DNA of 64,000 nt from Flavobacterium defluvii (lineage in GTDB: Bacteria; Bacteroidota; Bacteroidia; Flavobacteriales; Flavobacteriaceae). The notes beneath the pieces were generated by a model. It saw only the letters and a program-made list of their open reading frames with translations. It was not told where the DNA came from and ran no database searches. Where the stretch lies: NCBI RefSeq assembly GCF_900129555.1, contig NZ_FQWC01000002.1, forward strand, positions 558,001-622,000, written 5' to 3'. A program made the position numbers and the translations under genes. Numbering within the stretch: the stretch's first letter is position 1; each line of letters opens with the position of its first letter. This document shows positions 1-64,000 of the stretch, one piece after another.

Positions 1-2
1 GG

Positions 3-455
3 CCTATCATAATTATCGAGGAAAATGTAGAGGATCGCAATCTTTTTGCGCAGATTTTTTGGGAGTTTAATCTAAGCAATGAATTACTATATTTTAATAC
101 TCTTAATGAAACACAGGATTATATAGCGTCAAATAAAACAGAGCTTTTTTTGCTGTTTTCTAATGTACTTCAGTTTCATGAAGAGAATAAGCAGGATAAT
201 TATAAGAATTACAATAGCATTTGCCTTGAGTTTAACTGTCCGTGTTTATTTTATTCAATTCAGCATGCAAATTGTTTTATTATTGATACTTATTCAATTC
301 CTACTCAAAGTTATTTTATAACTCCTTTTGATGAAGAGAAATTCAAGTCTGTATTAAATTCTATTGTTGAATACTGGCTCGGCAAAAAATCTGTTCAAAA
401 TGACGAAATCCCTAAATCCGAAAAAGAATCAAAATTTATAAAAAAGCCGTCTTAA
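3..455 (+). CDS. Receiver-like (CheY-fold) protein, 5' end outside window
   Basis: The frame is open from the first bases of the window and ends at a TAA inside a terminator hairpin, so this is the C-terminal part of a longer gene. The visible start reads PIIIIEENVEDRNLF, which resembles the first strand and acidic pocket of a response-regulator receiver domain. The expected phosphoacceptor aspartate is not seen: the strand that should end in Asp reads ELFLLFSNV. I infer a pseudo-receiver, perhaps working by protein contacts and not by phosphorylation. A lysine/serine-rich tail closes the protein. No output domain is visible downstream of the fold. The family call is moderate and the role is unknown. 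Confidence 0.6.
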   Translation, partial: PIIIIEENVEDRNLFAQIFWEFNLSNELLYFNTLNETQDYIASNKTELFLLFSNVLQFHEENKQDNYKNYNSICLEFNCPCLFYSIQHANCFIIDTYSIPTQSYFITPFDEEKFKSVLNSIVEYWLGKKSVQNDEIPKSEKESKFIKKPS

Positions 456-476
456 ACAGACGGCTTTCTATTTTTA
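443..476. terminator. Bidirectional intrinsic terminator between convergent genes
   Basis: A perfect 10-bp stem (AAAGCCGTCT at 443-452, its complement at 458-467) encloses a 5-base loop. A T-rich tract follows on the plus strand and another on the minus strand. It overlaps the stop of the upstream plus-strand gene and lies just beyond the stop of the minus-strand acidic protein, so it probably serves both. Confidence 0.85.
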
Positions 477-824
477 TAAATTTCTATTAGGATTAGTACC
501 ATCTTCGTCATCTAAATTTCCTAAACCTTCATTGTCGTACTCGTCACTGTCGATGTTTTCATTGTCAAATTCATCATCCAGTTCGTCATCGTCAAGTTCA
601 TCGTTGTCAAACTCGTCGGTATCTGTTTCGCGGCCAAGGTTTTCGTTATCAAATTCCTCGCTGCCAAATTCCCGGGTGTCCAAATCATTTCCATAATCCG
701 GTTCGGCATTATTAGATATTGAATGATCTGCCGGCGGTGCATCAATATCTGTATCCAGATATTGTTCTCTGTCTCGAAAATCCTGATCTTCCTGATTGTA
801 ATTTTCTCTTTCGTCTACACTCAT
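474..824 (-). CDS. Highly acidic low-complexity protein
   Basis: This 116-residue protein starts MSVDERENYNQEDQDF and consists mostly of Asp, Glu and Asn. Residues about 50-105 carry an irregular repeat of the type DNDELDDDELDDE. There is no signal peptide, no membrane segment and almost no hydrophobic core, so it is probably intrinsically disordered. It is followed on the same strand by the terminator at 443-476. It sits beside a lysine-rich small protein and a DUF892/catalase pair, which suggests a general stress context; that link is inference. Acidic repeats can bind cations or basic partners, but no function can be assigned. A shifted-frame ORF inside it is a shadow. Confidence 0.7.
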   Translation of the reverse strand: MSVDERENYNQEDQDFRDREQYLDTDIDAPPADHSISNNAEPDYGNDLDTREFGSEEFDNENLGRETDTDEFDNDELDDDELDDEFDNENIDSDEYDNEGLGNLDDEDGTNPNRNL

Positions 825-843
825 AATTACTATTTTTTAAAAG

Positions 844-984
844 TTATTTTTTAGCTGATCCTGTTTGTTTTTTATCAGCCGGAGCAGATTTAGAAGTGCT
901 TTTTGAAGCAGTTTCTTTTTTATCAGTTTTTTTATCTGATGCCTTAGCACTTTCTGTGCTTTTCTTTGTGGTTGAAGTTGCCAT
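844..984 (-). CDS. Lysine/Ser/Thr/Ala-rich 46-residue protein
   Basis: Translation from the ATG at 982-984 to the TAA at 844-846 gives 46 residues beginning MATSTTKKSTESAKASDKK and ending GSAKK. It consists almost only of Lys, Ser, Thr, Ala and Asp, with lysine pairs spaced along it, like the tail of a histone H1-type or other nucleic-acid-binding protein. It has no hydrophobic segment. The stop lies 19 bases before the start of the acidic protein on the same strand, so the two are probably co-transcribed. That is a striking pairing of a very basic and a very acidic small protein. Function is unknown, and coding status rests on composition and spacing only. Confidence 0.55.
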   Translation of the reverse strand: MATSTTKKSTESAKASDKKTDKKETASKSTSKSAPADKKQTGSAKK

Positions 985-1094
985 AATATATTTTTTTAGA
1001 TTGTTATATAGCCAAAAGTACAGTGCCTAAACATCATTTTTTTATATATAACAGTACTCTAATTATGTAATTTACAGATGTTTATTATGTTGTA

Positions 1095-1127
1095 ACAAAA
1101 AACACCTGCACAATGTACAGGTGTTTT
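1095..1127 (-). terminator. Intrinsic terminator after the DUF892 gene
   Basis: A 10-bp perfect stem (AAAACACCTG at 1099-1108 with its complement at 1118-1127) has a 9-base loop. On the minus strand it is followed by a T-run, placing it 37 bases after the stop of the ferritin-like gene. Confidence 0.8.
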
Positions 1128-1163
1128 CAGGCTTAAATAAAAGCAGCGAGAAACAGTATTAAA

Positions 1164-1763
1164 TTATTCTGCAGCTACAATGTTTACTAAATTGAGCGCA
1201 ACGTCGTTTAGTAAGCAATCGGCTTCTTTCTCCTCTGCAAGAGTTTGCGTTAATAATTTTGCTGCATCATTTTCGCCAATTGCTTTTGCAAAAGCAACCA
1301 GAGTACCATAAGATGCAATTTCATAATGTTCGATTTTTTGCGAAGCAGCAATAATTCCCGCATCTCGTACAGCGCCCGGAGCAGTTTCTACAAGAATAGT
1401 ATCACCTTCTTTTAATAAACCGGCCATTGCTTCGCATTTTTTTCCTTCTACTTTTTCTCCCAATAAATCAAAAACTTGTTCCAGTCTTGCAACCTGGTTT
1501 TGAGTTACGGAAAGATGCTCTAAAATAGTTCCCGAAAGTCCCGATGACGATGCATTGGCGGCCATTTTTGGTAAAGCGCCAACCAAAGCATTTTCTGCCC
1601 AGTAAATATCTTTTAAGCTGTCTATGAATAGATCTTTTAATTCTTCGGCAGCATCAGGCGCAGGTTCTACGATATTAAATTTTGCATTATTTTTTATGTC
1701 TTTTGTCTGACTTGCTTTTGGTTTTGCTGCATTTGTCTGACCTTGTTTTTCTGAATTTTTCAT
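1164..1763 (-). CDS. DUF892 (YciE/YciF-like) ferritin-like protein
   Basis: The 199-residue protein has a disordered, lysine-rich N-terminus of about 33 residues and then a four-helix domain of the DUF892/YciE type. Family features visible are LKDLFIDSLKDIYWAENAL at the first helix, EHLSVTQNQVARLEQVF, KIEHYEIASYGTL and LAEEKEADCLL. The Glu and His residues in these helices are the likely di-iron ligands. Members of this family are general stress proteins with proposed ferroxidase or peroxide-related activity. It lies 16 bases downstream of the catalase on the same strand, so the two probably form an operon against oxidative stress. The family call is firm; the enzymatic role is inferred. Confidence 0.88.
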   Translation of the reverse strand: MKNSEKQGQTNAAKPKASQTKDIKNNAKFNIVEPAPDAAEELKDLFIDSLKDIYWAENALVGALPKMAANASSSGLSGTILEHLSVTQNQVARLEQVFDLLGEKVEGKKCEAMAGLLKEGDTILVETAPGAVRDAGIIAASQKIEHYEIASYGTLVAFAKAIGENDAAKLLTQTLAEEKEADCLLNDVALNLVNIVAAE

Positions 1764-1779
1764 TTTATTTTTTTTTAGA

Positions 1780-3924
1780 TTAATTGTACAGGTTTGGTTC
1801 GCGCTGCCAGAAACGATGCATGGTCATGGCAGTAATAAATTTTTGGGCAAATCCTTCTCCGGCAATTTCGCTTGTTAGAATTATACCGCCATCATCGTTT
1901 GTAATTTTTCCTGCAAAAGGCGCGGAATTTATTATTTCTGATGCTTCTCCATCGGCACCAATTACTTTACAGTGTTTGTAAGCATCATTTAAGTATTCCA
2001 GAGCATCATCATTTTCAGCAAGTGCATTAAGCCCTAATCCGTGAGGTACATATACAGCATCAAATAATACAGACGATGCAGTTAAGAAGCTAAACTCTGC
2101 TGCAATTGCGTTGTCGGTATCTGTTAAAACAGAACCTAAATGAGGAGCTATCACGCAGCCTTTTGCGCCTTCTTTTTTTAATGCATTTTTCATATTCATT
2201 ACAGAAGCTTCAGAAACGCCGTCGGATACCAGAATTGCTACTTTTCGGGATTCGATTGTAGGCGAATTTGTTGGATTTTTAACCATACTCAAAGCCTGCG
2301 AAGATTCAACAGAAGATTCAGCCGTTTGTGGTTCCTGAGTTCCGTTTTCTTCTGTTTCCGGCGATACGCCTTTGTTTATAGGAGTTTCTAAAACTGGAGG
2401 TACAGCTGCTCCCAGACCTAATGCAACTTTTTCGGCAAGTTCCTTATCAACCTGAGATAATAAACCCAGCATTCTTACTCGGATGGCAGTCGTTTCTACT
2501 TTTCCAAGTTCAAAGCGAAGCGCTTTTACAATATGACTTTTTTCTTCTGGTGTCTGGCTGTTAAAGAACAGTTTTGCCTGTCCGAAATGATCTGTAAAAC
2601 TCTCGCTTCTTTCTCTTACTTTATGGGCATCAATACGCTCGTTGAAACTTGCAAATCCTCCTTCGGCTATTTTTGCCTGATAAGGACAGCCGCCGCCCAA
2701 AGAGTTTGGATGATAACTTACACGTCCTTTATTGATTTCCTGACGCATGTGTCCGTCACGCTGATTATTGTGAATAGGAGCAATGCTTCTGTTAATTGGA
2801 ATTTCATGAAAATTAGGACTTCCTAATCTTGATAATTGTGTATCGGTATATGAAAACAATCTTCCCTGCAAAAGCGGATCGTTTGTAAAATCAATTCCCG
2901 GAACCACATGCCCCGGATGAAAAGCAATCTGCTCTGTTTCGGCAAAGAAATTATCAGGGTTTTTGTTTAAAACCATTCTTCCTACAATGGTAACAGGAAC
3001 CAATTCTTCGGGAATAATTTTTGTGGGGTCAAGAAGATCAAAATCGTATTTATTTTCGTCTTCATTTGGAACCACCTGAACACCCAATTCCCATTCAGGG
3101 AAATTACCCATTTCAATGGCTTCCCATAAATCTTGTCGGTGAAAATCGGGATTTTTTCCTGAAATTTTCTGCGCTTCGTCCCAGGCAACAGCGTGTGTTC
3201 CTAATTTTGGTTTCCAGTGAAATTTTACAAAAACAGATTCTTCCTGAGCATTTACCAATCTAAAAGTATGAACGCCAAAACCTTCCATCATTCTGTAACT
3301 TCTTGGGATAGCGCGATCAGACATTACCCACATTATCATGTGCATAGATTCCGGCATAAGCGAAATAAAGTCCCAAAAAGTATCGTGTGCCGAGGCAGCC
3401 TGCGGCATTTCATTGTGAGGTTCAGGTTTTACAGCATGAATTAAATCAGGAAATTTTGAAGCATCCTGAATAAAAAATACCGGAATATTATTGGCAACCA
3501 AATCATAAATTCCTTCTTGGGTATAAAATTTCACCGCAAATCCTCTTGCATCTCTTGCCAAATCTGTAGAACCTCTTGATCCTGCAACAGTAGAAAATCT
3601 GGCAAAAACAGGTGTTTTTTGTCCTTTTTCCTGAAGAAATCCGGCTTTGGTTAATTCTGGAATTGGATTTGTTACTTCAAAAAATCCATGAGCTCCTGAA
3701 CCGCGGGCGTGTACGATTCTTTCCGGAATTCGTTCATGATCAAAGTGCGTAATTTTTTCTCTTAAAATAAAATCTTCTAATAATGACGGGCCGCGATTTC
3801 CGGCTTTAAGTGAATTATTGTCATCATTAATCTTCACGCCCTGATCTGTGGTTAAAAATTTGTTTGTTCCATCCGATTTATTGATGGATAAATCTCGTTG
3901 TTTTTCGTCTTGAAAGTTTTTCAT
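1780..3924 (-). CDS. katE: Large-subunit catalase (HPII type) with DJ-1/PfpI-like C-terminal domain
   Basis: This 714-residue heme catalase decomposes hydrogen peroxide in the cytoplasm. The distal histidine motif is visible as [20 protein letters not shown], the active-site Asn in [16 protein letters not shown], and the heme-ligand tyrosine in [15 protein letters not shown] linker rich in Glu and Ser (about residues 520-560) joins the core to a C-terminal class I glutamine-amidotransferase/DJ-1-like domain (about 565-700, beginning [15 protein letters not shown]). This layout and length fit the large-subunit clade that includes E. coli HPII. The gene precedes the DUF892 gene by 16 bases, presumably in one stress operon. 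An alternative name would be monofunctional catalase clade 2. Confidence 0.95.
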
Positions 3925-4088
3925 GGTGTTTCTTATTAGTTAAAAACTTCATATAAAAACACGATCTTACCTTTCAGGTTTTTAGGTAGTTATAGACCGT
4001 TAATTATACATTTAACCAAATTTAATTTTTGAAAAAATGGTTTTTTTATACAATTACTTCTGTTTATTCTACAATTGCCATAAAATAA

Positions 4089-4113
4089 AAAAATCTCCAT
4101 TTTGAGGAGATTT
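4089..4113 (-). terminator. Intrinsic terminator after the CheB/CheR-type fusion gene
   Basis: An 8-bp stem (AAATCTCC at 4091-4098 and complement at 4106-4113) with a 7-base loop is followed on the minus strand by a T-rich tract, 22 bases after the stop codon. Confidence 0.8.
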
Positions 4114-4134
4114 ATTTGTTAGCAAATTTGATTT

Positions 4135-7100
4135 TTAAGACGGCAGATATATAAAAACGGTAGTGCCTTTATTGGGTTCGCTGACGACTTTTATAAAACC
4201 TTTATGATTATAAACGATTTTTTGAACCAATGTCAAACCAAGTCCGCTGCTGTATTGTTCGGCATTGTTTTCGAGTTTGTAAAAAGGGTTAAAAATGAGG
4301 GATTCAAAGTTTTTATGAAAACCAATTCCGTTATCAGCAACAAAAATTTTGATATAATTAATTTCAGGATCAGCTCCAAAATCAATTATTTCATCAGAAG
4401 AAACTTCCTCTGCACCAATTCTGATTTTTGCCGTGGTGTCTTGTTTTGCATATTTAATAGAGTTGGTAATCAAATGGCTGAAAAGCTGCTGTATTTGAGA
4501 TGCAATAATATCCAGCGCAGGCAGTTTGTTTATTTCTATTTCTGTTTTTTGCTGATTGATAATGGGTCTTAAACTAATGATTGTTTTCTTTAAAAGTGCA
4601 TTCAAATCGGTATTTTTTAGTTCGCTCTGGCCAAAGTTTATTTTAGAATAATCAATTACATCTTCAATAAGCTGATTTAAATGCATAGTAGAGCTTAACA
4701 AGCGGTTTAAATTGTGTTTTCCGGTTTCTGTTAATGCTTTTTCGGTATCCAAAACTTTTTTGGCAAACATAGAAATTTTGCGAATAGGCTCAAGTAAATT
4801 CTCACTCGCTGCAGATGTAAAGGCTTCTAATTGTTTATTATAAGTTTGCAGCTCCTGATTTTTTACTTTTAAAGACTGCCTGCTTTGTTCAAAATCTGTA
4901 ATATCTTCAAGCGCAATTAAGGTCATTCCGTTTGGAAACGAATCAATTATAGGCGCGGCATTTATCAGCATTGTTTTTTTACCAATGAGATCAAAATGAA
5001 ATTGTATTTTAAAATTTTCTACAACATTGTTTTGAGCCGTTTTTTTTAATACAGCTTCTTTAAAAGCAGGAATGTTCCAATGTGAATTTCCTATCTCAAA
5101 AATTGAAAAACCTTCTGTTTCTTCTTCTGTAGTTTTAAAGTAATTATAAAAAGAAGGATTCGCACTTTTAATAATAAAGTTTTTGTCAACAATAAATAAA
5201 GGCTCGCGAATGGTTTTTACAATCGATTCATAAAAATTTCGCATTGATGCCAATTCTTCACGACGGTCCTTTAATTCATCATTTAAACACAAAAGCTCCT
5301 GGTTGCTGGACTGTAGTTCCTGAGTAAAATTTTCAAGCTGATGATTTACTTCTTGTAATTCTTCGTTACTGGCAGCCAGTTCTTCATTTGTTGTCTGGAG
5401 TTCCTCAAAATAAATCTGCTGTTCTTCGGTCACTTTTTTAAATTCATCGCGAAGCTGAAATAATTGTTTTTCTATTTCCGACGAATGGTTTCCTGATCCT
5501 GCAGAATTAACCTGTACTTTGCAGAAAACAATAAGAAGCAATTCTGTATGCGACGGGAGATAAACAATTTCAAAAGATGTTAAAAAAGACTGTTTTTTTA
5601 CTGTCATTAACTTTCCTGAAAAATTTTTTTTCTCATTTCTGGCTTTTAAAATATTATTTCTCAGTTCAAAACCCATTTCATCCGGTATCATACTTAAAAG
5701 ATTAAAACTTGGTTTTCCGGGCGCTGGCTGTAAAAACGGACTTGTATCGCCATGAAAATGCACAATTTCTAAATCTTCGTTGATTATCACCGCCGGGGGA
5801 GAAAAATGTTCCAGCAAAATATCCGAAGCGATTTTTCTATAATCTTTTTCGACAGCATGAATGTCGTTAATTTGGTTTATTTTATTTAAAATATTTCGAT
5901 TAGAAGGACCAAATATTTCTTTGGGAAGTTTTTGCACGGCTTTTTTTCGTACATATATTCTATCGTATCTGTCAACATCCGTAAATAAATGGGGAACATG
6001 CTGTGCCCATTCTGATTTTCCAAGAAACAAAAAACCTTTTTCACGAAGCGCATAATGGAATGATGCCAAAACCTGATTTTTTAAATCGGCATTAAAATAA
6101 ATTAAAACATTCCGGCAGGAAACAAAATCAATTTTTGAAAAAGGAGCATCTTTTGTTAAATCGTGAACGGCAAAAACGCACATATCCCGAATTACTTTGT
6201 TGACATGAAAACTGTTATCTCTTTTGATAAAATATTTTTCAAGTCTCTGGCTGCTAATGTTTTTTACATCCTGAGCTGTATAAATTGCAAGCCGTGCTTT
6301 TGAAATACATTTTTCTGATAAATCTGAAGCGATGATTTGTACCTTAATATCATTTCGGTTGATTTCTTCCAGATATTCGTGTGCACAAATTGCCAGTGAA
6401 TATGCTTCTTCACCTGTAGAGCATCCCGCAGACCAAATTCTTAATGTATTGGTTGTTAGATCTTCTATTAAAAAGGGATAGATACTTTTGCATAAATTAT
6501 TAAAAGACTCCTCGTCACGGAAAAAATAAGTTACCGGAATTAGGATATCATTAAATAAAAAATCTTGTTCTATAGGATTGTTTTTTAGTAAATTAATGTA
6601 TTTTTCAATGGTTTCTGTTCGTGTTTCTACCATTCTTTTAGAAATACGTCTTCGTAATGTTGTGTGCTTATAATGCTGAAAATCTGTACCTGTTTTTAAA
6701 AGTAATATTTTAATAATTTCATCCAGCTGTTTTTCTTCCTGTAGTGTGCTTTTTTCTTCTACATAAGAATGTGTTGCTATGTTGCTTTCGTATATCTGAA
6801 GTAACTTGTTTGAAACCTCATGAGGATTTGTAAAATAGTCGATATATTCAGATGTATCGGCGTTTTGTATAAATCCTTTTTTAGAAAGAACTGCCATTGT
6901 CGATCCGCCAGCTTCTTTTAGTTTTTTAAGCCCGGCCGATCCGTCAATCGTTGTCCAGGTTAGCATTAAACCAACTGCATAACTTTGATAGGTTTGTGAT
7001 ATAGCTTCAAAAAAGAGATCGAGACCGTTGTTTACTCTGCTGGTTCGCGTTTTTGGCTGAAGTTTTAACGAACCGTTTTCACAAATTAAAAAATTATTTT

Positions 7101-7371
7101 CGGGAATTACATAAACTGTATTGCTTTGTATATTAATGTCATGAACGATTTCTACAACTGAAATTTTTGAATTTCTTGAAAGTAATTCGGCAAGATTAGG
7201 AGTTTGTGAGGAAAATAAATTTTCGAAAACGACATAGGACATTCCTGAATCTGCAGGAAAATCTGAAATTATTTTTTTTAATAAATCAATTTGCGCTGGA
7301 GCAGTTCCTATTGCTACAACAGGAAAATTAGAATTTGATATTGTTTTTTTTATTGCTGTTTTAGTATTCAT
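4135..7371 (-). CDS. CheB-like/CheR/PAS/histidine-kinase-like fusion with degenerate CheB and kinase sites
   Basis: The 1078 residues hold, in order, a CheB methylesterase-like fold (about 15-195), a CheR methyltransferase (about 210-480), a PAS-like segment, a coiled coil (about 640-720), a PAS domain (about 725-845) and a histidine-kinase-like module (about 850-1078). The CheR part looks intact: SAGCSTGEEAYS at 314-325 and CRNVLIYF at 419-426. The CheB Ser and His are replaced (IGTAPAQ with Ala24; FENL with Asn51), while Asp143 remains. The kinase H-box reads AASENLLEPIRKI, with Glu857 where the phosphoacceptor His belongs; the ATP-binding N and G boxes are present. I infer a signalling scaffold with an active methyltransferase. 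No che genes are adjacent. Confidence 0.88.
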   Translation of the reverse strand: MNTKTAIKKTISNSNFPVVAIGTAPAQIDLLKKIISDFPADSGMSYVVFENLFSSQTPNLAELLSRNSKISVVEIVHDINIQSNTVYVIPENNFLICENGSLKLQPKTRTSRVNNGLDLFFEAISQTYQSYAVGLMLTWTTIDGSAGLKKLKEAGGSTMAVLSKKGFIQNADTSEYIDYFTNPHEVSNKLLQIYESNIATHSYVEEKSTLQEEKQLDEIIKILLLKTGTDFQHYKHTTLRRRISKRMVETRTETIEKYINLLKNNPIEQDFLFNDILIPVTYFFRDEESFNNLCKSIYPFLIEDLTTNTLRIWSAGCSTGEEAYSLAICAHEYLEEINRNDIKVQIIASDLSEKCISKARLAIYTAQDVKNISSQRLEKYFIKRDNSFHVNKVIRDMCVFAVHDLTKDAPFSKIDFVSCRNVLIYFNADLKNQVLASFHYALREKGFLFLGKSEWAQHVPHLFTDVDRYDRIYVRKKAVQKLPKEIFGPSNRNILNKINQINDIHAVEKDYRKIASDILLEHFSPPAVIINEDLEIVHFHGDTSPFLQPAPGKPSFNLLSMIPDEMGFELRNNILKARNEKKNFSGKLMTVKKQSFLTSFEIVYLPSHTELLLIVFCKVQVNSAGSGNHSSEIEKQLFQLRDEFKKVTEEQQIYFEELQTTNEELAASNEELQEVNHQLENFTQELQSSNQELLCLNDELKDRREELASMRNFYESIVKTIREPLFIVDKNFIIKSANPSFYNYFKTTEEETEGFSIFEIGNSHWNIPAFKEAVLKKTAQNNVVENFKIQFHFDLIGKKTMLINAAPIIDSFPNGMTLIALEDITDFEQSRQSLKVKNQELQTYNKQLEAFTSAASENLLEPIRKISMFAKKVLDTEKALTETGKHNLNRLLSSTMHLNQLIEDVIDYSKINFGQSELKNTDLNALLKKTIISLRPIINQQKTEIEINKLPALDIIASQIQQLFSHLITNSIKYAKQDTTAKIRIGAEEVSSDEIIDFGADPEINYIKIFVADNGIGFHKNFESLIFNPFYKLENNAEQYSSGLGLTLVQKIVYNHKGFIKVVSEPNKGTTVFIYLPS

Positions 7372-7498
7372 TTTTTAAACTTTTATGGCAATCTTATAAT
7401 TTAAATGTTTTCTGGTGAAAAAAAGGTAAGCGAAACACTAAAATTTGCAGTGAAACAAAAATAGTATTGTTTTGAAAATCAAAATATTAATTAAAATT

Positions 7499-7756
7499 AT
7501 GAGAAATTTAATTTTAAGCTTTTATATGCTCTTATATTTTGGATTAGCATCAGCGCAGGGATCGCCTGCAAACAAAAACAGAGTACTGATACTATTCATA
7601 AGAATAAACACAAAATAAAAACTTAAACAAGCCCCATTACAAGAAAAGGGGATACAATCAACAAGCAGCGTACTGACAAGAAAGAAAAACTGGAAAGTCT
7701 AAAGTAAACACGACTCAACAGGATAAAGATTCAATTAACGGAACAAGACCATAGTT
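7499..7756 (+). pseudogene. Probable decayed gene for a small secreted protein
   Basis: An ATG at 7499 opens a reading frame with a clear signal peptide, MRNLILSFYMLLYFGLASAQ, but the frame stops after 39 codons at 7616-7618. Downstream, other frames read as low-complexity hydrophilic peptide: TDTIHKNKHKIKT in one, and GKSKVNTTQQDKDSINGTRP before a TAG in another. Together they look like one small secreted Lys/Thr/Asp-rich protein broken by at least two small indels. Alternatively, the 39-residue peptide may be real and the rest non-coding. Coding status is uncertain. Confidence 0.4.
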
Positions 7757-7972
7757 TTTATGATTTTAATTCAGTCGATAAAATCTATTTTATTATAATA
7801 TAGACTTTATCGTCTTTACATTAATACTTTGATTTAAACAATTGCTGTTATAGATACTGTAAATTCACACTCTGGACTATTTATCAGGCGATTGCAGTAT
7901 TACTATAAGTGATGATGCTTTTAAAAGATCGTTTTTATTCCAAATCATAAATATAAACTTACTTTTTATGTT

Positions 7973-8143
7973 TTGTTTTCAGAATTGTACTCTTTATTTT
8001 TTATAATTCCCATGTTTTATACAGAATCCTATAATTTTAAATTATTAGTTTTCATTTTAAATTTTATAGGATTACCAGTAGCGTTTTATGTAAGGATTAA
8101 AATAAATACTGTAATCTTAAGTGTTTTATTAATAGTTACTTAG
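7973..8143 (+). CDS. Possible small hydrophobic membrane protein
   Basis: A frame reading LFSELYSLFFIIPMFYTESY, then a second hydrophobic stretch with LNFIGLPVAFYVRIK, ends at a TAG 27 bases before the alcohol dehydrogenase start. The only ATG is at 8012 (43 residues); a TTG at 7973 would give 56 residues and two membrane segments. Codon content and hydrophobic pattern look protein-like. The frame is open further upstream without a start codon, which also fits a truncated remnant. No family is recognised. Confidence 0.3.
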   Translation: MFSELYSLFFIIPMFYTESYNFKLLVFILNFIGLPVAFYVRIKINTVILSVLLIVT

Positions 8144-8170
8144 CCGTAATTAATTATAAAACAAAATGTT

Positions 8171-9340
8171 ATGAAAGCAGCGGTTATACATGGTCCCGGC
8201 TCTATCAAGTACGATACAGTAGATGATCCTATATTAAAAGAAAAAGACGATATTATTTTGAAAGTAACCTCTACGGCAATTTGTGGTTCAGATTTGCATA
8301 TTTATTCAGGAGGCCTTCCGCAGCCCAGGCCAATGGTTTTAGGTCATGAATTTATGGGAATTGTTGAAGAAACCGGTTCGGCGGTTACACATTTAAAAAG
8401 AGGAGATCGTGTTGTGGTTCCTTTTCCGATAGCATGCGGAAATTGTTTTTTCTGTAATCATGATGTTCCCGGAAATTGTGAACACAGTAATCCTGAACAT
8501 TATGGCCCCGAAGGTGGCATTTTGACTGAAAAAGGGGGGGCGCTTTTTGGTTACACCGATTTGTATGGTGGTTATGACGGAGGACAATCGCAGTATGTGA
8601 GGGTTCCTTATGCGAATTACGGGCCGAGAATAGTTCCTGAAGATTTATCAGATGAACAGGTTTTGTTTTTAACAGATATTTTTCCGACAGGTTATACAGG
8701 AGTTGATTGGGGAGAAGTAAAAGGCGGTGAAACAGTGGCCATTTTTGGTTCTGGACCTGTAGGTATTATGAGTGCAAAAAGTGCATGGCTTCGCGGAGCT
8801 GCTCAGGTTATTGTGGTTGATACGCTGCAATACCGATTAGACAAAGCGAAAGCAACAACCGGGGCGACGACTATTCTTTGGGAAGATGGGCCAAAAGATG
8901 TGATTGAACAAATTAGGGCTTTAACAAACGGAAGAGGGGCCGATGTATGTATTGATGCTGTTGGTTTTGAACCTGAAAGAAATTTGACAGACAGAATTAA
9001 AGCCACTATTAATTTTGAAAAAGGTTCTATAAAAGTCCTTGAAGCTTGTATGAGCGCTGTTAGAAGAAGTGGAATTGTTTCGGTATTAGGAGTATATCCG
9101 GTTAATTATGATAATTTTCCGTTAGGGCAGTTTTTCGACAAAGGAATTGTTTTAAAAGGCGGACAGGCGCCGGCTCATAAACATATTGATAAATTATTAG
9201 ATTATGTTGTGCAGGGAAGAGTGAAACTGGATGATATTATTACGCACCGACTGCCTTTATCTGAAATTTCACATGCGTATGATATTTTTAAAAAGAAAGA
9301 AGATGGCTGTGTCAAGGTAGTTTTAGATCCTTGGAAATAA
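8171..9340 (+). CDS. Zinc-dependent alcohol dehydrogenase, formaldehyde-dehydrogenase-like subfamily
   Basis: A 389-residue medium-chain dehydrogenase. The catalytic zinc ligands are visible as Cys38 in AICGSDLH and His59-Glu60 in GHEF. The structural zinc site is the cysteine cluster in ACGNCFFCNHDVPGNCEH. The nucleotide-binding glycine motif is GSGPVG. The long insertion after the structural zinc site and the length match the glutathione-independent formaldehyde dehydrogenase-like branch, which oxidises aldehydes or alcohols with NAD(P). The true substrate cannot be read from the sequence. The small lipoprotein downstream is 83 bases away, with no strong terminator between them. The family call is firm. 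Confidence 0.9.
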   Translation: MKAAVIHGPGSIKYDTVDDPILKEKDDIILKVTSTAICGSDLHIYSGGLPQPRPMVLGHEFMGIVEETGSAVTHLKRGDRVVVPFPIACGNCFFCNHDVPGNCEHSNPEHYGPEGGILTEKGGALFGYTDLYGGYDGGQSQYVRVPYANYGPRIVPEDLSDEQVLFLTDIFPTGYTGVDWGEVKGGETVAIFGSGPVGIMSAKSAWLRGAAQVIVVDTLQYRLDKAKATTGATTILWEDGPKDVIEQIRALTNGRGADVCIDAVGFEPERNLTDRIKATINFEKGSIKVLEACMSAVRRSGIVSVLGVYPVNYDNFPLGQFFDKGIVLKGGQAPAHKHIDKLLDYVVQGRVKLDDIITHRLPLSEISHAYDIFKKKEDGCVKVVLDPWK

Positions 9341-9423
9341 AAAATGCAGTTGATATTGTGAAATACAGAATATGTTGAAAATGATTGTTTTATCCTGAAG
9401 TTTAATTTGTAAAAAAGTAAATT

Positions 9424-9714
9424 ATGAAAACCTTATTTAAGTTTAGAATACTAATGGTAATACTTTTGGCAGTATTTTTTTCTGCCTGTAAGAATGAAAA
9501 TAATAAAGTAGATTCTGGTTCTAAAACGGACAGTATGGATATGTCTGTTGATACTGTAGGTCCGGCAATAGATTCGTCAGCAACTCTAAATTCGGGTCAG
9601 CATGGCCAGAATGGAACAACCGGAGCAACGGGAGAAGGTTCTACGGGATCAGGAACGGCGGGTTCTACACAAAAAGGAAATCAGAATATTAAAACTGATT
9701 CTGTTAAAAAGTAA
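9424..9714 (+). CDS. Small Gly/Ser/Thr-rich lipoprotein
   Basis: This 96-residue protein has an N-terminal signal peptide with a lipobox ending AVFFSAC, with the lipidated cysteine at residue 21. The mature part is hydrophilic and low-complexity, with a Gly/Thr/Ser stretch (NGTTGATGEGSTGSGTAG) and a lysine-containing end. It has no recognised domain, so it is probably an exported, flexible surface or periplasmic peptide. Its composition resembles the hydrophilic tail of the decayed gene at 7499, so the two may be related; this is only inference. It ends just before a strong hairpin terminator. Confidence 0.65.
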   Translation: MKTLFKFRILMVILLAVFFSACKNENNKVDSGSKTDSMDMSVDTVGPAIDSSATLNSGQHGQNGTTGATGEGSTGSGTAGSTQKGNQNIKTDSVKK

Positions 9715-9720
9715 ATAAAA

Positions 9721-9757
9721 AATAAAGAGCGGCCTATATTAAGCCGCTCTTTATTTA
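9721..9757. terminator. Bidirectional terminator between convergent genes
   Basis: A 13-bp perfect stem (9721-9733 pairing with 9743-9755, core AAAGAGCGGC) has a 9-base loop and A/T-rich flanks on both sides. It separates the lipoprotein gene on the plus strand from the SnoaL-like gene on the minus strand. Confidence 0.88.
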
Positions 9758-9761
9758 GGTT

Positions 9762-10085
9762 TTAACCAGTTACTTTTAAAGACTCAATTTGTCCGTCAAC
9801 AATATCAAAATGAAATTGTAAAATAATAGGACTTCCGTCAAAAGTACCCGAACACTCTGCAGTTAAAACACTCGAAGTACCATTTTCTGTATATTCAAGA
9901 GGTTTCATTACTGCCTGATAGTTCTTATTTGAGTGATCAATCCAGCGCTCTATCTCAACTCTTCCTTTATGCGTTTTCCCTTCGTCAAACACAACGGCAG
10001 TTTCAGAAAAACAATCGGCGTAAGCAATGCTGTCAAAGTTGTTTTGTGCATTAATTAATTCTGTTATTACTTTAGGTAAATTCAT
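9762..10085 (-). CDS. SnoaL/NTF2-like small protein
   Basis: The 107 residues start MNLPKVITELINAQNNFDS and contain the pattern ADCFSETAVVFDEGKTHKG, with an Asp/Glu-rich strand and a following helix ending in WI. This is typical of the cone-shaped SnoaL-like/nuclear transport factor 2 fold used by small isomerases, polyketide cyclases and binding proteins. The start lies 20 bases downstream of the SDR gene on the same strand, so they are probably co-transcribed and may act on a common small molecule. The substrate is unknown. The divergent HxlR gene may control both. Confidence 0.75.
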   Translation of the reverse strand: MNLPKVITELINAQNNFDSIAYADCFSETAVVFDEGKTHKGRVEIERWIDHSNKNYQAVMKPLEYTENGTSSVLTAECSGTFDGSPIILQFHFDIVDGQIESLKVTG

Positions 10086-10105
10086 TTTTAGTAATTTTAA
10101 TGTTA

Positions 10106-10888
10106 TTAAATTGTAGGCACCGTTCCGCCATCAATTACATATTCAGTTCCCGATAAATAACTGGCTCTTGGAGAAACAAGAAAACCAACTAATTCTGCTA
10201 CTTCTTCCGGTTCGGCAGGTCTGCCATACGGTATTCCGCCAAGCGCATCCATAACACTTTGTTTAGCTTCTTCGACTGTACTATTTGCGTTTCTTGCAAT
10301 TTCGCCCAGCCAGGCTTTTGATGCTGTTGTATTAATCCATCCCGGCGAAACAGTTAGTACGCGAACACCTTTTGGCGTAACTTCATTTGATAAACTTTTA
10401 CTGTAATTTATCAATCCCGCTTTTGCTGCCGCATATGGTAAAGTTGAATCATATAGAGGCAGTTTGCCCTGAATAGAAGCTATGTGAATAATAACACCGC
10501 TTTTATTATCTAACATTTGTGGTAAAAATCCTCTGTCCAGCCTAACAGGAGCAAGCAGATTCGCCTGTAGAGTTGATACCCAGTCCTCATCACTTAAAGC
10601 ATTAAAGCCCCCGGCAGGTGTTACCGAAGAACCAAGGTTGTTTACAAGAATGTCCAGTCTTCCATAAGTCGACAGCACTTCGCTGATTACTTTTTGCGTT
10701 CCTTCTGCCTTGCTTAAATCCGAAGGGATAAAATGCAGATTGCTGTTTTCTTTTTCCGGTGCGTTTCTTGCTGTAATAATAACTTTTGCTCCTGCTTTTA
10801 AAAGTCTTTCAGCAATTGCTCTTCCGGTTCCTTTAGTGCCTCCTGTTACTAAAGCGATTTTGCCTGATAATTCATTTTGATAATCCAT
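10106..10888 (-). CDS. Short-chain dehydrogenase/reductase
   Basis: A classical SDR of 260 residues. The cofactor motif TGGTKGTG lies near residues 16-23, NNLGSS is the variant NNAG motif, a serine in HIASIQG is followed by the YAAAK catalytic Tyr/Lys, and SPGWINT is conserved. The C-terminus LSGTEYVIDGGTVPTI matches the quinone-/acyl-carrier-like SDR group. It probably reduces or oxidises a small carbonyl compound with NAD(P)H in the cytoplasm. It is divergently transcribed from an HxlR regulator across 134 bp, the usual arrangement for a redox- or aldehyde-responsive regulator and its target. The precise substrate is unknown. Confidence 0.88.
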   Translation of the reverse strand: MDYQNELSGKIALVTGGTKGTGRAIAERLLKAGAKVIITARNAPEKENSNLHFIPSDLSKAEGTQKVISEVLSTYGRLDILVNNLGSSVTPAGGFNALSDEDWVSTLQANLLAPVRLDRGFLPQMLDNKSGVIIHIASIQGKLPLYDSTLPYAAAKAGLINYSKSLSNEVTPKGVRVLTVSPGWINTTASKAWLGEIARNANSTVEEAKQSVMDALGGIPYGRPAEPEEVAELVGFLVSPRASYLSGTEYVIDGGTVPTI

Positions 10889-11022
10889 CTTATTTTTGAT
10901 TTAAATTTCTTTTGTACAAATCTCCGAAGTATGTTAGTTCCTCACAAGTACGGAGTTACGATTCATATAGGGATAAATTTTTCCCCTATTGCACAGATTG
11001 GGATATAGTTTAATTTTGCATT
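10889..11022. promoter_or_regulatory. Divergent SDR/hxlR control region with inverted repeats
   Basis: This 134-bp region between divergent starts has two imperfect inverted repeats: CTCCG paired with CGGAG about 30 bases apart near 10922-10955, and ATAGGG facing CCCCTAT near 10967-10988. A TAATTTTG motif at 11011-11018 matches the phylum -7 element but lies only 5 bases before the hxlR ATG, so a leaderless transcript or a chance match is possible. The HxlR-family protein plausibly binds here. Confidence 0.45.
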
Positions 11023-11394
11023 ATGTATGAGAGAAAAACAACACCGAACTTAAACTGTGGACTTGATCTGATAGGTGAAGTACTTTATGGCAAATGGAAG
11101 ATACGTTTGCTTTGGTTTATTGATCAGGGACATAAACGTCCCAGCGAATTGCAGCGCAAAATACCGGATGCTTCACGCAGGGTTTTAAATATTCAGCTGA
11201 AGGAATTAGAGGAGCATGAACTGGTATCAAAAGTTATTTATCCTGTTGTGCCTCCCAAGGTCGAATACAGCCTGACGGATTTTGGAAAAACACTAATTCC
11301 GGTTATTTCTGTTATTGGCAATTGGGGGGATGAGCATGAAGAACGTTTACGAGCACTCATTTTAAAACGCTTAGATACAAATTATGAGATATAA
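11023..11394 (+). CDS. HxlR-family transcriptional regulator
   Basis: A 123-residue winged-helix protein of the HxlR type. It begins with the common N-terminal cysteine context NLNCGLDLIGEVLYGKWKIR and has the DNA-binding signature RPSELQRKIPDASRRVLNIQLKELEEHELV. Many family members sense reactive electrophiles or redox state through that N-terminal Cys. Divergent placement next to the SDR/SnoaL pair suggests it controls them. The last 11 bases overlap the start of the downstream protease-like gene, implying translational coupling. The family is firm; ligand and operator are not visible. Confidence 0.92.
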   Translation: MYERKTTPNLNCGLDLIGEVLYGKWKIRLLWFIDQGHKRPSELQRKIPDASRRVLNIQLKELEEHELVSKVIYPVVPPKVEYSLTDFGKTLIPVISVIGNWGDEHEERLRALILKRLDTNYEI

Positions 11395-12298
11395 AAAATT
11401 AATTATTATTTTTTTAAATATCATTCTCTTTAGTAAACTTTCTGCCCAGACGAATGTTAATGAAGAGTATTCTTTTTATAACAGTCGAATAAAAGAAGCT
11501 CCTGAATATATTTTTTCCAAATTTGTTGAAGCCGGCATGTCACCAACAAATCATGTGCTAACCGAGGCCGAACAGCAAAAAGTAGCAAAAGCTTTTTCTC
11601 TTTTACCTCCATTGCATTTGAAAATTCTTAAGGAACACCTGCATAGTATAAGTTTTATGGATAACATGCCCAATACAGCTCTGACTTCGGCGATAGAACC
11701 AGAAGGTGTAAATAAAGAATATAACATTACTTTTCGGGCCGGGATCCTGAATGAAACCATTTCAGAATGGGCTACATGGAAGGAAAAATCCCTTTATGAA
11801 ATCCCTTCCGGCTCTTCATTAGAAATCCAGATTGATGGTGGTAATTTAGATGCTTTCGTGTACGTATTATTGCACGAGGCTACTCATGTTGTAGATGCTG
11901 TACTAAAATTAACGCCGCATGCAGAAGAAATAGATTCTTTGGTTAATCACACGACCTACACTAAAAATATATGGAAATTATTTAATGTTCCCGTTGCCAG
12001 ATTTGTAAAACCTGAATTAGAAAAAACACGTTTTAGAAGTGGAAAGATTCAGCCTATTACAGCAGCAAAAGGTATTTATGATTCACTTCAGGAAACACCA
12101 TTTGCATCTTTGTACGGAATGGCTTCATGGTATGAAGATATTGCAGAATTAGTCACGATTTATCATCTTACAGATAAATTAAACCAGCCTTTTGTGGTTT
12201 ACGTTAAAGATAATGGCGAAATTAAATCCAGATTTGAGCCTATGAAAAATAAATTAGTAAAAAAGAGAATAAAGCAGCTTGATGTTTTTTATAGTTAA
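11384..12298 (+). CDS. Secreted zinc-metalloprotease-like protein (HExxH)
   Basis: This 304-residue protein has a signal peptide (ending KLSAQT at about residue 22) and a single metal-binding motif HEATHVVD (about residues 165-172). A later Glu in WYEDIAELVTIYHL could be the third zinc ligand, as in gluzincin-type peptidases. I do not recognise a named family beyond this. It probably acts in the periplasm or outside the cell. It overlaps the hxlR gene by 11 bases, which is odd for a regulator/protease pair. It converges on chrA with a 4-base overlap of the 3' ends. Activity is inferred from the motif only. Confidence 0.65.
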   Translation: MRYKKLIIIFLNIILFSKLSAQTNVNEEYSFYNSRIKEAPEYIFSKFVEAGMSPTNHVLTEAEQQKVAKAFSLLPPLHLKILKEHLHSISFMDNMPNTALTSAIEPEGVNKEYNITFRAGILNETISEWATWKEKSLYEIPSGSSLEIQIDGGNLDAFVYVLLHEATHVVDAVLKLTPHAEEIDSLVNHTTYTKNIWKLFNVPVARFVKPELEKTRFRSGKIQPITAAKGIYDSLQETPFASLYGMASWYEDIAELVTIYHLTDKLNQPFVVYVKDNGEIKSRFEPMKNKLVKKRIKQLDVFYS

Positions 12299-13464
12299 CG
12301 GAGTTTTATAATGACACCTAAAACGGCCGCCGCAGCAATAATATATGGTTCCTGAATTTTCTTTATATAAAGCAATGCAAAAATTGCAGCAATTGCTATT
12401 AGTGCAGTTGGAATGTCAATTATACTTCTTTTAGCAATGACAGCAACAGAACCGACAAGTGCACCTACTACAACAGCTGTAATCCCTTCGACAAAAGCTT
12501 TAACAGGTTTATTTTGTGCAATTTTCTTAAACGAAGGTGCCATAATTATTGTGAAAATATAGCAGGGCAGGAAAGTAGCCAGGGCTGCTACTAATGCACC
12601 AAAAAAACCGTTAACCAGATAACCAATAAAACCTACTGTTATTACTACCGGACCCGGTGTAATCATGGCAACAGCTACCGAATCCAGAAACTGCTGTTCG
12701 CTAAGCCATTGATTTTCTATTACCACCCCCGAATGCAAAAAGGGAACAATTGCCAGGCCGCTTCCAAAAACAAAGGTACCAGCCTTGATGAAGAAAACAG
12801 CAATTTTAGTAAGTGTAGAATTCTCAAAATCCCAAAATCCCGTAAATAGCAATATTAGTGTATAAGAGTTGATGGTTTTTATATTCAGCCATTTGGGCGG
12901 TGCTTTAATAATCATATATAATAGACCGGCAGCTACAAATAAAAGGACTTGTTCTTGTTCCGTGAGATATGTTATGATAACGGCGAATATAAAAAAGAGC
13001 CATAAAATCCATTTTGATTTCAAAGAATCCCAGTTAAACTTTCCGATAGACTTTAAAGTGAGTTTATAAGAACTTAATGCAATAATACCAATTACAGCTG
13101 CACCAACACCATAAAAAACAGCCTGAATCCACGATAGTCCTCCATAAAGTCTGTAAATAATACCCAGCACCAGCACCATTAAAAAAGAAGGCAGCACGAA
13201 AGCAAAGCCTATTAATGTTGCGCCAAGGAAACGGTAATGCACAAAACCTATATAGATGCCAAGTTGTGCAGCGAGAGGGCCGGGTGCAAGCTGTGCGAGA
13301 GCGAGGCCTTCCCGATATTCATCTTCTGAGATCCATTTTCGGTTTTCAACAAGATCTTTATGCATATAGCCTACTAAAGCGACTGGACCGCCAAAGCCTA
13401 TAGTTCCAAGCTTTAAAAAATAAAGGGTTAATTCTCTTAAACTATATTTTCGATTTTCATCCAT
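12295..13464 (-). CDS. chrA: Chromate transporter ChrA, two-domain (long-chain) type
   Basis: This 389-residue membrane protein has two homologous CHR halves. The first has FGGPVALVGYMHKDL and LAQLAPGPLAAQLG; the second has FGSGLAIVPFLHSGVV and VAMITPGPVVITVG. The repeated PGP motif and the about 12 hydrophobic segments are typical of ChrA, which exports chromate from the cytoplasm. It is the last gene of a minus-strand cluster, 10 bases after a small envelope protein and downstream of a regulator carrying a ChrB-like domain. This supports a chromate-resistance unit, although some ChrA homologues have other anion roles. Confidence 0.93.
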   Translation of the reverse strand: MDENRKYSLRELTLYFLKLGTIGFGGPVALVGYMHKDLVENRKWISEDEYREGLALAQLAPGPLAAQLGIYIGFVHYRFLGATLIGFAFVLPSFLMVLVLGIIYRLYGGLSWIQAVFYGVGAAVIGIIALSSYKLTLKSIGKFNWDSLKSKWILWLFFIFAVIITYLTEQEQVLLFVAAGLLYMIIKAPPKWLNIKTINSYTLILLFTGFWDFENSTLTKIAVFFIKAGTFVFGSGLAIVPFLHSGVVIENQWLSEQQFLDSVAVAMITPGPVVITVGFIGYLVNGFFGALVAALATFLPCYIFTIIMAPSFKKIAQNKPVKAFVEGITAVVVGALVGSVAVIAKRSIIDIPTALIAIAAIFALLYIKKIQEPYIIAAAAVLGVIIKLR

Positions 13465-13474
13465 GATTTGTATA

Positions 13475-13972
13475 TTAAAATGCTATTCCAAACTGAAAAC
13501 CAACAGTAAAAGAAGCCGGATGATCATTGCCAAAACGTACAGGTAAAGGAATTGCGGCAAAATAACTGCAATTGCTGCTTTTTATTAATGTTTTGTTTAG
13601 TACAGGAGTAAATCCATATCTGCCAGAGCTTTCAAAAGCAGCTCTTCCGGCAAAAGTATATCCATGTCCTAAAGCCACCAGAATTCCTGGATGAAACAGT
13701 AAATTGGTTACTTTACTAGTTCCCTGATCATCTTTTATATTTGGAACTACTTCAAAAGAAAAGCCGATTTTTTCATTTTTCCAGATGTTAATACCGGTTG
13801 GGAATCCAACAGCATAATAATCTCTGAAATTTACGGCTGTTTCATCTTTATTTATAGTAACAATAGGATGCATTATACCAAAATATCCTGTAATCTTTGG
13901 ATAGGAGGTTTGCGAAAAGGAAAGTCGGGCGCTTAGCAGTAAAATAAAAAGAAAGATGGATTTCAAAGACAT
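13475..13972 (-). CDS. Small exported beta-strand-rich protein in the chromate cluster
   Basis: The 165 residues begin with a signal peptide (MSLKSIFLFILLLSARLSFSQ). The mature part has alternating hydrophobic/polar strands, such as YAVGFPTGINIWKNEKIGF, and ends GFQFGIAF with a terminal aromatic residue, as in outer-membrane beta-barrels. At about 145 mature residues it could form a small eight-strand barrel. It lies 10 bases upstream of chrA and 86 bases downstream of the ChrB/AraC regulator on the same strand, so it is probably co-expressed with them. No family name is recognised, and a role in chromate export across the outer membrane is speculation. Confidence 0.65.
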   Translation of the reverse strand: MSLKSIFLFILLLSARLSFSQTSYPKITGYFGIMHPIVTINKDETAVNFRDYYAVGFPTGINIWKNEKIGFSFEVVPNIKDDQGTSKVTNLLFHPGILVALGHGYTFAGRAAFESSGRYGFTPVLNKTLIKSSNCSYFAAIPLPVRFGNDHPASFTVGFQFGIAF

Positions 13973-14058
13973 TGGTTTTGTTTTTATATAGTTATAAAAA
14001 CAAAATTACAAGTAAGAAAAAGCTACTAATAGAATGCTTTTTACCTTTTGTATATTTA

Positions 14059-14904
14059 TTACTTTTTTTGAATCTTTTTTCGGTAAGCAGACGGGTTTTT
14101 GCCAGTATGAGCTTTGAAAATCCTTGTAAAATGGCTCTGATCAGAAAAACCAGTCATGTAAGCAATCTCGGTAAGGGTATAAGAGGTATTCTCGATTAAA
14201 TTTACTGCTTTTTCGATTCTTTGTTTTCTGACATAATCCCCAAAATTTAATTCTTCAAAATATTTCGAAAACTCCCTTGACAAATATGATGGGTTCAAAT
14301 CCAGTTCGTTAGATATTTTCTTTAAGTCAAAAGCGAATTGAGCGTCAATCTGGTCCTGAATAAGATCTTTTAAATCTTTAACCCATGACGGGGTTTTTCC
14401 AGCTGTTTTTTTGTCCTTAAGAAATTTATTGTAGACCTCATGCAGTAAATTTTCAAAAGGGCTGTTAGTTAGGTGTTTCTGTTTATATAAATGCGAAGCC
14501 CAGCTGTAAAGTGCATCATATAGCACCATACCCATTTCGAGAAGTTTATGATCGTCGGTAATATTATAGGAAAGTCCTGCTGATATGGCCCAAAGTCCTG
14601 CAGATTCTGATGCTATATCATGTAGGTCAGTGTCTGCCCCGCGCACAATTCCTGCAATTATCAAAACCGCAGGATCTTCAATTTGGTATTTTTTAATAAT
14701 ATAGTCAAAAGTGCACTGATCCTCATAATGGGTAAATTCAACATCAGGGATGTCAAAAGGAACAGCATTATATTTTGCAGCTTTTTCCAGTACCTGTTCA
14801 AAAGGTACATAAATGAATTCAGCTTCTTGGTCAACAAATTTTCTAATGAGCCACGGACAGGCAATACGGTCTATTTTTGGTCTTTCTCTTGTGATCCATT
14901 TCAT
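14059..14904 (-). CDS. ChrB-domain/AraC-family fusion regulator
   Basis: The first about 150 residues resemble the C-terminal domain of the chromate-resistance protein ChrB: KWITRERPKIDRIACPWLIR, DVEFTHYEDQCTFDYII and AGIVRGADTDLHD. The last about 100 residues are an AraC-type pair of helix-turn-helix motifs with SRYFSKYF-like spacing, LTEIAYMTGFSDQSHFTRIF and GKNPSAYRKK. In Proteobacteria ChrB senses chromate and controls chrA. Here the sensing-type domain is joined to an AraC DNA-binding domain, so a one-component chromate-responsive activator is inferred. It heads the minus-strand cluster with the envelope protein and chrA. The His and Cys residues in the ChrB part are candidate sensor ligands. 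Confidence 0.85.
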   Translation of the reverse strand: MKWITRERPKIDRIACPWLIRKFVDQEAEFIYVPFEQVLEKAAKYNAVPFDIPDVEFTHYEDQCTFDYIIKKYQIEDPAVLIIAGIVRGADTDLHDIASESAGLWAISAGLSYNITDDHKLLEMGMVLYDALYSWASHLYKQKHLTNSPFENLLHEVYNKFLKDKKTAGKTPSWVKDLKDLIQDQIDAQFAFDLKKISNELDLNPSYLSREFSKYFEELNFGDYVRKQRIEKAVNLIENTSYTLTEIAYMTGFSDQSHFTRIFKAHTGKNPSAYRKKIQKK

Positions 14905-14981
14905 AAGTCAGCAGAGCTTTTAAGTATCTTCGCTAAAGTACATATTTTTTTATTTTACATTGAATTAATTCAAAATACCTA

Positions 14982-15209
14982 TTACTTGAGTTTCGACTGA
15001 ATAAATTCATTAAGTATTTCCTGAGTAGAATGTTCTACATCACCGGCAATAAGTTCTGTAGAATTCAGTAAATAATTGTCAATAAATGCAAAGGCCGCTG
15101 TTTCGGTTTCATTAAATCGTTTTACGGAATCCTGCTCACTAGAAGCATTGTAACTGAATTCGAGAAAAGCTTTCAGTTCAGATTCAAATTGCTGTAGTAA
15201 TTGGCTCAT
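14982..15209 (-). CDS. Hypothetical 75-residue acidic helical protein
   Basis: A short protein starting MSQLLQQFESELKAFLEFSYN, predicted all-helical, acidic, without signal peptide or membrane segment. It lies 77 bases upstream of the ChrB/AraC regulator on the same strand, and could be expressed with it or alone. No family is recognised. Coding is supported by composition and by the clean ATG. Possible roles include an accessory or inhibitor protein, but nothing in the sequence decides this. Confidence 0.5.
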   Translation of the reverse strand: MSQLLQQFESELKAFLEFSYNASSEQDSVKRFNETETAAFAFIDNYLLNSTELIAGDVEHSTQEILNEFIQSKLK

Positions 15210-15420
15210 TTGACAAAATTTAAATTAAACATTCAATCAGCAGCGACACTTATCAAAATGCAGTGGCAATCTAAATATAAATTCTGGTAAATTCTTACAG
15301 GACAAATTACATTATTTACATGATTTTATGATTCTGAGTATTTAAAGTGTTGAGGTTTCGTGTTCTTTATAGAAAAATCCAGAAAACGATCTTAATAATC
15401 TTTAAGGCATAAAATAACAG

Positions 15421-15459
15421 AAAAAAGAGAAAATCTTAAAAATTGAAGATTTCCTCTTT
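15421..15459 (-). terminator. Intrinsic terminator after the response-regulator gene
   Basis: Arms at 15424-15437 and 15446-15459 pair at 13 of 14 positions around an 8-base loop. On the minus strand the hairpin is followed by a T-run, 26 bases after the stop of the receiver gene. Confidence 0.8.
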
Positions 15460-15485
15460 GGTATATTTTAAATCTAACTGATTTA

Positions 15486-15878
15486 TTAAATGCCAAGAAA
15501 AGCTGAAACTGCAGCATTGATGTCTTTTCGTTGTAAGTCCATTGAGTACTGCTTCGTTAGAAATAGGGCAGCTCCATTTTCCTGAGCAAACTTTTTATCG
15601 ATTTCACTCGACGAAGTACTATAGATTATAATAGGTATATCGAGCAGACTCGTCTCTTTTTTTATCTCCAGAAGAAAAGTTCTCCCGTCCATTACAGGCA
15701 TATTAAGATCAAGGAAAATCAGTTCTGGTTTCTTAAAAGAGCCTGATTTTAATTTCTCAAAGGCTGCTGCGCCATTTTCTGCTTCCTGATACGCAATTGA
15801 CGGATGTTCTTCCTGCAGGAGTTCCGCAAAAATTTCACGGTCGTCCGGGTCATCATCAATTAAAAAGATGGTTTTCAT
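15486..15878 (-). CDS. Single-domain response regulator (CheY-like)
   Basis: A 130-residue stand-alone receiver domain. The acidic pocket is LIDDDPDDRE near residues 6-15, the phosphoacceptor is Asp57 in LIFLDLNMPVMDG, the switch Ser/Thr is in IIYSTSSSE, and the Lys is in FLTKQYS. There is no output domain, so it must act through protein contacts. It lies 50 bases downstream of the six-PAS kinase on the same strand and is its probable partner. Such PAS-kinase/single-receiver pairs are common in Flavobacterium. The signal and downstream target are unknown. Confidence 0.93.
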   Translation of the reverse strand: MKTIFLIDDDPDDREIFAELLQEEHPSIAYQEAENGAAAFEKLKSGSFKKPELIFLDLNMPVMDGRTFLLEIKKETSLLDIPIIIYSTSSSEIDKKFAQENGAALFLTKQYSMDLQRKDINAAVSAFLGI

Positions 15879-15928
15879 AAGTTTATTTAATGGGATGTAA
15901 ATATACTCTTTTCCCCACGACTTTACTA

Positions 15929-18900
15929 TTATGGCTTGTTTTTTTCATGTATTTCCGGAATAATGATTGTAAATGTTGTGCCAATGCCTTCCTGAGATGC
16001 AGCAGTGATTAATCCGTTATGGTTTTGCAGTATTTTTCGGCACATAGCAAGGCCAATTCCCGTGCCCGAAAACTGATCGTTTCCGTGAAGACGCTGAAAT
16101 ATATTAAAAATCTGTTCAGCATATTGTTGTGAAAAACCGATACCGTTGTCCTGTACTTCAATCTGTATGTACGCATATTCAGTGTTAAGCTGCTCGAGGC
16201 TGATTTCAGATTCTGATAATTTTTCCCATCTTATAGAAATTTCAGGAGAAATACCCTCTCTGGTGTATTTTAAAGCGTTGGAAATAAGGTTTCCGAATAA
16301 CTGTGACATCTGCAGCGCAATAGCTTCAATTACCGGAAGCTCCTGCATTTGGATTACAGCATTTTTCTGTTCGATAATCAGATCAAAATCCATCAATATA
16401 TCGTTGAGCACTTCATTTAAATCTACTTTTTCGAACTGCTGGGCAATATTTGAAAGTCTGGAGAATTGAAGCACATCTTTGATGAGGTTTTCCATTCTTC
16501 TGGCAGAACTCATTATCTTGTCGATGTAAAGATTAACTTTTTCGGGATTTTTATCCAGGTTGTTTTTCAGCATGTCCGTAAAAACGCTTATTTTCCTTAC
16601 GGGTTCCTGCAAGTCATGCGAAGCAATATAAGCAAACTGTGAAAGTTCGCGGTTGTTGACTTCCAATTCGGCATTGACTGCATGAAGTTCGGCTGTTCTT
16701 TCTTTTACTTTAAAAGTAAGTTCCTGCTGCAGTTCCCTTTCTTTGGTAATGTCCTGAGCAGTTCCAGAGATAAATTCCGTCTTTCCTTCTTTATTATAAA
16801 TAATCTGTGCGTTGGCATGGATAATGCGTACCTGCCCGGTTACTTTATTAGTGATTGGAAATTCATAATCGTAAAACGGTTCACGCTGATGACTTAAGGC
16901 TTCATCTAATGTCAACGTTACTTTCTCTCGGTAGGGTTCGTTTATCAGTTCCAGAAATTCGTTACGATTGGCAGTATTTTTTTCTAATCCTAGCCAGTTT
17001 TTAAAACGATCCGAACATGTTATACTGTTGTCAGATGCATTTAGTATCCATGTAGAAAGTTCTGCGAGTTCTATAGCACCCGAAAGTGCTTGTCGTGTTT
17101 CTTCCAGTTTTTTTGATGCCATGACCTGATCGGTTACGTCTACAGCAATATCCATAATGCCGTATACCTCTCCTTTAGAATCTTTAATAGGGGTATAAGT
17201 AAATTCAAAGTAATATGTACTCAGCTGTCCGTTAATCCTTAAATCAGCCGGCATGGCATGACCGTAATAAGTCTCACCCGTGCGGTAAACTTCCTGAAGT
17301 ATATCCAGAAACGGCTGGCCTTTAAGTTCGGGTACAGCTTCTATTAGCGGCTGTCCGATCACGGATCTGTCTTTGCCCCAATAACTTACAATAATATCAT
17401 TGGCAATCTCAATTTTCATATCATGTCCTGTAAAAAGACAAATACCTACAGGAGATTGCTCAATCATGGCAGTAACTTTGTATTCGCTTTCGGTTACGGC
17501 TTTTCGGTTCGAAATGATTTCATCAATATCCATACAGAAACCGGCATAACCACCATACTGGCCGTCAGTGTCATAAAATGGATCACCTGCAGCCCTGCAC
17601 CAGACAAGATCCCCCGAATTTTTTACAGCCCTAAAAAGCACGTCAAAATGTGTCCTGTTTTCAAGAGCCTGCAGATAGGCTTGTTTTGCTTGTTTATAAT
17701 CCTCTTCGTAAATTATACTTGTCCAGTTACCTGCCAAGAGTTCTTCATAAGGAATACCTGTAAAATCGATCAGTGTTTTATTAAAATAAGAAAGTTTTCC
17801 CTCGGTATTAGAAAGCCATAACCCGGTAGGGGAACTGTCTGTAACGTTCTGGAAAAGCCGGTCGGCTTCAAGTTTTGTTCTTTCCAGACGACTCTCTGCC
17901 TGCTGTAGTGCCAAACGGCTGTTTTCCTGTTCTGTAATATCAGCAATGGTCCCTGAAAAAGCAGCAGTTTTTCCGTGGGCATTGTATATCCTGGCTGCAG
18001 ATACGGCAATGCGGTGAATGCTTCCATCATCCCAAATCACTCTGGGCGTATAATAGAAAGTTCCTGTTTCTATACCGTTTTGAATGGCATGCGTTCTTAA
18101 ATGAAGGTCTTCGGGATGTACATATTTTAGAAAATCCTTCCTTGTAAAATTTGATTTTATATTACCTGACATTATCAGGCTGAATTCGGGAGAATATTCA
18201 ATGCTGTTTGCGGCGTAATCAACATTAAAAAGACCAAGCCCCATACTTTTAATGGTCAGGTCAGAGAGCTGGCGCGATTTAAGTAGTTCCTCGGCGGCTT
18301 TTTTATGTGCTGTTACATCCTGAAGTGTACCGTTGAAACGGTAAGGTATCTTATTATCATCAAACCATGCCTTACCAAGTGCATGTACTATAGTTTTAAT
18401 TTTAGTAATTGGATTTATGATAGTATATTCAATATCAAATTTACCTCCTGATTTATAATCGAGAGTCTTTTCAATGGATTGTATAACCCGTTCTCTGTCA
18501 GTTTCTGCAATCGCTTCTAAAGCTTTTGTAAGTTGTATTTCCTCATCAGATTTTAGACCGAACCAGTTTTTAAGCCTTTCATTGGCAGAAAAACGCCTTG
18601 TCTGCGGATTTAGGTCAAATGTTCCGAACTCAGCGGCATTGATGGCAAATTCCAGTTCTTCTTTGCTTTGCTTCAGGTTTAGGCTGTATTTTACTTTTTC
18701 TGTAGTTTCATTACATATTACCAGCACGCCTTTGATCTGACGCTCGTCATCTCTTACAGGGCTGTAGCTGAAAGTCCAGTACACGTCTTCCATTTTACCA
18801 TTACGAAAAATCGGCAGCAGCAGGTCATCATACCATACACTTTCTCCAGTGGTTAGAACTTTTGTTATAAGAGGATAAATAAAGTCCCATATTTCCGGCC

Positions 18901-19318
18901 AGCAGTCAATTCCTTTCTGTCCCATCGCTTGGGGATGCTTACCCTCATTACCAAAACTTGGGCGATAAGAGTCATTGTAAAATTGAACCAGATCGTTTCC
19001 CCACCATAAAAACATTGGAAACTTTGAGGAAAGGAGGGTAGAAAGTGTGTTTTTTAGGTTTTCCGGCCATTTATCCGGGCTGCCTAAAATATGATTGTCC
19101 CAATCAATTTGTCCAATAATCTGGGCAGATTCGCCGCCATTCTGAAGAAAATAATATTCTTGTTTATTTTTCTGGTTGTTCAAATTTATAATTTTATATA
19201 AGGAATTGGAGTTGCACCAGTTTTTTGTAAAGGTAAAAGTAGTCAAATTTACTAAATGAAACCGCTTGTCCTTACTATGTCTGATTGCTTTTTCGAAATT
19301 AGAATAACCAAAGCTCAT
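15929..19318 (-). CDS. Multi-PAS sensor histidine kinase
   Basis: The 1129 residues contain an N-terminal PAS-like domain (about 65-210) and five more PAS/PAC units (about 220-340, 345-470, 490-615, 620-745, 745-870). A HisKA/HATPase module follows, with H-box FAYIASHDLQEPVRKI (phosphoacceptor His901), N-box QLFGNLISNALKYT, and G-boxes VQDNGIGFS and GTGIGLAMCRK. No transmembrane segment or signal peptide is seen, so it is probably a cytoplasmic sensor. Internal repeats suggest PAS duplication. It is followed by a single-domain response regulator, its likely partner. The N-terminal about 60 residues are poorly conserved-looking and the true start could be later. Its input signal is unknown. 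Confidence 0.92.
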   Translation of the reverse strand: MSFGYSNFEKAIRHSKDKRFHLVNLTTFTFTKNWCNSNSLYKIINLNNQKNKQEYYFLQNGGESAQIIGQIDWDNHILGSPDKWPENLKNTLSTLLSSKFPMFLWWGNDLVQFYNDSYRPSFGNEGKHPQAMGQKGIDCWPEIWDFIYPLITKVLTTGESVWYDDLLLPIFRNGKMEDVYWTFSYSPVRDDERQIKGVLVICNETTEKVKYSLNLKQSKEELEFAINAAEFGTFDLNPQTRRFSANERLKNWFGLKSDEEIQLTKALEAIAETDRERVIQSIEKTLDYKSGGKFDIEYTIINPITKIKTIVHALGKAWFDDNKIPYRFNGTLQDVTAHKKAAEELLKSRQLSDLTIKSMGLGLFNVDYAANSIEYSPEFSLIMSGNIKSNFTRKDFLKYVHPEDLHLRTHAIQNGIETGTFYYTPRVIWDDGSIHRIAVSAARIYNAHGKTAAFSGTIADITEQENSRLALQQAESRLERTKLEADRLFQNVTDSSPTGLWLSNTEGKLSYFNKTLIDFTGIPYEELLAGNWTSIIYEEDYKQAKQAYLQALENRTHFDVLFRAVKNSGDLVWCRAAGDPFYDTDGQYGGYAGFCMDIDEIISNRKAVTESEYKVTAMIEQSPVGICLFTGHDMKIEIANDIIVSYWGKDRSVIGQPLIEAVPELKGQPFLDILQEVYRTGETYYGHAMPADLRINGQLSTYYFEFTYTPIKDSKGEVYGIMDIAVDVTDQVMASKKLEETRQALSGAIELAELSTWILNASDNSITCSDRFKNWLGLEKNTANRNEFLELINEPYREKVTLTLDEALSHQREPFYDYEFPITNKVTGQVRIIHANAQIIYNKEGKTEFISGTAQDITKERELQQELTFKVKERTAELHAVNAELEVNNRELSQFAYIASHDLQEPVRKISVFTDMLKNNLDKNPEKVNLYIDKIMSSARRMENLIKDVLQFSRLSNIAQQFEKVDLNEVLNDILMDFDLIIEQKNAVIQMQELPVIEAIALQMSQLFGNLISNALKYTREGISPEISIRWEKLSESEISLEQLNTEYAYIQIEVQDNGIGFSQQYAEQIFNIFQRLHGNDQFSGTGIGLAMCRKILQNHNGLITAASQEGIGTTFTIIIPEIHEKNKP

Positions 19319-19375
19319 CTATATAACGACAATACAATCAAAGGAACTTTTATTTATTTTTTAAGTCTGCTGAAG

Positions 19376-19576
19376 TCACCAATCTGGATTATTTTGTTTT
19401 TTCGCAAAATACATTTCGGAAAAACCTTCTTCAAAAAAATCTGGTTCAAAAGTTTCGGAAATCTCTACGTTGTCATTGTAAATTGTACCAGAAATTCCGG
19501 CATTTGTGGAAGTTTGAGGAGCAATATTGCATTGTGCTGCATAATTATGCAGGTAATAGTAGTTTTCGTATTCCAT
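19376..19576 (-). CDS. Possible 66-residue hypothetical protein
   Basis: An ATG-initiated frame upstream of the multi-PAS kinase encodes a Tyr/Asn/Glu-rich peptide beginning MEYENYYYLHNYAAQCN. It lacks signal and membrane segments, and no family is recognised. The stop is 57 bases from the kinase start, so it could be the first gene of that operon. A longer plus-strand frame covers the same bases, but it looks less protein-like, being rich in Cys, Phe and Ile runs. Coding status is uncertain. Confidence 0.35.
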   Translation of the reverse strand: MEYENYYYLHNYAAQCNIAPQTSTNAGISGTIYNDNVEISETFEPDFFEEGFSEMYFAKKQNNPDW

Positions 19577-19786
19577 AGATGCAGAATTTAAATTTACAGG
19601 AACGTTTTCCCTTCCTCTGTTTTGCTGATATAAATTTAAAATACACGGAATTAAAAAATCTTATATAATTTCAGCAGGAAGTTTCTAAATTTTCATTTTT
19701 CAAAATAAAATAAATACTTTCCGGAGGTAAAGTATTTTTACAAGTATGCATAAATAAAAAAACTGCAGGACTATCGCCTGCAGTTT
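19577..19786. other. Intergenic stretch upstream of the kinase operon
   Basis: This stretch is AT-rich. Its right end holds the terminator of the next minus-strand gene. The rest is presumably the promoter region of the kinase/receiver operon, but no clear -33/-7 pair was identified. Confidence 0.4.
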
Positions 19787-19788
19787 TT
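19758..19788 (-). terminator. Strong intrinsic terminator at the stop of the six-hairpin-like gene
   Basis: A perfect 12-bp stem (AAAAACTGCAGG at 19758-19769 with its complement at 19777-19788) and a 7-base loop begin directly at the stop codon and run into T residues on the minus strand. Confidence 0.88.
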
Positions 19789-21982
19789 AGGTCCAGCTAA
19801 TTCTTACAGATGATCCGGCATCCAGTTCATACCTGCCGGAAGTATTTGTTTTTAGTTCTGCATATTTTGCAGTGTTTTTTTGTTCTACTTTAATTTTTTT
19901 TAGGTCAGTTTTGGATATCCCTATAAATTCCAACGAAGCTTTGAAGCGATTGTCTCCGGTTATATGAAAGGTGAGGGCTTTTTTTCCCAGGCGAAGTTTC
20001 GCGATTGGATAATTGATATAAGCTGTTCCTTTGAGCGGCTCTATCTTAAAATACTGTCTTGGGATAATCCCAAACGGCAGTCCGGCCCCATATACTTCTT
20101 GTCCTACACCGCCTGATTTTTCCCAGCCGTCGTGAAGGTCTTCCAGCGGTATCCAAAGCTCTTTTTGTATTTCTCCTGTTTTTATTTCCTTGTCTATGAT
20201 GTCTTCTGGCAGCAGTGGCGGATAATAATATGCGAGCCTTGATGCGGCATATTTAATAAATTCAGGAAGCAGTATTTTAAGTGAAGGAAGAATAGGGAGA
20301 CCGTCGGTGACTTCCATATAATGATGCAATGCAGCGAATACTTCAAATTCTTCATAAGCTGCTGTATAAGGCGCATCGTTAAGAGGAAATACTGAAAAGA
20401 AATTCGGAAAATTTTTTCCATATCCGTAACCACAATCCCAGAGCTGAACATTCTTGAATATTCCCGCCAAGCAGCTATAGCTAAGGCTAAGATATTTTTC
20501 ATCCTGAGTTTCACGGTACATCTCGGCAAGAGCACCGGCTGTAAATGCCGTATTATTCGCCTGATAGAATATATGAAAGCCCAGGCCTTCCAGATGTTTG
20601 ACCGCTTTGGCAGCCTCGGTAAAGAAGCGCTTTTCTCCTGTAAGTTTGTAGGCTAAAAACATGATGTGAGCATAAGAGCCCGGTACATCTTTCTCGCCTC
20701 CATTTCCGGGAGATGTCTCGGCTTTAATAACCTCAAGGGTTGTCATTTTGTAGAAAACAGGCCAGTTGTAGTCAAAGTGACGTGCCACTTTAATGGCATA
20801 ATCAATAGAATCCAGAAAAAGTCTTTCTGCAGTTTTGTCCCCACGCAGAGCCAGACGTGCAAGATTGAGAAGGGGATGATGGAGATACCAAGAGTCCATG
20901 ACCATTTCCTTTTTTTGTTCTTCGGATTTGTCAAGCTGATTTTCGCGTGCCGGATGCCACCTCACTATGGATTTCACCCTATCGTCATAAAAATCTGTTA
21001 TGCCGCGGCTTAGATCATCATAAACAGGATGAGTCTGCTGCGACCAAATCAGATATTCCTGTAGAGGCAGCAGTACGGCGAGCTGCACCATTATTTCTGC
21101 CGGGGTGTCATAATCTCCCGCATAAGCGTTCAGGTAAGGAGTACCATTGATAACAGTCCAGCATCCTTTATTAAGGTAAAGGGAATTGAGTGCCTGCTGC
21201 GCAATAGCAAGCCAGTCCTGATATTGTGGTTCTGGCTTAGGAAGCAGCAGGTATATTTCAGATAAAAAATCAAGGAAGGCTGCACTTAGTTCAGTGGCTT
21301 TTTCTAAGACCTTTTCTTCCAGAATTACAAAAGCATCCGAAATTGTATAAGGGATGCCTTCCGGCACCGGTATATCGGGATTAACAGGAAACTGGAAACC
21401 TATCTCAGGCCACTCTCCTCCAACAGTTTCCGATAGGGAAGTCTTTGTGGCATCGCAGTAGGCAGACATCGCTGTAAGGTTCTGAAAATAAAATACCGAC
21501 CCGTTACTGGGTTTGTTCATACTAAAAAAAAGATGTCCGGAACGGGCGCCAGTCTGTTTCACATGCACAGTGCCAATTGTATTCTCAATCCTTCCGGTCT
21601 TGGTTAGCTGTACAATGTCTCTCGGCCAAAAAGGAATCAGAAAAGGGAAGGAGGCTGTAAATACTGTTGTATATCGAAAAATTGTATGACGGCTTTTGGG
21701 AAAAGTAACTGTAATGGTATAGTTGCCTAACCTTGTAGATGCTTTTATCTCCAGGCCTTTCTGAGTTCTTGTAACGGAGGTTTTCCCGAATATCCCGTTT
21801 ATGCCAAAAGCCAGCCTGAAGGCAGTTGTTCCGGCCTGAGGGTTTTCAACGGTAAGCCAAAGAGAATCTCCGGCATTCAATATCTGAAGCTTGTACTGCT
21901 GCAGGGACAATTTGTATAGAAGTTTACTGTTCTGGATATCTGACTGTGCTGCAGCTGTCCAAGGTGTTACGGGATTTATCAT
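19787..21982 (-). CDS. Orphan six-hairpin (alpha/alpha-toroid)-like protein
   Basis: This 731-residue protein has no signal peptide. The N-terminal about 230 residues are beta-rich. The central part (about 240-620) contains repeated helical hairpins with aromatic/acidic motifs such as KDVPGSYAHIMFLAYKL, ANNTAFTAGALAEMYRE and CGYGYGKNFPNFF, a layout typical of six-hairpin glycosidases and terpenoid-cyclase-like toroids. The C-terminal about 110 residues are again beta-rich. I do not recognise a specific family and see no certain catalytic acid pair. It stands alone, with its own terminator and no sugar genes beside it. A cytoplasmic carbohydrate-active role is an inference from fold-like patterns only. 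Confidence 0.6.
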   Translation of the reverse strand: MINPVTPWTAAAQSDIQNSKLLYKLSLQQYKLQILNAGDSLWLTVENPQAGTTAFRLAFGINGIFGKTSVTRTQKGLEIKASTRLGNYTITVTFPKSRHTIFRYTTVFTASFPFLIPFWPRDIVQLTKTGRIENTIGTVHVKQTGARSGHLFFSMNKPSNGSVFYFQNLTAMSAYCDATKTSLSETVGGEWPEIGFQFPVNPDIPVPEGIPYTISDAFVILEEKVLEKATELSAAFLDFLSEIYLLLPKPEPQYQDWLAIAQQALNSLYLNKGCWTVINGTPYLNAYAGDYDTPAEIMVQLAVLLPLQEYLIWSQQTHPVYDDLSRGITDFYDDRVKSIVRWHPARENQLDKSEEQKKEMVMDSWYLHHPLLNLARLALRGDKTAERLFLDSIDYAIKVARHFDYNWPVFYKMTTLEVIKAETSPGNGGEKDVPGSYAHIMFLAYKLTGEKRFFTEAAKAVKHLEGLGFHIFYQANNTAFTAGALAEMYRETQDEKYLSLSYSCLAGIFKNVQLWDCGYGYGKNFPNFFSVFPLNDAPYTAAYEEFEVFAALHHYMEVTDGLPILPSLKILLPEFIKYAASRLAYYYPPLLPEDIIDKEIKTGEIQKELWIPLEDLHDGWEKSGGVGQEVYGAGLPFGIIPRQYFKIEPLKGTAYINYPIAKLRLGKKALTFHITGDNRFKASLEFIGISKTDLKKIKVEQKNTAKYAELKTNTSGRYELDAGSSVRISWT

Positions 21983-22084
21983 AGTGCAGTTTTTAGTGGT
22001 TAGATAATAAGCAGTGCTGAATCAGTTTAATATAAACGAAAATGTCGAATCTAAAGCTTTAAAGAGATCTTCGAAAAAACAGTA

Positions 22085-22109
22085 ATGTCCGAAATAAGCA
22101 TTCGGACAT
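22085..22109 (-). terminator. Hairpin terminator after the outer-membrane protein gene
   Basis: A 9-bp perfect stem (ATGTCCGAA at 22085-22093 and complement at 22101-22109) with a 7-base loop lies 45 bases beyond the stop of the minus-strand gene, with a T-run shortly after it on that strand. Confidence 0.7.
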
Positions 22110-22153
22110 GACCTCAAAAAAAATATATAAAAATAAAATAAAGTAAAATGATG

Positions 22154-22891
22154 TTAAATCTTTATGGAAAGACCCGCAGCGGCAAATTTCTGCGAATCGG
22201 CATGCATCAGGCCGGTACCTGCGGTTATGTCCAGCTGCACATCAGAGCTTAAGATAAATAGCAAGGCGGCGTCTGTCATGTTTTCTGCATGATGATGTGA
22301 TACTACTGTACCATAAGTTTCTACCACCAATTTAATTTTTTTGGTAATAGCGTGATCGGCTGAGAAGGTATAGATGTATTCGGGCTGGAGGTTATTCGGA
22401 AGCCATTGCACACCGGCATTATAGCCTATATGTGCCTTAGAAGATACTTCGTGCTGTGCCAGAAGGCGAAGTTCTGGACTGTATTTATCTTCCTGAAATG
22501 CTTTGTCTGCCATCCACGGGATAAAAACACGTCCGAGTAGTGCCAAATCAGGAATTCCGCCTTTATGATCCAACACGTGATATTTAAATCCAGCTGCTGA
22601 AGGCTGTATTCCCATCTGTGACTGTCCATTTTCTTTTGTAAACTGAAAAGCAGTTTCAAAGCGCAGTTCGGCATTTTTAAAAATTCCGTATCGCAATACT
22701 GCCTGCGGTGATTCAATTGTCTGGTGACCGTTTTGTTTTTCATAATGAAAGCCGCTTTCTATCTGTAAATGCTTTGCAGGTACAGTAAACGGACTTTCCG
22801 TTTCATTAGGACGATCGGTCTGAATCTGTTGTGCATTAGCTGTACTGGATAACAGAAAGGTAATAAAAATTATATATGGTAGTAGTTTCAT
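22154..22891 (-). CDS. Outer-membrane transporter-like protein (MetA-pathway/phenol-degradation family)
   Basis: The 245 residues begin with a signal peptide ending STANAQQ. The mature start QIQTDRPNETESPFTVP is the hallmark of the putative MetA-pathway-of-phenol-degradation family (PF13557-like) of beta-barrel outer-membrane proteins. Alternating strands follow to the C-terminal ASLSIKI. Members are often annotated as transporters, but the cargo is rarely known. The gene stands alone on the minus strand between the six-hairpin-like gene and a small YodC-like gene. Confidence 0.78.
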   Translation of the reverse strand: MKLLPYIIFITFLLSSTANAQQIQTDRPNETESPFTVPAKHLQIESGFHYEKQNGHQTIESPQAVLRYGIFKNAELRFETAFQFTKENGQSQMGIQPSAAGFKYHVLDHKGGIPDLALLGRVFIPWMADKAFQEDKYSPELRLLAQHEVSSKAHIGYNAGVQWLPNNLQPEYIYTFSADHAITKKIKLVVETYGTVVSHHHAENMTDAALLFILSSDVQLDITAGTGLMHADSQKFAAAGLSIKI

Positions 22892-23010
22892 AAGCTGTTT
22901 TTGAATTGCATTATTATTCTTACTGCTAAAGTAAAAATGGAATAATTAGAATTTTTATATTTCAAAGGCAGTCCCTTACAAAATCTGCATGTATAATATT
23001 CGAAAAAAAG

Positions 23011-23044
23011 AAACAGCAGCTAGTAAGACCATACTGCTGTTTTT
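23011..23044 (-). terminator. Intrinsic terminator after the YodC-like gene
   Basis: A 9-bp stem (AAACAGCAG at 23011-23019 with its complement at 23034-23042) is followed on the minus strand by a run of T residues, 34 bases after the stop of the small gene. Confidence 0.75.
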
Positions 23045-23077
23045 AATCAGTTTTCAAAATTTCGAAAACAATCTTTT

Positions 23078-23275
23078 TTATCTTTTTCTGGAATTCTCTT
23101 GCTGTGCAGGCACCAGCAAAGAGTCCATAAACTTTGCCGTTATAATGGTTCCTTGTTCGTCTTCCCACTGTGTAATGACGTTTTCTATTAGGTCGGGTTC
23201 AAAACCTATGACTTTCATGACAGGTCCGCCGAATTCCTGGCGAACTTCTTGTCCCTTTTTTAATGCAATATCCAT
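23078..23275 (-). CDS. YodC-like (DUF2158) small protein
   Basis: This 65-residue protein contains the pattern KKGQEVRQEFGGPVMKVIGF and then VITQWEDEQGTIITAKFMDSLLVP. It corresponds to the small DUF2158/YodC family: a Gly-Gly-Pro turn, a Trp and a short beta barrel. It is cytoplasmic and of unknown function. It is the last gene before a hairpin terminator and lies 109 bases downstream of a DUF6766-like membrane protein. The antiparallel plus-strand frame is a shadow. Confidence 0.75.
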   Translation of the reverse strand: MDIALKKGQEVRQEFGGPVMKVIGFEPDLIENVITQWEDEQGTIITAKFMDSLLVPAQQENSRKR

Positions 23276-23384
23276 TGTTTTTTAGTTTTGTTTTTATATT
23301 TTTTATTATCTAAGTATTACGATTGTTTGCTCAAGAAGTGATTCCTTTAAATGTTCAAAACCATTTAAAGGTTATTTTCTGAAT

Positions 23385-24041
23385 TTATTCACCTGTTTCC
23401 ATATTAGGAGCATCGACGGGTTTTGATTGTGAAGATCCTATCTGTCTCAAATAAATAGAAAGCATAATGATAGCAAATACCGAGAGAAATTCGCTCTGCC
23501 AGTTCTGAAAGGATTCAAACCAGAAACGTGAATCAAGCAAATAATCTCCTGCCGACTCTACGGGCAGACCTTTAAGTGACTGCTGTAGGTTTTCGTCCTT
23601 AAGGCTTCCGTAGAAATGAAGGGCAAACGAAACCATAAAAAGCAGCAGGAGAGCAATACTCAATGAATGTTTGTAAATAGCAAGTACCCAGCCTCCTTTT
23701 TTAACTGCAGCCGGTGCATTTTTTCTGTCTGGTGAAGGTTCACGATCAACTCCCTCTTCCTTGTCCAGATCTTTGGATTCCGAGGAGCCTTTTTGCATTA
23801 AAAAGATGGTGAATAGTACAAACAGCGCCATTTGCAGGAATTCGCTTTCCCAGTTTTCAAATGTAGACTGGATAAAATGTCCTGATGAGAGGTATGAGCC
23901 GATTTCGACTGGAGGCGCATGCTGTTCGGCCAGTTCTTTGTTATATTCCTTAAGGCCAAAAATTATTTGTCCCCCCATTGATACTGCAAATAAAAGCAGA
24001 AAACAGATGGAGAGACCGTTATTACGAAGAAATGTTTTCAT
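23385..24041 (-). CDS. DUF6766-like membrane protein with internal duplication
   Basis: The 218 residues form two similar halves separated by a charged, Pro/Lys-rich linker (about 93-118). Each half has a first membrane helix (ICFLLLFAVSMGGQIIFG and IALLLLFMVSFALHFYGSL), a soluble loop with a conserved F(E/Q)NWxSEFL pattern, a second membrane helix and a cytoplasmic end with GSS and Lys. Four membrane segments in total are predicted. The NW(E/Q)SEFL motif is characteristic of the DUF6766 family. The function is unknown. The gene is followed by the YodC-like gene on the same strand. Confidence 0.78.
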   Translation of the reverse strand: MKTFLRNNGLSICFLLLFAVSMGGQIIFGLKEYNKELAEQHAPPVEIGSYLSSGHFIQSTFENWESEFLQMALFVLFTIFLMQKGSSESKDLDKEEGVDREPSPDRKNAPAAVKKGGWVLAIYKHSLSIALLLLFMVSFALHFYGSLKDENLQQSLKGLPVESAGDYLLDSRFWFESFQNWQSEFLSVFAIIMLSIYLRQIGSSQSKPVDAPNMETGE

Positions 24042-24233
24042 AGCTGTATTTTTATATATAAATTTCTATATATTCCTACAGCTTTATTTATATTTTTCGA
24101 AACAGAAATTATAAAATTACAGGTATGAATTTATCTCTATCTTTCTTTTGTAAGATGTAATTTTATAAAGTTCAGGGAGGAATTAATCTATAAAGTAACA
24201 GTCGAAGTAATTAGTATTTCTACTTATGTTCTG

Positions 24234-24773
24234 TCACTTTACAGCTGCATCAATTTGAATGTTTATTTTATTTGAAACCTTGTTTTTAACGAGACTTGGT
24301 ATCTTAATATTAAAATCATCTGCATTTACAGAAAAACTAGATAAAATAGTAATTCCCGTTACAGACTTGCATATTCTTGCTGTGGTTTTTATATCTTTTG
24401 ATTTTCCGTGAAGTTCCAATTTTCCTTTAATGACAAAAGATTTAAAATCTGCAGTTAGGCTGTTAAGATCAAATCCTTCTATTTTTCCTCTAAATACCGC
24501 TTTTGGATATTGGTCACTTTCAATATAATTTTCATTAAAGTGTTCTTCCATTAAAGCGACCTTAAATTGAAAACCTTTCATAAGGGCTAAACTAGCGATT
24601 TCTCCTGTTTGAGGATTCAAAACAAAAGTAACATTGTTATTTACTGCCTTGACTTCTTCAAAAGATGGAACAGAGGCTTCAAAAGTAACTTTCCCTGATT
24701 TACCTATCATTTTTACTTGCGAAATGCCAATTGCGCAAGTAAACAGCAATGCAATGAGTATGATTTTTTCCAT
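24234..24773 (-). CDS. YceI-like exported protein (paralogue A)
   Basis: The 179 residues begin with a signal peptide (MEKIILIALLFTCAIGISQ). A lipocalin-like YceI-type domain follows, with GKSGKVTFEASVPSFEEVKAVNN, a KGFQFKVALMEEHFNENYIE stretch, YPKAVFRGKIEGFD and GKSKDIKTTARI. YceI-family barrels bind isoprenoid-like lipids in the periplasm. It is closely similar to the next gene upstream on the same strand (46 bases away), so the pair looks like a tandem duplication. Together with the cytochrome gene they form an envelope operon. Confidence 0.85.
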   Translation of the reverse strand: MEKIILIALLFTCAIGISQVKMIGKSGKVTFEASVPSFEEVKAVNNNVTFVLNPQTGEIASLALMKGFQFKVALMEEHFNENYIESDQYPKAVFRGKIEGFDLNSLTADFKSFVIKGKLELHGKSKDIKTTARICKSVTGITILSSFSVNADDFNIKIPSLVKNKVSNKINIQIDAAVK

Positions 24774-24819
24774 TTTTTTGTTTTTACATTTTTATAAAAT
24801 CATTCTGTTTTGTTTAGTT

Positions 24820-25365
24820 CTATTTTAGAACCGCAATAATTTGAATTTTGACTTTATTATCCAGTTTATATTTTATAAGTGTTGGAATTGGAATATTAAA
24901 ATCACTCGCATTTACTTCAAAATCAGAAATAAAAGTAATTCGGGAACCCGATCTTGTAATTTTTGCATAAGTATTTATATCCTTAGATTTTCCATGAACT
25001 TCTAGTTTTCCTTTTACAGGGTAATCTTTATAATCTTCTGTTAGACTTTTCATGTCGAACCCTTCGATTTGTCCTCTAAAAATGGCTTTTGGATACTTAT
25101 CGGTTTCCATATAATTTTCATTAAAATGTTCTTCCATTAATGCCATTTCAAATTGAAATCCTTTCATTAAAGCGAGACTGGCTAATTCTCCTGTTGCGGG
25201 ATTTAAAACAAAAGTTACGTTGCTGTTGGTTCCCATAACCGGTTGAAAAGAAGGTACAGAAGCTTCAAGAGTTAATGTTGCCGATTTTGTTATTATTTTT
25301 TCTTGCGAAAAAACAATAAAAGAAGCCAATATCATTGGCATTATTATGATTTTTTTCATGTTCAT
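24820..25365 (-). CDS. YceI-like exported protein (paralogue B)
   Basis: The start is taken at the ATG giving MNMKKIIIMPMILASFIVFSQ, because it produces a proper signal peptide and avoids overlap with the cytochrome gene 8 bases upstream; a longer frame exists. The 181-residue product shares most of its length with paralogue A, including MEEHFNENYMETDKYPKA and HGKSKDINTYAKI. It is probably a periplasmic lipid-binding lipocalin-like barrel. The tandem pair next to a c-type cytochrome suggests a link with quinone or other redox lipids; this is inference. Confidence 0.85.
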   Translation of the reverse strand: MNMKKIIIMPMILASFIVFSQEKIITKSATLTLEASVPSFQPVMGTNSNVTFVLNPATGELASLALMKGFQFEMALMEEHFNENYMETDKYPKAIFRGQIEGFDMKSLTEDYKDYPVKGKLEVHGKSKDINTYAKITRSGSRITFISDFEVNASDFNIPIPTLIKYKLDNKVKIQIIAVLK

Positions 25366-25373
25366 ATCATAGA

Positions 25374-25742
25374 TTACTTTTCTAATAATCCATCCTGATT
25401 CCATTTATTTATAATATCAATTGTAGTTTGAGGCAGTCTGGGCCCGCCCTGAGGCATTAATGCACTATTTCCGTTTTCTAAAGAAATTCGTGTAAGCAAT
25501 CCTCTGTTTAAAACAGCATTTTTAACCTGATCATAAGTAACTAAAGACATTGGAGCGCCATTTTTAGGAACTGCTGCATGGCATACAATACAATTATTAT
25601 CGATAATGGATTTTACATTTTGATTGTATGTTGCCAAACCATTAATCGGTGTGTTTTCAGTTAAGGTACTTGGATCATCATTGGCACAACTTGCACAAAT
25701 TGAAGCTAATGAAGAGATGACGAAAAGGGTTTTTACATTCAT
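25374..25742 (-). CDS. Small c-type cytochrome lipoprotein
   Basis: The 122 residues carry a signal peptide with a lipobox ending SICASC, and one heme-attachment motif CIVCH (about residues 54-58) with a distal Met in ALMPQGGPRLP. This fits a monoheme class I-like cytochrome c anchored to a membrane by a lipid. It leads a minus-strand operon with the two YceI-like genes. Across a 170-bp divergent region the OB-fold and DUF5777-like genes are read the other way. It probably carries electrons in the periplasm. Confidence 0.85.
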   Translation of the reverse strand: MNVKTLFVISSLASICASCANDDPSTLTENTPINGLATYNQNVKSIIDNNCIVCHAAVPKNGAPMSLVTYDQVKNAVLNRGLLTRISLENGNSALMPQGGPRLPQTTIDIINKWNQDGLLEK

Positions 25743-25912
25743 GATATTGGTTTTTTAGTTATAAAAAATGAGATGCTTTTAAGAATTATAAAGCATTTCG
25801 AAATTATATACGTTGAAAAAGGTAATACAGATTTACCAGGAATGGATATTTAATACTTGAAATCCAATAGGTGTTTTTTAACGTAGATAATTCCAAATAC
25901 TAAAAACCAGTT

Positions 25913-26302
25913 ATGAGAAAAAAAATACTAATTGCCATTTCACTTTTTATATTAATCGGAATTTCAGCTTGCCTTTACATCTACAAAGGGCATAGGGATA
26001 TAGAATCAGAAACTGCCGATTATGTTGTAACCGTTAACGAACTAGAAAAAGAGTTTGCTTCAAACGACAGTCTGGCTAACATTAAATATCAGGACAAAAC
26101 AATTGAATTAACCGCACCTGTAACAAGTATTGACAAAGCAGGTAATGGGATTGTTATGAGCGAAAAAATATTTGTGACATTCAAAAATGGTTTGCCGCAA
26201 AATATTATATCCGGAAAAAGCCTAAAAATTAAGGGACGTTTTTTAGGATATGACGAATTGCTTCAGGAATTTAAAATAGACCAATCTTCAGTTGTACACT
26301 AA
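25913..26302 (+). CDS. Membrane-anchored OB-fold protein (tRNA_anti-like)
   Basis: The 129 residues have an N-terminal hydrophobic segment with a possible lipobox (ILIGISAC), then NVNELEKEF-like helix text (VTVNELEKEFASNDSLANIKYQDK). The beta barrel follows with IELTAPVTSIDK, GNGIVMSEKIFVTFK and SLKIKGRFLGYDELLQEFKIDQSSVV. This pattern fits the tRNA_anti-like OB-fold family of exported proteins. It is immediately followed by the DUF5777-like barrel gene. The ligand is unknown; nucleic-acid binding is not implied by the family name. Confidence 0.72.
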   Translation: MRKKILIAISLFILIGISACLYIYKGHRDIESETADYVVTVNELEKEFASNDSLANIKYQDKTIELTAPVTSIDKAGNGIVMSEKIFVTFKNGLPQNIISGKSLKIKGRFLGYDELLQEFKIDQSSVVH

Positions 26303-26330
26303 TACCATTAACAATTTAAAAACTAACCTC

Positions 26331-27170
26331 ATGAAAAATTTCATTTTATTACTTTTATTATTTCCGCTGTTAACCTTTTCGCAGACCGATTTGTTGTCTG
26401 GTGTAGAAACGCCTGCTACAAAAGAAAAAGTGACATCTGCATTTAAAGCGCTAAAGATTGTTAATCTGGAATCTACAAAACTGGCTGCAAAAGGCGATTT
26501 GTATTTTGTTGTTGCACACCGATTTGGTTCTATTAAAGATGGTTTTGAAGGTTTCTACGGATTGGATAATGCCAATACGCAAATAAAATTTATTTATGGT
26601 ATAACAAATGGATTTAACGTAAGTGCAGCCAGAAGCGAATTTGCTTATGACTTTGCAACAAAATATATGTTGTTTCCTCAAATAAAAGATGGTTTTCCTG
26701 TCACTATCGCCGGATTTAATAGTTTGTCAATTAACAACACGTTGAAAGAAAGTTTGTATCCCAAACTTCAATTTAAAGACAGGCTGACTTATGTGGCACA
26801 GCTGTTAATTTCAAGAAAATTTTCTGAAAGATTATCTTTAGAAATTGTCCCGTCATTTTTTCATCAAAATTTTGTTGAAGATATTGATCAAAGCAATTCT
26901 CAATATGCCGTGGGGTTTGGAGGCAGATATAAATTTGCTAAGCGCTGGTCTTTAAATATGGACTATGCAGCGCATTTAAACAGGGCACCAAATTCTCTTT
27001 ATAAAAATCCACTATCTATAGGTTTTGATTTAGAAACCGGCGGACACGTTTTTCAAATGCATTTTACCAGTTCTCAGGCAATTGATGAAGCCGGATATCT
27101 AGGCAGAACAACTGGTGACTGGACAAAAGGTGATATATTCTTTGGATTTAATCTATCCAGAGTATTCTAG
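26331..27170 (+). CDS. DUF5777-like outer-membrane beta-barrel protein
   Basis: The start is chosen at the ATG giving MKNFILLLLLFPLLTFSQ, a standard signal peptide; an upstream in-frame start would overlap the previous gene. The 279-residue product contains KGDLYFVVAHRFGSI and GFEGFYGLDNANTQIKF near the N-terminus, and ends FFGFNLSRVF with a terminal Phe. The whole matches DUF5777-type barrels of Bacteroidota. It lies 28 bases after the OB-fold gene in an envelope cluster with YceI-like and cytochrome proteins. The shared theme is probably an outer-membrane partner of a redox or lipid process. Confidence 0.8.
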   Translation: MKNFILLLLLFPLLTFSQTDLLSGVETPATKEKVTSAFKALKIVNLESTKLAAKGDLYFVVAHRFGSIKDGFEGFYGLDNANTQIKFIYGITNGFNVSAARSEFAYDFATKYMLFPQIKDGFPVTIAGFNSLSINNTLKESLYPKLQFKDRLTYVAQLLISRKFSERLSLEIVPSFFHQNFVEDIDQSNSQYAVGFGGRYKFAKRWSLNMDYAAHLNRAPNSLYKNPLSIGFDLETGGHVFQMHFTSSQAIDEAGYLGRTTGDWTKGDIFFGFNLSRVF

Positions 27171-27368
27171 GATTTTCTTTATAATCAAATTATTAGGTTA
27201 TTTCTGTATTTAAAATAATTCTAAATTGATGTATTTGCAACTATTTTTAAAACCGTACAGATAAAGTAATCGTAGATAGTGTTAAAAACATATTAAAAAT
27301 TGATAAAAAAACCAAAAAGGAATTTTTATAATAAACCGTTTTTAATTAACCCTTTAAATCCTTAATTT

Positions 27369-27956
27369 ATGAAAATTTATTCTAAAATTACACTTAGTGT
27401 ATTACTTGCCGCATCTCTTATTTCATGTAGTAATAATGATGATGAAACACCGGAACCAGCTGCAAAACCTTCAATTTACGAAAGATTAGGCGGAACTAAA
27501 ATGGTTTCAGATCCTGATAACTCTGGTCAAATGATCGAACAGGGACGTTTGAGTTTCCGTAAAGTGGTAAATTCAACTATTGGCTTAATCGTTGCTGATA
27601 TTCAATCGAATGCTTCAGGTAATTTGCAAGCCCATTTTGCTCCTTTATTAGCAGAAACTGGAACTACTCAGTCTACCAATATTGCTAAATTATCAGATAA
27701 TTTAACTGATTTCTTCTCGTATAATACTGGAGGAACAAATTCTGTAAATATATATTCCGGTTTGAGTATGTCTGCAGCACACGATCCTGCAAAAAATCCT
27801 CGTATGGGGACAAAATCAAGCAATGCAGATTATACAAAATTTGAAGGATATGTTGGTGCTGCTGCCAATGCAAATGGTGTTGCTTCAAATACAGAACTTT
27901 ATACTGATATAGTTGCTGTTTTAGAATCATTAAGAGCTCCTATAGTTCAAAAATAA
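27369..27956 (+). CDS. Truncated-hemoglobin-like lipoprotein
   Basis: The 195 residues carry a lipobox (AASLISC, Cys about residue 20). After a short acidic linker, SIYERLGGTKMV resembles the conserved N-terminus of group 1 truncated hemoglobins. A His in SAAHDPAKNPRM followed by YTKFEGYVG fits the proximal-His and following-helix region. The protein is longer than usual because of insertions. I infer a surface or periplasmic heme/oxygen-binding globin. It precedes glutamyl-tRNA reductase, which starts heme synthesis, and follows the cytochrome/YceI cluster. The globin assignment is moderate; true heme binding is unproven. Confidence 0.65.
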   Translation: MKIYSKITLSVLLAASLISCSNNDDETPEPAAKPSIYERLGGTKMVSDPDNSGQMIEQGRLSFRKVVNSTIGLIVADIQSNASGNLQAHFAPLLAETGTTQSTNIAKLSDNLTDFFSYNTGGTNSVNIYSGLSMSAAHDPAKNPRMGTKSSNADYTKFEGYVGAAANANGVASNTELYTDIVAVLESLRAPIVQK

Positions 27957-27962
27957 TTATCA

Positions 27963-27999
27963 TAAAACGCTATCTGAAAATGGTAGCGTTTTAATTTTA
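27963..27999 (+). terminator. Intrinsic terminator after the globin-like gene
   Basis: A 10-bp stem (TAAAACGCTA at 27963-27972 with its complement at 27984-27993) with an 11-base loop is followed by a T-rich tract, directly after the stop codon. Confidence 0.82.
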
Positions 28000-28057
28000 A
28001 ACTATTTGGAATGCCACATCAGTAAGTAATTTTTTGAATTTTTAAGGGAAGTATAAT

Positions 28058-29356
28058 ATGGAAAATTTTAACATGTCCAGATCCACAACTTTTTATGCAT
28101 TAGGTTTAAGTTATAAAAAAGCAGATGCAGCTATTAGAGGAAAATTTAGTTTGGATACTAAAGCACAATCTGATTTATTAATGCAAGCCAAAGCGGAAGG
28201 TATAGAATCCTTAATTGTTACTTCTACTTGCAATAGAACTGAAATTTATGGTTTTGCCCGTCACCCTTATGAGTTGATCAAATTACTTTGCGAAAACAGC
28301 AATGGTTCTGTCGAAGAGTTTCAACAAGTTGCTTATATATATAAGAATGAAGAAGCTGTTAATCATATGTTTCGTGTAGGAACAGGCTTAGACAGTCAGA
28401 TTCTGGGCGATTTTGAAATCATTAGTCAAATTAAAAATGCATTTAATCACAGCAAACAAGAAGGTTTGGTAAATACCTTTCTGGATCGTTTAGTAAACAC
28501 TGTTATTCAGGCGAGTAAAAAAGTCAAAACAGAAACTAAAATTTCTTCTGGAGCAACATCCGTTTCCTTTGCATCAGTGCAATATATTATTCGGAATGTA
28601 GAAGACATTGGAAACAAAAATATTTTGTTATTCGGAACAGGAAAAATTGGCCGAAATACTTGTGAAAATTTAGTAAAACATACTAAAAACTCCCATATTA
28701 CTCTTATTAACAGAACAAAAAACAAAGCCGAAGTATTGGCCGGAAAACTCAATGTTATTGTAAAAGATTATACCAATTTGCAAGAAGAATTACAACAGGC
28801 CGATGTGCTAATCGTAGCAACAGGAGCACAAAATCCAACTATTGACAAAACCTCACTGAATATAAAGAAGCCATTATTGATTCTGGATTTATCTATTCCA
28901 AGGAATGTAAATACTAATGTAGAAGAAATATCCGGTGTAACTTTAATTCATTTAGATTATTTATCTCAAATTACAGATGATACACTGGAAAGAAGGAAAC
29001 AGCACATTCCTGCTGCAGAAGCTATTATTGATGATATGAAACTAGAACTGAATACCTGGGTTAATGGCCGAAAATGTGCTCCAACTATTCATGCTCTAAA
29101 AGCGAAATTAAATGATATTGTATCAGCTGAATTTGCTGTTCAAAAAAAGAAAGCAATCAATTTAGATGAAGTTCAGATTGATTTAATCAGTTCGAGAATT
29201 ATTCAAAAAATAACAAATCATTTTGCAAGTCATTTAAAAAATGAAAATACTTCACTGGATCAAAGTATTGAATTTATAGAAAAAGTATTTCAAATAGGGG
29301 AGCTTGCACCAAATAAGTCTTCAGTAGAAGAAAAGTACAAAATCAATCTTTCATAA
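28058..29356 (+). CDS. hemA: Glutamyl-tRNA reductase
   Basis: A 432-residue enzyme that reduces glutamyl-tRNA to glutamate-1-semialdehyde, the first step of C5-pathway heme synthesis. The catalytic cysteine is Cys58 in VTSTCNRTEIYG. The substrate-binding GQILGDFEI-type segment reads SQILGDFEIISQ, and the NADPH domain has ILLFGTGKIGRNT. The C-terminal dimerisation helices are present. A second ATG at residue 6 (MSRSTT) is an alternative start. It stands alone, not with hemC/hemD, right after a globin-like gene, so it could be an extra copy serving heme demand. Confidence 0.93.
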   Translation: MENFNMSRSTTFYALGLSYKKADAAIRGKFSLDTKAQSDLLMQAKAEGIESLIVTSTCNRTEIYGFARHPYELIKLLCENSNGSVEEFQQVAYIYKNEEAVNHMFRVGTGLDSQILGDFEIISQIKNAFNHSKQEGLVNTFLDRLVNTVIQASKKVKTETKISSGATSVSFASVQYIIRNVEDIGNKNILLFGTGKIGRNTCENLVKHTKNSHITLINRTKNKAEVLAGKLNVIVKDYTNLQEELQQADVLIVATGAQNPTIDKTSLNIKKPLLILDLSIPRNVNTNVEEISGVTLIHLDYLSQITDDTLERRKQHIPAAEAIIDDMKLELNTWVNGRKCAPTIHALKAKLNDIVSAEFAVQKKKAINLDEVQIDLISSRIIQKITNHFASHLKNENTSLDQSIEFIEKVFQIGELAPNKSSVEEKYKINLS

Positions 29357-29481
29357 AACATCTAAGGCAAGCTTTTTAATTTCCCGAATTCAATTGAAAT
29401 AGAACCTATGATTTTTCCAGACCAATAAGCAAATTAAAAAATCAAACAATTTAATTACTCCGGCGGTTTACAATTAATCTT

Positions 29482-29489
29482 TATATTTG
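29482..29489 (+). promoter_or_regulatory. Probable -7 element for the SDR gene
   Basis: TATATTTG matches the Bacteroidota TANNTTTG element 17 bases before the ATG. No clear -33 TTTG was found at the expected distance, so support is partial. Confidence 0.4.
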
Positions 29490-29506
29490 AGGATTAAATT
29501 TATAAA

Positions 29507-30292
29507 ATGAGCCAAGCTAAATCGTATGCCTTAATAACTGGAGCCAGCAAAGGAATTGGAAAATCTATTGCTTTTGAATTTGCCAAAAAGGGTTATCCGC
29601 TATTGCTAATTGCAAGAAGCGGCGAGGAATTAAAAGCATTATCTCAGGATCTTCAATTAAATTACAGCATAAATGCTCCTTTTTTATCAATTGATCTTTC
29701 GGAAAAAGAGGCATCTTTAAAAGTAACCAATTGGATAAAAATGAATAACTATCCGGTTGGTTTTTTAGTTAATAATGCCGGTTATGGTGTGTGGGGTGAT
29801 TTTAGTAAATCTTCTCTAAGCGATCAGCTTGGCATGATGCAGCTTAACATGAATGTAGTGGTAGAACTTTCACATTTATTAGTACCCATACTTTCACAAC
29901 AAAAACAAGCTTATATTTTAAATATATCCAGTACAGCAGCCTATCAGGCTGTTCCTACGCTCGCTGTTTATTCAGCTACAAAGGCTTTCGTTTTATCGTT
30001 TACCCGTGCTTTACGCTACGAACTTGCCCAAACTTCAATTTCGGTAACCTGTTTTAGTCCTGGCCCGGTTGATACTGGTTTTGCTTCTAGAGCTGGTTTA
30101 GATGCCCTTGGAAAAATGGCAGAAAAGTTTAATATGCAGCCAGATGAAGTTGCAAAAATGGCCGTAAAAGCTATGTTCAATAAAAAATCTGAAGTTATTC
30201 CGGGGTTTATAAACTTCATTTCTGTTTATGCTAATCGTATACTGCCAAAGGCATTTATAGAAAAAACAGCTGCCGGAATTTATAAAATTTAA
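29507..30292 (+). CDS. Short-chain dehydrogenase (ketoreductase-like)
   Basis: A 261-residue SDR with TGASKGIGKS for cofactor binding, NNAGYGVWG, a Ser in NISSTAAY and YSATKAF as the catalytic Tyr/Lys, plus SPGPVDTGF. It ends with an unusual tail, PGFINFISVYANRILPKAF, that resembles the membrane-associated ketoreductase branch (DltE/HSD-like) acting on fatty acyl or steroid-like substrates. It has its own -7-like element. It lies 82 bases before the poly-cysteine mini-gene on the same strand, so it may be functionally linked to that cassette. The substrate is unknown. Confidence 0.85.
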   Translation: MSQAKSYALITGASKGIGKSIAFEFAKKGYPLLLIARSGEELKALSQDLQLNYSINAPFLSIDLSEKEASLKVTNWIKMNNYPVGFLVNNAGYGVWGDFSKSSLSDQLGMMQLNMNVVVELSHLLVPILSQQKQAYILNISSTAAYQAVPTLAVYSATKAFVLSFTRALRYELAQTSISVTCFSPGPVDTGFASRAGLDALGKMAEKFNMQPDEVAKMAVKAMFNKKSEVIPGFINFISVYANRILPKAFIEKTAAGIYKI

Positions 30293-30322
30293 ATCTTTTC
30301 AAAAAAAAATGAAAAATGTTGC

Positions 30323-30350
30323 TTGTAAATAAGAAATTATATTACATTTA
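30323..30350 (+). promoter_or_regulatory. Predicted promoter of the poly-cysteine mini-gene
   Basis: TTG at 30323-30325, a 17-base spacer and TACATTTA at 30343-30350 resemble the Bacteroidota TTTG/TANNTTTG promoter, with one mismatch in the -7 element. A start point near 30357 would give a short leader to the ATG at 30375. No second promoter of this type was seen before the dioxygenase gene, so the following genes are probably in the same transcript. Confidence 0.5.
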
Positions 30351-30374
30351 CAATATCTACTAATTCGATAGAAT

Positions 30375-30467
30375 ATGTCTAATAAAAGAAATATGTTTGA
30401 TTTCCCTGAAAACAGAATACACGCAAGTATGCGAATGTATTGTTGTTGCTGTTGTTGCTGCTGCTAA
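30375..30467 (+). CDS. 30-residue peptide ending in eight consecutive cysteines
   Basis: The frame from the ATG at 30375 to the TAA at 30465-30467 encodes MSNKRNMFDFPENR, then a short Met/Arg/Tyr stretch, then eight Cys residues as the C-terminus (TGT/TGC codons mixed at 30441-30464). Mixed Cys codons mean that it is not a simple triplet repeat. It sits 51 bases upstream of a phytanoyl-CoA-dioxygenase-like gene and just downstream of a plausible promoter. It could be a metal-binding or lipidated peptide, a ribosomally made precursor with a leader and a Cys core, or a cysteine-sensing leader ORF. Poly-cysteine leader ORFs are known in mycobacteria. Too short for routine gene callers; translation is unproven. 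Confidence 0.6.
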   Translation: MSNKRNMFDFPENRIHASMRMYCCCCCCCC

Positions 30468-30518
30468 ACTTTTAGGTAAAATTTAAACTCTATTTTTCAT
30501 TTATTAAATCTATTTATC

Positions 30519-31322
30519 ATGGTATCTTATAAAACCTTTACACTTACTAATCAGTTAACTGATGAGCAAATCAACTTTTTTAACGAATATGGTTTCATCC
30601 ATTTCAAAAAATTCATAAATCCGGAAACTGTTTCATCAATAATCGATGCCTCAAAACAAGTCGAGCAAAAATGGATTGACAATGACGTTAAAAAAATAAA
30701 TGGTGTTCCAATTAAATATGGAAAAGATTTGGATGGTTCTCCTATTGTACAGCGTTTTGCTTTTATCAACCAACATCATCAAACTTTAAGTGGTCTTTTA
30801 CTTGACCCAAGACTGAATAGTTTATTGCAATTGGCAGGCGATGGCGCAAGGCTAGGTACTGAAGAAAAAGATGGAATGGTTTTTAATCATTATATCAATG
30901 GGCCTGAAAGTAAGTTTACTAAAATGGGCTGGCATACCGATGGTTTGAGGGATATTTTTTATGGTACAAAATTAAACCCAATGCTAAATGTTGGTATACA
31001 TTTAAGTACATTAAAACCCGAAAACGGCGGCCTTAAAATTATTCCGGGTACTCACAAGCAGAGTATTTACCAAATGCTTTTTAGAAAAAAATACTTTCTG
31101 GATCATAAAGCCGATTCGGAGGAAGTTTCCATCAATCCGGAGGCGGGAGATTTAACCATACACGATGGCCGTTTGTGGCACAGAGTTGCAGAATCATCTA
31201 TCCGTGGCGAAGAAAGCAGAAGGAGAGTTATTTATATTCCAATTATAGCAGGAAAATACGCTCCTAAAAATGAGAACAGCCCAACAGTTTTCTATCAACG
31301 TTTTGCCGGTATTGTTAAATAA
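30519..31322 (+). CDS. Phytanoyl-CoA dioxygenase (PhyH)-like Fe(II)/2-oxoglutarate enzyme
   Basis: The 267 residues contain the iron facial triad His139-x-Asp141 in MGWHTDGLRD and His221 in RLWHRVAES. The Arg cluster at 234-236 (SRRRVIYIP) is placed to bind 2-oxoglutarate. It has no signal peptide. PhyH-type enzymes hydroxylate small molecules or, in some pathways, peptides, lipids or antibiotics. Placement directly after the poly-cysteine mini-gene and before a CDP-alcohol phosphatidyltransferase suggests action on a lipid headgroup or on the peptide; both are inference. The catalytic residues look intact. Confidence 0.87.
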   Translation: MVSYKTFTLTNQLTDEQINFFNEYGFIHFKKFINPETVSSIIDASKQVEQKWIDNDVKKINGVPIKYGKDLDGSPIVQRFAFINQHHQTLSGLLLDPRLNSLLQLAGDGARLGTEEKDGMVFNHYINGPESKFTKMGWHTDGLRDIFYGTKLNPMLNVGIHLSTLKPENGGLKIIPGTHKQSIYQMLFRKKYFLDHKADSEEVSINPEAGDLTIHDGRLWHRVAESSIRGEESRRRVIYIPIIAGKYAPKNENSPTVFYQRFAGIVK

Positions 31323-31324
31323 TT

Positions 31325-31477
31325 ATGCTGTTTATTATTGCATTTAGTTATCTGGTTAGATCAGGTAAACTAAAAAGAACGACCGATTTTTTTAGAAATA
31401 CGCACGGAAAAATAAATTTTAAGATCAAAAAAATAGAATTGGCTATACTATTAGGCCTGCTAAAATTAGGGTATTAA
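31325..31477 (+). CDS. 50-residue small protein coupled to the phosphatidyltransferase gene
   Basis: An ATG two bases after the dioxygenase stop opens a 50-codon frame beginning MLFIIAFSYLVRSGKLK and ending LGLLKLGY. Its TAA overlaps the next ATG by one base (TAATG), the classical sign of translational coupling. It has a hydrophobic N-terminus, a basic middle and a hydrophobic C-terminal helix, so it is probably membrane-associated. No family is recognised. Tight packing on both sides supports a real gene. Confidence 0.6.
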   Translation: MLFIIAFSYLVRSGKLKRTTDFFRNTHGKINFKIKKIELAILLGLLKLGY

Positions 31478-32163
31478 TGAGAACAGAAACACAAGAAGAA
31501 GTTTATAGTACAATTGTGCAGAGAACATTTTCTGACCGTAAGCGAACCAATATCTTAAAAAGAGCAGAACAGTTAACGATTGTATTTTTACTTCCAAAAG
31601 TTCCTAAATTCATTTCGCCAAACGTACTTACTTTAATTGGTACACTTGGCTCGGGAGTAGTTTTTTTAGCTTTTGTTTTAGGGACTTATGCAACAAATTG
31701 GTATTTGCTTTTGGGTATTATTGGTTTGGCTGTAAATTGGTTAGGTGATTCTTTAGACGGAAGATTAGCGTATTATAGAAATACTCCGCGCCGCTGGTAT
31801 GGGTTTGCACTCGATATTATTGCCGATTGGATTGGTATTGTGCTTATAGGTTTTGGCTACTATATTTATGCTCAAAACGGCACACAAATAGTAGCTTTTG
31901 CTTTTGTCGCATTGTATGGATGGTCTATCATTATAAGTCAGTTACAATACAAAATTACAAATGAATACACTATAGATTCTGGCTTTGTTGGCCCAACAGA
32001 ACTAAGATTTATTATTGCGTTAATTTTAATTGCAGAAGTTTTATTTCACGGATCAATAACATATTTGGCTGGCTTAATCACCGTTGTTTTATTTATAATT
32101 AATACTATAGACAGCATAAAGCTTTTAAAATTAGGTGATTTAAAAGATAAAAATCAATACTGA
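31477..32163 (+). CDS. CDP-alcohol phosphatidyltransferase-like membrane enzyme with variant motif
   Basis: The 228 residues have about six membrane segments and the cytosolic family motif DSLDGRLAYYRNT, followed by GFALDIIAD. The consensus is D-x2-D-G-x2-A-R-x8-G-x3-D-x3-D. Here the Arg after Ala is Tyr and one extra residue lies before the Gly, but all four Asp are present, so catalysis is still plausible. Such enzymes join a CDP-activated alcohol to a second alcohol, as in phospholipid headgroup synthesis. The TAATG start and the downstream GtrA-like gene (1 base apart) place it in an operon. The substrate is unknown. Confidence 0.85.
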   Translation: MRTETQEEVYSTIVQRTFSDRKRTNILKRAEQLTIVFLLPKVPKFISPNVLTLIGTLGSGVVFLAFVLGTYATNWYLLLGIIGLAVNWLGDSLDGRLAYYRNTPRRWYGFALDIIADWIGIVLIGFGYYIYAQNGTQIVAFAFVALYGWSIIISQLQYKITNEYTIDSGFVGPTELRFIIALILIAEVLFHGSITYLAGLITVVLFIINTIDSIKLLKLGDLKDKNQY

Positions 32164-32164
32164 T

Positions 32165-32596
32165 ATGTTCAGGAAAAAATCTATTTTTACTTTTCTACAG
32201 GCACAAGTTGCGGCATTTATAGGCGGTATTACGGATTATGGCTTAATGATTTTATTAACAGAAGTATTCAAATTTCATTTTACTTTTTCTATTCTAATCT
32301 CCGGAACTGTTGGTGCAATTATCAATTTCAGCATCAATCGGTTTTGGGTATTTAAAAACCAGGCTGGTTACAGAAATCCTATTAATAGCCAGCTTTTTAA
32401 ATTTGCTTTGGTTGTATTAGGGAGCATTTCTTTAAAATCATTTGGTACACTTGTTTTGCAAAAAGTATTTCAAATCGATTATAAAATCGGAAGGTTAATC
32501 ACGGATAGTTTTGTTTCTTATGGCTTTAATTATCCACTAATTAAATATTGGGTTTTTAGGATAAATGAAAAGCAGAATATAATTGAATCCAATTAG
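32165..32596 (+). CDS. GtrA-like membrane protein
   Basis: The 143 residues form four membrane segments with the GtrA-family features LQAQVAAFIGGITDYGLM at the N-terminus and NFSINRFWVFKNQ between helices two and three. GtrA-type proteins are thought to move polyprenyl-linked sugars across, or otherwise assist transfer at, the inner membrane. The gene starts one base after the phosphatidyltransferase stop, so the pair is strongly coupled. It suggests that the lipid product made upstream is modified or flipped; this is inference. Confidence 0.85.
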   Translation: MFRKKSIFTFLQAQVAAFIGGITDYGLMILLTEVFKFHFTFSILISGTVGAIINFSINRFWVFKNQAGYRNPINSQLFKFALVVLGSISLKSFGTLVLQKVFQIDYKIGRLITDSFVSYGFNYPLIKYWVFRINEKQNIIESN

Positions 32597-32609
32597 AATA
32601 ATTTCGGTT

Positions 32610-33185
32610 ATGTACAAATTATCATTTAAATATCTTAGAAAATTACTAATCGTTATAACGATTTTAGTAAATATGATTTCTCAAAATTTATTGGCGCAAT
32701 CCAAAAATCCATCACCCTTAAATTTTCCGACACCTAAAAACATAGATAATATGCTGTTTTACGTTCAGCGGGACCCCAATATAAACACGGCTATTTATGC
32801 CCTAAATTATCAGGAAAATGGAAAAATAAACAAGAGCGATCCTATAAAAGCATATTGGATTCGATATGCCGAAAAAGGAGAAAAAAAAGATTTTAATTAT
32901 ATACAACGCAAATTTGCATATGGTATAGAAAGTAAAATCTTAAACAATGAAGAATTTGAATTTCAGTTTGTATCCTATAAAAAGTTACAATTAACCCTCA
33001 AAAAAATAGATTCAGATCAAAAATATCATGTTTTTGTAAATATAAACCAGAAAAGAATACAAGTAGAAAAAATATTTGTGCGTATTGAAGGAGGCTCTTT
33101 TTGGCTGCCCAACGTAAAGTATGTCGAAGTCACAGGAATTGATACTTCAAACAAAACCATTACCGAAAGAATACTATTAAAATAA
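32610..33185 (+). CDS. DUF4833-like exported protein
   Basis: The ATG at 32610 is chosen because it yields the signal-type start MYKLSFKYLRKLLIVITILV and the next genes do not overlap; an upstream TTG is possible. The 191-residue product has PLNFPTPKNIDNMLFYVQRD, then DPIKAYWIRYAEKGEKKDF and beta-rich segments to the end, the pattern of DUF4833. It is probably periplasmic. It closes the poly-cysteine/dioxygenase cassette. Function is unknown. Confidence 0.75.
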   Translation: MYKLSFKYLRKLLIVITILVNMISQNLLAQSKNPSPLNFPTPKNIDNMLFYVQRDPNINTAIYALNYQENGKINKSDPIKAYWIRYAEKGEKKDFNYIQRKFAYGIESKILNNEEFEFQFVSYKKLQLTLKKIDSDQKYHVFVNINQKRIQVEKIFVRIEGGSFWLPNVKYVEVTGIDTSNKTITERILLK

Positions 33186-33656
33186 GATGCCCGAATTCTT
33201 GAGCCTGCCTTAAGGGTGATTTTAAAACTAAATACTTCAACCTATAAATTTAATGTCATCTGGGCATTAATACTCAACTGCTCAGTAAATAAATATGCAT
33301 ATTGTTAAAATTTTAAAAAAGGTAAATTAAATTTTGTTTGCTAAAACGTTTTAGTATATTTGTTTTAAGATTCAAATTTATTTTTTAATTATTAAAGGAC
33401 TATTACATAGATAATATCATTTTTAAATAGTTAAAATATTGAATTAAAATCAGTACTGTGGTTTTTTAAAATCTGTCAGTTAAACTGCCGGATCTGTACT
33501 TTTATGAAGTAAATAGTACATTCTTTTGATAATAAAGTATCGCAGTTTTTGAATCGTTTTATTTAGGTTTGGCTCATTCTAAATGTGTTTTACCAAAGTA
33601 ATTTGAAATAAATAAAAACAATTTCAAACGAATTTAATAACCAAAAACAAAAACAG
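33186..33656. other. Control region upstream of the ROK kinase gene
   Basis: This 470-bp AT-rich stretch holds the first copy of the 14-bp LacI-type palindrome with a -33/-7 pair around it (listed separately). The distance from the promoter to the ATG (about 290 bp) is long, so a sizeable leader is likely. No further structure was recognised. Confidence 0.5.
33333..33362 (+). promoter_or_regulatory. Promoter with LacI-type operator, copy 1
   Basis: TTTG at 33333-33336, an 18-base spacer and TATATTTG at 33355-33362 form a near-ideal Bacteroidota promoter. The palindrome CTAAAACGTTTTAG (33341-33354) fills the spacer and ends where the -7 element starts. A LacI-family protein bound there would block transcription of the ROK kinase gene. 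The regulator is encoded two genes on. Confidence 0.72.
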
Positions 33657-34601
33657 ATGTCAATAACGATAGGTGTCGATATAGGCGGCAGCCATATTAG
33701 CAGTGCGGCAATTCATAATGATGGATACAGAATAATTAAAAACACCTATTGCAGCGGATCTATTGATAGTCAGGCTTCCAAAGAAATTGTTTTAAAAAAA
33801 TGGGCAGATATTATCAATCAATCCATTCTCGCGGCGCATAATACAAATGAAGCCAGTAAAACCGATACAGTTGAAATAGCATTTTCAATGCCTGGTCCAT
33901 TTATATACAGTACAGGAGTTGCTATGTTTGAAGGAAATGAAAAATACGAATCCTTATATAATGTATCAATAGGAGATGAGCTTACAGAATATTTAATTGT
34001 TAAGAATGTAGAATTTCGGTTTTTAAATGATGCGTCTTGTTTTGGTATTGGCGGAGCGCTTAAGTTTACAAATGAATCTGTTTCAGCAAAAGTTATTGCC
34101 ATTACATTAGGAACAGGTTTTGGTGCGGCTTTTTTGGAAAATAATCTCCCGGTTACAAACGGAGAAAACATTCCCGAAAATGGATGCTTATGGGACAAGA
34201 AATTCAGGAACGATATTGCTGATAATTATTTTTCGACAAGATGGTTTGTCAATCAATATGAAAAAAGAACAGGAGAGAAATTAAAAGATGGAGTAAAGCA
34301 GCTGGCTGGTCTAAATAGTCACGAAGCTGGTAAAGTTTTTGAGGATTTTGCTTTTAATTTAAGCGAATTTCTAGCTCCTTATATACATGATTTTAAAGCT
34401 GATATGTTGATAATTGGAGGAAATATAGCCAAATGTAATCATTTGTTCCTGTCTGATTTAAACAAGAATTTTAAGCAAAAAGGAATAAATCTATATATAC
34501 AAATAGTTGAAAATACAGAGGAAACAGGAATTATTGGTGCTTCGTATCTTTTCAATGAAATATTCTGGGAGAAAATAAAGAATGATCTTCCACAATTTTA
34601 A
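33657..34601 (+). CDS. ROK-family sugar kinase-like protein
   Basis: The 314 residues start SITIGVDIGGSHISSAAI (phosphate loop 1) and carry ITLGTGFGAAFLENN as the sugar/ATP domain signature. ROK proteins phosphorylate glucose, mannose, fructose or N-acetyl sugars. The usual Cys-rich zinc site CxCGxxGCxE is not visible; only one Cys (NGCLWDKK) lies in the matching region. It is the first gene of the alpha-mannan-type locus and has a LacI-type operator in its promoter. A role as mannose or glucose kinase for imported sugars is likely. Confidence 0.85.
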   Translation: MSITIGVDIGGSHISSAAIHNDGYRIIKNTYCSGSIDSQASKEIVLKKWADIINQSILAAHNTNEASKTDTVEIAFSMPGPFIYSTGVAMFEGNEKYESLYNVSIGDELTEYLIVKNVEFRFLNDASCFGIGGALKFTNESVSAKVIAITLGTGFGAAFLENNLPVTNGENIPENGCLWDKKFRNDIADNYFSTRWFVNQYEKRTGEKLKDGVKQLAGLNSHEAGKVFEDFAFNLSEFLAPYIHDFKADMLIIGGNIAKCNHLFLSDLNKNFKQKGINLYIQIVENTEETGIIGASYLFNEIFWEKIKNDLPQF

Positions 34602-34673
34602 TTATTTAACGGGTTTAGAATTAATATATAAACTGTTATGTTAAACCGATTAAAAGACAATTATAACTTTTAC

Positions 34674-34681
34674 TATATTTG
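34674..34681 (+). promoter_or_regulatory. Probable -7 element of the LacI-family gene
   Basis: TATATTTG fits TANNTTTG, 34 bases before the regulator ATG. No CTAAAACGTTTTAG palindrome is present here, so the regulator does not appear to control itself through this motif. Confidence 0.5.
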
Positions 34682-34715
34682 AATTCAAATGACGATTTGG
34701 TTAAAATAATTTGAA

Positions 34716-35741
34716 ATGAAAAAAAAACCTGTTTCTATAAAACATATTGCAAGTGAGCTTAATATTTCTGTAACTACAGTATCATTTGTTTTAAACGGTA
34801 AAGCAAAAGAAAAGCATATTTCTAAAGAGCTTACTAAAAAAGTTTTAGATTATGCAAAATTAATGAATTACAGACCCAACCAAGTCGCACAAAGTCTTCG
34901 TACCGGCAAATCAAAATTATTGGTTTTTATGGTCGAAGATATCTCAAATAGTTTCTTCTCAAAACTTGCCCGCATTTTCGAAGACATTGCATATGATAAA
35001 GGATATAAGGTAATTTTTTGCAGTAATGAAAATAACGACGAAAAATCAAACGAACTTATTACCTTATTTAATTTTAGACAGGTAGACGGCTTTATTATTG
35101 TACCATCACCAGGGATTAAAGATACAATCGAAGAATTATTAAAAGATGGTGTTCCTGTTGTTCTTCTCGATAGATTTTTTGAAGAACTGGACTGCTGCAG
35201 TGTAGTTATTGATAATGCTCAGGCTTCTTTTGATGCAACACAGCATTTAATAGATAATAAATTTAAAAACATAGGTTTTATTACAACGGCTGTAAATCAG
35301 AGTCAGATGGGAGGACGATTGTCAGGTTATGAAGATGCTGTAAAAACAAATGGGTTAAAACCTCATACACTTCAAATTCCGTTTAATGAAATTATAAAAG
35401 GAAGAGGTAAAGCTTATATACATAATTTTTTAAACAATCATCCTGAACTAGATGCCCTATTCTTTGCTACCAATTATCTGGCACAAAGCGGATTGGAAGT
35501 TCTCAAAGAAAAAGATTCAAAATTGATACGAGATTTAGGAATAATAGCTTTTGATGACAATGATATGTTTAAAATATACGATCCTGCTATAACATCTGTA
35601 TCTCAGCCACTGGTTGAAATTAGTATTAAATTAATGGAACTTATGCTGCCGCTTTTAAAGAAAAAGGAGGGAAGTGAAATTCCTCAAAAAGTGGTATTAA
35701 AAACTGAATTATTGATACGTGAGTCTTCTATAATGAAATAA
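34716..35741 (+). CDS. LacI-family transcriptional regulator of the PUL
   Basis: The 341 residues begin with a LacI helix-turn-helix (ISIKHIASELNISVTTVSFV-type text, then YRPNQVAQSLRTGKS) and a periplasmic-binding-protein-like sensor (about 65-335). It most likely binds an intracellular sugar. The palindrome CTAAAACGTTTTAG near three promoters of this locus has the size and symmetry of a LacI operator; each lies next to, or inside, the -33/-7 spacer. This gene is the only LacI-type regulator in the window. The binding of this particular protein is therefore inferred. Confidence 0.9.
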   Translation: MKKKPVSIKHIASELNISVTTVSFVLNGKAKEKHISKELTKKVLDYAKLMNYRPNQVAQSLRTGKSKLLVFMVEDISNSFFSKLARIFEDIAYDKGYKVIFCSNENNDEKSNELITLFNFRQVDGFIIVPSPGIKDTIEELLKDGVPVVLLDRFFEELDCCSVVIDNAQASFDATQHLIDNKFKNIGFITTAVNQSQMGGRLSGYEDAVKTNGLKPHTLQIPFNEIIKGRGKAYIHNFLNNHPELDALFFATNYLAQSGLEVLKEKDSKLIRDLGIIAFDDNDMFKIYDPAITSVSQPLVEISIKLMELMLPLLKKKEGSEIPQKVVLKTELLIRESSIMK

Positions 35742-35789
35742 TATTTCTGCCCTTTCTTCATTAGCAGTCATAAAATTTAAAGCATAAAT

Positions 35790-35830
35790 AATCTGAGTTT
35801 CAACCGATTCGTTGATTCTCAGATTTTTTT
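35790..35830 (+). terminator. Intrinsic terminator after the LacI-family gene
   Basis: Arms at 35790-35804 and 35811-35825 pair at 13 of 15 positions with a 6-base loop and are followed by seven T residues. Confidence 0.85.
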
Positions 35831-36214
35831 GTGCCTTTTGCTTAATGAATTGCAGTTATAATTTTAGTTATTATGATCTAATGTTAGTTTTTCTATAATT
35901 TCCTTTAACAGTTATTATAATGTTTTCGTTATTTTTTATTGAAGATTATTTATTTTTTCCTCTAAAATAAATTCAAAGTTTATAAAATTAACAATAAAAT
36001 TATATTTAGTAAAAAAAGTTTTTTTATACTAAAACGTTTTAGTATGTTTGTTTAGTTGATAACTTTAACATAGTATTTAGATTTTTCATAATTGAAAGAT
36101 GCCGGACCTTTTGATTCAAAAATTAAATACTGCCAACCACCGGAAAACTTTTTTAAACTGATTTCTGAGTTATTGTTATCAATGTAGTGTAACTAACTAA
36201 CCAAATTTTTCAAC
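35831..36214. other. Control region upstream of the first susC gene
   Basis: This AT-rich stretch contains the second operator/promoter (listed separately) and a leader of about 160 bases to the ATG. No other structure was recognised. Confidence 0.5.
36018..36050 (+). promoter_or_regulatory. Promoter with LacI-type operator, copy 2 (susC operon)
   Basis: CTAAAACGTTTTAG at 36029-36042 lies in an 18-bp perfect palindrome (36027-36044) and overlaps the -7 element TATGTTTG at 36043-36050. The -33 region is T-rich rather than a clean TTTG. It probably represses the susC/D/E/glycosidase operon. Confidence 0.72.
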
Positions 36215-39200
36215 ATGAAATTATTAAACTGCAGGAAGAAAAGAATGCGCGGTTTGCATTTCTTTCTCACAATTCTTCTAGTTTGCGGCGGGTATGAGTA
36301 TGCCGCCGCCCAAAACCAAACGACCCAGGTTACTGGAGTTGTCACTTCAATATCCGACAATTTATCTCTTCCTGGTGCTTCGATAGTAGACACGAGCGAT
36401 CCCAGAAATGCGGTAAATGCAGATTTTGACGGACGTTATACAATCAAATTAAAAAATGGTACTGGTTCTTTGAAGTTTATTATGATGGGCTACAAACCAG
36501 TCGAAGTAAAAGTAAACAATAGAAGTATTATTAATGTAGCTATGGATCTGGATGTTTCGGCACTGGATGAAGTAGTTGTAGTAGGGTACGGAACTCAAAA
36601 GAAAAGAAAAGTTGTAGGTGCCGTCGATCAGGTTAATAACGAAGCTTTTAAAGGAAGACCAAGTGTTAATACGACACTGGCATTACAAGGAAAAGCTCCC
36701 AGCTTAACTATTCAGCAGACCAATTCTGAGCCTGGAGCAGGAGTAAACCTTAATATTAGAGGTATTAGTACCTTAGGAAATAATAGTCCGCTTATAGTGA
36801 TAGACGGTATAGTAGGCGGCGACATTAATGCATTAAATCCGGCAGATATCGATAGTGTAACGGTATTAAAAGATGCAGGTAGTGCCGCAATATACGGTTC
36901 GAGAGCCAGTAACGGAGTAGTTCTTATTACCACTAAAAAAGGAAGTAAAAGTAAGCCTATGTCTATTCAGTACAGCAGTCTTACAGGATTTAATACTCCA
37001 AAATTCTTTACTCAGCCTGTGCATGGTTATGAAAATGCCATGCTTAGAAATGAGGCAGCATTTAATTCTGGCGAAACAACAGCTGTATTTACAGCCGCAA
37101 AAATTGCTGAATTAAAAGCGAATGGCGATACAGAATGGTTTGCAAAAGAAATTGTAAAACCAGCGTTGCAACTGAACCAAAACCTTTCTATTTCTGGCGG
37201 AAGCGAAAATTCAACTTATTTAGTGTCTTTTGGATATTTAGATCACGAAAGTAATTTTGTTGGACCTAAAAAGGGAATGGAGCGTTACAATTTCAGAATT
37301 AACCTTACAAACGAATATGGTAAATTCAAATTAACATCAAACATTGCGTATTCAAAACAGCTAATCAACGATCATTCGTCAAGCACAAGTACTTTAATGG
37401 TAGATGCTTTCAGGGTTCCGTTATATTACAGACAAAAAGATGAAAACGGAAATTACCTGACAAATGATGTTTTACAGCAATTTAATTCATTAGGTATATT
37501 AGAGCAGGGAGGCTTTAGAAAATATGATAATGACGATATTTTCGGGTCTTTTAACGCAGAGTACAAAATAACCAATGCTTTAAAAGTTAAAGGTGTATTT
37601 GGAGGACGTTTATGGGCAGGTAACTTGTACAGCCGTGTTAAAATGGTGAACTTTTTTCCGCAAGGTGTTTATGGCGCAGACCGAGATGCCAGAGATGAAG
37701 CCCAAAAAAGCCTTGATTTAAATACTCAGTTTATGCTGGAATACACTAAAGCTTTTGGGAATCATAATGTTGGTGCTTTAGTTGGGGTTTCAAATGAAAA
37801 TCATTCAGAACGCCGCACGGGTATTTATAAAAAATATACAGATCCCGATTTGGGAACGCCAACAAGCGAAACTGTAATTGGTGAGGATTCTTATAATTCA
37901 AACGGAACAGATCCTAATGGAAATCCTGCTTCTTTCAAAAACAGTCTTAATTCACTTTTCGGACGTTTATCTTACGATTATAATGATAAATATTTTGCAG
38001 AATTCAGTTTTAGATACGATGGTTCATCAAAATTTAGAGATGAAGTAAGATGGGGATTTTTTCCATCGGCAACAGTTGGTTATGCTTTAACTAAAGAAAA
38101 GTTTATGGAAAGCTACAGCAACAATGTCGGAAACATTAAACTACGTTCTTCATACGGAATTTTAGGAAATCAAAATGTTGGTAATTACCAGTATCAGACA
38201 ACATATTTTACTTTCCAGAATGCGTATGGATTTAATAATTCAGGAGTAAGCGGTACAGGTTATAATTTTGCAAATCCTGATATTCAGTGGGAAAGAGCAG
38301 CAACTTTTAATGCAGGACTTGATGCCGATTTCTTTAAAGGGGCATTATCTTTTTCATTCGACTTTTTTGACAAAGTAACATCAGATATTTTGGTGCCGCC
38401 ACAGGTTCCGGGTGTTTACGGAACAGATCTTCCGGACTTTAACGCGGGTAAAGTTGGAAACAGAGGATGGGAAATTAGCGCTACATACAGACATAAAGGA
38501 AAATCGCTTAACCAAAGTGTTACAGTTAATTTTGGTGATTCTAAAAATAAAGTACTTGATTTCAACGGACAAGAAAGACTTACAGGTGTTGAAGAACTTC
38601 AGGTTATTCTTAGAGAAGGACTTCCGTTTAATTCTTATGTTGGTTTAAAAAGAGACGGATATTTTCAGAATGTAGAAGAAATTCAAGGTGCAGCAGTTCC
38701 TGCGGGAATTACAGTACAGCCTGGTGATAATAGATATGTAGACGTTAACAAAGATGGAAAAATTGATGATAATGATAAATTCATTTTCGGAAATCCATTT
38801 CCAAGATACACTTTCGGACTTACTTACAATGTAGATTATAAAAATTTCGATTTAAGCATCTTTTTGCAAGGCGTAGGAAAAAGAACCATGATGATTAGAG
38901 GTGAACTTGTAGAACCATTTCACTACAATTATGGTATGACAATGTACACACATCAGCTGGATTACTGGACTCCGCAAAATCCAGATGCAAGATATCCTAG
39001 ACTGGCAAACAACGGAACACAATCTAATACAAATAATTTTAGAAGAGGATCAGATATGTATTTGTATGATGGTGCTTACGCTAGACTTAAAAATGTACAA
39101 TTAGGGTATACATTACCAGATGATACGGCCGAAAAATTAGGAATGAGCAATTTCCGAATTTATGTTTCAGGTCAAAACCTTTTTACATTATCAAAAGTAA

Positions 39201-39319
39201 AATTTGTTGATCCGGAGCTTTCGGAATTTAACAACAGTATGTCAACATCGGGGGCAAACAGCGGAAGAGCATACCCTACGCAGGTTTATTATGGAATGGG
39301 ACTTGATATTAGCTTCTAA
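36215..39319 (+). CDS. susC: SusC/RagA-type TonB-dependent outer-membrane receptor
   Basis: A 1034-residue outer-membrane importer with a signal peptide (ending YAAAQ), a carboxypeptidase-regulatory-like domain (VTGVVTSISDNLSLPGASI), the TonB-box-like region EVVVVGYGTQKK, a plug with IRGISTLGNNSPLIVIDG and a 22-strand barrel ending in MGLDISF. It imports oligosaccharides with the lipoprotein SusD, whose gene follows 11 bases later. A LacI-type operator lies in its promoter. Specificity is inferred from the neighbouring glycosidases, which suggest mannan-type glycans. Confidence 0.96.
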   Translation: MKLLNCRKKRMRGLHFFLTILLVCGGYEYAAAQNQTTQVTGVVTSISDNLSLPGASIVDTSDPRNAVNADFDGRYTIKLKNGTGSLKFIMMGYKPVEVKVNNRSIINVAMDLDVSALDEVVVVGYGTQKKRKVVGAVDQVNNEAFKGRPSVNTTLALQGKAPSLTIQQTNSEPGAGVNLNIRGISTLGNNSPLIVIDGIVGGDINALNPADIDSVTVLKDAGSAAIYGSRASNGVVLITTKKGSKSKPMSIQYSSLTGFNTPKFFTQPVHGYENAMLRNEAAFNSGETTAVFTAAKIAELKANGDTEWFAKEIVKPALQLNQNLSISGGSENSTYLVSFGYLDHESNFVGPKKGMERYNFRINLTNEYGKFKLTSNIAYSKQLINDHSSSTSTLMVDAFRVPLYYRQKDENGNYLTNDVLQQFNSLGILEQGGFRKYDNDDIFGSFNAEYKITNALKVKGVFGGRLWAGNLYSRVKMVNFFPQGVYGADRDARDEAQKSLDLNTQFMLEYTKAFGNHNVGALVGVSNENHSERRTGIYKKYTDPDLGTPTSETVIGEDSYNSNGTDPNGNPASFKNSLNSLFGRLSYDYNDKYFAEFSFRYDGSSKFRDEVRWGFFPSATVGYALTKEKFMESYSNNVGNIKLRSSYGILGNQNVGNYQYQTTYFTFQNAYGFNNSGVSGTGYNFANPDIQWERAATFNAGLDADFFKGALSFSFDFFDKVTSDILVPPQVPGVYGTDLPDFNAGKVGNRGWEISATYRHKGKSLNQSVTVNFGDSKNKVLDFNGQERLTGVEELQVILREGLPFNSYVGLKRDGYFQNVEEIQGAAVPAGITVQPGDNRYVDVNKDGKIDDNDKFIFGNPFPRYTFGLTYNVDYKNFDLSIFLQGVGKRTMMIRGELVEPFHYNYGMTMYTHQLDYWTPQNPDARYPRLANNGTQSNTNNFRRGSDMYLYDGAYARLKNVQLGYTLPDDTAEKLGMSNFRIYVSGQNLFTLSKVKFVDPELSEFNNSMSTSGANSGRAYPTQVYYGMGLDISF

Positions 39320-39330
39320 AAAAAATCAAA

Positions 39331-40953
39331 ATGAAAAATATATTTAAACATATAAAATTTATACCAGTTTTGTTTTTGCTGCTGGCAAGCTGCGAAGACC
39401 TGGATCAGGCTCCGGAGAATCAGTTTACAGATTCTACCTACTGGACAAGCACAGATAAAGCACAGACTTTTCTAAATACAGCCTATTCGCAAATGCAGAA
39501 AAGTCAGTATTTCTTTTACAACGAAGCATTGTCTGATAATGCATATAACGGAAGAGGAGATAATGCCGGTGCTGCATCAATTGCAGCAGGAATTTACGAC
39601 CCTTCTTTAGGCCGAATCAAAGAAGAATGGAACGATCGATATGCAGGAATAAAAACCTGTAACCTTATTTTAGAAAATATTGACCGTGTGCCAAATGCAG
39701 ATCCTGCAGTAATTGCAAGAATGAAAGCAGAAGCCCGCTTTTTACGAGCATTTCAGCATTTTCAGTTAACAACCTGGTTTGGAGATATTCCGCTTTTAGA
39801 AAAAGATCCTTCTTTGCAGGAAGCTACAAGTATCAGCAGAACTTCTCATGCAGATGTAGTTCAGTTTATATTGAATGAATTGGATGCTGTAATTCCGGTT
39901 CTTCTAAAAAATACCCAGTACGCTGCTGCAGATAGAGGTAAAGTAACCTCGGGCGCAGCTGCTGCATTAAAAGCAAGAGTTTTATTATATGAAGGAAGAT
40001 GGGCAGAAGTGGTACAGGTTACAGAGCAGCTGATGGCCTCAGCTTATGGATCATACAGCTTATTTCCATCTTATGAAGGACTTTTTCAAACACAAAACGA
40101 ATATAGCAGTGAAGACATCCTAAGCCTTCAATATGTACCACAATTTAGAATGTGGGGCGAATTTTTTGACATGGCACCGCTTTCTGCAGGAGCAAGATTA
40201 AACGCACTGGCTCCTACACAGGAATTAGTAGACAGTTATTTAATGTTAAACGGAAAAAGAATTAACGAATCTGGATCTGGATACAATGAAAACAATCCTT
40301 ACGTTAACAGAGATCCAAGACTTACGGCCACAGTAGTTTATGATCAGTACAACTGGAAAGAAGCAGACGGAAGCACACGTATTATTTCAATAAAACCGGG
40401 ATCTTCAACAGGAAGTGCGGCAGATGAATATGTACAAGGATCTTCTGCAACACCTACAGGTTACTATACCAGAAAATATTATGATACTCAGCATTTAACC
40501 TCTTTACAGTCAGGTTTAAATTTAATGCTGATTCGATATGCAGATGTATTATTAATGTATGCAGAAGCCAAAAACGAACTTAACCAAATGACCAGTGCAG
40601 TTTGGGACCAGACGATAAGACCAATAAGAGTTCGGGCAGGTTTTACAGATGCTTCAGCGCTGGCTTTTGACAATACTTTAGGACAAGCCGGACTTAAAGA
40701 AGTAATACGAAATGAGCGCCGTACAGAATTTGGTATGGAAGGCTTAAGAATATTTGATATTAGAAGATGGAAAATAGCCGAAAATGTCCTGAATGGTTAT
40801 GCACACGGAGCAAAATTTGGTATCTCATCTGTAGATAATGGTTACCTGAGAGTAAACTTAAGAACTTTTGATCCGGATAAACATTACTTATGGCCAATAC
40901 CAAGAGATGAACGTTTGATTAACACCAATTTATCTCAAAATCCAAACTGGTAA
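39331..40953 (+). CDS. susD: SusD/RagB-type surface glycan-binding lipoprotein
   Basis: The 540 residues have a lipobox ending LLLASC (Cys21). The SusD-specific tetratricopeptide-like core follows, with FLNTAYSQMQ, ARFLRAFQHFQLTTWFGDIPL, and the C-terminal RNERRTEFGMEGLRIFDIRRWK and LWPIPRDERLINTNLSQNPNW. It binds oligosaccharides on the cell surface and hands them to the upstream receptor. The 11-base spacing to susC indicates one operon. Confidence 0.96.
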   Translation: MKNIFKHIKFIPVLFLLLASCEDLDQAPENQFTDSTYWTSTDKAQTFLNTAYSQMQKSQYFFYNEALSDNAYNGRGDNAGAASIAAGIYDPSLGRIKEEWNDRYAGIKTCNLILENIDRVPNADPAVIARMKAEARFLRAFQHFQLTTWFGDIPLLEKDPSLQEATSISRTSHADVVQFILNELDAVIPVLLKNTQYAAADRGKVTSGAAAALKARVLLYEGRWAEVVQVTEQLMASAYGSYSLFPSYEGLFQTQNEYSSEDILSLQYVPQFRMWGEFFDMAPLSAGARLNALAPTQELVDSYLMLNGKRINESGSGYNENNPYVNRDPRLTATVVYDQYNWKEADGSTRIISIKPGSSTGSAADEYVQGSSATPTGYYTRKYYDTQHLTSLQSGLNLMLIRYADVLLMYAEAKNELNQMTSAVWDQTIRPIRVRAGFTDASALAFDNTLGQAGLKEVIRNERRTEFGMEGLRIFDIRRWKIAENVLNGYAHGAKFGISSVDNGYLRVNLRTFDPDKHYLWPIPRDERLINTNLSQNPNW

Positions 40954-40979
40954 AACTAACTAACCTAAAAATAAAAAAC

Positions 40980-42104
40980 ATGAAAAGTTTATATTCAACA
41001 ATAATATTAATACTATGTGCAGTATGTATTGTAAGCTGCGACAATGACGAAATGAGTCATACCAATGTGAGTGCTGTAAATGCACTTTATGCTCCGGCAA
41101 ACAACAAATTTTATGATCTTGGAGCTCAAAGTTCTGCAGTTTTCGAATGGGAAGGTGCAAAAGCAGAAGATAATGGAGCAGTGCTTTATGATGTGGTTTT
41201 TGACCGAGAAAACGGAGATTTTTCTAAACCTATTTATGTAGTTCCTTCTGATGGAAACGGATTTCAGAAAACATTAAATCTTTCTTTTACAGAATTAAAC
41301 AAAATTGCCGCTTTAGCAGGAATAGAAGCAGAAACAATTGGAAAATTAAAGTGGACTGTTTATTCTTCAAAAGGTATAAATGTGCAAAAGTCGACAGTTT
41401 CAAATATCATTGAAGTACAAAGACCAGGCGGATTCCCAACTCCGGACCAGTTATTTATTACAGGAACCGGATCAGAAAATGGAGAAACAGTTTCTGCAGC
41501 ACAGGCTTTCAAAAAAATTGGTGCTACAACATTTGAAATTTATACAAAACTAAGTGCAGGTAATTACAAGTTTATCACCAGAAAAAATGGTACGCCTGAG
41601 GTTTTCTATATTGCCGATAATAAATTGAAACAAGATGGGGCAGCAACTTTTGCAGGTGATGCTAAAGTGTACAGAATTAAAGTTGATTTCAGCGATGGTT
41701 CAACAACAATGACAGAAATCAAAAAAATAGAATTGTGGTTCCCGCCTTTAAGTTCATACCTTTTTGAATATACCTATTCAGGCGGAGGAATCTGGAAAGC
41801 GGCTAACAAAGCGATAAGTTTTAAACAAGAATCATGGGGTAGAGATGAGCGTTACAAATTCAAATTTACAGTAGTAAACGGAGCTAGTACAAGCGAAGAA
41901 TGGTACGGAAGCATCAACGGAGACAACAGCAGGCCAGATGGAGCAAACGTTGCAGCATCTTATTGGTACATGGTTCCTGTTACGAGTGATTTCTGGAACA
42001 ACTGTTTCAAATTTGCTTCTGCAGTAGATAACAAAAATGTAAATGCAGAAATCAATTTTAGCGCCGCTTCACCAGCCTACACTCACAGTTTTACAGTTTT
42101 ATAA
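40980..42104 (+). CDS. SusE/SusF-like surface lipoprotein
   Basis: A 374-residue lipoprotein (lipobox CAVCIVSC). An N-terminal SusE-type beta-sandwich contains NALYAPANNKFYDLG and SSAVFEWEGAKAEDNG, and two further beta domains follow, with LFITGTGSENGETV and tyrosine/tryptophan-rich strands (VNGASTSEEWYGSING). Such proteins bind starch or other glycans at the surface. It follows susD by 26 bases in the same operon, as the third member of the uptake complex. Confidence 0.88.
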   Translation: MKSLYSTIILILCAVCIVSCDNDEMSHTNVSAVNALYAPANNKFYDLGAQSSAVFEWEGAKAEDNGAVLYDVVFDRENGDFSKPIYVVPSDGNGFQKTLNLSFTELNKIAALAGIEAETIGKLKWTVYSSKGINVQKSTVSNIIEVQRPGGFPTPDQLFITGTGSENGETVSAAQAFKKIGATTFEIYTKLSAGNYKFITRKNGTPEVFYIADNKLKQDGAATFAGDAKVYRIKVDFSDGSTTMTEIKKIELWFPPLSSYLFEYTYSGGGIWKAANKAISFKQESWGRDERYKFKFTVVNGASTSEEWYGSINGDNSRPDGANVAASYWYMVPVTSDFWNNCFKFASAVDNKNVNAEINFSAASPAYTHSFTVL

Positions 42105-42113
42105 ATAATCTAT

Positions 42114-42146
42114 AACGTCTCTTGGAGATGTTCTTTAAGAGACGTT
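42114..42146 (+). terminator. Hairpin inside the PUL between susE-like and GH76 genes
   Basis: A 10-bp perfect stem (AACGTCTCTT at 42114-42123 with its complement at 42137-42146) has a 13-base loop and a T/A tail. It may attenuate or partly terminate transcription, or stabilise the upstream mRNA. Confidence 0.6.
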
Positions 42147-42162
42147 TATTAAATAAAATATT

Positions 42163-43347
42163 ATGAAAAAATTATTTTCAACACGATATTATGTCACATT
42201 GTTGTGCGTGGCAGGATTAGGATTGTTTAACATCTCCTGCGATGACGAAGCCATTCCGCTGCGTGACCCAAATACAGGAACCGCACCAGAATTTAAATAC
42301 ACATGGGCGCAGACTGCCGACTCTTTACAGCTTTCAACATATAATAATTATTTAGGTTCAAATGGCACATTTGTAGAGAACAATACCGGAAAAAGTACAT
42401 TTAATTATTGGCCAAATGCTCACGTTTTAGATGTTTTAGTCGACGGATTTTTGAGAACCGGAAATGATAACTACAAAACTAAAATGAAAGCACTGGTTCA
42501 GGGAATCAAAGTTAAAAACGGAAATACTTATAATAACGTTTTTAATGATGATATGCTTTGGCTTGCTAATGCGTGCCTTCGTGCTTATGATGCAACAAAA
42601 GATCAGGAATATAAAGATGTTGCCGACTTTTTATGGGAAAGAATTAAATTGAGCTGGAGTGATAATGTTTTTGGCGGCGGTATAACATGGAAACAAGATA
42701 CACCAAGACAAAAAAATGCTGTATCAAACGCGCCTGCTGTAATTCTTGCGATGAGACTTTATGCAATAGACAACGATCCGGATGATTTAGCCTGGGCAAA
42801 GAAAATTTATGCCTGGCAGAAAAATAATCTTGTAGATCCGGTTTCTGGAGCTGTTTGGGATAACATTTCAGAAACAAATGGAGTAGTTACAACCAATAAA
42901 GACTGGGTTTTTACCTATAATATGGGAACATGGATTGGCGCTGGTTTAAGATTGTACAAAGTTACAAACGACCAAACTTATCTTGATGATGCTGTCAAAT
43001 CCGGAAGAACAGTTTTAACCAGTCCGAAATTAGTTTCAGAAGGACTTCTTAGAGATGAAGGTCAGGGTGACGGCGGTTTGTTTAAAGGTATTTTAGTACG
43101 CTATTTTACAGAATTGACAGAGCAGCCAACCATCAATTCTACTGATGCTGAAAAATTTGCTGCTTTCCTGAAATTTAATGCAGAGACATTTTATAAAAAA
43201 GGAATATTAAGACCAACTATGCTTTCTGGCAATAACTGGAAAACAGCACCTTCTGCTGGTGCAAATGTAGATCTTACAACACAGTTAAGCGGAGTTATGC
43301 TAATAGAAGCAGCGGCAAAGCTGGATAAAGACGGATTTTTTGATTAA
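42163..43347 (+). CDS. GH76 endo-alpha-1,6-mannanase-like lipoprotein
   Basis: The 394 residues carry a lipobox (FNISC, Cys26) and a GH76 domain. The paired catalytic aspartates are visible as Asp129-Asp130 in NVFNDDMLWLANA, and WNDNVFGGGITW-type text (SDNVFGGGITWKQDTPRQK) fits the family. GH76 enzymes cut the alpha-1,6-mannose backbone of yeast mannan. The lipid anchor suggests surface or periplasmic action. Downstream GH125 and GH92 genes complete a mannan-degrading set. It is separated from susE by a hairpin. Confidence 0.9.
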   Translation: MKKLFSTRYYVTLLCVAGLGLFNISCDDEAIPLRDPNTGTAPEFKYTWAQTADSLQLSTYNNYLGSNGTFVENNTGKSTFNYWPNAHVLDVLVDGFLRTGNDNYKTKMKALVQGIKVKNGNTYNNVFNDDMLWLANACLRAYDATKDQEYKDVADFLWERIKLSWSDNVFGGGITWKQDTPRQKNAVSNAPAVILAMRLYAIDNDPDDLAWAKKIYAWQKNNLVDPVSGAVWDNISETNGVVTTNKDWVFTYNMGTWIGAGLRLYKVTNDQTYLDDAVKSGRTVLTSPKLVSEGLLRDEGQGDGGLFKGILVRYFTELTEQPTINSTDAEKFAAFLKFNAETFYKKGILRPTMLSGNNWKTAPSAGANVDLTTQLSGVMLIEAAAKLDKDGFFD

Positions 43348-43383
43348 TAAGTTTAAGTAGTTTGTTTAGTAATTTTTGTAATG

Positions 43384-43413
43384 CCTGAAGGAAATCAAAA
43401 TCCTTCAGGTTTT
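43384..43413 (+). terminator. Terminator-like hairpin between GH76 and GH2 genes
   Basis: A 9-bp perfect stem (CCTGAAGGA at 43384-43392 and complement at 43401-43409) with an 8-base loop is followed by TTTT. An upstream in-frame ATG for the GH2 gene lies just before it (43381), which argues against that start. Confidence 0.7.
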
Positions 43414-43494
43414 ATATATCTACAATCTGCAATTATTTTAACTGCAGGTAAACAATGCTATCAAAAAACAATTTCCAGAATTAGAAAAAATACA

Positions 43495-45300
43495 ATGAAG
43501 AATAAAATCACAATTATAATTTTTCTTTTTGCAGGACTTGCGTCATTTGCGCAATGGAAACCGCAGGGAGATAAAATAAAAACAAAATGGGCAGAACAGG
43601 TAGATCCCAATAATACACTGCCCGAATATCCAAGACCAATAATGGAAAGGAAACAATGGAAAAACCTTAATGGTCTATGGAACTACACCATACAACCCGC
43701 AGGACAAACAGCGCCAAAAGATTACGAGGGAAAAATACTTGTTCCTTTTGCTGTTGAATCGAGTCTTTCGGGTGTAATGAAAAAAGTAGGTTCAGAAAAC
43801 GAATTATGGTACGAAACCCATTTTACAGTCGATAATAACTGGAAAAATAAAGATATTTTATTGCATTTTGGAGCAGTAGACTGGAAAGCAGAAGTATGGA
43901 TAAATGATATAAAAATTGGTACACATACAGGAGGATATGTACCTTTTAGTTTCAATATAACGCCTTTTCTAAATGGGAAATCCCAAAAACTGGTTGTAAA
44001 AGTTTGGGACCCAACTAGCGACGGAACACAGCCAAGAGGAAAACAAGTTAAAAATCCCGAAAGTATTTGGTACACACCAGTAACAGGGATCTGGCAGACA
44101 GTTTGGCTTGAGCCCGTAAGCAAAAAACACATTACCAATTTAAGAACAACACCCGATATTGACCACAATACTATTAATATAAATGCAGAAGTTGAAGGAA
44201 CAGCTGCGAACGATATTGTTGAAATTACCGTATTTGATGGCGCAAAAACAATTGCGCTGGAAAAAGCAGCAGCAGGCCAGTCTTTAGATATTGTTTTGAA
44301 TACTCCAAAATTATGGTCACCGGATTCACCATTTTTATATGATATTAAAGTAAAATTAATCAGCGGAAACAAAGTAACCGACGAAGTGAAAAGCTATTTC
44401 GCTATGCGTAAAATTTCTTCAAAAAGAGACGATAAAGGCATAGTCAGAATTCAGTTAAATAACAAAGATTGTTTTCAGTTTGGTCCGCTTGATCAGGGGT
44501 GGTGGCCAGACGGATTATATACTGCACCAACCGATGAAGCCTTAAAATATGACCTTCTCAGAACAAAAGAGTTAGGCTTTAATATGATTAGAAAACACGT
44601 AAAAGTAGAACCGGCAAGATGGTATACACATTGCGATAAAATGGGCTTTTTAGTATGGCAGGATATGCCAAACGGTGATGACGGTCCAATTTGGCAGATG
44701 CACAAATATTTTGAAGGTACTGAACTAAAAAGAACTGCACAATCGGAAGAAACATACAAAAAAGAATGGAAAGAAATAATGGATCATTTGTATTCATACC
44801 CAAGTATTGTAGTGTGGGTTCCGTTTAACGAAGCATGGGGACAATTTAAAACTGTTGAAATTACAGAATGGACTAAAAATCACGATCCAAGCCGATTAGT
44901 AAATTCATCAAGCGGAGGGAATCACTTTCAAACCGGAGATATGTTAGACATTCACCATTATCCCGAGCCAAATTTAAAATTGTATGATGCAAGAAGAATC
45001 ACAGTTTTAGGAGAATATGGAGGAATTGGACTTCCGGTTACCGGACATTTATGGCAGACTGATAAAAACTGGGGCTACACACAATTTAAAAACAACGACG
45101 AAACCACAGCCAAATACAGAGAATATGCAGAGCAGTTAAAAACACTTGCCAAAGTTGGTTTTTCAGCAGCAGTTTATACCCAGACAACAGATGTAGAAGG
45201 CGAAGTAAACGGTTTTATGACCTACGATCGTAAAGTCGACAAAATGAATTTTTCTGAGGTTAAGCAGATAAATCAGGAAGTAATTAATTCCATTAAATAA
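43495..45300 (+). CDS. GH2-family glycoside hydrolase
   Basis: The start at 43495 gives the signal peptide MKNKITIIIFLFAGLASFAQ. The 601-residue protein has an N-terminal galactose-binding-like jelly roll, an immunoglobulin-like domain and a TIM barrel. The acid/base is visible as Glu in PFNEAWGQ and the nucleophile as Glu in LGEYGGIG. Family members are beta-galactosidases, beta-mannosidases or beta-glucuronidases. Which of these applies cannot be read here; a beta-linked side group on the mannan-type substrate is plausible. Confidence 0.88.
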   Translation: MKNKITIIIFLFAGLASFAQWKPQGDKIKTKWAEQVDPNNTLPEYPRPIMERKQWKNLNGLWNYTIQPAGQTAPKDYEGKILVPFAVESSLSGVMKKVGSENELWYETHFTVDNNWKNKDILLHFGAVDWKAEVWINDIKIGTHTGGYVPFSFNITPFLNGKSQKLVVKVWDPTSDGTQPRGKQVKNPESIWYTPVTGIWQTVWLEPVSKKHITNLRTTPDIDHNTININAEVEGTAANDIVEITVFDGAKTIALEKAAAGQSLDIVLNTPKLWSPDSPFLYDIKVKLISGNKVTDEVKSYFAMRKISSKRDDKGIVRIQLNNKDCFQFGPLDQGWWPDGLYTAPTDEALKYDLLRTKELGFNMIRKHVKVEPARWYTHCDKMGFLVWQDMPNGDDGPIWQMHKYFEGTELKRTAQSEETYKKEWKEIMDHLYSYPSIVVWVPFNEAWGQFKTVEITEWTKNHDPSRLVNSSSGGNHFQTGDMLDIHHYPEPNLKLYDARRITVLGEYGGIGLPVTGHLWQTDKNWGYTQFKNNDETTAKYREYAEQLKTLAKVGFSAAVYTQTTDVEGEVNGFMTYDRKVDKMNFSEVKQINQEVINSIK

Positions 45301-45338
45301 TAAGAGGCACTTTGGTCTCAATATAAAATATTACAGTA

Positions 45339-46769
45339 ATGCAAAGAAGAAAATTTATACAAAACACCGCTTTATTTGGAAGTCTTGCCTTAATCAACCC
45401 ACTGGAGATTATAGCAGGAACTAAAATCGAAAAAGATTTTCCGATCGTTAGGGTTTCCAAAGAAAAAAGAAATTTTCAAAGCGATTTCATAGAAAAAACA
45501 ATAGTTGAGTTTCAAAAAAATGTAAAAGACAAAGAGCTGGGATGGTTATTTAATAACTGTTTTCCAAATACGCTGGACACCACTGTAACCTTTTCACAAA
45601 AAAACGGAAGACCGGATACGTATGTTATTACCGGAGATATTGATGCAATGTGGTTAAGAGATAGTTCTGCACAGGTATGGCCTTATATGGCTTTTGCAGG
45701 AAAAGATGTAAAATTAAAAAACCTGATTGACGGCGTTATAAACAGACAAACTGAATATATACTGAAAGATCCGTATGCAAATGCATTTTATAATGATCCA
45801 AACAAAAAAGGAGAATGGACAACCGATCACACCGATATGAAACCGGGAGTTCACGAAAGAAAATATGAAATAGATTCACTTTGCTACCCAATAAGACTGG
45901 CTTATAATTACTGGAAAAATACCGGAGACACATCACCATTTGATGAGAATTGGGTAAAAGCCATTAAAACAACGTTAAAAGTATTTAAAGATCAGCAGCA
46001 AAAAGACGGTACAAATCCATATACTTTTCAAAGAACAACACAATTTGCCACAGATACCAGACCCTTAAAAGGTTACGGATATCCGGTAAAACCAGTAGGT
46101 TTAGTTTGTTCTGCTTTTAGACCGAGTGATGATGCAACGGTTTTTTCTTTTTTGATTCCTTCAAACTTTTTCATTGTAGCCAGCATGAATCAGGCCGCAG
46201 AAATGTTGGAAACAATCAAAAAAGACAATGCAGCAGCAAAAGAATTAAGAGATTTAGCCAAAGAAGTTGCTCAGGCCATTAGAGAATACGGAGTAGTAAA
46301 ACATCCAAAATACGGAGACATTTTTGCTTTTGAAGTAGACGGATTTGGCGGTCATTTACTTATGGATGATTCAAATGTACCGAGTTTATTAAGCCTTCCG
46401 TATTTAGATGCCATTGATGTAAACGATCCAGTTTATCAAAATACAAGAAAATTTGTCCTTTCAGAAGACAATCCTTTTTTCTTTAAAGGAAAAGTAGCCG
46501 AAGGAATTGGAGGTCCTCACGTAGGAATGAATATGATATGGCCGATGTCACTGGTTATGAGAGCTTACACAACTTCGGACGCTAATGAAATTAAAGATTG
46601 TATCAGAATGCTAAAAGCATCACACGGTGAAACTGGTTTTATGCACGAATCTTTTCACAAAGACGACGCGAAAAATTTCACAAGATCGTGGTTTGCATGG
46701 ACCAATACATTATTTGGAGAGTTATTGTGGGATACCTATAAAACCAATCCAAAATTGCTGGAGCTTTAA
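45339..46769 (+). CDS. GH125 exo-alpha-1,6-mannosidase-like protein with Tat-like signal
   Basis: The 476 residues start MQRRKFIQNTALFGSLALIN, a twin-arginine type export signal (RRKFI), unlike the Sec-type signals of its neighbours. The GH125 core contains YVITGDIDAMWLRDSSAQVWPY, EIDSLCYPIRLAYNYW, AFEVDGFGGHLLMDDSNVPSLL and ESFHKDDAKNFTRSWFAWTN. GH125 enzymes remove alpha-1,6-linked mannose from non-reducing ends. It would act on oligosaccharides released by the GH76 enzyme. The Tat route suggests folding before export; this is inference. Confidence 0.9.
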   Translation: MQRRKFIQNTALFGSLALINPLEIIAGTKIEKDFPIVRVSKEKRNFQSDFIEKTIVEFQKNVKDKELGWLFNNCFPNTLDTTVTFSQKNGRPDTYVITGDIDAMWLRDSSAQVWPYMAFAGKDVKLKNLIDGVINRQTEYILKDPYANAFYNDPNKKGEWTTDHTDMKPGVHERKYEIDSLCYPIRLAYNYWKNTGDTSPFDENWVKAIKTTLKVFKDQQQKDGTNPYTFQRTTQFATDTRPLKGYGYPVKPVGLVCSAFRPSDDATVFSFLIPSNFFIVASMNQAAEMLETIKKDNAAAKELRDLAKEVAQAIREYGVVKHPKYGDIFAFEVDGFGGHLLMDDSNVPSLLSLPYLDAIDVNDPVYQNTRKFVLSEDNPFFFKGKVAEGIGGPHVGMNMIWPMSLVMRAYTTSDANEIKDCIRMLKASHGETGFMHESFHKDDAKNFTRSWFAWTNTLFGELLWDTYKTNPKLLEL

Positions 46770-46801
46770 ATTATTTGTAAAACATTTTAATTTTATATAA
46801 A

Positions 46802-48982
46802 ATGATAAAATTCAACAAGAATATCGTTCTTGCAGTCCTTTTCATGTCCTTTTTTGGCTATAATGCGACAGCTCAAAAACCAGGAGGAGGACTTACAAAA
46901 GGAAAATATACTGCTTTAGTAAATCCATTTATCGGAACTGCCCCTTTATTAGATACCAAAATAATAGGTTATACTCCTCCGGCAGATATGCGCGTATGGG
47001 CAGGATTAGTATTTCCGGGTTCATCAGTTCCCAACGCAATGGTACAGTTGAGTCCAATGACAAAATACAGATCTGGCGCAGGATATGAATACGAAGACAC
47101 TGAAATTTTAGGGTTTACCCATACCAACAAAGGACATTGGAATTTATGTCATATCCCGCTTTTGCCTGTTTCAGAAGGAGCGTCATTTCCGTACAAATCA
47201 TCTTTTAGCCACGATCAGGAAAAAGCAAGTCCGGCCTATTATGAAGTATATTTAAAAGATTATGATGTTCAGGTAAAATTAACTTCTACGTTACGCTGCG
47301 GTGTACATGAATATACTTTTAAAAACAATAAAGGAAGAAAAGTCCTTTTTGATTTAGGAAGAGCCAACAATCATGTAGACGACTGGCAGATTAAGCAGGA
47401 AGGTTCAAATGCTGTAAGCGGTTTTCAAAGAACAGGCGGAGAAAAAATATATTACTATGCCGCTTTAAGTAGTCCAGTTGACAAATTAGATATTAAAAAT
47501 ATTGCTAAAAGCGAAGGTTACGCATTAGTAAGTATCAAAGACGGAGATAGCAAACCCGTAACGGTTAAAATAGCTTTATCGTTTGTAAGTGTCGAAAATG
47601 CAAAAGAAAATCTAAAAGCCGAAGTTGGTGATAAAACCCTAACAAAAGTTTTTGAAGAAGGAAGTACAAAATGGGAAAACCTGCTTTCTAAAATTCAGGT
47701 AAAAGGCGGTACAGAGCAGCAAAATGTAATGTTCTACAGCATGTTGTACAGATCCTTTTTATGGCCGGCTTTGCGAAGCGATGTAAACGGACAATTTACA
47801 GATGAAGCCGGAAAAGTGCGAAAAGAAAATTACCGTTATTACACACTTCCTTCATTATGGGATGATTACAGAAACAAATTGGTGTTGTTAAGTATCTTTT
47901 CGCCAGATGTTACCAGCGATGTAATCAGTTCAATTATCAATGAAGGAGAAATAAAAGGTTTTATTCCAACATTCTTTCACGGAGATCACGCTGCATCCTT
48001 TATTGCAGGTTCATACATGCGTGGAATTAGAAATTACGATGTCAAAAAAGCCTACGAATTGTTATTAAATAACGCTTATAAAGAAGGCGGAACAAGACCT
48101 CACATTGCAGAATATATAGCAAAAGGATATGTGCCGGAACAAGATATTAAAAATCCTGTAATTGAAACCAAAGCCAATGCAGGCGTTACAAAAACATTAG
48201 AATATGCATATGACGATCACGCACTTTCGTTATTAGCCAAAGAACTAAACGATACAGAGCATTACAATGATTTGGCAAAGCGTTCTAAAAATTATGCAAA
48301 TGTTTTTGATAAAGAATCTACTTTTATGAGAGGAAGGCTTGAAGATGGTAAATGGATTACACCTTTTAATCCTGAATTTCCGTATTACGAATACATGTAC
48401 AGAGAAGCAAATGCCTGGCAGCTTTCTTTTTTTGTACCGCATGATATGCCGGGTTTAGTAAAACTTTACAGAGGCAGTAAACCTTTTGAAGCAAAACTGG
48501 ATGAATTTTTTACAAAACCATGGAATCCAAGTTATATCGCATGGAATATTTCCGGTTTTATAGGACAGTATTGTCATGGAAATCAGCCGGATCATGAAGC
48601 ACCTTTTTCGTATTATTTTGTAAATAAACCCGAAAAATCACAAAAAGTAATCGACGAAATTTTAGAAACAATGTACGGAATTGGTCCTGAAAAACTAGCC
48701 ATGAGCGGAATGGATGATGCAGGCGAAATGTCCTCTTGGTATGTTTTTGGAGCATTGGGACTTTACCCGTTATCTCCTGCCGATCCTGAATATATTGTAA
48801 CCGTTCCTATTTTTAAAGAAGTATCGTGGACAACTCCTGCAGGCAAAAAAGTAAACATCAAAAATCCAAATGGAAAAAGAAATCTGGAAACGATACAGGT
48901 AAACGGTTCTAAAATTAACAGCTATTTCATCTCTCATGATTTGTTTAAAAATGGCGGTGACATACAAGTTACTACCAAATAA
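46802..48982 (+). CDS. GH92 alpha-mannosidase-like exported protein
   Basis: The 726 residues include a signal peptide ending ATAQK and the GH92 features VNPFIGTAPLL, GFTHTNKGHWN, the barrel text LPSLWDDYRN and SGMDDAGEMSSWYVFGALGL. GH92 enzymes are calcium-dependent exo-alpha-mannosidases, mainly cutting alpha-1,2 and alpha-1,3 links of side branches. This role fits the GH76/GH125 partners. It follows GH125 by 32 bases and is probably periplasmic. Confidence 0.93.
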   Translation: MIKFNKNIVLAVLFMSFFGYNATAQKPGGGLTKGKYTALVNPFIGTAPLLDTKIIGYTPPADMRVWAGLVFPGSSVPNAMVQLSPMTKYRSGAGYEYEDTEILGFTHTNKGHWNLCHIPLLPVSEGASFPYKSSFSHDQEKASPAYYEVYLKDYDVQVKLTSTLRCGVHEYTFKNNKGRKVLFDLGRANNHVDDWQIKQEGSNAVSGFQRTGGEKIYYYAALSSPVDKLDIKNIAKSEGYALVSIKDGDSKPVTVKIALSFVSVENAKENLKAEVGDKTLTKVFEEGSTKWENLLSKIQVKGGTEQQNVMFYSMLYRSFLWPALRSDVNGQFTDEAGKVRKENYRYYTLPSLWDDYRNKLVLLSIFSPDVTSDVISSIINEGEIKGFIPTFFHGDHAASFIAGSYMRGIRNYDVKKAYELLLNNAYKEGGTRPHIAEYIAKGYVPEQDIKNPVIETKANAGVTKTLEYAYDDHALSLLAKELNDTEHYNDLAKRSKNYANVFDKESTFMRGRLEDGKWITPFNPEFPYYEYMYREANAWQLSFFVPHDMPGLVKLYRGSKPFEAKLDEFFTKPWNPSYIAWNISGFIGQYCHGNQPDHEAPFSYYFVNKPEKSQKVIDEILETMYGIGPEKLAMSGMDDAGEMSSWYVFGALGLYPLSPADPEYIVTVPIFKEVSWTTPAGKKVNIKNPNGKRNLETIQVNGSKINSYFISHDLFKNGGDIQVTTK

Positions 48983-49001
48983 CTGTATTTTATAAATAAA
49001 G

Positions 49002-49030
49002 AATAACGTCCCATTCTAGCGGACGTTATT
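49002..49030 (+). terminator. Hairpin between GH92 and GH97 genes
   Basis: A 10-bp perfect stem (AATAACGTCC at 49002-49011 with complement at 49021-49030) encloses 9 bases and is followed by TGTATAAA. It could be a weak terminator or mRNA-stabilising element inside the PUL. Confidence 0.6.
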
Positions 49031-49048
49031 TGTATAAACTCGTTTTGT

Positions 49049-51007
49049 ATGAAAAACATAAAATTATTTGCGTATTTATTATTGCTTTTGGGTATTTCAA
49101 ATGCGTATTCGCAGCAAACAAATTTTGAAGTTATTTCTCCAGATGGAGAACTAAAAGTATCCATTAATTTAGAGGATAAAATTTATTATTCAATTACAGC
49201 AGGAAATGAAATTTTAACTCCAAAAAATCATTTGGCATTAGTGCTTAAAAATGAAACCTTAGGTTTAAATCCGAAATTGTCAAACAATAAAAAAGGAAAA
49301 GTAAATGAAGTTATAAAACCTGCGGTTCCAGTTAAATTTTCAACCGTTTCCAATTCTTATAACTATTTGCTTTTAAATTTTAAAGGGAATTATTCCGTTG
49401 AATTCAGAGCTTTTGATGAAGGAATAGCATATCGATTTATAACTTCTAAAAAAGGAGAAATTGAAGTATTAAACGAAGATTTTTCAGTGAATTTTCCAAC
49501 AGATTATCTAGTTCATTTACAACAGACAGGAAATTTTAAAACTTCTAGCGAAGAAGAATATACACATATAAATTCCAGTGATTGGACTTCATCTGCAAAA
49601 ATGTCTACACTTCCTATTTTAATCGATACCAAAAAACAATATAAAATACTGATAAGCGAATCTGATCTTTTAGATTATCCCGGAATGTTTTTAAAAGGAA
49701 CCGGAAACGGTGTTGTATCGACTTTTCCTAAAACACCTTTAGAATTTGGTTCGGATGGAGATAGAAGCGTAAAGATTTTAAAAGAAGCAGCTTATATCGC
49801 AAAAACTTCTGGAACAAGAAATTTGCCTTGGCGCTACTTTGTTATTACAAAAAATGACAAACGCCTGATTGAAAACACAATGACGCTGAAACTCGCTCCA
49901 AAAAGCGAACTAAAAGATGTTTCCTGGATAAAACCCGGACAAGCCAGCTGGGAATGGTGGAATGGTGCGACGCCATACGGTCCGGACGTAAATTTTGTTT
50001 CAGGTTACAATCTGGAAACTTATAAATATTATATTGATTTTGCATCAAAATTTGGTATAAAATATATCATTATGGATGAAGGCTGGGCCAGAAGCACAGA
50101 AGATCCGTATACACCAAATCCAAATGTAGATGTTCATGAACTTATTCGTTATGGCAAACAAAAGAATGTAAACATAGTATTATGGCTCACGTGGCTTACT
50201 GTTGATAAAAACATGCAGCTCTTTAAAACCTTTAAAGATTGGGGAATTGCAGGCGTAAAAATTGACTTTATGGATCGCAGCGATCAGGTGATGGTTAATT
50301 ATTATGAAAAAGTCATTAAAGAAGCCGCTAAATATCAAATATTTGTAGATTTCCACGGCGCATTTAAACCTTCAGGATTAGAATACAAATATCCAAATTT
50401 AATCTCCTACGAAGGCGTAAGAGGAATGGAGCAAATGGATGGCTGCAAACCAGACAATAGTTTGTATTTTCCTTTTATGCGAAATGCCGTCGGGCCAATG
50501 GATTATACGCCGGGAGCCATGATAAGTATGCAGCCGGAAGTTTATCGCTCAGAAAGACCAAATTCAGCAAGTATTGGAACCAGAGCTTATCAAATGGCAC
50601 TGTTTGTTGTTTTTGAAAGCGGTCTGCAAATGCTGGCAGATAATCCAACAAATTATTATCGCGAAAAAGACTGCACAGAATTTATCACTTCTGTACCAAC
50701 AACATGGGATGAAACTAAAGCATTAGAAGCCAAAACCGGACAATACGCCATTGTAGCCAAAAGAAAAGGAACAAAATGGTTTATTGGCGGTATTACAAAC
50801 AATGCCGAAAAAGAGCGTTCTTTTGAAATAAAACTAGATTTTCTAGCTTCAAAAAAATACAAACTAACCTCATTTGAAGATGGAATTAATGCCGGATATC
50901 AGGCAATGGATTACAGAAAGAAAAATAGTGAAGTAAGTAAAAATGATATTCTGAAAATCAAAATGGTTAGAAATGGAGGCTGGACTGCAGTTTTAGAAGA
51001 GATTTAA
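49049..51007 (+). CDS. GH97 alpha-glycosidase, probably the retaining subgroup
   Basis: The 652 residues have a signal peptide (SNAYSQQ), an N-terminal beta-supersandwich, a TIM barrel and a C-terminal beta domain. The text GVKIDFMDRSDQVMV carries Asp where the retaining GH97 branch has its nucleophile, while ISYEGVRGMEQ fits the acid/base region. That branch includes alpha-galactosidases; the inverting SusB-type alpha-glucosidases use a pair of Glu residues instead. The subgroup call is inference. The gene follows GH92 and precedes the sugar permease. Confidence 0.87.
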   Translation: MKNIKLFAYLLLLLGISNAYSQQTNFEVISPDGELKVSINLEDKIYYSITAGNEILTPKNHLALVLKNETLGLNPKLSNNKKGKVNEVIKPAVPVKFSTVSNSYNYLLLNFKGNYSVEFRAFDEGIAYRFITSKKGEIEVLNEDFSVNFPTDYLVHLQQTGNFKTSSEEEYTHINSSDWTSSAKMSTLPILIDTKKQYKILISESDLLDYPGMFLKGTGNGVVSTFPKTPLEFGSDGDRSVKILKEAAYIAKTSGTRNLPWRYFVITKNDKRLIENTMTLKLAPKSELKDVSWIKPGQASWEWWNGATPYGPDVNFVSGYNLETYKYYIDFASKFGIKYIIMDEGWARSTEDPYTPNPNVDVHELIRYGKQKNVNIVLWLTWLTVDKNMQLFKTFKDWGIAGVKIDFMDRSDQVMVNYYEKVIKEAAKYQIFVDFHGAFKPSGLEYKYPNLISYEGVRGMEQMDGCKPDNSLYFPFMRNAVGPMDYTPGAMISMQPEVYRSERPNSASIGTRAYQMALFVVFESGLQMLADNPTNYYREKDCTEFITSVPTTWDETKALEAKTGQYAIVAKRKGTKWFIGGITNNAEKERSFEIKLDFLASKKYKLTSFEDGINAGYQAMDYRKKNSEVSKNDILKIKMVRNGGWTAVLEEI

Positions 51008-51025
51008 AAACAAAACAATCACATT

Positions 51026-52342
51026 ATGAATAAAATATTATTATGGTCTGTTACCGCTGCACTGGCAGGTTTTTTATTTGGTTTTGACACCGTTGTAATA
51101 TCCGGAGCCGATACTAAACTGCAGGAATTATGGCATACATCAGATGTTTTTCATGGATCAGTAGTAATGGCAATGGCACTTTGGGGAACTGTAATAGGCG
51201 CTATATTTGGAGCTATTCCTACTAATCAATTGGGTCGTAAAAAAACACTTGTCTGGATTGGAATTTTATTTCTTGTTTCGGCAATTGGTTCTTCTTTTGC
51301 AAATGATCCGTGGACTTTTGCTTTCTTTAGATTTTTAGGCGGACTCGGAATTGGTGCTTCAACCATTGCAGCTCCGGCATATGTGTCTGAAATTGCTCCT
51401 GCGAAAGGCAGAGGACGTTTGGTTTCGCTCTATCAGTTTAATATTGTTCTAGGGATTTTAATGGCTTTTCTATCAAATTATTTGCTTCGCGACGCTGGAG
51501 AAAATGCCTGGAGATGGATGATTGGAATAATGGCTTTTCCTGCTTTTTTTTATACGATCGTTGTATTTACAATTCCCGAAAGTCCACGATGGCTGCTTTC
51601 AAAATCTAAAATTAACGAAGCAAAAACAGTTTTAGAAAAAATAAATCCTGACGCTAAAATTGAAGATTTACTGCAAGAAATGCATTTGGGAAACAACGGC
51701 AATGATAAAAAAGGTGAGACTATATTTTTAAAAAAATACCGATTTCCGCTTTTACTAGCTTTTCTAATTGCTGTATTCAATCAATTTTCAGGAATTAATG
51801 CCTTTTTATATTATGCTCCAAGAATCTTTGCCGAAGCTGGTTTAGGTGAAAGTGCTGCTTTAATGAGCAGCGTCGGTATCGGAATAACGAATTTGGTATT
51901 CACCCTTTTTGGCGTTTTTTTAATTGATGTTTTAGGAAGAAAAATATTGATGTATATAGGATCGATAGGCTATATTATTTCCTTAGCATTAGTGGCTGCC
52001 GCATTTTTCTTTAAATGGCAGGGCATGCAGGTTCCTATTTTTCTGTTTCTGTTTATAGCTTCTCACGCAATTGGGCAAGGCGCCGTGATTTGGGTTTTTA
52101 TTTCAGAAATTTTCCCAAACCATTTAAGAGCCAGTGGTCAGGCATTTGGATCTTCTACACATTGGGTTTTGGCTGCTATTATTCCATCGATGATTCCGTT
52201 TTTGTTCTCAACAATTGGCGCAGCAGCCGTGTTTTTAATCTTTGCTCTTATGATGGTTTTGCAGCTGTTTTTTGTCATTTTTATGATGCCGGAAACCAAA
52301 GGAAAAACGTTAGAAGAACTTCAGGAAACAATTATGAAATAA
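51026..52342 (+). CDS. MFS sugar porter
   Basis: The 438 residues have 12 membrane segments with sugar-porter motifs: GFDTVVISGA in helix 1, LGRKKTLV after helix 2, PESPRWLLSK in the central loop, a second GRK loop, and PETKGKTLEEL at the C-terminus. It likely imports a released monosaccharide, such as mannose, across the inner membrane for the ROK kinase. It follows GH97 by 18 bases and is the last plus-strand gene before the convergent hybrid regulator. Confidence 0.93.
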   Translation: MNKILLWSVTAALAGFLFGFDTVVISGADTKLQELWHTSDVFHGSVVMAMALWGTVIGAIFGAIPTNQLGRKKTLVWIGILFLVSAIGSSFANDPWTFAFFRFLGGLGIGASTIAAPAYVSEIAPAKGRGRLVSLYQFNIVLGILMAFLSNYLLRDAGENAWRWMIGIMAFPAFFYTIVVFTIPESPRWLLSKSKINEAKTVLEKINPDAKIEDLLQEMHLGNNGNDKKGETIFLKKYRFPLLLAFLIAVFNQFSGINAFLYYAPRIFAEAGLGESAALMSSVGIGITNLVFTLFGVFLIDVLGRKILMYIGSIGYIISLALVAAAFFFKWQGMQVPIFLFLFIASHAIGQGAVIWVFISEIFPNHLRASGQAFGSSTHWVLAAIIPSMIPFLFSTIGAAAVFLIFALMMVLQLFFVIFMMPETKGKTLEELQETIMK

Positions 52343-52347
52343 TTATT

Positions 52348-52463
52348 AATTGTTAATGGTTAATTATTAATTATGAGTTATGCATTATGGAAAACCATTA
52401 ACCATTAACCATCAACAATTAACCATTCACAATTAACCATTCACAATTAACCATTCACAATTA
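52348..52463. repeat. Inverted repeat and 14-bp tandem repeats between convergent genes
   Basis: A 17-bp near-perfect inverted repeat (52348-52364 with 52404-52420, one mismatch) is followed by 3.4 copies of CAATTAACCATTCA (52416-52463). The repeat runs into the stop codon of the hybrid regulator. It may help end both convergent transcripts. Similar AT-rich words occur near 61330-61440. Confidence 0.75.
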
Positions 52464-55400
52464 TTTTTCGTTTGCGTTAATAAACTCCGATGGCGACATC
52501 GAAAAGCTTTTTTGGAAATTTCTGCTGAAACTCGACTGTGAATTGTAGCCCACTATTTCTGCAATTTCATAGACTTTGTATTTACCCGAAAGAAGTAATT
52601 CGGCAGCTTTTTTCAAGCGGGCATTATTGATAAGTTCGTTTGGACTTAGATTCGAAATGTCTTTAATTTTTCGGTATAAAGTCGAACGGCTCATGTGCAG
52701 AATATCGGCAAGAGATTCAACACTTAAATTAGTGTCGGCCATATTTTGATCGATAATATCATCCAGTTTTTTAATAAATTCTTCGTCGATCGTATTATGG
52801 GCAATTGATTTTAAATGCGACAATGGAGAACTCGCATAATACTCCATAACGTGGCGTCTGTTGGCTAATAAATTATCAATCTGTGCCAATATAAAATCCA
52901 TCGAAAATGGTTTCGGAATATATGCATCAGCTCCTGATTCCAATCCTTTAATACGAGTTTGAATGGCACTCAAAGCAGTCAATAAAATTACCGGAATATG
53001 ACTGGTTTCAATATTAGATTTAATGCGGCTGCACAATTCAATTCCATCCATAATCGGCATCGTAATATCACTTATCACAATATGTATCGTTTGATTGTGA
53101 ATGATCTTTAAAGCTTCTTCGCCGTTAGAAGCTTTAAAGATTTTATATTCTTTACTAAGTTCTTTGCTCATAAAATTGAGCAGTTCCACATTATCTTCAA
53201 CAATCAGGATTTGCGTTTTTACATTTTTAGCAGTAATCTCATTTTCAAATTCTTCATCATTATCTTTTACAGTATCAGTCGAATCTTTATAAAGATGAAA
53301 TTCGCTTTGCTGGCGCAGCGGTAATCGCAAAACAAATGTATTCATCAAATCATCTAAAAACTGCAGTTTTAAAGTTCCGTTATGTAATTCAGTTAAAGAG
53401 TGGGCGAGCGATAAACCAATTCCGGTTCCGGTTTGAGTTTCAGAACCTAAAATTCTAAAGAAAGGCTCGAAAATTTTACTTTTAAGGCTTTTTGGAATTA
53501 AATTTCCATCATTCTTAACGATAAATTCCAGCGAATCTTCATCCCTGAATAATGTAATAATGACTTCACTTTTAGCATATTTAATGGCATTACTAATTAA
53601 ATTGGTCAGGATTTTGCGAATCGCTTCTTCATCAACAAAAGCGTAGATGTTTTTTTCTCCCAATTCTAATTCCAAATGAATATTTCTTTCTTCAATTAAA
53701 GGTGTAAACTGCGAATGTAATTGTTTGACTAATAATGAAATATTGGTTTCTACAAATGTTAGTCCCAAACCTTCCATTTCAGTTTTTCTAAAGTCAAGTA
53801 GTTCATTCACTAAATTCAGTAAACGAGAAGTATTCTTCTCCATTATAGATAAATTCGGAATAATTTCAGGAGACTCATACGTTCGTTTTAATAAACTTTC
53901 TAAAGGACTTTTAATCAGCGTTAAAGGTGTACGTATTTCATGAGCCACATTAGTAAAAAATTCAATCTTGGCATGATAAATTTCTTTCTCTTTTTCGTTA
54001 TTAAGATTTGCAATTTTTTGATTATTTTCCTTGATATTCATGTGATGATAACGACGTAAAAGCCAGTAAAGACATCCCGCAATAATTAAAAAATACAAGA
54101 AAAAAGCATAACCGCTTGCCCAAAAAGGCGGCAAAATGGTGATTTCTACAACTGCCTCTTTGCTCCAGATTCCGCCGGCGCTTAACGATTTTACCCTAAA
54201 TTTATAATTACCCGAAGGAAGTTCTGTAAAAAACACCTTATTGTTTTTATTTAAATAAACCCAGTCATCGCTAATACCGTCAAGCTTATACCAATATTGC
54301 GTAAGTTCCGGAGCGGTATAACTTAGCGAAGCAAAATCGATATTAAAATTAGACTGGTCGCTTTTTAAAGTAATTTTCCTGATATACGAAACAGATTCAT
54401 CGAGTGGGGAATCTTTATCATTTACAATTACATCCTGATTATTAATTTGAAGTCCGGTAATAAAAATAGGTGGATTGTATTTGTAAGTGCTGAAATTTTT
54501 AGGATTAAAACTAATCATCCCGTTCAGGTTTCCAAAGTACATATCGCCGTTAGAATCTTTAAAAGCCGAACTATAATTAAACTGATCGCTCAGTAAACCG
54601 TTTGCTGTCGTAAAAATTTTAACTGCTTTTGTTTTATAATTAAATTTGACTAACCCTTTTGAAGTGGTAATACATAAATTCTGATTATCATCCTGCAAAA
54701 TGGAATAAATTACATTGCTCGAAAAGCCATCTTTGGTGGTGAATTTTTTGAATTCCTTCTTTTTTAAATCAAATAAATTCAAGCCATTTTCGGTTGCGAT
54801 CCAAAGGTTGTTTTGCTTGTCCTGAAAAATCGAAGTGATAAAATCATTACTGATACTTTTATCATCTTTAAAATCATGCCTGTAAACTGCTTTTTCCTTC
54901 GTTTTAGCGTTATAATAAAACAGTCCGTCGCGATAAGAACCAGCCCATAAATTCCCGTCTTTGTCCTTAAACATACAGGTAAAATGGGTACTTTCTGAAA
55001 AATAATCACAGATTTTAAAGCTGTCATTTTTCTCGTCATACAAATAAATTCCTACTGATGTTACTACATACAATTTCTTATCGGGAGTTTCATAAAATGT
55101 AACAATAAAATCACTTTTAAAACTGCTCGTTGTATGGTCGTAATGTTTTACAACTCTTCCGGTTGCAGCATCCATAACGTCGAGTCCGTGCTCGAAGGTT
55201 CCAATCCAGATTTTATTTCCTCTTGGCAGAACGCCGTGTATATTATAAAACGAGAGCCCCGATTTTGTACCGTCGGGTTTATAATTTATAAATTTCTTAG
55301 TCTGTAAATTAAACTTGTTGATTCCGGCATCTTCAGTACCAATCCAAAGATTTCCCTGATCGTCTTTGTGAATTTCTCTAACGGCACTTCCAACAATGGC

Positions 55401-56411
55401 ATTTTCACTTTTTCGCGGAAAATATTTCTTAAACTGATCGTATTGTTTTTGATGATAATTGACACCGCCAAAGTAAGTCCCAATCCAGACACCGTTTTCT
55501 TTATCAATCGTAATACAATACGCCGCATTGTCTGAAATGGCATAAGGATCACTCGCACTTTTGCGTAAATTTCTGGTCGTTTTATCTTTTAAATTATAAA
55601 TATAAACACCAGATTCACTGGTAATCCACAATTCATTTTTGTTTCTTTTAAACTGGCGTACAAAAACCGGTTTTTCGACATCGTTAATAAATGGTGCTGT
55701 TTTTCCGGTTGCGACATCATACTTGTAAATACCGTGATCACGTGTTCCAATTAAAATAGAATTAGCATCCAAAGCATAAATTACAGAAATTGAAAAAGTA
55801 CTGTTGGGCATCTGTACTTTAATCTTGTCAAAACTCTGCGTAGCTTCAGAATAGCGGTATAAATCATCGTAAGAAGATACCCAGATTGTGCCATTTTTAT
55901 CGCAGGTTATAGAAGTGGCATAAAAGGAATTTCTGCCGTCAAACATTCTGGTTTCTTTGGTATCAACATTATATTTAATTAATGTCCCGATAGAAATAAA
56001 CCATAAATTATTTTTTAAATCATTGTCGATATCATTAATACGATTATTAATTGCCTCGTTTATAAAAGTAAATTTTTCCAGCTTTTTGTCATACGAATAC
56101 AACCCTTTATCGGTTCCAACCCAAATATAATTTTTGAATTCATGTAATGACTGAATATAATTTATTCCTAAAGAAGTTTTAGGATCGGCGCCGCTGCGGA
56201 AGGTTTTAAAATGATAACCATCAAAACGGTTTAGACCATCTTTTGTACCAAACCACAAAAATCCGTCTGTATCCTGAATAGAAGCCAAAACGGTATTGTT
56301 AGACATTCCGTTTTCGACCTTATAATGTTTAAAATAATATTCCTGACTAAAAATTGTAGTTGACAAAAAGAAAAAGTAAGCTAATGTCCCTAGTTTTAAA
56401 AAACGCTGCAT
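52461..56411 (-). CDS. Hybrid two-component system (HTCS) regulator of the PUL
   Basis: The ATG at 56411 is chosen because it gives a signal peptide (MQRFLKLGTLAYFFFLSTTIFSQ). The 1316-residue protein has a periplasmic two-propeller sensor of Reg_prop repeats and a Y_Y_Y domain (to about 770), one membrane helix, a HisKA domain with phosphoacceptor His824 in NVAHEIRTPL, an ATPase domain, a receiver with Asp1115 in VISDITMPIMDG, and a C-terminal AraC helix-turn-helix. HTCS proteins sense oligosaccharides in the periplasm and activate PUL genes. It is divergent from GH43. A conserved 82-bp element in the intergenic region and before the second susC is a likely binding site. Confidence 0.95.
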   Translation of the reverse strand: MQRFLKLGTLAYFFFLSTTIFSQEYYFKHYKVENGMSNNTVLASIQDTDGFLWFGTKDGLNRFDGYHFKTFRSGADPKTSLGINYIQSLHEFKNYIWVGTDKGLYSYDKKLEKFTFINEAINNRINDIDNDLKNNLWFISIGTLIKYNVDTKETRMFDGRNSFYATSITCDKNGTIWVSSYDDLYRYSEATQSFDKIKVQMPNSTFSISVIYALDANSILIGTRDHGIYKYDVATGKTAPFINDVEKPVFVRQFKRNKNELWITSESGVYIYNLKDKTTRNLRKSASDPYAISDNAAYCITIDKENGVWIGTYFGGVNYHQKQYDQFKKYFPRKSENAIVGSAVREIHKDDQGNLWIGTEDAGINKFNLQTKKFINYKPDGTKSGLSFYNIHGVLPRGNKIWIGTFEHGLDVMDAATGRVVKHYDHTTSSFKSDFIVTFYETPDKKLYVVTSVGIYLYDEKNDSFKICDYFSESTHFTCMFKDKDGNLWAGSYRDGLFYYNAKTKEKAVYRHDFKDDKSISNDFITSIFQDKQNNLWIATENGLNLFDLKKKEFKKFTTKDGFSSNVIYSILQDDNQNLCITTSKGLVKFNYKTKAVKIFTTANGLLSDQFNYSSAFKDSNGDMYFGNLNGMISFNPKNFSTYKYNPPIFITGLQINNQDVIVNDKDSPLDESVSYIRKITLKSDQSNFNIDFASLSYTAPELTQYWYKLDGISDDWVYLNKNNKVFFTELPSGNYKFRVKSLSAGGIWSKEAVVEITILPPFWASGYAFFLYFLIIAGCLYWLLRRYHHMNIKENNQKIANLNNEKEKEIYHAKIEFFTNVAHEIRTPLTLIKSPLESLLKRTYESPEIIPNLSIMEKNTSRLLNLVNELLDFRKTEMEGLGLTFVETNISLLVKQLHSQFTPLIEERNIHLELELGEKNIYAFVDEEAIRKILTNLISNAIKYAKSEVIITLFRDEDSLEFIVKNDGNLIPKSLKSKIFEPFFRILGSETQTGTGIGLSLAHSLTELHNGTLKLQFLDDLMNTFVLRLPLRQQSEFHLYKDSTDTVKDNDEEFENEITAKNVKTQILIVEDNVELLNFMSKELSKEYKIFKASNGEEALKIIHNQTIHIVISDITMPIMDGIELCSRIKSNIETSHIPVILLTALSAIQTRIKGLESGADAYIPKPFSMDFILAQIDNLLANRRHVMEYYASSPLSHLKSIAHNTIDEEFIKKLDDIIDQNMADTNLSVESLADILHMSRSTLYRKIKDISNLSPNELINNARLKKAAELLLSGKYKVYEIAEIVGYNSQSSFSRNFQKSFSMSPSEFINANEK

Positions 56412-56816
56412 GTATGTGTCTTTTTTAATTTTTATAAAAATAATTTCTCCTTTTGTGTCATAAGCATTCATTTTGATTTTTATCGCTCATTGGCCTTGCT
56501 TTAAAAGGACATTTGAATCATTTGAACACAATTGTGAAACAAAATGAGATAAAAATAAAGTGAGCAATATGCTACTTTGGTCAAAAATTAAAATGATATT
56601 TTTTTAATATATTAATTATGGAATTGTTGAAAAATGAGTAAAATATTTTGAAAGGACTCAAAATAAAGCGCGATAGAGCAATTGCAATATTACTTATATT
56701 TTTAATAAAACAAATGAAATTCTTAAAAGTTATTTAAAAAAATATCGAATACCCTAACCTAAAAACCAAAAACAAAAACGTCCGGAAATGGATCAAAAAA
56801 ACACCAAAAGTTATTT
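56412..56816. other. Divergent HTCS/GH43 control region
   Basis: This 405-bp stretch contains the first copy of the 82-bp shared element (56515-56596) and an AT-rich leader toward GH43. An alternative upstream start of the HTCS gene lies at 56471. No other gene is seen. Confidence 0.5.
56515..56596. promoter_or_regulatory. Shared 82-bp element, copy 1 (candidate HTCS site)
   Basis: Ungapped alignment with 61469-61550 gives 12 mismatches in 82 bases. The first 19 bases (GAATCATTTGAACACAATT) and the last 20 (about 56577-56596) are identical. This is far above chance for intergenic DNA. It is the best candidate for the HTCS-bound sequence. Confidence 0.75.
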
Positions 56817-57866
56817 ATGAAAAGAAAAAAATCCATACTAAAACAAACACTGTTAATAGTGCTGTTGGGGATCGCATCTAATTTTGCATCGGCGCAGCAA
56901 ACCTTTTCGAATCCTATTCTGGATTATGGGCCAGATCCGTACAGTACTTACCATGATGGTTATTATTACTACACCCATACGATGCAGGACCGGCTGGTAC
57001 TTTTAAAATCTAAAAATCTGGCAGATTTAAAAAATGCAGAAAAGAAAACTATTTGGGTTGCGCCTAAAAATACCGACTATTCTGCCGAAATATGGGCTCC
57101 GGAATTTCATTATATCAAAGGAAAATGGTACGTATATTTTGCTGCAGACAACGGCTCCAACAATACACACAGGATGTATGTTTTAGAAAATGATTCAAAA
57201 AATCCGATGGAAGGCGAATGGGTTTTTAAAGGAAAAATTGCCGCAGAAACAGATAAATGGGCGATTGACGGAAATGTTTTTACCTATAAAAAACAATTGT
57301 ACATGATTTGGTCAGGCTGGGAAGGAGATACCAACGGACAGCAGAATATTTATATTGCCAAAATGAAAAGTCCGACACAAATTGACGGAGACAGAGTGCG
57401 AATTTCTAGTCCGTCAAATCCTTGGGAACTGTATGGAGCATTGCATGATGATGTAAATCCTCCGCAGGTAAACGTAAATGAAGGTCCTCAATTTTTATCT
57501 CATAAAGACAAAGTTTTTATTGTTTTCTCTGCAAGCGGCTGCTGGACTGATAATTATAGTTTAGGACTTTTGACTTTTACAGGAAAAGATAATTTGCTGG
57601 ATGCTTCGGCCTGGGTTAAATCAGATAAGCCAATTTTGGAACAATCTAATAAAAATAAAGTGTATGCACCGGGGCATAATTCGTTTTTTAAATCGCCAAA
57701 CGGCAAAGAAGACTGGATTTTATACCATGCCAATTCTAATCCGGGAGAAGGCTGCGGCGAAAAAAGATCACCAAGAATGCAGCAGATAAAATGGGATAAA
57801 AGCGGAAATCCTGTAATAGGAGACCCAATGTCGGAAGAAGCTGTACTGACTATTCCTGCTATGTAA
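56817..57866 (+). CDS. GH43-family exported glycoside hydrolase (copy 1)
   Basis: The 349 residues have a signal peptide (ASAQQ) and a five-bladed propeller. The catalytic base is probably the Asp in ILDYGPDPYSTYHDGYYY, the pKa modulator the Asp in KWAIDGNVFTY, and the acid the Glu in VNEGPQFLSHKDKV. GH43 enzymes are mostly alpha-L-arabinofuranosidases or beta-xylosidases. It is divergent from the HTCS gene and followed by GH31. A side-chain-removing role on a heteroglycan is inferred. Confidence 0.87.
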   Translation: MKRKKSILKQTLLIVLLGIASNFASAQQTFSNPILDYGPDPYSTYHDGYYYYTHTMQDRLVLLKSKNLADLKNAEKKTIWVAPKNTDYSAEIWAPEFHYIKGKWYVYFAADNGSNNTHRMYVLENDSKNPMEGEWVFKGKIAAETDKWAIDGNVFTYKKQLYMIWSGWEGDTNGQQNIYIAKMKSPTQIDGDRVRISSPSNPWELYGALHDDVNPPQVNVNEGPQFLSHKDKVFIVFSASGCWTDNYSLGLLTFTGKDNLLDASAWVKSDKPILEQSNKNKVYAPGHNSFFKSPNGKEDWILYHANSNPGEGCGEKRSPRMQQIKWDKSGNPVIGDPMSEEAVLTIPAM

Positions 57867-57887
57867 AAGCAATCAATGTAATACAAA

Positions 57888-57936
57888 TGGCACTGTCTTT
57901 TAACTTGTTGTATATTGACAAGACGAAAGGCAGTGT
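57888..57936 (+). repeat. Imperfect hairpin after the first GH43 gene
   Basis: Two arms of about 18 bases match at 14 positions (CACTGTCTTTTAACTTGT facing its imperfect complement), without a downstream T-run. It may be a weak attenuator or an mRNA-stabilising structure. Confidence 0.35.
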
Positions 57937-57983
57937 ATAGTTTATAAAATGAAAACACACAAATTAAGTCAATATTTTTACAA

Positions 57984-58010
57984 ATATACTAAAACGTTTT
58001 AGTATATTAG
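57984..58010 (+). promoter_or_regulatory. LacI-type operator, copy 3, before GH31
   Basis: The same CTAAAACGTTTTAG core lies inside a 24-bp perfect palindrome (57984-58007), overlapping the -7-like TATATTAG at 58003-58010. It is 44 bases before the GH31 ATG. The extended symmetry suggests a strong site. Confidence 0.72.
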
Positions 58011-58053
58011 CTTAACCTGATTCATAACAGTTTATAACATTTAACTTTCTAAC

Positions 58054-60216
58054 ATGAATTTAAAAACTATCATTTCTTTATTTTTAATTTCACTGGGAAT
58101 AACCACCAGCGCTCAGGAAATTTCAATATTAAGATCTTCATTAGTAGGAAACAGAATTGCAGAATTTATTCCTAAAGGTTTTGATAAAAACAAAACGCCA
58201 TCGTTAATACTGGCTTCTGAACCAAAATCCAAAAGCAAACTTCCGTCAGACTGGCCGCTGGTTCCTGAATTTACATTAAAAAATCAAAAAGCAAGCGCGG
58301 TTTTAAAGCTGTCGGGAAATATAAGCCTGTATGGCGGAGGTGAAGTTACCGGTCCTTTATTGCGCAACGGGCAATCGATAAAACTATGGAATACAGATAC
58401 CGGAGCTTATAGTGTTGAAAATGGAAAAAGATTATATCAAACGCATCCGTGGGTTATGGGAGTTCGTGAAGACGGTTCAGCTTTCGGAATTATCTTTGAC
58501 AGTACCTGGAAAGCGGAATTAATCACAAACTCAAACCAGATTATTTATAATTCTGAAGGCGCATTATTCAGAGTTTATATCATTGATAGAAAATCGCCTC
58601 AGGAAGTAATAAAAGGACTTTCGGAATTAACAGGAACGATCAAATTACCGCCTCGTTGGGCGTTAGGATATCACCAATGCAGGTTTTCTTATGACAGCGA
58701 AAAACGTGTTATGGAAATCGCAGATAAATTTAGAGAAAAGAAAATTCCCTGCGACGTAATCTGGATGGATATTGATTACATGCGGGGTTACAGAGTTTTT
58801 ACTTTTGATAGTATTCGATTTCGTAATCCTAAAATCTTAAATGATAATTTGCATAAAAAAGGTTTTCGTGCTGTTTACATGATCGATCCGGGAGTAAAAG
58901 TAGATAAAGATTATGCGGTTTACAATTCGGGAACACAAAATGATGTTTGGGTGAAACAAAATAACGGAGAAGAATATCACGGTAAAGTATGGCCGGGAGA
59001 TTGTGCCTTTCCTGATTTTACAAGTCCGAAAACAAGAAATTGGTGGGGCGGACTTTATAAGGATTTTTTAAATACAGGTATTGACGGCGTTTGGAATGAT
59101 ATGAACGAGCCTGCTGTAAACGATAATGATTTTCCGGAAGATAAACGTTTAGGAACAATGCCTTATGATACACCGCATAAAGGCGGAGGGAATTTGCCGC
59201 AAGGATCTCACTTACTGTATCACAACGCTTACGGCCGATTAATGGTGGAAGCATCTTATAACGGAATTTTGAAAACAAATCCTGATAAACGTCCATTTCT
59301 TCTTACACGCTCTAATTTACTTGGAGGACAGCGTTATGCAGCAACCTGGACAGGAGATAATTATGCGGGCTGGGATCATTTAAAATTATCTGTTCCGATG
59401 TCGCTGACATTAGGGCTATCCGGACAGCCGTTTAACGGTCCGGATATAGGAGGCTTTCTAGGAAATACAGATGGAGATTTGTGGGCAAACTGGCTTGGTT
59501 TCGGTGCGTTTATGCCTTTTGCACGCGGGCATGCCTGCGCAGGAACAAATGATAAAGAACCTTGGGCTTATGGTGCAGAAATAGAGAAAACTTCAAGAAT
59601 AGCTCTCGAAAGACGCTATCGTTTATTACCGTATTTATACACGCTTTTTTATGAATCTTCTAATACTGGAATGCCGGTTATGGCTCCCGTATTTTTTGCT
59701 GATGCCAAAGATTCACAACTTAGAGCAGAAGAACAGGCTTTTTTATTAGGAGAAAATCTTTTGGTAGTTCCGGCATTTGCCAAAAATCCAATACTTCCTT
59801 CGGGCATTTGGGAAGAACTAAGTCTGGTTGACGGAGATAAACAGGATAAATATCAGGCAAAACTGAGCATAAAAGGCGGAAGCATTATTCCAGCCGGAAA
59901 AATTATCCAGAATGCAGGTGAGAATTCGTTCGACCCGTTAAGTTTATTGGTATGTCTTGATAAAGATGGAAAAGCAAAAGGAAATTTGTATCTGGATGAA
60001 GGAGATGGTTTTGGATTCGAAAAACAAGATTATGCTTTACTAATTTTTACAGCCGTTAAAAAAGATAATACGGTTGTAGTTAAACTTTCAGATCAAATAG
60101 GTAAAAGAAATAGCAGCCAGGATATAAAAGAAATAGTTGTAAATTTAATATTTGAGGGAAAAACGTATACAGGAACCGGTACTCTTAAAGATGGAATCAA
60201 GATTGCTTTAAAGTAA
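58054..60216 (+). CDS. GH31 alpha-glycosidase
   Basis: The 720 residues have a signal peptide (ITTSAQ), an N-terminal beta-sandwich and a GH31 barrel. The nucleophile is Asp349 in GVWNDMNEP (Glu352 adjacent) and the acid/base is Asp435 in TGDNYAGW. Family activities include alpha-glucosidase, alpha-xylosidase and alpha-galactosidase; this sequence alone does not separate them. It has its own LacI-type operator and is followed 40 bases later by a second GH43 gene. Confidence 0.93.
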   Translation: MNLKTIISLFLISLGITTSAQEISILRSSLVGNRIAEFIPKGFDKNKTPSLILASEPKSKSKLPSDWPLVPEFTLKNQKASAVLKLSGNISLYGGGEVTGPLLRNGQSIKLWNTDTGAYSVENGKRLYQTHPWVMGVREDGSAFGIIFDSTWKAELITNSNQIIYNSEGALFRVYIIDRKSPQEVIKGLSELTGTIKLPPRWALGYHQCRFSYDSEKRVMEIADKFREKKIPCDVIWMDIDYMRGYRVFTFDSIRFRNPKILNDNLHKKGFRAVYMIDPGVKVDKDYAVYNSGTQNDVWVKQNNGEEYHGKVWPGDCAFPDFTSPKTRNWWGGLYKDFLNTGIDGVWNDMNEPAVNDNDFPEDKRLGTMPYDTPHKGGGNLPQGSHLLYHNAYGRLMVEASYNGILKTNPDKRPFLLTRSNLLGGQRYAATWTGDNYAGWDHLKLSVPMSLTLGLSGQPFNGPDIGGFLGNTDGDLWANWLGFGAFMPFARGHACAGTNDKEPWAYGAEIEKTSRIALERRYRLLPYLYTLFYESSNTGMPVMAPVFFADAKDSQLRAEEQAFLLGENLLVVPAFAKNPILPSGIWEELSLVDGDKQDKYQAKLSIKGGSIIPAGKIIQNAGENSFDPLSLLVCLDKDGKAKGNLYLDEGDGFGFEKQDYALLIFTAVKKDNTVVVKLSDQIGKRNSSQDIKEIVVNLIFEGKTYTGTGTLKDGIKIALK

Positions 60217-60256
60217 TTACTAAAAAAAGCAAATTATCAAACTTAAATGATTTTGT

Positions 60257-61240
60257 ATGAAACAAGTTTTATATTTTCTTCTTTTTATTTTGTGTTCAAA
60301 AACAATTGCACAAGAAAAAGTTTCGAATAATACAAAAAACAACAATCCCATATTTAAAGGCTGGTATGCAGATCCTGAAGGAATTGTTTTTGATAAAACA
60401 TATTGGGTTTATCCCACTTTTTCTGCCCGTTATGAAGATCAGGTTTTTCTGGACGCATTTTCCTCTAAAGACTTAACACACTGGACAAAATATTCGAGGA
60501 TTATAGATACTTCGGCTGTAAAATGGGCAAAAAAAGCAATGTGGGCACCATCTATCATTAAAAATAAAAATAAATATTTTTTGTTTTTTGGTGCAAATGA
60601 TATTCAGAGCGACAATGAACTTGGCGGAATTGGTGTTGCCGTTGCCTCAAAACCAGAAGGTCCATATAGAGATTATTTGGGAAAACCCCTGGTTGATAAA
60701 TTTTATAATGGTGCACAGCCGATAGATCAGTTTGTATTTAGAGATAAAGACGGACAGCATTATTTAATTTACGGTGGGTGGAGGCATTGTAATATTGCTA
60801 AACTAAAACCTGATTTTACTGGTTTTATTCCTTTTGAAGATAAAACGGTTTTTAAAGAAATTACACCCGAGAACTATGTTGAAGGCCCGTTTATGTTTAT
60901 CAGAAATAACAAATACTACTTTATGTGGTCTGAAGGCGGCTGGACAGGTCCTGATTATTGTGTTGCCTACGCCATCGCAGATTCGCCAATGGGACCTTTT
61001 AAAAGAATTGGAAAAATCTTAGAGCAGGATTTTAAAATTGCCAACGGCGCCGGACATAATTCAATTATTAAAAAGCCCGATTCTGATCAGTATTTTATTG
61101 TTTATCACCGAAGACCACTTACAGAAACTGATGGAAATTCGAGGGAAACCTGTATAGAAGAAATGTATTTTGATGAAAATGGTTTTATTAAACCCGTTGT
61201 TATAACCAAAGAAGGCGTACAAGCCAATGTGATTAAATAA
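60257..61240 (+). CDS. GH43-family exported glycoside hydrolase (copy 2)
   Basis: The 327 residues carry a signal peptide (KTIAQE). The propeller core contains GWYADPEGIVFDKTYW (probable base Asp), QPIDQFVFRDKDGQHY (probable pKa-modulating Asp) and NYVEGPFMFIRNNKYY (probable acid Glu). It differs clearly from the first GH43 copy, so the two belong to different subfamilies. It lies 40 bases after GH31 and is followed by a strong terminator, ending the cassette. Confidence 0.87.
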   Translation: MKQVLYFLLFILCSKTIAQEKVSNNTKNNNPIFKGWYADPEGIVFDKTYWVYPTFSARYEDQVFLDAFSSKDLTHWTKYSRIIDTSAVKWAKKAMWAPSIIKNKNKYFLFFGANDIQSDNELGGIGVAVASKPEGPYRDYLGKPLVDKFYNGAQPIDQFVFRDKDGQHYLIYGGWRHCNIAKLKPDFTGFIPFEDKTVFKEITPENYVEGPFMFIRNNKYYFMWSEGGWTGPDYCVAYAIADSPMGPFKRIGKILEQDFKIANGAGHNSIIKKPDSDQYFIVYHRRPLTETDGNSRETCIEEMYFDENGFIKPVVITKEGVQANVIK

Positions 61241-61263
61241 TACAACATATAGTCGTAGAACGT

Positions 61264-61292
61264 AAATAACGCAGCCATGCGTTATTTTTTTT
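61264..61292 (+). terminator. Strong intrinsic terminator after the second GH43 gene
   Basis: A 10-bp perfect stem (AAATAACGCA at 61264-61273 and complement at 61278-61287) has a 4-base loop and a T-run to 61292. Confidence 0.9.
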
Positions 61293-61468
61293 ACTATAAG
61301 TTTTGATTATGAATTTTGTTTGCTGGTACTATTACATATTCATAATTAAGAAATTATCATTTTTGACCCTAATTCTCAACTTATAATTCACAATATATAC
61401 CTCATCATTCGTAATTTAAAACTTCTAACTTCTCAAAAACTTAATTTTCAGTGTTTTCAAGGCCTGAT

Positions 61469-61550
61469 GAATCATTTGAACACAATTTTGACACGAAATG
61501 GGATTAATAAAACGTTACCAATATCCTAATTTGGTCAAAAATTAAAATGA
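61469..61550. promoter_or_regulatory. Shared 82-bp element, copy 2 (candidate HTCS site)
   Basis: This copy matches 56515-56596 at 70 of 82 positions with no gap. It lies about 190 bases before the second susC ATG, a normal position for an HTCS activator site. It suggests that this receptor belongs to the HTCS regulon. Confidence 0.75.
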
Positions 61551-61739
61551 AATTTTTAAGATATAAATTGAGATATCAATAAAAAATGATATGATATTTT
61601 ATCATCTATTAAAAAAGACCAAGAATTTATCTAGTGTTTTTATTTATAGTATAAATCTTATTTTTTGTATTTCACCCAAAAACTTAAGAATCCATTTTGA
61701 TTGATAAAACTAACTTTTAACCAACCAAAAATTAACCAA

Positions 61740-64000
61740 ATGGAAATTAAAACGACTTGGAAAATGTTATCCAATCTTTTAAACCTTTTTACCTCGTGTA
61801 AATTAAAGTTTAGCAGTACCGGATTTACATTTTTATTGTTCCTATCGCTCTTTGCGGCAAACATTTATGCACAGAATGGCAATTTGCAGAATTCCGTAAA
61901 AATAACAGGAACAGTAGTAGATTCAAAAGGATTGTCATTACCCAGTGCAACTGTATTGGAGAAGGGCACAAAAAATGCCGTAACCACAGACTTCGATGGT
62001 ACTTTTACTATTACGGTTTCATCTTCGCAGGCAACGCTTGTATTTAAGTTTATTGGAATGAAAGAAATCGAGAGGCCTTTAAACAACGATAAAAAAATAA
62101 CAGTAACTATGGTAGAAGAAAGTAATGATCTTCAGGCCGTTGTTGTTGTCGGTTTTGGGACTCAGAAAAAGGCTTCGGTTGTAGGAGCAATTGGTACTAT
62201 CAAACCTTCGTTATTGCAAGTAGGAACAGCACGTACATTAGGAAACAATCTGGCAGGTCAAATTACGGGTATAATGGCCGTACAACGTTCTGGTGAACCG
62301 GGATACGATCAGTCGGATATAAAGATTCGAGGAATTTCTACTTTTAAAGGAGGAACAAATCCGCTGGTATTAGTAGATGGAATCGAAAGAAACTTAAACG
62401 ATCTTGATCCTTCAGAAATTGAATCATTCTCTGTATTAAAAGATGCCGCTGCCAGTGCTGTATATGGTGTAAGAGGAGCAAATGGCGTTATTTTAATTAA
62501 TACCAAAAGAGGATTTGTCGGTGCTCCTACAATTCAGGTTAGAACAGAATATTCTATTCAGGAACCTACAAAACTGCCTGAATTTATTAAAGCAGCACCT
62601 TATATGACCCTGCTAAATGAATTGGCTGTCGAGCAGGGCAGACCTAAGTTATTTTCGGACGACCGTATTTCAAAAACCGCTAGTCAATATGATCCGGATT
62701 TATATCCTGATGTAAACTGGGTAGATGCCATAACAAAGGATTATGCTTTTACTTCAAGATCTAATTTGAATGTTGCCGGTGGATCTGAAATTTTAAGATA
62801 TGCATTGACAGCTTCTTATTATAGTGAAAACGGAATACTTGCCGCAGATCCTAAACAGACATACGATTCTGAAACCAGATTAAACAGGGCAAATGTTCGT
62901 ACGAATGTTGATGTTAATTTATCTAAAACAACTTTATTAAGAGTAAATATTGGAGGTTTTTTACAAAATCTTCAAAAAGGAAACAGCAGCACCGATGTAT
63001 TATTTAATACTGCCTTTGAAACCACTCCGTTTGTGCATCCGGCTATTTATTCTGATGGGACTATTCCACGTGTATTTGCAAGAGAAAACCCGTGGGCTAT
63101 GAGTACACAGCAGGGATATTATCGTCAGGGCGGCAGTAAAATAGAAAGTTTAGTATCGTTAGAACAAGATTTTAAAGATATTATTACGCCGGGTTTAAAA
63201 GCAAAATTTACCTATTCGTTTGATTCTTATTCTGAGAATAGAATTACACGCGGAAAATCGCCGGATTATTATAATGTAGCTACTCAAAGAGATTTAGACG
63301 GAAGTTTAATTCACGGTACAGTTCAGGCCTACGGGCAAGAATATTTAGGATACGACAGATCTGCAGAGTTTGGTAACAGACGTGTTTATCTGGAAGCCAA
63401 TACAACGTACAACCGTTCATTTGGAAAACATGACTTAAGCGGACTGTTATTATATAATCAGGATAGTTATAATGACGGAACGGCACCACAGGCATTTAAA
63501 CATCAGGGATTAGCGGGAAGAGCTTCGTATACTTTTGATCGAAAATATATTGGAGAATTTAATTTTGGATATAACGGATCAGAAAATTTTGCCAAAGGAA
63601 ACCGATACGGATTTTTTCCTTCTGTAGCAGCAGGATGGATAGCATCCGAAGAAAAATTTATGGAACCTGTTAAAGATATTTTCAACAAAATCAAGCTGCG
63701 TGGTTCATACGGCTTAGTAGGAAATGATAATATAGGGGCTAATAGAAGGTTCGCTTATCTAACAACCATCAGCGATAATAATAATTCTGATTATTGGTTT
63801 GGAACAGGGCAGGGAGTAAAATTTGAAGGTATTGAAGAAGGACAGATTGGAGTAACCGATTTGACATGGGAAAAAGTAGCAAAAGCCGATATTGGTATCG
63901 AACTTGGAATACTTAACATGATGGATTTGACTGTAGATGTATTTCAGGAGAAAAGAAAAGACATTTTTGTAGAAAGAAACACAGTTCCAACACAAGCTGG
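61740..64000 (+). CDS. susC: Second SusC/RagA-type TonB-dependent receptor, 3' end outside window
   Basis: The open frame from the ATG at 61740 runs to the window end (about 753 residues seen). It has a long N-terminus with a signal-type segment (FLLFLSLFAANIYAQ), a carboxypeptidase-like domain (KITGTVVDSKGLSLPSATV), a TonB-box-like VVVVGFGTQKKA, the plug motif IKIRGISTFKGGTNPLVLV and barrel strands. It should have a paired SusD gene downstream, outside the window. The shared 82-bp element upstream suggests control by the HTCS regulator. Confidence 0.95.
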   Translation, partial: MEIKTTWKMLSNLLNLFTSCKLKFSSTGFTFLLFLSLFAANIYAQNGNLQNSVKITGTVVDSKGLSLPSATVLEKGTKNAVTTDFDGTFTITVSSSQATLVFKFIGMKEIERPLNNDKKITVTMVEESNDLQAVVVVGFGTQKKASVVGAIGTIKPSLLQVGTARTLGNNLAGQITGIMAVQRSGEPGYDQSDIKIRGISTFKGGTNPLVLVDGIERNLNDLDPSEIESFSVLKDAAASAVYGVRGANGVILINTKRGFVGAPTIQVRTEYSIQEPTKLPEFIKAAPYMTLLNELAVEQGRPKLFSDDRISKTASQYDPDLYPDVNWVDAITKDYAFTSRSNLNVAGGSEILRYALTASYYSENGILAADPKQTYDSETRLNRANVRTNVDVNLSKTTLLRVNIGGFLQNLQKGNSSTDVLFNTAFETTPFVHPAIYSDGTIPRVFARENPWAMSTQQGYYRQGGSKIESLVSLEQDFKDIITPGLKAKFTYSFDSYSENRITRGKSPDYYNVATQRDLDGSLIHGTVQAYGQEYLGYDRSAEFGNRRVYLEANTTYNRSFGKHDLSGLLLYNQDSYNDGTAPQAFKHQGLAGRASYTFDRKYIGEFNFGYNGSENFAKGNRYGFFPSVAAGWIASEEKFMEPVKDIFNKIKLRGSYGLVGNDNIGANRRFAYLTTISDNNNSDYWFGTGQGVKFEGIEEGQIGVTDLTWEKVAKADIGIELGILNMMDLTVDVFQEKRKDIFVERNTVPTQA

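Follow-up and report, generated by a model that had tools for sequence, protein, structure and literature searches.

A conserved poly-cysteine leader ORF before a PhyH operon of Flavobacterium and Pedobacter, a candidate cysteine sensor of a proposed sulfur regulon

In a 64,000-nucleotide stretch of the Flavobacterium defluvii genome (RefSeq assembly GCF_900129555.1, contig NZ_FQWC01000002.1, positions 558,001 to 622,000; hereafter, the window), an easily overlooked 30-codon open reading frame (ORF) ending in eight cysteine codons stands directly before a gene for a PhyH-family Fe(II)/2OG dioxygenase. The ORF is conserved at related loci, its cysteine codons are under selection, and the DNA element in front of it recurs before sulfur genes that have Cys-rich leaders of their own. 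We read it, with a probability of roughly 0.75, as a cysteine-sensing upstream ORF (uORF) that would act on an operon of PhyH, CDP-alcohol phosphatidyltransferase, GtrA, and DUF4833 genes belonging to a sulfur regulon.

Results

The leader ORF and its promoter region

The leader ORF lies at positions 30375-30467 of the forward strand (the strand of all features given here), translates as MSNKRNMFDFPENRIHASMRMYCCCCCCCC followed by a stop, and has homologues at the best 80 of 111 PhyH loci. Upstream of it is a promoter-like pair (30323..30350), recognized from the sequence and made up of TTG (30323-30325) and TACATTTA (30343-30350); the latter we take to be a -7 box of the Bacteroidota type (TAnnTTTG), and relatives have TACATTTG or TATCTTCG at the -7-like position. 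An operator-like element, CTACTAATTCGATAGA, follows at 30357..30372, near the expected transcription start, and the ORF begins 3 nt past its end. In the window, 24 nt separate the end of the -7-like box from the leader ATG, a distance that suggests a short 5' untranslated region (UTR) in the leader transcript.

The frame closes with ATG CGA ATG TAT (MRMY; 30429..30440) and, directly 3' of it, the Cys codons (30441..30464), a candidate ribosome stalling site. These read TGT TGT TGC TGT TGT TGC TGC TGC and, being mixed, do not form a pure trinucleotide repeat. A 51-nt spacer without an intrinsic terminator (30468..30518) separates the leader stop from the PhyH start. The leader peptide has no match in Pfam or NCBIfam, and at its gathering score Rfam matches neither the window nor locus L072. 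An earlier, sequence-only reading of this DNA had described the 30-codon frame with its eight terminal cysteines, the run that is no simple repeat, the promoter-like pair, the dioxygenase gene 51 bases downstream, and the absence of an attenuator hairpin; all of this agrees with the translation, the codon mixture, the TTG and TACATTTA boxes, the PhyH start at 30519, and a scan of the window that found no terminator at the leader.

The PhyH operon and its neighbors

PhyH (30519..31322; Pfam PF05721, E value of 1.6e-17) is the first gene behind the leader; it is 92-94% identical in three relatives and has no sequence match in the PDB at an E value of 0.001. Among the best 80 of 111 loci, it is followed by a CDP-alcohol phosphatidyltransferase gene (31477..32163; PF01066) in 75, and genes for a GtrA-family membrane protein (32165..32596; PF04138) and a DUF4833 protein (32583..33185; PF16117, E value of 2.2e-47) are found in 75 and at least 61, respectively. 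These three genes are likely part of the PhyH operon. The SDR-family reductase gene on the other side of the leader (29507..30292), with an upstream SDR match in 77 of the same 80 loci, is a conserved neighbor outside the leader's control. By tblastn, the order SDR - PhyH - CDP-alcohol transferase - GtrA recurs in 72 of these 80 loci, a count that allows for variable spacing and intervening extra genes.

A 50-codon ORF without a Pfam or NCBIfam match lies between PhyH and the CDP-alcohol transferase gene of the window (31325-31477). At five loci (L180, L191, L197, L202, and L204), PhyH is 82-91% identical to that of the window, the SDR only 56-65%, and the CDP-alcohol transferase, where found, 59-62%; this steep divergence of the neighbors relative to PhyH could reflect either slow evolution of PhyH or transfer of the PhyH gene.

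Conservation and taxonomic reach of the leader

A scan of named genomes that used only the PhyH alignment yielded 111 confirmed relatives, of which we retained the best 80; the retained loci belong to Flavobacterium (F. johnsoniae included), Pedobacter, and some records named to family only. The sequence-only reading had made its case depend on a homologous poly-Cys ORF beside this gene in related genomes, and a short upstream ORF with at least three consecutive Cys codons is present at all 80 of these best loci. An earlier query of six Cys codons against 60 relatives had detected the same ORF in two genomes of the same genus, there also between the SDR and PhyH genes (one locus inspected per matching genome besides the host's own).

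In the 81 leaders formed by the window and the best 80 of 111 loci, the run extends over 3 to 9 Cys codons, which pool to 450 (273 TGT and 177 TGC). Sixty-three leaders terminate 41-58 nt short of PhyH; in the other 18, no stop follows the run, and the frame crosses the PhyH start and ends 43 nt inside PhyH. Such open-ended leaders (e.g., L127, L134, L143, and L179) overlap PhyH in another frame. The N-terminal half is genus specific (MSNKRNMFNFPK.. in Flavobacterium and MSNKTNLFYF.. in Pedobacter), and the residues DFPENR, for which conservation had been anticipated, are not conserved. What is conserved is the Met just 5' of the run (81 of 81 leaders, most commonly as ATG CGA ATG), together with the Cys codons: the four codons following this Met encode Cys in 66, 75, 79, and 77 of the 81. 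The first ATG is absent in some loci, which have a substitute ATG nearby, and one locus is reduced to MRMCCCCA.

Wider scans return few leaders. MRM[CY]CCC occurs in 3 of 397 genomes of the family, all from the window's genus, one of them the host itself, and of 15 PhyH places in 149 genomes of the class, 3 have the leader, again all in the window's genus. In the remaining 12, at 40-59% identity, the 300 nt upstream contain no ORF bearing a three-Cys run, which counts against the cysteine-sensing reading. Given the few matches in these scans and in that of the phylum (see below), the leader seems to belong to Flavobacterium and Pedobacter rather than to the whole phylum.

The host genome contains the pattern TGY TGY TGY TRA 58 times versus 14 times for the reversed control, an excess that we do not take as evidence because it consists mostly of frames without ATG: with identical tails merged, 40 of 49 Cys-stop frames lack an in-frame ATG and 9 have one. 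Among those 9, only the PhyH leader and one ORF before glutamate dehydrogenase lie within 100 nt of a long gene. The same two genes are the only ones with a strict Cys-tail small ORF (3 Cys in the last 8 residues) among 62 genes whose upstream gap is 100 nt or longer, taken from the window, L072, L073, and L104-L125.

Selection on the cysteine codons

To count substitutions, we applied the Fitch procedure to a tree of the 81 PhyH genes. Numbering from the codon right after the Met as index 0, the run's codons +1 to +4, which encode Cys in 75, 79, 77, and 56 of 81 leaders, show 12 changes at positions 1 and 2 combined versus 68 at position 3. For reference, the mean number of changes per site is 17.35 in the spacer and 12.8 at PhyH third positions. 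Positions 1 and 2 are thus held while third positions drift at about the rate of the spacer, which indicates that cysteine itself is selected; both the selection on amino acids and the third-position variation proposed from the sequence are therefore borne out for the Cys run. The codon at index 0 is looser (Cys in 66 of 81; 14 changes at positions 1 and 2 and 13 at position 3).

The Arg codon between the two Mets (30432-30434 in the window) is under extra constraint at the nucleotide level, here and in relatives: it is CGA in 63 of 63 cases of Arg, and its third position changes 3 times on the tree.

Genes sharing the operator-like element

Allowing up to 3 mismatches, CTACTAATTCKATAGAAYATG matches 5 sites in the host genome versus 0 for the reversed control. 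One of these is inside a long coding frame; the other four precede PhyH, glutamate dehydrogenase, an msrA-like/aminotransferase pair (the msrA-like gene recognized by its GCFWC motif), and a receptor-like gene. With one mismatch, CTAYTAATTCNATAGA is found at 65 places in eight named genomes reached by way of their loci versus 14 for the reversed control, and 6 of the 30 places that we inspected are inside genes. Of 247 genomes of the phylum, 13 contain the strict form, CTACTAWWTCTATAGA, at 20 places altogether versus 9 for the reversed control; all 20 were inspected, with 12 in the window's genus, 4 in one other genus, and single matches in four other genomes that fall within genes or repeats.

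The element, often together with a Cys-rich leader, precedes genes for serine acetyltransferase (NF041874, above cut-off; TIGR01172, below cut-off), OAH/OAS sulfhydrylase (TIGR01326), sulfatase (PF00884), family 2A encapsulin (NF041162), TonB receptors, and glutamate dehydrogenase. The Cys leaders of such genes include ..TFCYMCSCC and MKTIANSMMMCCEMMQMCIPNCCYQK, each followed by a stop, and MKAFKNYSQSSCCCCKNNN..; some of these sister leaders require a TTG start, which we assumed. Visual inspection shows the element facing either way with respect to its gene and, in most cases, placed just past a -7-like box; in the glutamate dehydrogenase loci, it is upstream of that box. Both its orientations and its position near the box suggest that it is a DNA operator and not an RNA motif.

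In the host and in F. johnsoniae CI04, we tallied 26 and 31 sites, respectively, with at most one mismatch (control, 11 each), using a loose definition of a Cys small ORF (2 Cys in the last 12 residues). Three of the six exact host sites have such an ORF (before PhyH, sulfatase, and a TonB receptor); the three without one, which we count against the cysteine-sensing reading, comprise two that precede genes and one with no gene near. In F. johnsoniae CI04, four of six exact sites have the ORF (PhyH, sulfatase, TonB receptor, and glutamate dehydrogenase), the other two being before an msrA-like gene, without a Cys small ORF, and inside a gene. Of the 45 one-mismatch sites of the two genomes, 30 are inside genes, and these look like chance matches.

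Several element-bearing loci have features of their own. A family 2A encapsulin gene of the window's genus (L254:1501-1954) combines the element with a leader ending in ..TFCYMCFCR; in Synechococcus elongatus, a family 2A encapsulin is described as upregulated in sulfur starvation (PMC8346489). The host glutamate dehydrogenase gene (L068:1501-1869; host C10:58661 onward) has tandem Cys-rich leaders, MKNYVQNIIPFMCSLTMCCMSTRAMKWR and MRSNRNIHTMMHCCQTKIPCCMCCC, with a strong terminator between them. At the OAH/OAS sulfhydrylase regions L222, L255, and L291, the leader takes the form MKTIA..MMCC.MMQMCI..CC.QK, and L222 and L255 contain a terminator. In Pedobacter zeae (L221), a gene judged by eye to be DUF4833-like is preceded, at a distance of about 565 nt, by a separate copy of the element, and in Pedobacter paludis (L210 and L234), two copies 95 bp apart lie in repeated DNA beside a small ORF, MKNLILLNSDYCCCCCWIASIYC.

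Possible modes of control

According to the reading that we prefer, a regulator probably binds CTACTAATTCGATAGA near the transcription start, and the leader would be translated; a shortage of Cys-tRNA-Cys would then stall ribosomes on the Cys run, and stalling would raise PhyH expression. For Flavobacterium, RNA modeling weakly favors translational control through occupied leader RNA: the 5' half of the leader may pair with the PhyH initiation region, which ribosomes queued behind the stall might hold open. Rho-dependent termination and interference between leader and PhyH translation are close rivals.

Folding was assessed in 56 Flavobacterium-type and 21 Pedobacter-type sequences, sets that leave out L197, L202, L204, and L205. 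Under one RNAalifold scoring of the 56, the 5' half of the leader pairs with the region before PhyH, with double changes at four pairs, in one or two sequences each; a standard run on another alignment, covering 40 of the 56, returned 0 pairs. In the 56, opening the PhyH start is predicted to cost 8.1 kcal/mol, a value that falls to 4.8 kcal/mol when the first 60 nt of the leader are shuffled (19 of 448 shuffles are as high) and to 3.9 kcal/mol with a train of stalled and queued ribosomes, while a single ribosome on the second Cys codon barely alters it (8.12 to 8.06). The 21 Pedobacter-type sequences show no such sequestration of the PhyH start, with 106 of 168 shuffles as high. As the sequences are related, these shuffle counts are not probabilities.

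Three other structural candidates were rejected. By itself, the window leader is no more stable than its shuffles (z of -0.91), and a conserved fold of the whole leader is contradicted by structures that differ between the two genera as well as by the empty standard run. The Cys/stop region pairs with the PhyH start no more strongly than dinucleotide shuffles do (mean z of +0.55 in the 56 Flavobacterium-type, -0.37 in the 21 Pedobacter-type, and -0.01 in 4 other sequences). A local hairpin around ATGCGAATG has no clear support in either genus (mean z of -0.25 in the 49 of 56 Flavobacterium-type sequences matched by regular expression and -0.97 in 21 of 21 Pedobacter-type sequences).

The position of the ribosome might instead set Rho-dependent, or undetected intrinsic, termination of transcription before PhyH, an alternative to which we give serious but minority weight. 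Two other leader families that share the element have strong intrinsic terminators past the first Cys ORF (6 of 6 glutamate dehydrogenase and 2 of 2 sulfhydrylase regions), and the absence of sequestration in Pedobacter calls for a mechanism there that is independent of structure. By analogy, hairpins are likewise missing from the mycobacterial cys leaders, for which Rho has been proposed (PMC1262725). The PhyH leaders themselves contain no convincing intrinsic terminator (weak terminator-like matches in 3 of 81, none in the window), and their spacer is short; of the 19 resolved sister leader regions, the remaining 11 have none, and one further region did not resolve.

It is also conceivable, with nearly the same minority weight, that control is translational and free of structure, with leader ribosomes reaching or overrunning the PhyH start and there blocking or feeding initiation, an effect that stalling upstream would alter. 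The 18 frames that stay open past the run and end inside PhyH fit such interference, which requires no conserved fold and so suits both Pedobacter and the failed consensus fold; for the 63 leaders that stop short of PhyH, however, 41-58 nt is far for simple coupling.

A functional small protein, whether metal binding, lipidated, or the core of a RiPP modified by the neighboring dioxygenase, is improbable. The conserved Cys run does adjoin a dioxygenase gene, and the Met before it is kept, mostly as Met-Arg-Met, but the genus-specific N terminus, the MRMCCCCA locus, the run length of 3-9, and the long extra tail in 18 of 81 argue against a mature peptide or RiPP core; the 81 leaders show no combination of a conserved leader part and a core, as in a RiPP precursor, the protein family databases hold no match, and other Cys-ending ORFs sit before unrelated genes with the same element. 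Among the roles listed in the sequence-only reading, that of a cysteine-sensing leader is thus the supported one, backed by the sister leaders, the element, and selection, whereas metal cluster, lipidation, and RiPP core find no support. That the ORF is an untranslated chance frame over a conserved DNA or RNA element is highly improbable, since the CGA constraint would suit it but Cys third positions vary near the spacer rate with positions 1 and 2 held.

Discussion

Poly-Cys uORFs of mycobacteria were reportedly treated by Canestrari in 2020. As described by Shell in 2015 (PMC4633059), the Cys-rich uORFs of mycobacteria (that of cysA2 and others) are, like the PhyH leader, short conserved ORFs with a terminal Cys cluster; their targets are sulfur-related genes directly downstream. 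They are leaderless and actinobacterial, however, whereas the PhyH leader has an apparent short 5' UTR, an operator-like element, and other targets; unlike them, some PhyH leaders overlap the target gene, and the peptides appear dissimilar outside the Cys run. Given consecutive Cys codons near its end, its place directly upstream of a gene, and selection on these codons, the PhyH leader may work like the mycobacterial uORFs, a likeness of operation rather than established membership in one family. The actinobacterial cysteine leader peptides treated in PMC1262725 likewise have runs of Cys codons near the leader ORF stop, those of mycobacteria without a conserved terminator hairpin, but they precede cys and cbs operons, and the PhyH leader has another target.

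In Rhodobacterales, the uORFC-8-2 motif before cysS, for which tRNA-Cys sensing has been proposed (PMC8632094), is also a uORF with tandem Cys codons. It has two of them, within a two-stem attenuator that ends in a U run, whereas the PhyH leaders have no convincing intrinsic terminator before the gene of the kind that defines classical ribosome-mediated attenuation; the glutamate dehydrogenase and sulfhydrylase leader regions, with their terminators, are in this respect closer to uORFC-8-2. Within the same genus, leader-peptide attenuation before amino acid biosynthesis operons has been described for Flavobacterium psychrophilum (PMC9723704); the attenuation section of that paper names no cysteine leader, and PhyH is absent from its main text. 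Among the literature matches listed, there is no report of cysteine leaders in Bacteroidota. With cysteine-codon leaders known from Actinobacteria and Rhodobacterales, their occurrence in Bacteroidota suggests convergent use.

The tie of PhyH to sulfur is a candidate link that runs through the element it shares with clear sulfur genes bearing Cys leaders. Through this one DNA element, sulfatases, TonB receptors, cysteine synthesis, an encapsulin, and a lipid-type operon become a candidate coregulated set. With its CDP-alcohol transferase and GtrA genes, the PhyH operon itself might take part in lipid turnover when sulfur is scarce. Reductases of the type that acts on 3-ketocapnine are SDRs. 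For sulfonolipid synthesis, one such 3-ketocapnine reductase is known (PMC11211663).

More speculatively, and in our estimate rather doubtfully, Flavobacterium and Pedobacter may possess a two-layer sulfur regulon, in which a common operator near the transcription start is combined with independently shaped Cys-codon leaders on many targets, partly with terminators, partly without, and partly overlapping the target gene. The PhyH operon would then serve as a sulfur-sparing program, for example, in the remodeling or breakdown of sulfonolipids when cysteine is short. Tying this uncharacterized operon to sulfur supply makes its function testable.
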